From NCBI GenBank assembly GCA_955652025.1, contig CATPAO010000390.1, positions 1-15,165 of the forward strand: a stretch of 15,165 nt of DNA, read 5' to 3'. Within the stretch, counting starts at the first letter, position 1. Each line of letters opens with the position of its first letter. This stretch comes from Casimicrobiaceae bacterium (GTDB taxonomy: Bacteria > Pseudomonadota > Gammaproteobacteria > Burkholderiales > Casimicrobiaceae). The notes beneath the pieces were generated by a model. The model saw only the letters and a program-made list of their open reading frames with translations, was not told the DNA's origin and did not search any database. The position numbers were made by a program, and so were the translations under genes. Shown here one piece after another: positions 1 through 15,165 of the stretch.

Positions 1-310
1 CTTCGTCCGCCCGCGCGCTCGACGTTGCGGCCGGCGGCGCCACGATCGCTGCCGGCGCGGCGGTCAACCCCGCGCGCTCGAGCGCCGCCTCGACCCTGGC
101 CAGCCTGAATTCCAGCGACGCGAGCCGCTCTGTCGATACGGGGACGCTCGCGCCCTCGATCGTCGGAACCGCGCTCTTCGTTCGCTTGCGAAATGCGCCG
201 AAGATGAGGCCGGCGATCAATCCGACGAAGGCGCCGGCGAGCAGCGCGTCGAAGCCACGATCGAGCCAGAGCCCGATCGCCGCGCCGATCACGAGTCCGA
301 TGATAGGCAT
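1..310 (-). CDS. DUF2339-like membrane protein, N-terminal part
   Basis: The reading frame runs from an ATG at 310 off the left edge of the window, so only about 103 codons are visible. The protein starts MPIIGLVIGAAIG. A short Gly/Ala-rich hydrophobic segment (residues 2-14) and a second one (about 22-39) are followed by a basic stretch FRKRTK. Next comes a short predicted coiled coil (LASLEFRLARVEAALERAG) and then an Ala/Pro-rich linker. This N-terminal layout fits DUF2339 predicted inner-membrane proteins, whose many transmembrane helices would lie beyond the edge. A good ribosome binding site (AAGGGGAG) sits just upstream of the ATG and fixes the start. It begins 38 bp after the MFS/PlsC stop on the same strand, so it is probably the last visible gene of that operon. 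Function is unknown; the family assignment is inferred from the N terminus only. Confidence 0.7.
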   Translation of the reverse strand, partial: MPIIGLVIGAAIGLWLDRGFDALLAGAFVGLIAGLIFGAFRKRTKSAVPTIEGASVPVSTERLASLEFRLARVEAALERAGLTAAPAAIVAPPAATSSARADE

Positions 311-348
311 GTCGTCTCCCCTTGCATTGGCTGTTGCTCTATCGCGCG

Positions 349-2232
349 TCAGCGCGCATCACCGCGTAGCGCCGCCACCCTCGCCTGCAGGCGCTCCGGT
401 ATCACGTCCTCCGGCGGCACCGGCGGCGCAGCCACCAGCGCGATGCGCGAAAATACGCCGCGCAGGCGTCGCATCGCCGTCCCCTGATGTGAGCGCGAAA
501 AAAAGCTGCCCCACAATCCACGCAACGCCATCGGGACGACCGGCACCGGCGTTGTCGCGACCATTTGCTGCACGCCGGGTCGAAATGGATTGATATCGCC
601 CGTCTCGGTCAGCTTGCCCTCGGGAAAGATGCAGACGATCTCGCCGGCGGCGAGCGCCTTCGCTGCGTCGGCGAACGCGCGGTCCTTCATGGCAGCGTTT
701 TCCTTGGCCGGCGCGATCGGGATCGTGCGCATCGTACGAAAGATGAACGACAGCACCGGTATGCGAAAGATGCGATAGTCCATCACGAACCGGATGGGCC
801 GGCGCACGCAGGCGGCGATCACGACCGCGTCGACGTAGCTCACGTGATTGCACACGACGATGCACGATCCGGTCGCGGGAATGTTGTCGAGTCCCTCCTC
901 GTGCACGCGGTAGAACGTGTGCACCAGCAGCCAAGCGAGGAAGCGCATCAGGAACTCGGGAACAAGCGTGTAGATGTAGAGCGCCACCGCCGCGTTCATC
1001 ACGCCGACGACCAGGAACAGTTGCGGAATCGTCAGGCCGGCCTTCAGGAGCCCGATCGCGATGGCGGCCGAAGCGACGATGAAGATCGCGTTCAGGATGT
1101 TGTTCGCGGCGATGATCCGCGACCGGTGCGTCGGCGCCGAGCGCTCCTGTATCAGCGCGTACAGCGGCACGATGTAGAAGCCGCCGAACATGCCCAACAG
1201 CAAAATATCGGCGATGACACGCCAATGCTGCGGTGTCGCGAGGAACACGCCAATTCCGCCCTGGGTCATCGCGCTCATCTGACGCGACGCGAGCCAGAGG
1301 TCGATCGCGAAGGCGGTCAAGCCGATCGAGCCGAACGGCACGAGGCCCAGCTCCACTTTGCGGCCCGACATCCGCTCGCACAGCAGCGATCCCGCGCCGA
1401 TCCCGACGGAGAACGTCGCGAGCAGGAACGTGAACACGTGCTCGTCGCCGCGCAACACCGCGCGCGTGAATTCCGGCAACTGCGCGAGGTACACGGCCCC
1501 ATAGAACCAGAACCACGAAATACCGAGCATCGATCGCCACACGACGATCTCCCCCTGGGCGAAGCGCAGGTTCTTCCACGTCTCGCTGATCGGGTTCCAG
1601 TTGATCGACAGATTCGGCGCCGGCGCGGGCGTTGTCGGAATCGCGCGGCTCACGAGCCAACCGGCCACCGCGATGACGATCGCGAGGGCGCCGGCCAGCA
1701 CCGGGCCATCGGGTTTGATCGCCACGACCAGGCCACCGGCGATCGTGCCGATCAGAATCGCGATGAACGTGCCCATTTCGACCATCCCGTTGCCGCCGAC
1801 CAGCTCCTCGTTCGAAAGGGTCTGCGGCAGGATCGCGTACTTGACCGGTCCGAACAGCGTCGAATGCACGCCCATCAACGCGAGCGCGACGAACAGGAGT
1901 GAGACGCTCCCCTGCCAGAAGCCGGTCAGGCCGATGACCATGATGGCGATCTCGAGCAGCTTGATCAGGCGGATCAGTCGCGATTTTTCGTACTTGTCCG
2001 CGAGCTGCCCCGCGGTCGCGGAAAACAGCATGAACGGAACGATGAAGATCGCCCCGATCAGGTTGACTACCATGCCGGCATCGATCGACGTTTTTGCCGC
2101 AGCCTCGAACGCCACGAACACGACGAACGCGTTCTTGAACACATTGTCGTTCGCGGCGCCCAGGAACTGCGTCCAGAAGAACGGCGCAAAGCGGCGCTGC
2201 CGCAACAGGTCGAACTGGTTGCCCGAGTGCAT
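349..2232 (-). CDS. Fused MFS lysophospholipid transporter / 1-acyl-glycerophosphate acyltransferase (LplT-PlsC type)
   Basis: The protein has 627 residues. Residues 1-430 form an MFS-type transporter of the LplT kind, opening with FWTQFLGAANDNVFKN and containing many hydrophobic helices. Residues about 435-627 form a PlsC acyltransferase domain with the HX4D motif (H463-VSYV-D468) and the FPEG motif (536-539). The likely role is to flip lysophospholipids across the inner membrane and re-acylate them, as LplT and Aas do as separate proteins in E. coli. The acyl-ACP/AMP-ligase domain of Aas is absent, so the acyl donor must be made elsewhere. The ATG at 2232 is preceded by GGAA at suitable spacing. 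The gene starts 61 bp after the ArsR-like gene and is followed by the DUF2339 gene, so co-transcription is likely. Domain assignment is firm; the exact substrate is inferred. Confidence 0.93.
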   Translation of the reverse strand: MHSGNQFDLLRQRRFAPFFWTQFLGAANDNVFKNAFVVFVAFEAAAKTSIDAGMVVNLIGAIFIVPFMLFSATAGQLADKYEKSRLIRLIKLLEIAIMVIGLTGFWQGSVSLLFVALALMGVHSTLFGPVKYAILPQTLSNEELVGGNGMVEMGTFIAILIGTIAGGLVVAIKPDGPVLAGALAIVIAVAGWLVSRAIPTTPAPAPNLSINWNPISETWKNLRFAQGEIVVWRSMLGISWFWFYGAVYLAQLPEFTRAVLRGDEHVFTFLLATFSVGIGAGSLLCERMSGRKVELGLVPFGSIGLTAFAIDLWLASRQMSAMTQGGIGVFLATPQHWRVIADILLLGMFGGFYIVPLYALIQERSAPTHRSRIIAANNILNAIFIVASAAIAIGLLKAGLTIPQLFLVVGVMNAAVALYIYTLVPEFLMRFLAWLLVHTFYRVHEEGLDNIPATGSCIVVCNHVSYVDAVVIAACVRRPIRFVMDYRIFRIPVLSFIFRTMRTIPIAPAKENAAMKDRAFADAAKALAAGEIVCIFPEGKLTETGDINPFRPGVQQMVATTPVPVVPMALRGLWGSFFSRSHQGTAMRRLRGVFSRIALVAAPPVPPEDVIPERLQARVAALRGDAR

Positions 2233-2293
2233 AGCGTTTCCGGTCAGGAGGGCTACAAGGAGCGAGGAGATCTTTCGGACACGCCGCCGCTCA

Positions 2294-2641
2294 TCAGCGC
2301 CTCCGCGTGCGTGCCGCCGCGCGGTGCGCGGGAAATGCTTCGTCGAGATAGTCGTGCACGGCGCCGAGTGCGGCGCGGACCGCGTCGGGCTCCGGCCAAT
2401 ACCAGACTTCCTTGCCGACTTTCTCGCATTGCAGAACCCCGGCTTCGCGCATGACGCGCAGATGATGCGCGACGGCCGAGCGCGACAACGGCGACGCGGC
2501 GACGATTTGTCCGACCGACAGCCGCTCGTCGTCCTCGAACATCAGAACGATGCGCTGTCGATGCGGATCGCCTAGCGCCGTGAAAATCTGCGCGGTCCTC
2601 CGCCAAGCGCGCGGCAATCCGCGGGAGTACGACTGTCGCAT
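2294..2641 (-). CDS. ArsR/SmtB-type winged-helix transcriptional regulator
   Basis: This 115-residue protein has the ArsR fold signature: ALGDPHRQRIVLMF, then helix-turn-helix LSRSAVAHHLRVMREAGVL, then a beta-wing ending in YWPEP. The cysteine motif ELCVCDL used for metal sensing is absent, with LSVGQIV at the equivalent place. The only cysteine lies just after the recognition helix, so this is probably not a classical metal sensor. The frame is open upstream to 2815. The ATG at 2641 is chosen because the upstream extension would cover the promoter and operator and is basic and low-complexity. It lies upstream of and co-directional with the MFS/PlsC gene, which it probably controls together with itself. 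The inducer is unknown. Confidence 0.88.
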   Translation of the reverse strand: MRQSYSRGLPRAWRRTAQIFTALGDPHRQRIVLMFEDDERLSVGQIVAASPLSRSAVAHHLRVMREAGVLQCEKVGKEVWYWPEPDAVRAALGAVHDYLDEAFPAHRAAARTRRR

Positions 2642-2665
2642 TCGAAACCGTTCTCTAGCGTATAT

Positions 2666-2681
2666 GACTAAATAATTAGTC
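2666..2681. promoter_or_regulatory. Perfect palindrome, candidate ArsR-family operator
   Basis: GACTAA and TTAGTC form a perfect inverted repeat around a 4-bp AT centre, in an AT-rich patch within otherwise GC-rich DNA. It lies 25 bp upstream of the regulator's ATG and just downstream of the predicted transcription start. Dimeric ArsR-type repressors typically bind such sites. That this regulator binds here is inferred from position and symmetry. Confidence 0.6.
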
Positions 2682-2693
2682 GCGTTATTACGT

Positions 2694-2721
2694 AGTGTAC
2701 GCACTCGCCGGCGCTTGTCAA
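2694..2721 (-). promoter_or_regulatory. Sigma-70 promoter for the arsR-like operon
   Basis: On the minus strand a perfect -35 box TTGACA (2721-2716) is followed, after 16 bp, by TACACT (2699-2694), a 4/6 match to the -10 consensus. Transcription would start near 2687, so the palindrome at 2666-2681 would lie in the first transcribed bases, a good position for repression. Confidence 0.55.
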
Positions 2722-2754
2722 GCCGCCGCTCGTCGGCTCCCGGCGGCGATCCGC

Positions 2755-2760
2755 TACAAT
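2755..2760 (+). promoter_or_regulatory. Probable -10 box upstream of thyA
   Basis: TACAAT, 53 bp upstream of the thyA start, is a 5/6 match to the sigma-70 -10 consensus. No convincing -35 box is seen at 16-18 bp spacing, so the promoter is tentative. Confidence 0.3.
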
Positions 2761-2813
2761 GACCTCGCGCAAAATGTGCCTGCTCTAAACGCTCCGGCAC
2801 GCGTAGCCGCGTC

Positions 2814-3608
2814 ATGCAACCCTATCTCGATTTCATGCGCCACGTGCGCGACCACGGTCACCGAAAGGACGACCGCACCGGCACGGGGACGCTGTCGGTC
2901 TTTGGCCATCAGATGCGGTTCGATCTCGGCCGCGGCTTTCCGCTGCTGACGACGAAAAAAGTCCACACCAAGTCGATCATCCATGAGCTGCTGTGGTTCT
3001 TGCGCGGCGAGACCAACGTGCGTTCGTTGCAGGCCAAGGGCGTCACGATCTGGGACGAGTGGGCGGACGCCGACGGTGAGCTCGGGCCGATCTATGGCTA
3101 TCAATGGCGAAGCTGGCCGGCGCCCGAGGGCCGGCACATCGATCAGATCGCGCAGGTATTGGCGGAAATCCGCCGCAACCCGGACTCGCGGCGGCTGATC
3201 GTATCGGCGTGGAATGTTTCCGATATCCCGCGGATGAAACTACCGCCCTGCCATGCGTTCTTCCAGTTCTACGTCGCGGGCGGACGGCTGTCGTGTCAGC
3301 TTTACCAGCGAAGCGCCGACATATTCCTGGGCGTGCCGTTCAACATCGCTTCGTATGCGCTGTTGACGCACATGATCGCGCATCAATGCGGTCTCGACGT
3401 CGGCGATTTCGTCTGGACCGGCGGCGATTGTCACCTCTACCTCAACCATCTGGATCAGGTCGAGACACAACTCGCGCGAACGCCGATGTCGCCGCCGCAG
3501 TTGCTGATCGCGCGGAAGCCGCCGTCGCTGTTCGAATACGAGTTCGAGGATTTTGAGATCGTGGGCTACGCGCCGCACCCGGCGATCAAGGCGCCGGTCG
3601 CCGTTTAA
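2814..3608 (+). CDS. thyA: Thymidylate synthase
   Basis: ThyA methylates dUMP to dTMP in the cytoplasm, using methylene-tetrahydrofolate and releasing dihydrofolate, which FolA recycles. The protein is 264 residues, the same length as the E. coli enzyme. The nucleophile C146 lies in [12 protein letters not shown]. Arg21 is in DRTGTGT, R166 and D169 in QRSAD, N177 in [10 protein letters not shown], and the conserved C-terminal end [10 protein letters not shown] is present. It appears intact and functional. No strong Shine-Dalgarno precedes the ATG. No terminator for plus-strand transcription is seen after the stop. The hairpin at 3652-3676 has its T-run on the other strand, so thyA converges on the small minus-strand transcript. 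The folA gene lies about 4.2 kb downstream instead of next to it. Confidence 0.98.
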
Positions 3609-3642
3609 GGTAACTTGTCCGTGCCGCGGCGGGCGGGCGCGC

Positions 3643-3676
3643 AAAAAAAAAGCCCGCTGGGAGGAATTTAGCGGGC
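3643..3676 (-). terminator. Rho-independent terminator of the small minus-strand transcript
   Basis: On the minus strand a 7-bp stem GCCCGCT/AGCGGGC with an 11-nt loop is followed immediately by nine T residues (positions 3651-3643). On the plus strand no T-run follows, so it acts in one direction, away from glrR. The loop carries TTCCTCCC, the complement of a Shine-Dalgarno sequence. Confidence 0.9.
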
Positions 3677-3690
3677 AAGGGGGATTCGGG

Positions 3691-3709
3691 CTCGGGGCAT
3701 CGCCCCGAG
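3691..3709 (-). repeat. Perfect stem-loop in the 3' part of the small transcript
   Basis: CTCGGGGC and GCCCCGAG form an 8-bp perfect stem with a 3-nt loop. It lies between the small ORF and the terminator and is the middle of three consecutive hairpins. Confidence 0.6.
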
Positions 3710-3715
3710 GGCATC

Positions 3716-3735
3716 GTCGGAAGGGGGCTTCCGAC
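3716..3735 (-). repeat. Perfect stem-loop with C4 loop, 3' of the small ORF
   Basis: GTCGGAAG and CTTCCGAC form an 8-bp perfect stem with a 4-nt loop that reads CCCC in the minus-strand RNA. It starts 10 bp after the small ORF's stop codon. Confidence 0.6.
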
Positions 3736-3745
3736 AACGCGAAAT

Positions 3746-3907
3746 TCAGAAAATGCTGCGTGCGGCGGTCACGCGCTCGGCCAGCTGTTCCAGTGCGGCC
3801 CGTTGCGCGCTCGCTTCCTCGTCGCGGCGATCGGCTTTCGTCTCGCCCGCGCCCGACGCCTGGCCTGGCAGCCAGTAGTGAGCGAATTCCGGAGCGAACG
3901 ATTCCAT
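3746..3907 (-). CDS. Small 53-residue protein, candidate GlrR/sigma-54 target
   Basis: I do not recognise the family. The ORF starts at ATG 3907, with GAGG six bases upstream, and stops at 3746. The first half begins MESFAPEFAHYWLPGQ, and the second half is a charged Ala/Glu/Arg helix (RRDEEASAQRAALEQL) that could form a short coiled coil. There is no signal peptide and no membrane segment. The frame stays open to 3949 but the upstream part would overlap the promoter, so the shorter start is preferred. It sits 37 bp downstream of the predicted sigma-54 start site and immediately before three stem-loops and a terminator, so it forms its own transcription unit. It could alternatively be a chance ORF within a non-coding RNA. 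Codon use is GC-rich like its neighbours, which favours coding. Confidence 0.6.
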   Translation of the reverse strand: MESFAPEFAHYWLPGQASGAGETKADRRDEEASAQRAALEQLAERVTAARSIF

Positions 3908-3944
3908 GATGCGCCTCGACCGTTGGAAAACGGTGGTTACTCTC

Positions 3945-3980
3945 ACCACTCGTTAAGCAAGCCACATGCCAACGAGTGGT
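3945..3980. repeat. Perfect 10-bp inverted repeat enclosing the sigma-54 promoter
   Basis: The arms ACCACTCGTT (3945-3954) and AACGAGTGGT (3971-3980) are exact reverse complements separated by 16 bp, and those 16 bp are almost exactly the sigma-54 promoter. The arm centres are 26 bp apart. It could be a binding site for a dimeric regulator or a cruciform. In read-through RNA from glrR it would form a 10-bp hairpin. Confidence 0.7.
3956..3971 (-). promoter_or_regulatory. Sigma-54 (-24/-12) promoter
   Basis: Read on the minus strand, TGGCATGTGGCTTGCT matches the sigma-54 consensus TGGCAYR-N4-TTGCW at every defined position. The invariant GG and GC are separated by the required 10 bp. It drives transcription away from glrR towards the 53-codon ORF. 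Two GlrR-type motifs lie upstream at enhancer distance, and the neighbouring regulator is a sigma-54 activator. Confidence 0.85.
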
Positions 3981-4038
3981 CGAAGCGTCCATTGTGCGAC
4001 TTACGCCCTTTTTTCAACCCTGAACGGCGAATTCGGCA

Positions 4039-4056
4039 TATTCATTGCAGACGACA
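4039..4056. promoter_or_regulatory. Degenerate third GlrR-type site
   Basis: TATT-N10-GACA has one perfect half-site and one poor half-site, centred about 100 bp upstream of the predicted start. It is listed because enterobacterial GlrR targets carry several sites; the match alone is weak. Confidence 0.25.
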
Positions 4057-4077
4057 ATGGATCGAGCAGGACCCGTT

Positions 4078-4095
4078 TGTCGCGAATCAAAGACG
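4078..4095. promoter_or_regulatory. Near-perfect GlrR-type enhancer site
   Basis: TGTC-N10-GACG matches the GlrR motif TGTC-N10-GACA at 7 of 8 defined bases. It is centred about 140 bp upstream of the predicted sigma-54 start site. Confidence 0.55.
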
Positions 4096-4142
4096 CCTAA
4101 TGTTGCAGCTGCGTTAACTGAATGATCATAAACAATTAATTA

Positions 4143-4160
4143 TGTCTCCATTCGGCGACA
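4143..4160. promoter_or_regulatory. Perfect GlrR-type enhancer site
   Basis: TGTC-N10-GACA is an exact match to the motif described for enterobacterial GlrR upstream of glmY. It is centred about 205 bp upstream of the predicted start and 39 bp beyond the end of glrR. An AT-rich stretch (4121-4145) beside it could aid DNA bending, but no exact IHF consensus is seen. Confidence 0.65.
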
Positions 4161-4198
4161 GCATGCGCTTGTCATGACGCGCTGCGGCAAAGCTGCTT

Positions 4199-5554
4199 TC
4201 ACGTCTTTCCCTCCTTGAACATCGCCGGCTCGAGGCGGTGTCGCTGCAGCAACTTATAGAATTCCGTCCGATTACGCTTGGCGAGCTGCGCCGCCTGGGT
4301 AACGTTCCCGCCGGTGATTTTCATCAGCCGTGCCAGATAGTCGCGTTCGAACGACTTCCGCGCTTCTTCGAAGGGGACCAAGACCGCCGCATCCTCCTTG
4401 AGCGCGTTCTGCACCAGCGTCGCCGGGATAATGGGCGTCGGCGTCAGCGCGACCGCCTGTTCCAACAGATTGAGGAGTTGCCGGACGTTGCCGGGCCACG
4501 GCGCGGCAACCAGCAGCGCCATCGCGTCGGGCGCCAGCGTCGGCACCGGCTTGCGATACCGGTCCGCGAGCTGGCGCAACAGGTAGGCCGCCAGCAACGG
4601 GATGTCTTCCCGGCGATCCGCCAAGGAAGGCAGGTGTAACGAAACGACATTCAGCCGGTAGTAAAGATCCTCGCGAAAGCGACCACTCGCTCTTTGCTCT
4701 TCCAGATCGCGATGCGTCGCCGAAATGACGCGGACGTCGACCGGTATCGCCTGGGTCGAGCCGACCGGGCGTACCTCGCTCTCCTGCAGGACCCGCAGCA
4801 GCTTGACCTGGAGCGGCAATGGCATGTCGCCGATCTCGTCCAGCAGCAGCGTGCCGCCGTCGGCCGCCTGGAACAACCCCTTGTGCGCGGCGACCGCGCC
4901 GGTGAAGGCTCCCCGCGCGTGTCCGAAGAGCTCGGATTCGAGCAAATCCCCGGGGATCGCGCCGCAGTTGACCGCCACGAACGGGCGCTCGGCGCGTCGG
5001 CTCGCCCGATGAATGGCGCGCGCCAATAGCTCCTTGCCCGTCCCGGAGTCCCCGTAAATCAAGACGCTCGCGTCGGACTCGGCCACGAGCCGGGCTTGCC
5101 GCAACAGATCCTCCATCTTGGAGCTGCGCGTGATAATGCCGTCGCGCCACTCGCCCGACTCGCCGTCGGCGCCCGCGACGCTGTCGCCGGACAGGCGCAG
5201 CGCCGCCGCCACCTTCTGAAGCACTTCCTGACTGTCGAACGGCTTGGTCAGAAAAGCGAATACGCCGCGCTGCGTCGCGTTCACGGCGTCGGGGATGGTT
5301 CCATGCGCGGTGAGGATGATGACCGGCAATGCGGGATGCTGGCGATGGATCGCCTCGAACAACTGCATGCCGTCGATACCCGGCATCCGCATGTCGGTGA
5401 TCACCGCGCCGGGCCGTGCAATGGCGAGCGCAGCCAACGCGGTTTCGCCGCTTTCGGCCGTGCGGACCCGGTAGCCGGCGGAAGCGAGCCGCAAATTGAT
5501 CAGTTTGAGCAGATCGGGGTCGTCGTCGACCAGCAGAATCTCTCCGGTTTTCAT
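4199..5554 (-). CDS. glrR: Sigma-54-dependent response regulator GlrR (QseF)
   Basis: This 451-residue NtrC-family activator is phosphorylated by the partner kinase GlrK and then opens sigma-54 promoters. The receiver domain (1-120) has acidic D10-D12, phospho-acceptor D54 (ITDMRMPG), T82 and K104. The AAA+ domain (about 140-375) has Walker A GDSGTGKE (168-175), the sigma-54 contact loop GAFTGA (215-220) and Walker B LLLDEIGD. The C-terminal Fis-type helix-turn-helix contains AKRNRTEFYKLLQRH, a signature of the GlrR subfamily. It follows the lipoprotein gene by 24 bp, with AAAGGAGA in front of the ATG. The probable target sites lie just downstream of its own stop codon. The subfamily call also rests on gene order (kinase, lipoprotein, regulator), which matches glrK-qseG-glrR of enterobacteria. 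Confidence 0.95.
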   Translation of the reverse strand: MKTGEILLVDDDPDLLKLINLRLASAGYRVRTAESGETALAALAIARPGAVITDMRMPGIDGMQLFEAIHRQHPALPVIILTAHGTIPDAVNATQRGVFAFLTKPFDSQEVLQKVAAALRLSGDSVAGADGESGEWRDGIITRSSKMEDLLRQARLVAESDASVLIYGDSGTGKELLARAIHRASRRAERPFVAVNCGAIPGDLLESELFGHARGAFTGAVAAHKGLFQAADGGTLLLDEIGDMPLPLQVKLLRVLQESEVRPVGSTQAIPVDVRVISATHRDLEEQRASGRFREDLYYRLNVVSLHLPSLADRREDIPLLAAYLLRQLADRYRKPVPTLAPDAMALLVAAPWPGNVRQLLNLLEQAVALTPTPIIPATLVQNALKEDAAVLVPFEEARKSFERDYLARLMKITGGNVTQAAQLAKRNRTEFYKLLQRHRLEPAMFKEGKT

Positions 5555-5578
5555 CGCGCGCGTCTCCTTTAGGCGACG

Positions 5579-6313
5579 TCAGTGTCCGGCGGAGCCGCCG
5601 CCACCGCCACCGCCCCCGCCGCCCCCGCTTCGCACACGGTCGCGCAACAGGCTCCGCTCCATCTCACGCAACGCCTCCAACTTTTGTATCGCCTTGTCGG
5701 CCTTTTGCTGCTCGTCGCGGACCGCCCGCTGCCGTTCGGTGATTTGCACCTGTAGAACCGCGGCCAACTGCTTGATCGCCATCGGCCCCGGATTGCTGCG
5801 CGCGACGTTGTCGAACAGTTGCAGCGCGCGCTGGTCGTCCTGCGGTGTCGCGTGCACCAGCGTGTATAGCACCGCGAGCCGCACGCGATTTGCGTCGGTG
5901 CGTTGCCGTGTCAGCGCGGCGGTTGCGTTGTCGCGCTCGCGCCGCAGGTCGTCGTTCGATAGCGTGCCATAGCGTTGCAAGTCCGCGAGCAGCGCCAGCA
6001 TCTGCTGATCCTCGATGGGCTCGTCCGCCGCAGGCGTCGGCGCGATCATCGCGACGGAGGCGGGTGGTTCGCGCGGCGGTTCGGCGACAACCGGTACCGG
6101 CGGCGATGGCGCGCTCGGCGGCGGATCCGGCGCGGGGAGCGGCGGTTCCACCGGCTCGATCGGCGCGGCGTCGGCGGGTGGCGTTGCCGGCGGGATCGTG
6201 ACGAGCTCGGGCTCGTACTGCTCCTCGGGCGTCAGCACGACCGCGGGCGGGGAGGCGCAACCGGCGACACAAAACGCAAACGCCAGCGCGATAACCGCCT
6301 GTCGATCCGTCAT
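5579..6313 (-). CDS. qseG: QseG-like outer-membrane lipoprotein of the Glr system
   Basis: This 244-residue protein has a signal peptide ending in the lipobox VAGC, with C19 as the lipidated residue. Residues 20-95 are very rich in proline, glutamate and alanine, giving an extended linker. Residues about 105-225 are a charged helical region (RQRAVRDEQQKADKAIQKLEALRE). The protein ends in eleven consecutive glycines followed by SAGH. In enterobacteria QseG is a lipoprotein that interacts with the kinase GlrK and links it to the envelope. The ATG overlaps the kinase stop codon (ATGA), so the two are translationally coupled. Identification rests on position, size (E. coli QseG is of similar length) and lipobox; sequence similarity is expected to be low. 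The poly-glycine tail is unusual. Confidence 0.8.
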   Translation of the reverse strand: MTDRQAVIALAFAFCVAGCASPPAVVLTPEEQYEPELVTIPPATPPADAAPIEPVEPPLPAPDPPPSAPSPPVPVVAEPPREPPASVAMIAPTPAADEPIEDQQMLALLADLQRYGTLSNDDLRRERDNATAALTRQRTDANRVRLAVLYTLVHATPQDDQRALQLFDNVARSNPGPMAIKQLAAVLQVQITERQRAVRDEQQKADKAIQKLEALREMERSLLRDRVRSGGGGGGGGGGGSAGH

Positions 6314-7794
6314 TTGATGCCTGCGAGCGTTGCCGATTTGGCCGCCGCACTTCTTGCGGCAGCGGCTCCCGGCAGCAACGGCAACGTCAGCCGAAACCAG
6401 GCGCCGCGCTTGCCGTCGGCGCGATCGAGAAGCTCGATCCGCCCGCCATGCGCCATCGCATATTCACGCGCGATGGCCAACCCGAGACCCGAGCCCTTGA
6501 CGCGGCCGTCGACCGGCGCAGGGCCCTGATAGAACGAATCGAAGATGCGCCCGCGATGATCGGGGGCGATTCCCGGTCCCTGATCGATCACGTCGAGGAT
6601 CGCGTCGCTGCCCGAAGCGGCGGCGGCCAACTCGATCACTCCGGAGCGCGGCGAATATTTGATCGCGTTGGACACGAGATTGTCGACGATCGTGCGGATT
6701 TTTTCAGCGTCGCCCACAACAAGCGCCGGCTTGAGCTTCGTGTCGAACGAGATCAGCCGCGCAAGCGCCGCGAGCTTCTGCTCGCGCACGACTCGGGAGA
6801 CCACGTCCGACAGCACGATCGGCCCGACCGTCACCGGCTCGATCGCGCGCGACTGCTGGTAAGCCAACAAGTCCTCGATCAGCTTCTGCAACTCGAGCGT
6901 GTTGTCGCGCACGATGCGGACGATGTCCTGCTGCTCCGCCGACAAGCGGCCGCCGACGTTGTCGCGCAACAGCTCGGCGCCTTCGCGCACGGCGGTGAGC
7001 GGCGTCTTCAGTTCGTGCGAGACGTGGCGCAGGAACTGCGTTTGCTGCTGCTCCAACTCGGCGAGGCGCGTGCGCAGCCACTCGAGGCGCTGACCGACAT
7101 AGCGCAAATCCTGCGGCCCACTCACCTGAATCGCATGGGTGAAATCGGCGGTCCCCATCTCGCGAATCGCCTGATCGAGCTGGCGGATCGGCCGCGCGAT
7201 CAGCGTGGCGAACAGGATCGCGAGCGCGATCGCGATGCCGACGGTGGCGAGCCCGACGTAGAACCATTTCTCCCGACCCTGCGTCGCCGTGACCTGCAGG
7301 CGCTCGATCGCGCGCTGCGTCAGCTGATTGGCGGCTGTCGTCATCGCGCGCGCGCCGTCGACCAGCTGCGCATAGCCATCGACGATTTCGACGCCGATGT
7401 CGGACGTGCGCTGTGGTGCGGTCAGCCGCCGGTACAGGCGGGTCTCGCGTTCGGTGAGATCGGCGAGTGTGGCCTGCTGCGAGGGTTCGAGCGGCAGCGC
7501 GGCGAGCTGCTGCGCCGCCTGGCGGAACTCCTGTCGCACCGGGGCATAATCGTCGAGCAGGGCGTTGTCCTCGAGGATCAGGTGCTGGCGCGCGATCCGT
7601 TCGAGCGTTGTCGTCTGCTCGAACATCAGGCGGCTCGTCCGGCCGGCCTGTGCCGCCTGCAACACTTCCTCGCCGGCCTGCGACGCCAGCCGGTCGAGCG
7701 ACAGAATCAATTCGGCGAGCGCATAGACGAGCGGCAGGCTGACGAGTAGAAAGCCCAGCAGGATGAACTTGAGAAAGGAGCGAGGGTAATACAC
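6310..7794 (-). CDS. glrK: Sensor histidine kinase GlrK (QseE)
   Basis: This 494-residue inner-membrane kinase has transmembrane helix 1 at about 8-30, a periplasmic helical domain (31-177), transmembrane helix 2 (178-200) and a HAMP linker. The HisKA domain carries FLRHVSHELKTPL with H260 as the phosphorylated histidine. The catalytic domain carries the N box DNLVSNAIKY, G1 DQGPGIA and G2 GSGLGLA. The stretch SGPQDLRYVGQRLEWL before the HisKA domain and REGAELL after it are characteristic of GlrK. It phosphorylates GlrR. The start codon is GTG at 7794, with only a weak ribosome binding site. It is the first gene of the glrK-qseG-glrR operon and is divergent from folA. The signal sensed is unknown; in E. 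coli the system responds to envelope conditions. Confidence 0.95.
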   Translation of the reverse strand: MYYPRSFLKFILLGFLLVSLPLVYALAELILSLDRLASQAGEEVLQAAQAGRTSRLMFEQTTTLERIARQHLILEDNALLDDYAPVRQEFRQAAQQLAALPLEPSQQATLADLTERETRLYRRLTAPQRTSDIGVEIVDGYAQLVDGARAMTTAANQLTQRAIERLQVTATQGREKWFYVGLATVGIAIALAILFATLIARPIRQLDQAIREMGTADFTHAIQVSGPQDLRYVGQRLEWLRTRLAELEQQQTQFLRHVSHELKTPLTAVREGAELLRDNVGGRLSAEQQDIVRIVRDNTLELQKLIEDLLAYQQSRAIEPVTVGPIVLSDVVSRVVREQKLAALARLISFDTKLKPALVVGDAEKIRTIVDNLVSNAIKYSPRSGVIELAAAASGSDAILDVIDQGPGIAPDHRGRIFDSFYQGPAPVDGRVKGSGLGLAIAREYAMAHGGRIELLDRADGKRGAWFRLTLPLLPGAAAARSAAAKSATLAGIK

Positions 7795-7816
7795 GCAGTT
7801 CGGGCGGCCCGGTCGT

Positions 7817-7834
7817 TATAATCGCTGCGATTAT
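7817..7834. promoter_or_regulatory. Divergent folA/glrK promoter region with a 17-bp palindrome
   Basis: The intergenic stretch contains ATAATCGCTGCGATTAT (7818-7834), a perfect 8+1+8 palindrome. A plus-strand -10 box TATAAT (7817-7822) overlaps its left arm and points to folA. On the minus strand TATAAC (7820-7815), with TTGAGA 19 bp upstream, or CATAAT (7835-7830) could serve glrK. No strong -35 is seen for folA. The symmetry may reflect a shared operator or simply two overlapping -10 boxes. Confidence 0.45.
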
Positions 7835-7855
7835 GACACTCTCAATCGGATCCGG

Positions 7856-8410
7856 ATGCCGCTTGCCGACCCGCTCCCCTTCCCCGCCCGTGCGGCCACG
7901 CGAGCCGTTGTCGCGCCGGCGCGCCTCGTGCTGATCGCGGCCGTGGCGAAGAACGGCGTCATCGGCGCCAACAACGGATTGCCGTGGCGCCTGCCCGACG
8001 ACTTGAAGCGCTTTCGCGCAGTCACGACCGGCCATGCCGTGATCATGGGGCGCAAGACTTGGGAGACGTTGCCGCGGGCGTTGCCGGAGCGGCAGAACAT
8101 CGTTGTCACCCATCGTGCCGACTATCAGGCAGCCGGCGCGGAGGTCGCAGGGTCACTGGATGAAGCGTTGCGGCGCGTCGCATGTCCGGCGCCGGCATTC
8201 TGCATCGGCGGCGCCGAGCTCTATCGGCTCGCACTGCTGCGCGCCGACGAATTGCATTTGACCGAAATCGACCGCGCGTTCGACGGCGACACGCACTTTC
8301 CAGCATTCGACCGCGGCACGTGGCGCGAAACCGCGCGCGAATCGCACTGCCAGGCCGATCCCGGCCGATTCCATTACGCGTTCGTCACTTATCGCCGCGC
8401 CGTTGATTGA
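7856..8410 (+). CDS. folA: Dihydrofolate reductase
   Basis: FolA reduces dihydrofolate to tetrahydrofolate with NADPH and so recycles the product of ThyA. The core starts at LIAAVAKNGVIG and has the Met20-loop region NNGLPWRLPDDLKRF, with the catalytic acid at D49. The cofactor-binding stretch HAVIMGRKTWETLP and the second glycine motif CIGGAELY (116-123) are also present. With the ATG at 7856 it has 184 residues, about 24 more than usual at the N terminus, and the extra part is Ala/Pro-rich. A GTG at 7928 would give a typical-length protein. The ATG is preferred because a TATAAT box lies just upstream of it and the GTG lacks a ribosome binding site. It appears intact. Confidence 0.95.
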   Translation: MPLADPLPFPARAATRAVVAPARLVLIAAVAKNGVIGANNGLPWRLPDDLKRFRAVTTGHAVIMGRKTWETLPRALPERQNIVVTHRADYQAAGAEVAGSLDEALRRVACPAPAFCIGGAELYRLALLRADELHLTEIDRAFDGDTHFPAFDRGTWRETARESHCQADPGRFHYAFVTYRRAVD

Positions 8411-8456
8411 ACACGCCCTTGCTCGGTAACCACGCCTTTTCTTTGGGAGACCAAAA

Positions 8457-9029
8457 ATGTCCGAAGACGAATTTCACGTTCACGGTCCGCACGATCATGA
8501 GGTCGAAAATGCCGCGCATTCCGGCGATCCGTTCGCCGGGCGCATTGCGGTCATGACCGCCATCTTCGCCACACTCGGCGCGCTATTCGGCTACATGGCC
8601 GGCAAGACACAGAACGACGCGCTTCTGTTCAAGAACGAGGCCGCGATCAGGAAGACCGAGGCCTCGGATCAGTGGAACTTCTATCAGGCGAAAAGCAACA
8701 AGCAGAACCTGGCCGAATTGGGCGCGACACTGGTTGTGGGCGACCAGGCCGAGAAATACAAGTCCGAAGCCAAGCGATACTCCGACGAAAAAGCCGCGAT
8801 CATGCAGGACGCGAAAAAGTTCGAGGAGCAGTCGAACGAGGCCGAGGGCAGCAGCGAAGCGTCGATGCACGTCCATCATCGTTGGGCACAGGCGATGACG
8901 CTGATCCAGATCTCGATTGCGCTTGCCGCCATCACGTTGCTGACCCGCAATAATCAGCTCAAGTACGTTGCGTATGGCGCCGCGGCCGTTTCGGTCGGCC
9001 TGGGTGCGCTCGCGCTGTTGCATATCTGA
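8457..9029 (+). CDS. DUF4337 family membrane protein
   Basis: This 190-residue protein has a His-rich acidic N terminus (FHVHGPHDHE), a first transmembrane helix at about 29-47 (AVMTAIFATLGALFGYMAG), a long charged helical region (50-140) rich in Lys, Glu and Ala, and two closing transmembrane helices (about 143-188). This layout fits DUF4337, a family of unknown function. The charged region probably lies on one side of the membrane and may be a coiled coil. A clear ribosome binding site (GGGAG) precedes the ATG. It follows folA by 46 bp on the same strand and may be co-transcribed. Its stop is 27 bp from that of the convergent sulfatase. Confidence 0.9.
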   Translation: MSEDEFHVHGPHDHEVENAAHSGDPFAGRIAVMTAIFATLGALFGYMAGKTQNDALLFKNEAAIRKTEASDQWNFYQAKSNKQNLAELGATLVVGDQAEKYKSEAKRYSDEKAAIMQDAKKFEEQSNEAEGSSEASMHVHHRWAQAMTLIQISIALAAITLLTRNNQLKYVAYGAAAVSVGLGALALLHI

Positions 9030-9056
9030 TCGCCCGCACGGGCGCGGCACCGCCGT

Positions 9057-10616
9057 CTACCAGATGCCGATGTGGATGCCGTGGCGGCGATGGCCGTCCG
9101 TGCGGTGCAGGACTTCGGCGTCGGTGACTGTCGTCCGTCGTTTGGCGGCGGCGAGCCAGTCGAACAGGCGCTCCTTGAGCTCCGCTTCAACGGTGGCGTG
9201 ATCCGCGGTCGCACCGAGGTCGAACGCTTCGCCCGGATCGGCGGCGAGATCGAAGAGTTGGGCGCGCATGCCCTGCCAATGAATGTATTTCCAGCGTTCG
9301 GTGCGCACCATCCACGCGCGGCATTCGTGCACGTCGCGCCGCTGCACCTGACGCGCGCGGCGAAATCCGTAGTCCAGCTCGGCGTAGGCGCAATCACGCC
9401 ATGCCGACGCCTCGCCACGGGTGAGCGGCAACAGCGAGCGGCCTTCGACGCGATGCGCCGGCGATGCCAGGCCGAGCGCTTCCAGGATCGTCGGCACGAC
9501 GTCGACGCCTTCGACAAAGCGCGAATCGCCGCTGCCGCGCGTCGCATCCGCGGCGGGCGACGGATCGTAGAGCAGAAATGGCACCCGCACGATCTCGTCG
9601 TACAGGAGCTCCTTCTCGCCCAAGCCCCGATCGCCCAGAAAGTCGCCGTGGTCCGACGTGAACACGATCAACGTGTCGCGCATCCGTCCGGCGCCGTCGA
9701 GCGCCCGCAAAACGCGGCCGAAATGATAGTCGACGTGCGCGCAGAGTCCCATGTACGCGGGCCGCACGTGACGCGCGACATCCTCGCGCCCGAAGCTTCG
9801 GCACTCCTCGTGCTCGCGGTAAGCACGCACCACCGGATGCTCGTCGGCGCCGCCGTCCTGCGCCCCGCGCCGGAGCGGTCCGATGTCGCCGCCGCGATAC
9901 AACGCATGCCACGGCGCGGGCGCGACATAGGGCCAGTGCGGCTTCACATACGACAGATGCAGCACCCACGGTTGTTCGCCTTGGTCGCGAATCCAATCGA
10001 GCGCGAGGTCCGTCATATACGCCGTCTCCGAGTGCTCGTCGCGCACGCGCGCCGGCAGGTGGACGTTGCGCATGTGCCAGCCGGAGACCACCTGCCCACG
10101 GTCCTCCATCGCGATGACGAAATCGCTCCAAGGATCGCCGCTCGTGTAGCCATGCGCGCGCAGATAGTTGGCGTAGCCCGACTCCGGACCCGGAGGCGAA
10201 TGGCCGTCGTAGCGGTCGAGCGCGACGAACCCGCCCTCGCGCAACAACGCGCCGCGTTCCGCTTCGATCTCGATGCCAAAACGCGCCAGCGCGTCGTCGT
10301 CGGGCAGCACGTGCGTCTTGCCCGCCAGCGCCGCGGTGCGTCCCGCCACGCGCAGGTAATCGCCGAGCGTGTACTCCGCCGCCGACAGCGGAACGCGGTT
10401 CCACGTCGCGCCGTGCGAGTTCACGTAGCGTCCGGTGTAGAGCGACATACGCGACGGCCCGCACACGCCGGCTTGCATATACGCATGATCGAAGCGCACG
10501 CCTCGCGCACCCAGCGCGTCGAGGTGCGGCGTGTGGACCCGTCCGCCGTAGCAGGACAGATGGTCGCGACGGAGCTGGTCGCACATAACGAAAAGCACGT
10601 TGCGAACGACGTCCAT
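9057..10616 (-). CDS. Type I sulfatase / phosphonate monoester hydrolase-like enzyme
   Basis: This 519-residue member of the alkaline phosphatase superfamily has the sulfatase signature C52-G-P-S-R, in which the cysteine would be converted to formylglycine by a maturase. Metal ligands include D13 (CDQLRRDH) and D322-H323 (FTSDHGD). GKTH (99-102) and KPHWPY are also conserved. The single Asp in the first motif and the overall length resemble phosphonate monoester hydrolases and related arylsulfatases. The substrate cannot be told from sequence; a sulfate, phosphate or phosphonate ester is possible. No signal peptide is seen, so it is probably cytoplasmic. The frame is open to 10847, but that part is the antisense of tRNA-Leu, so the ATG at 10616 is chosen. 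A weak promoter (TTGCCC-N17-CATTAT, 10728-10700) lies upstream. Confidence 0.93.
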   Translation of the reverse strand: MDVVRNVLFVMCDQLRRDHLSCYGGRVHTPHLDALGARGVRFDHAYMQAGVCGPSRMSLYTGRYVNSHGATWNRVPLSAAEYTLGDYLRVAGRTAALAGKTHVLPDDDALARFGIEIEAERGALLREGGFVALDRYDGHSPPGPESGYANYLRAHGYTSGDPWSDFVIAMEDRGQVVSGWHMRNVHLPARVRDEHSETAYMTDLALDWIRDQGEQPWVLHLSYVKPHWPYVAPAPWHALYRGGDIGPLRRGAQDGGADEHPVVRAYREHEECRSFGREDVARHVRPAYMGLCAHVDYHFGRVLRALDGAGRMRDTLIVFTSDHGDFLGDRGLGEKELLYDEIVRVPFLLYDPSPAADATRGSGDSRFVEGVDVVPTILEALGLASPAHRVEGRSLLPLTRGEASAWRDCAYAELDYGFRRARQVQRRDVHECRAWMVRTERWKYIHWQGMRAQLFDLAADPGEAFDLGATADHATVEAELKERLFDWLAAAKRRTTVTDAEVLHRTDGHRRHGIHIGIW

Positions 10617-10759
10617 CGCGATCGGAGCCCAAGGTTCGAGGCGCGGGAGGTCGGGACAGATTGAGCCGAGACTTCGACCCGACCGTCGAGATTTCCGCGA
10701 TAATGACGGTTTTGCCGTCACCGGGCAACGCGACGATCGCTTTGTCCGGAACCTCCTTC

Positions 10760-10846
10760 GCCGGGGTGGCGGAACTGGTAGACGCAGCGGACTCAAAATC
10801 CGCCGGTAGTGATACCGTAAGGGTTCGAGTCCCTTCCCCGGCACCA
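10760..10846 (+). tRNA. tRNA-Leu (anticodon CAA)
   Basis: The acceptor stem GCCGGGG (10760-10766) pairs with CCCCGGC (10836-10842), followed by discriminator A and an encoded CCA. The anticodon stem GCGGA/TCCGC holds the loop CTCAAAA with anticodon CAA (10794-10796), which reads UUG. The long variable arm CGGTA-GTGA-TACCG is typical of class II tRNA-Leu, and the T arm is GGG-TTCGAGT-CCC. All expected parts are present. Confidence 0.97.
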
Positions 10847-10889
10847 CTGAACGTCATCAAAGCGGTTCACGTCGATTCACGATTGAGCA

Positions 10890-11135
10890 TCACGGCTGAG
10901 CAATTTCGATGGAGCCACCCACTCGCAACGCCTCGTCAATGAAGCATCTCAGCGCAATTGACGCAACGCCCGGATTTACCGCGCGGTCCACAAAGTAAAA
11001 GCCATCCGGTTCCAACCTGTAATTGTAGATCTCGGCCATGGCGCTTCTTTCGATTGGGCTCGGCAACTGCCTGAACAAGCGACTGGGGTTGAAATTGGCT
11101 GGCACAGCGAACCTAATTTTGTACTCGATGTCCAC
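10890..11135 (-). CDS. Small hypothetical protein, candidate integron cassette gene
   Basis: I do not recognise the family. Using the GTG at 11135 (GGAA just upstream) the protein has 81 residues, starting VDIEYKIRFAVPANFNPS and containing MAEIYNYRLEPDGFYFVD. Composition is that of a real globular protein with no membrane segment. An earlier start at 11231 would run through the attC site and give a basic low-complexity extension, so it is rejected. The start lies 24 bp after the R' box of the attC site, as is usual for a cassette gene. No attC is seen after its stop, where only 43 bp separate it from tRNA-Leu. Confidence 0.6.
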   Translation of the reverse strand: MDIEYKIRFAVPANFNPSRLFRQLPSPIERSAMAEIYNYRLEPDGFYFVDRAVNPGVASIALRCFIDEALRVGGSIEIAQP

Positions 11136-11158
11136 GTGTTCCGCGACAGAATGACGGC

Positions 11159-11239
11159 GCCTAACGTCTGCGGTGAGGCGCGCGTGCAAGCAAGCGAAGC
11201 GCCGCTTGCACAGCGTCGCCCTCGACCGCACGGTTAGAT
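11159..11239 (-). other. attC integron recombination site
   Basis: The ends match the R boxes: RYYYAAC as ATCTAAC (11239-11233) and GTTRRRY as GTTAGGC (11165-11159), and the inner 5 bp pair perfectly (CTAAC/GTTAG). Inside, TGCGGTGAGG (11169-11178) pairs with CCTC-G-ACCGCA (11220-11230), leaving one unpaired base. Next come a CGC/GCG stem and the perfect 8-bp GTGCAAGC/GCTTGCAC stem around a 12-nt loop. The whole 81 bp fold into one long imperfect hairpin. The extra base, read as C in the left arm of the minus-strand site, matches the usual extrahelical base of L''. This sets the cassette direction as minus, the same as the genes on both sides. Confidence 0.78.
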
Positions 11240-11278
11240 GGCGTAAGGTGCATACGGTTCAGTCCAGTCTTTTCGGTT

Positions 11279-11911
11279 TCACTGCATCGGCGGTGGTACA
11301 GGTGGGTAATACTGAGGTGCTTCTCCGCGATCGAACATCCCGTAGTCGCGCATCACTTCAAATACGCGAAAGTATTCGGTCGTCGAATCCGCAAAAAGTT
11401 GTTGGCCAAAGCCGACACCGCCGTCAGACGACGGAACGTCAACAAGATGAGCGAAAATTCCGGGCCTATAGACGCTCTCGAACACATCGCGTCTCCAAGG
11501 CGTTTCCACCGGCAGCTCTCGATTCCGCGATTCAGAGGCAACGACAAAAGTCGGTGGCCGCCTCTTGGGGTCGTTATACGGACTCAGACGCTCGGGACGC
11601 CACGCCGTTTTCTTGGGCCGCTCCTCGTGGATGACCTGTGCAATCCGAATTCGGTAGTCGGCGAAGACTTTTTGGCGGCCTGTTTCTTGAACCGTATGGT
11701 GCTTTGCATCGACCCGCCAAGCGATCATGGATCCTTCGTCCTGCCATATCTGATAGGAAAGCAGGAGATTCTTTCGATTCAAGCTCTTGAACCTGTCGAT
11801 GAAGAGGCAGCCGCCCATCGCCTCGAGAAATGGTTTTAATGAAGCTGCGAGATCGAGATAGCGATCGATTTGCCCTTCTTTGATCTGAACTTCAAAAAAT
11901 TGCGAAATCAT
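11279..11911 (-). CDS. ABM-domain (antibiotic biosynthesis monooxygenase-like) protein, candidate cassette gene
   Basis: This 210-residue protein has a dimeric alpha-beta barrel of the ABM type in residues 1-97 (MISQFFEVQIKEGQ, LLSYQIWQDEGSMIAWR, KHHTVQETGR). ABM proteins act as small monooxygenases or as domains of unknown function. Residues 98-210 are an extension I do not recognise, ending in the proline-rich YYPPVPPP. ABM proteins are often only about 100 residues, so the extension is unusual. The ATG at 11911 is chosen because the ABM fold starts there; the frame is open to 12112 but the upstream part is not protein-like. The stop lies 39 bp before the attC site, the normal order for a cassette (gene, then attC). 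Confidence 0.75.
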   Translation of the reverse strand: MISQFFEVQIKEGQIDRYLDLAASLKPFLEAMGGCLFIDRFKSLNRKNLLLSYQIWQDEGSMIAWRVDAKHHTVQETGRQKVFADYRIRIAQVIHEERPKKTAWRPERLSPYNDPKRRPPTFVVASESRNRELPVETPWRRDVFESVYRPGIFAHLVDVPSSDGGVGFGQQLFADSTTEYFRVFEVMRDYGMFDRGEAPQYYPPVPPPMQ

Positions 11912-11995
11912 GACTGTTGGCACCTTTCGAGATGGACAGGAGCTCAATTGCGCTGCCGGGTGTACTTCATGAGCAGCGCCATTCCTACTGGAGCC

Positions 11996-12066
11996 ATCTA
12001 ACAAGACCGGCCCGCCGCCACCGACGATCGCCAAGTAGAAGGCGTGAACCGCAGGGTCCGTTGAAC
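11996..12066 (-). other. Weak attC-like site
   Basis: GTTCAAC (12066-12060) fits RYYYAAC and GTTAGAT (12002-11996) fits GTTRRRY, 71 bp end to end. It begins 6 bp after the stop of the upstream gene, the expected place and length for attC. The inner arms pair poorly (only GACC/GGTC and a few scattered pairs), so it may be degenerate or a chance match. Confidence 0.3.
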
Positions 12067-12072
12067 GCCGGG

Positions 12073-12507
12073 CTACGCGTTCTTGTCGCGTGCCTTGAAA
12101 CTGGCGTACCACTGGCGCGAAAATAGGAACCGCCAGAGGTTGCAGAGTTGCTCCGCATATATGCGTCTCAGAAAGTCTCGTGAACCCGCGAATGGAAGCG
12201 CCTGATTACGTTCCAACGAGTGGCCGAATTTTTGCAGTACCAAAGACACTACGATACATGGGAGTGCCGCGACGAGTAGCCATAGGTCGATGGCAATACC
12301 TGCAATAAGCAGGAAGTTGCCGACCACAAACAGTGGAACGGCGAAAAGGTGAATCAGTAAATTCGTTCCGGTGTACAGGGGGCGTCTCTCTCCACGCCCA
12401 TGACAGAAGCTCTGGAAAGGACATGCATTTCTGTCTTCGGGTTCATCCTGCGCCACGTTGGACGCTCCACTGCTACTTGCCTGACGACTCAATATAGTTG
12501 GCCGCAC
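12073..12507 (-). CDS. Mpo1-like / DUF962 membrane protein
   Basis: The frame starts at GTG 12507 (144 residues). A second GTG at 12456, with GGAG nine bases upstream, gives 127 residues and may be the true start. The body has two hydrophobic segments, NLLIHLFAVPLFVVGNFLL and LWLLVAALPCIVVSLVL. Conserved histidines lie in IHLFAVP and in FGHSLERNQAL, the pattern of DUF962/Mpo1 proteins. Yeast Mpo1 is a dioxygenase acting on 2-hydroxy fatty acids; the bacterial role is not established. The gene has lower GC than the housekeeping genes. Its stop is followed after 6 bp by the weak attC-like site. Confidence 0.7.
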   Translation of the reverse strand: MRPTILSRQASSSGASNVAQDEPEDRNACPFQSFCHGRGERRPLYTGTNLLIHLFAVPLFVVGNFLLIAGIAIDLWLLVAALPCIVVSLVLQKFGHSLERNQALPFAGSRDFLRRIYAEQLCNLWRFLFSRQWYASFKARDKNA

Positions 12508-12600
12508 CGGCTCGGCCGAGGGAAACGTCGTCGCCGGGCGAGCTGCATGGCATGTACGACGCCGTCGGTCGCGATGTCGTTTGGTTGCATCATGCCCATG

Positions 12601-14409
12601 TCAATAAGGTGCCGCCTTAACCTCGATCATACTTCGCAGATCCATGAGGATGTGGCGTAATTCCGCGATCTCGCGTTGCTGCTCGCTGATAGTTGTGGCC
12701 TGATCCTCGAGCTTCGCGTTCAACCCCTGGATCGCGGCCAGTGCCACGCCATCCAGATTGACGTTTGCGATGCTCTTGTCGTTCCTGCCCAAGCCGAAGG
12801 CCGCGTAGAAATCCTGGGCAGTGGGTCCGAGCGAGCGGATGGCAGGGTCAGCGCCCTTGAAGGTCCACGAGAAGAGAGGCATCGCCACCAGCCGCCGCAG
12901 GATGTCCATGCCGTCCGCCGCGACGAAGTTTTCCTTTGCGTCCCGGTCGCTCGTGCATGACCAACTCGCGATGGGCGGCAACAGGTTGCAGAACTGGGTG
13001 ACCGCGCCGGTGGTCGGGTCGATGGCGATGGTCAGGCCCACTCCGCCCGTGGCCCTGACACCAAAAAAGTTGCCCACCGACGGGCCGAAATCGAAATTCC
13101 GCGAATCAGCCCAGATAAACGATCCGTCGGTAGTAGCCTTCGCCTGATGGCCGGCGGCGAAACTCGCGAATCCACTTGCGGTATTAAAGAGTCCGCCGGG
13201 CACCACCGCGTCCTGGCCGCTCGCAGTGTTGCCAAAACCCCCGGCCACCGTCGAGCCATTGCCACTCGCAGTGTTGTTTACTCCGCCCCCAATCGTGGCG
13301 AACGACTTGGTGATGTGATTGGGAGCTGGGCTCGCGGTTATGCTGGTTCCACCCCCGCTGATCGTCGCGCCCACAACGCCCGCGTCGATGCTGTTCAGCG
13401 GCGAGCCATTTACGACATTTACCACGTTGGTGTAGGTAACACCGTTAACTGGGGTCAAGCGCAGCGCCGGCTGGTTGTTGGTCAGAATGGTTACCGATTG
13501 GTTATCGGTTGTGCCGAGCAACGCCGTGGTGCCGAAGGCATTGCCGCCTTGAACGAAATAATTGCCCGGACCGGCCGGTGCCCTAAAGTAGCCGACAATG
13601 TCGATGACCACATCAGCCCCAGCGCCGTTGGTGTTTACCGTGAGTTGATTGGCGCAGTCCGGCACACAGGCCGGAATGATCGCCCCGTTGGAGAGGGCGA
13701 ATGTCCCGCCCTGATAGTTGAGGACGCTGGTGTTGGGCAACGCCCCGCCGGTCGGATACGCAATCAGATTGCCAAACCCCGTCATGTTCACTACCGCAAT
13801 ATTCAGCACCACCGCTGCCGGATTGGCCGGCACGCCACAATTGCCGCTATCCCCACCCTGCGCGGTAAATCCGCCCGACGGCACCCACACCTTGAAGTCG
13901 CGCGTGCTGTTGGCACCCAAGAAACCACCCGCCACCCGCGTATCCGCCAGCCGGCAGGGAGTCACCGGCGTGTACGCCAGATCATCGCTCGTGTCCCCCA
14001 GCGCCTTGGTGTGGAGCAGATTCGCCTTCACGTCCGCGGTTGCGGTTACCGCATGGGCAATGACATCGCGTAATCCGTCGAGCGTGCCGGCCAGGCTCGC
14101 CGCCAGCAAGTGATCGGAGCGCAATCCCGCGAGCAGCGTGCGCAGTTGCTCCGCATTCAGCGTCGCGCCCGATTGACGCAACGGTTCGCTCCACTGCGCC
14201 ACGATTCGATCGACCACCGTCGCGCGGTTCTGATCCACTGCAAGCAGCGGCGAAGGCAGGATGTGGGGAGTCGGCGCCAGCGCGACCGCCGTTGCCTCGG
14301 CTGTGGCAATCGGCACCACTACTCGGTCATCGGTCGCAACCGCGGCGGCGGAGAACAGTAATTGAACGATGACCACCGCCGATGACAACAGCATCCCGCG
14401 ACGATTCAT
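12601..14409 (-). CDS. Exported mosaic surface protein with YadA-head-like repeats and C-terminal S74 chaperone domain
   Basis: This 602-residue protein has a signal peptide (MNRRGMLLSSAVVIVQLLFSAAAVA). A helical region (40-135) follows. Residues about 145-276 form a module beginning PCRLADTR, containing CGVPANPAAVVLNIAVV and ending VVIDIVGYF, a module I associate with bacterial surface and exported proteins. Residues 369-420 hold a repeat of about 14 residues (ATIGGGVNNTASG, TVAGGFGNTASG) like trimeric autotransporter heads. The C terminus is an S74 intramolecular chaperone domain with the Ser-Lys pair in S487-DRDA-K492-EN, and a final coiled coil (about 560-595). S74 domains help trimers fold and then cut themselves off. 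No membrane anchor is seen, so it may be secreted. The ATG at 14409 has a strong ribosome binding site (GGGGAGG); the upstream extension to 14520 is rejected. Confidence 0.85.
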   Translation of the reverse strand: MNRRGMLLSSAVVIVQLLFSAAAVATDDRVVVPIATAEATAVALAPTPHILPSPLLAVDQNRATVVDRIVAQWSEPLRQSGATLNAEQLRTLLAGLRSDHLLAASLAGTLDGLRDVIAHAVTATADVKANLLHTKALGDTSDDLAYTPVTPCRLADTRVAGGFLGANSTRDFKVWVPSGGFTAQGGDSGNCGVPANPAAVVLNIAVVNMTGFGNLIAYPTGGALPNTSVLNYQGGTFALSNGAIIPACVPDCANQLTVNTNGAGADVVIDIVGYFRAPAGPGNYFVQGGNAFGTTALLGTTDNQSVTILTNNQPALRLTPVNGVTYTNVVNVVNGSPLNSIDAGVVGATISGGGTSITASPAPNHITKSFATIGGGVNNTASGNGSTVAGGFGNTASGQDAVVPGGLFNTASGFASFAAGHQAKATTDGSFIWADSRNFDFGPSVGNFFGVRATGGVGLTIAIDPTTGAVTQFCNLLPPIASWSCTSDRDAKENFVAADGMDILRRLVAMPLFSWTFKGADPAIRSLGPTAQDFYAAFGLGRNDKSIANVNLDGVALAAIQGLNAKLEDQATTISEQQREIAELRHILMDLRSMIEVKAAPY

Positions 14410-14440
14410 GACGGCCTCCCCGTTGTGCGTTACCACGACG

Positions 14441-14469
14441 ATTCGACGCTGATGCGATTGCGACGTCAA
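14441..14469 (-). promoter_or_regulatory. Candidate sigma-70 promoter for the S74 surface protein
   Basis: On the minus strand TTGACG (14469-14464) is followed after 17 bp by TCGAAT (14446-14441), matching the consensus at 5/6 and 4/6. The start of transcription would be about 25 bp upstream of the ATG. Confidence 0.4.
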
Positions 14470-14640
14470 GCCTAAGCTAGGTCTGCGCAGGCGACAGCAT
14501 GCACTCCATGTCAGCGTCATGCGGGGATGCAGCCAATCGTCAGCGTTGCGAAGAATTGGGGTGCATGCGACGATTCATCACCCGCAACGGCATTAGACCG
14601 TCGGGCGTTTGGACGTAGCCTGACCACATTTGGGGGCGCT

Positions 14641-14923
14641 GTGACTGTCATCAGGATCTGGAACCCTGAACTTGGCGCGTTGGTCGAGCACGACATCAGC
14701 GGTCTCACGCCCGAACAACTGCAGGGCATTCCGCTCGATGAGAAAATTTGCGACCGCGGTCGCCGCCGAAGTGGCGCCATGCTTGCCGGAGGAATTTCTT
14801 GCCGCCTACGTGATTCGCGTTGGGGTTGTAAAGGCCGGGCTCCACATCCTTGGGAGTTGGCTCGACGAAACGGCGCGCGACTGGTTGCCATTGGATTGGG
14901 ACGGTCCGACGCAACCGACCTAG
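14641..14923 (+). pseudogene. Unrecognised ORF with a probable frame break
   Basis: From a GTG at 14641 (G-rich ribosome binding site upstream) one frame reads VTVIRIWNPELGALVEHDIS and on to GIPLDEK, which looks like normal protein. It then turns into basic low-complexity sequence near 14745. At exactly that point the next frame becomes protein-like, from an ATG at 14738: FATAVAAEVAPCLPEEF, continuing IRVGVVKAGLHILGSW to a stop at 14923. Either a single gene was frameshifted near the A4/T3 runs at 14742-14748, or two short genes overlap. I do not recognise either half. Confidence 0.35.
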
Positions 14924-15005
14924 CACTGCGCCGATTCGTGGGTGCGCACATGCGTAAGCTATATGCCGTGTGCGCAAGCGTGCAGCGAGGCAGATAATTG
15001 CGCCA

Positions 15006-15165
15006 ATGCTCTTCGCGCTCGGCATTTCCCCACTTTTGCTCTACCCCTTCCGCCACCGCGATCCGCGCACCGGCAAGTGGGTCCGCGCGCGTTACGTGGC
15101 CGAGCGGCATGCGATCGCCGAACGCTACGCGGAGTGGGAGATTACCGGGCCCGCCGAGATTCGCA
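15006..15165 (+). CDS. 5' part of an unrecognised gene
   Basis: The frame runs from ATG 15006 off the right edge (53 codons visible). It starts MLFALGISPLLLYPFRHRD and continues GKWVRARYVAERHAIAERY. It begins with a short hydrophobic stretch and continues as a charged region with good codon bias, so it looks like a true gene. The frame is open back to 14958, with an alternative GTG at 14970, and no clear ribosome binding site decides the start. Function unknown. Confidence 0.5.
   Translation, partial: MLFALGISPLLLYPFRHRDPRTGKWVRARYVAERHAIAERYAEWEITGPAEIR

What the first reader, a model, noticed from the sequence alone, without database searches (positions are those of the whole stretch)
3643..4160. 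A GlrR/sigma-54-controlled small transcript encoded directly beside the glrK-qseG-glrR operon
Seen: a full-consensus sigma-54 promoter (3971-3956), one perfect and one 7/8 TGTC-N10-GACA motif upstream, a 53-codon ORF with a ribosome binding site, three strong stem-loops and an intrinsic terminator, all pointing the same way. Known: enterobacterial GlrR binds this motif and activates the small RNA glmY through sigma-54. Inference: this is a local GlrR target in a betaproteobacterium, but it appears to encode a small protein, or a dual-function RNA, instead of a GlmY-like RNA. I know of no description of this locus.
Basis: partly seen in the sequence, partly recalled or inferred. Interest (0 to 1): 0.85.

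Follow-up and report, generated by a model that had tools for sequence, protein, structure and literature searches.

The report
GlrR-controlled small protein and RNA
Beside its own genes, a bacterial envelope-stress sensing system appears to switch on one short transcript that encodes a tiny unknown protein and ends in a hairpin shaped like a small RNA that would block ribosome-binding sites, a pairing of outputs not described for this regulator in the papers searched.

Summary
In relatives (family probably Casimicrobiaceae, Burkholderiales) the two sites lie 65 bp apart (22 of 24 loci; the others 66 and 67), with a sigma-54 box about 120 bp further on and an IHF-like site at a fixed place between them. 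The ORF is a real gene: dN/dS 0.11-0.53 in 11 of 11 chosen pairs, 47 of 64 family genomes, no known domain. The transcript's 3' end is a second conserved element: a C-rich strand plus a terminator hairpin with UCCUCC (anti-Shine-Dalgarno) in its loop. The two come apart: one genus (probably termite-gut) keeps sites, promoter and hairpin without the ORF; another has the unit away from glrR, with sites, ORF and UCCUCC in the loop of a different hairpin; one genome has ORF and promoter without the hairpin. Best reading: a GlrR/IHF/sigma-54-activated dual transcript (small protein plus anti-SD sRNA), parallel to GlmY but unrelated in sequence. Outside the family 29 of 36 stretches behind glrR have a GlrR site plus sigma-54 box, before other genes. 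Nothing is shown experimentally.

The parts
4143..4160 (-). distal GlrR-type site, TGTC-N10-GACA, perfect
   Evidence: a site with at most one mismatch at this place in 24 of 24 oriented loci
4115..4127 (-). IHF-like site (WATCAANNNNTTR, consensus recalled) between the two GlrR sites; 2 mismatches in the window
   Evidence: at this fixed offset with at most 1 mismatch in 24 of 36 loci tried; shuffles give on average 1.1 of 36 anywhere in the interval
4078..4095 (-). proximal GlrR-type site, 7/8 match, 65 bp from the first
   Evidence: spacing 65 in 22 of 24 loci, 66 and 67 in the others
3956..3971 (-). sigma-54 promoter box TGGCATGTGGCTTGCT; start of transcription inferred near 3944
   Evidence: 20 of 24 loci exact, 4 with one mismatch
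3746..3907 (-). ORF for a 53-aa protein of an unnamed family (stop included)
   Evidence: (dN/dS)
3711..3740 (-). stem-loop 1 behind the ORF
   Evidence: by eye not kept as such in the relatives printed
3691..3709 (-). stem-loop 2
3677..3686 (-). conserved strand AAUCCCCCUU
   Evidence: a CCCC core is invariant in the 36 aligned modules
3652..3676 (-). terminator stem-loop 3, covarying stem
   Evidence: 97.6% of cells paired, 3 of 7 pairs with changes on both sides
3660..3665 (-). UCCUCC, anti-Shine-Dalgarno sequence in the terminator loop
3643..3651 (-). T9 tail of the terminator
4199..5554 (-). glrR (NtrC-type response regulator; presumed activator)
5579..6313 (-). qseG-like lipoprotein gene (named by position; no Pfam or NCBIfam match)
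6310..7794 (-). glrK-like sensor kinase (named by position; HisKA, HATPase, weak HAMP)

Best explanation
A dual-function transcription unit. Phosphorylated GlrR binds two sites 65 bp apart, IHF bends the DNA between them, and GlrR opens sigma-54 RNA polymerase about 120 bp downstream. The roughly 300-nt transcript is first an mRNA for a 48-57 aa protein whose C-terminal half is predicted to be a long helix. Its 3' end (C-rich strand plus terminator hairpin with a UCCUCC loop) works as a base-pairing small RNA that covers Shine-Dalgarno sequences of target mRNAs and lowers their translation. Shown by comparison: the coding nature of the ORF, the promoter architecture, the conserved and mostly exposed loop. 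Inferred: GlrR, IHF and sigma-54 action, release or action of the RNA end, the targets, and any partnership between protein and RNA.
For: Promoter: two sites 65 bp apart in 22 of 24 loci, sigma-54 box with 0-1 mismatch in 24 of 24; the pair with at most 1 mismatch in 43 of 64 family genomes, one place each, 40 of them at this unit and three before another gene, reversed-pattern control in 1 of 64; IHF-like site at fixed offset. Protein: dN/dS 0.11-0.53 in the ORF frame in 11 of 11 chosen pairs against 0.63-4.03 in 21 shifted-frame comparisons and no dS in a 22nd; 47 of 64 genomes, one copy each. RNA: module in 37 of 64 genomes at E below 1e-6 plus six weak matches; kept without an ORF in genus g6; strict module pattern in 22 places among 84,980 species, all 22 behind a sigma-54 box; loop hexamer open with median probability 0.99, above 0.5 in 35 of 39 transcripts; genus g2 carries a TTTCCTCCCCCGGTC loop in 15 of 15 loci on another hairpin with a covarying stem.
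Against: No transcript, binding or translation data. In the window's own full-length transcript the loop hexamer is predicted mostly paired (open probability 0.26), as in three others. One genome keeps the ORF and promoter without the hairpin (G018), one has a hairpin without UCCUCC (G021), one has CUCUCCC (L005) and one CCCUCC (G036). No target was identified; glmS gave no signal. In genus g6 two genomes with a diverged GlrR show no unit behind glrR and no module, and a third has only a weak module match elsewhere. Closely related pairs outside my chosen 11 reach dN/dS 0.72, so parts of the protein evolve fast.
Confidence: 0.62

Rival explanations
1. It is only a small mRNA: GlrR and sigma-54 drive the 53-aa protein, and the C-rich hairpin is just its terminator.
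For: The ORF is under clear purifying selection and one genome keeps ORF and promoter without the module (G018). Intrinsic terminators are expected here in any case.
Against: The module persists without an ORF in genus g6 (0 of 11 genomes with ORF; 8 of 11 with a module match, one of them weak), and UCCUCC sits in the loop of a different hairpin in genus g2. A plain terminator needs no fixed loop sequence.
Confidence: 0.22
2. The UCCUCC loop acts in cis, pairing with GA-rich stretches of its own transcript to tune translation of the small ORF or termination.
For: In the window's full transcript and three others the hexamer is predicted partly paired inside the transcript.
Against: It is open with probability above 0.5 in 35 of 39 transcripts, and the ORF-less genus keeps it.
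Confidence: 0.1
3. It is a GlmY/GlmZ-like RNA that controls glmS.
For: Same regulator, motif, IHF and sigma-54 logic as glmY (PMC6075780 and PMC8745638, passages).
Against: No Rfam GlmY/GlmZ match even at E 10; in 12 of 13 species the loop pairs with the glmS start region no better than shuffles at the 5% level, and the C-rich strand in none; it lies downstream of glrR rather than upstream of glrK; it has a coding ORF.
Confidence: 0.04
4. The ORF is accidental and only an RNA is made.
For: The ORF is absent from genus g6 (0 of 11 genomes).
Against: dN/dS and frame controls and 177 homologous proteins in a large collection.
Confidence: 0.02

Closest known systems
GlmY and the GlrK-QseG-GlrR (QseE-QseG-QseF) system of Enterobacteriaceae
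   Same: Response regulator, TGTC-N10-GACA type sites, IHF assistance, sigma-54 promoter, adjacency to the operon (PMC6075780 and PMC8745638, passages).
   Different: Here downstream of glrR, two sites instead of three, a coding ORF, no match to the GlmY/GlmZ models, no sign of glmS pairing.
alpha-r14 / CcsR 'cuckoo' RNAs with a DUF1127 protein (CIN1 locus)
   Same: alpha-r14 RNAs have three hairpins with CCUCCUCCC anti-SD motifs (PMC10746234, passages); [quoted passage not shown] That CcsR RNAs carry the same motif is recalled. ar14 is the best weak Rfam match here, 24.7 bits.
   Different: Below the ar14 cut-off of 58.8; the protein has no DUF1127 match; one anti-SD loop; different promoter and class of bacteria.
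S17 / bdhR1 (Betaproteobacteria toxic sRNA, RF02278)
   Same: Betaproteobacterial sRNAs whose single-stranded parts pair with ribosome-binding sites (PMC11722255: abstract, sections 5, 8, 12 and passages).
   Different: Separate gene: RF02278-like matches lie elsewhere in the same genomes, below the cut-off (own copy L167); S17 uses a sigma-A promoter.
LhrC of Listeria under LisRK
   Same: Envelope-stress two-component system drives an sRNA whose loops, terminator loop included, carry a C-rich motif that binds a Shine-Dalgarno region (PMC4132741, passages).
   Different: Unrelated bacteria, five copies; no sigma-54 and no ORF in the passages seen.

Membership tests
GlmY/GlmZ RNA family | match to the Rfam covariance models | tested here: not met
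   none in the window at gathering, none in 3600-4200 at E up to 10
GlmY/GlmZ RNA family | control of glmS | tested here: inconclusive
   computation only: loop pairing with the glmS start no better than shuffles at 5% in 12 of 13 species
GlrR-activated sigma-54 promoter | TGTC-N10-GACA sites upstream of a sigma-54 box | tested here: met
GlrR-activated sigma-54 promoter | IHF site in the upstream region | tested here: inconclusive
   sequence match at fixed offset in 24 of 36 loci, but two mismatches in the window itself; binding not tested
GlrR-activated sigma-54 promoter | loss of transcription without glrR or rpoN | not testable with these tools
   needs mutants
GlrR equivalog (NF011695) | score over the curated cut-off 763 bits | tested here: not met
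   645 bits, best of all NCBIfam models, next 423
ar14 (RF02344) | score over the gathering cut-off 58.8 bits | tested here: not met
   24.7 bits, E 0.014
Betaproteobacteria toxic sRNA (RF02278) | match at this locus | tested here: not met
   no match here; weaker matches elsewhere in the genome
Dual-function RNA (small mRNA plus base-pairing RNA) | a translated ORF | tested here: inconclusive
   codon evolution says coding; translation itself not seen
Dual-function RNA (small mRNA plus base-pairing RNA) | a base-pairing activity of the RNA | tested here: inconclusive
   conserved, mostly exposed anti-SD loop; no target shown

The most novel reading that the evidence does not exclude
GlrR's original output in Betaproteobacteria is a neighbouring sigma-54 envelope operon. 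In one lineage its 3' end became an anti-SD small RNA, and living relatives preserve the steps: hairpin as the 3' end of a glycine-zipper operon (family f48), hairpin behind a 53-aa gene (most Casimicrobiaceae), hairpin without the gene (genus g6), and UCCUCC re-housed on a new hairpin where the unit lies away from glrR (genus g2). The small protein may be a dedicated partner of the RNA, as CcaF1 is for CcsR.
Probability: 0.3. Interest if true: 0.8.

Novelty: new variant of a known kind. Interest (0 to 1): 0.66.

Why it matters
It gives the GlrR system, known from GlmY in enterobacteria, a defined likely output in a group for which the paper listings searched show none, and suggests the same wiring (GlrR, IHF, sigma-54, adjacent small RNA) serving an unrelated RNA. 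The genus-by-genus separation of ORF and hairpin makes the birth of a stand-alone small RNA from an mRNA 3' end testable, and the promoter behind glrR in much of the order offers an immediate handle on what GlrR does in Betaproteobacteria.

Tried and rejected
GlmY/GlmZ membership and glmS control: tested, not supported (two of 15 species were skipped because no glmS start was recognised). Known protein family for the ORF: none in Pfam or NCBIfam; AlphaFold gave one long C-terminal helix (residues 21-52, mean pLDDT 73.4), so no fold search was made. RF02278 as the identity of the RNA: rejected. The perfect 10-nt inverted repeat around the sigma-54 box looked like an operator, but the 26 other loci printed show at most 6 of 10 matches, so it is treated as private to this genome. 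Weak hits of the ORF outside the family (13 of 243 genomes at E up to 0.05, best 0.0016 in a 491-aa frame) and loci L025, L026, L028-L030 were judged chance and left out of counts. Of 35 order genomes with an R1 match, 28 are neither family members nor f48 (E 0.0002-0.01) and were not counted as the same RNA.

Full report
What is in the window. The minus strand reads glrK-like, qseG-like, glrR, then an interval with two TGTC-N10-GACA sites (4160-4143 perfect, 4095-4078 with one mismatch), an exact sigma-54 box (3971-3956), a 53-codon ORF (3907-3746), two hairpins, the strand AAUCCCCCUU and a terminator hairpin with T9; thyA comes towards it from the other side. Single GlrR motifs are not rare (7 with up to 1 mismatch in the window, 4.71 expected), so the case rests on conservation.

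Conservation of the promoter. A search with the 53-aa protein in 61 relatives gave 24 places at E of 0.0024 or better, the own one included. I oriented 24 loci: 23 of those 24 plus one weaker hit with glrR beside it (L027); L021 was left out because its contig begins inside the ORF. In 22 of 24 two GlrR sites (each with at most one mismatch) lie exactly 65 bp apart, in the others 66 and 67; the sigma-54 consensus is exact in 20 and has one mismatch in 4, 180-204 bp from the first site. As a pattern, the pair with at most one mismatch in all occurs in 43 of 64 family genomes, one place each; the reversed control rings in one genome. Forty of the 43 are at this unit (in one, G029, the contig ends before the promoter); in three (G071-G073) the place is upstream of another gene, and their own unit has its pair 66 bp apart. 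Between the sites an IHF consensus (recalled: WATCAANNNNTTR) sits at offset 15 with at most one mismatch in 24 of 36 loci tried, while shuffles average 1.1 of 36 anywhere in the interval; the window's own copy at that place has two mismatches. In E. coli, QseF (GlrR) is assisted by IHF and binds three sites upstream of glmY (PMC6075780, passages), so the logic looks the same with two sites.

The protein. For 30 species I extracted the ORF. In 11 pairs of relatives that I chose, dN/dS is 0.11-0.53 in the ORF frame; the two shifted frames gave 0.63-4.03 or, once, no synonymous change. The 18 closest of all pairs range from 0.11 to 0.72. A profile of 35 sequences finds 177 proteins in the large collection, none of the 120 listed with a Pfam domain; it finds 47 of 64 family genomes, one copy each, and in an order sample 7 of 7 family members but no convincing hit in the other 243 genomes. 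Of the 17 family genomes without it, 11 are genus g6; of the other six, three also lack a glrR match and one contig ends at the promoter. Invariant: M1, L42, A48, A49, R50. The model predicts a helix over residues 21-52.

The RNA end. A conserved 3' module follows: GAAUCCCCCUU, then a hairpin with UCCUCC in the loop, then T's. Of 39 loci looked at, 36 gave the module; of the other three, one contig ends early (L043), one locus has no module (L020) and one has a hairpin without UCCUCC (L021). Of the 36, 35 contain UCCUCC and one has CUCUCCC. The 7-bp stem pairs in 97.6% of cells with changes on both sides at three pairs. The hexamer is open with a median probability of 0.99, above 0.5 in 35 of 39 transcripts, but only 0.26 in the window's own full-length transcript; the isolated hairpin folds with the loop open. 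A covariance model matches 43 of 64 family genomes: 37 at E below 1e-6 and six weakly, five of them in genus g2, where in the four I read the matched hairpin is the plain terminator; G024 has a weak second match. A strict pattern finds 22 places among 84,980 species. All 22 have a sigma-54 box with 0-1 mismatch upstream; 18 have the 65-bp pair with at most one mismatch, three fetched stretches stop short of it, and the last (L053, a contig of the same length as G081:C10) has its pair 64 bp apart.

Protein and RNA come apart. Genus g6, whose bin names suggest termite guts (my inference), has no ORF in 11 of 11 genomes but sites, promoter and module in those read (L047-L050; L191, L192, and L190 with a CCCUCC loop); the model hits 8 of 11, one weakly. 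Two g6 genomes with a GlrR only 63% identical (G080, G082) show no unit behind glrR and no module; a third (G083, 64%) none behind glrR and a weak match elsewhere. In genus g2 the ORF is found in 15 genomes, all but G065 and G068; in the 14 of these with a glrR match it lies on another contig or at least 30 kb away. All 15 loci have paired sites 65-66 bp apart (up to two mismatches in a site), a weaker sigma-54 box of the type TGGCACG-N5-CGC, and the loop UUUCCUCCCCCGGUC, on a separate 12-bp hairpin; in two the outer stem is different. In 11 distinct rows of the others the stem pairs in 100% of cells, with three double changes. In G018 the ORF and promoter remain and the module is gone. A plain terminator would not explain UCCUCC kept in the loops of unlike hairpins.

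Beyond the family. GlrR relatives at E of 1e-125 or better occur in 104 of 250 order genomes. I read 40 downstream stretches chosen to cover many families. Leaving out four from genus g2, 29 of 36 have a GlrR site followed by a sigma-54 box 60-190 bp on, and 16 have the full pair; reversed and shuffled sequences give 0. There the transcripts carry other genes, such as glycine-zipper, EF-hand/BON-like or CsbD-like proteins (my reading of the translations). In family f48 two genomes (G153, G110) have a closely similar module behind a glycine-zipper gene with GlrR sites and a sigma-54 box upstream; in G110 this lies behind kinase and lipoprotein genes, with the glrR match on another contig. A third f48 genome (G192) has a weaker match about 3 kb behind glrR.

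How it most likely works. GlrR and IHF activate sigma-54 polymerase; the transcript makes the small protein and ends in an anti-SD hairpin that represses mRNAs with complementary ribosome-binding sites. Precedents for such loops: alpha-r14 RNAs with CCUCCUCCC (PMC10746234, passages), S17 (PMC11722255, abstract, sections 5, 8, 12 and passages), LhrC with its terminator loop (PMC4132741, passages). Precedent for a small protein co-transcribed with small RNAs: CcaF1 and CcsR1-4 (PMC10253847, passages). glmS is not an evident target (12 of 13 species no better than shuffles at the 5% level). Targets are unknown.

Known or not. Eight paper searches that ran showed no description of this locus or of a GlrR-linked RNA outside enterobacteria in their listings, which are capped; subscription papers are mostly not held. 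PMC3162934 (passages) lists QseF-like activators and glmY but no such RNA in the passages seen. The kinds of parts are known; the combination and its wiring are new as far as seen here.

Noticed in passing
3945-3954 and 3971-3980: A perfect 10-nt inverted repeat (ACCACTCGTT/AACGAGTGGT) encloses the sigma-54 box; the 26 other loci printed show at most 6 of 10 matching positions, so it looks private to this genome and is unexplained.
   Followed up: yes
L037, L038, L039 (genomes G071, G072, G073 of genus g2): Another pair of GlrR-type sites 65 bp apart, with an IHF-like AATCAATG..TT between them, lies upstream of a gene whose product looks bactofilin-like (my reading); possibly a second, cell-shape related GlrR target. 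No clear sigma-54 box was seen.
   Followed up: partly
L077-L112: In the order sample the stretch behind glrR carries a GlrR site and sigma-54 box in 29 of 36 loci, but the downstream genes differ widely: a conserved switch with changing cargo.
   Followed up: partly
L078, L082, L088, L090, L101: Terminator-like hairpins with TCCTCC in the loop (for example CGCCCGATTTCCTCCCTTATCGGGCG) behind GlrR-linked genes of other families; they may be unrelated anti-SD hairpins of the same kind.
   Followed up: no
L167 (G000:C192) and L168 (G008:C197): The same genomes hold a separate RF02278-like RNA with UUCCUCC and UCUCCUCC segments, below the family's cut-off.
   Followed up: partly
window 12601-14520 (-): A 639-aa protein with a C-terminal Peptidase_S74 chaperone domain, as known from phage tail fibres (recalled); whether phage genes are near was not examined.
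   Followed up: no
L070 (CALQLA020000016.1): A metagenome bin titled Bordetella parapertussis that carries this unit; the title is probably a misassignment.
   Followed up: no
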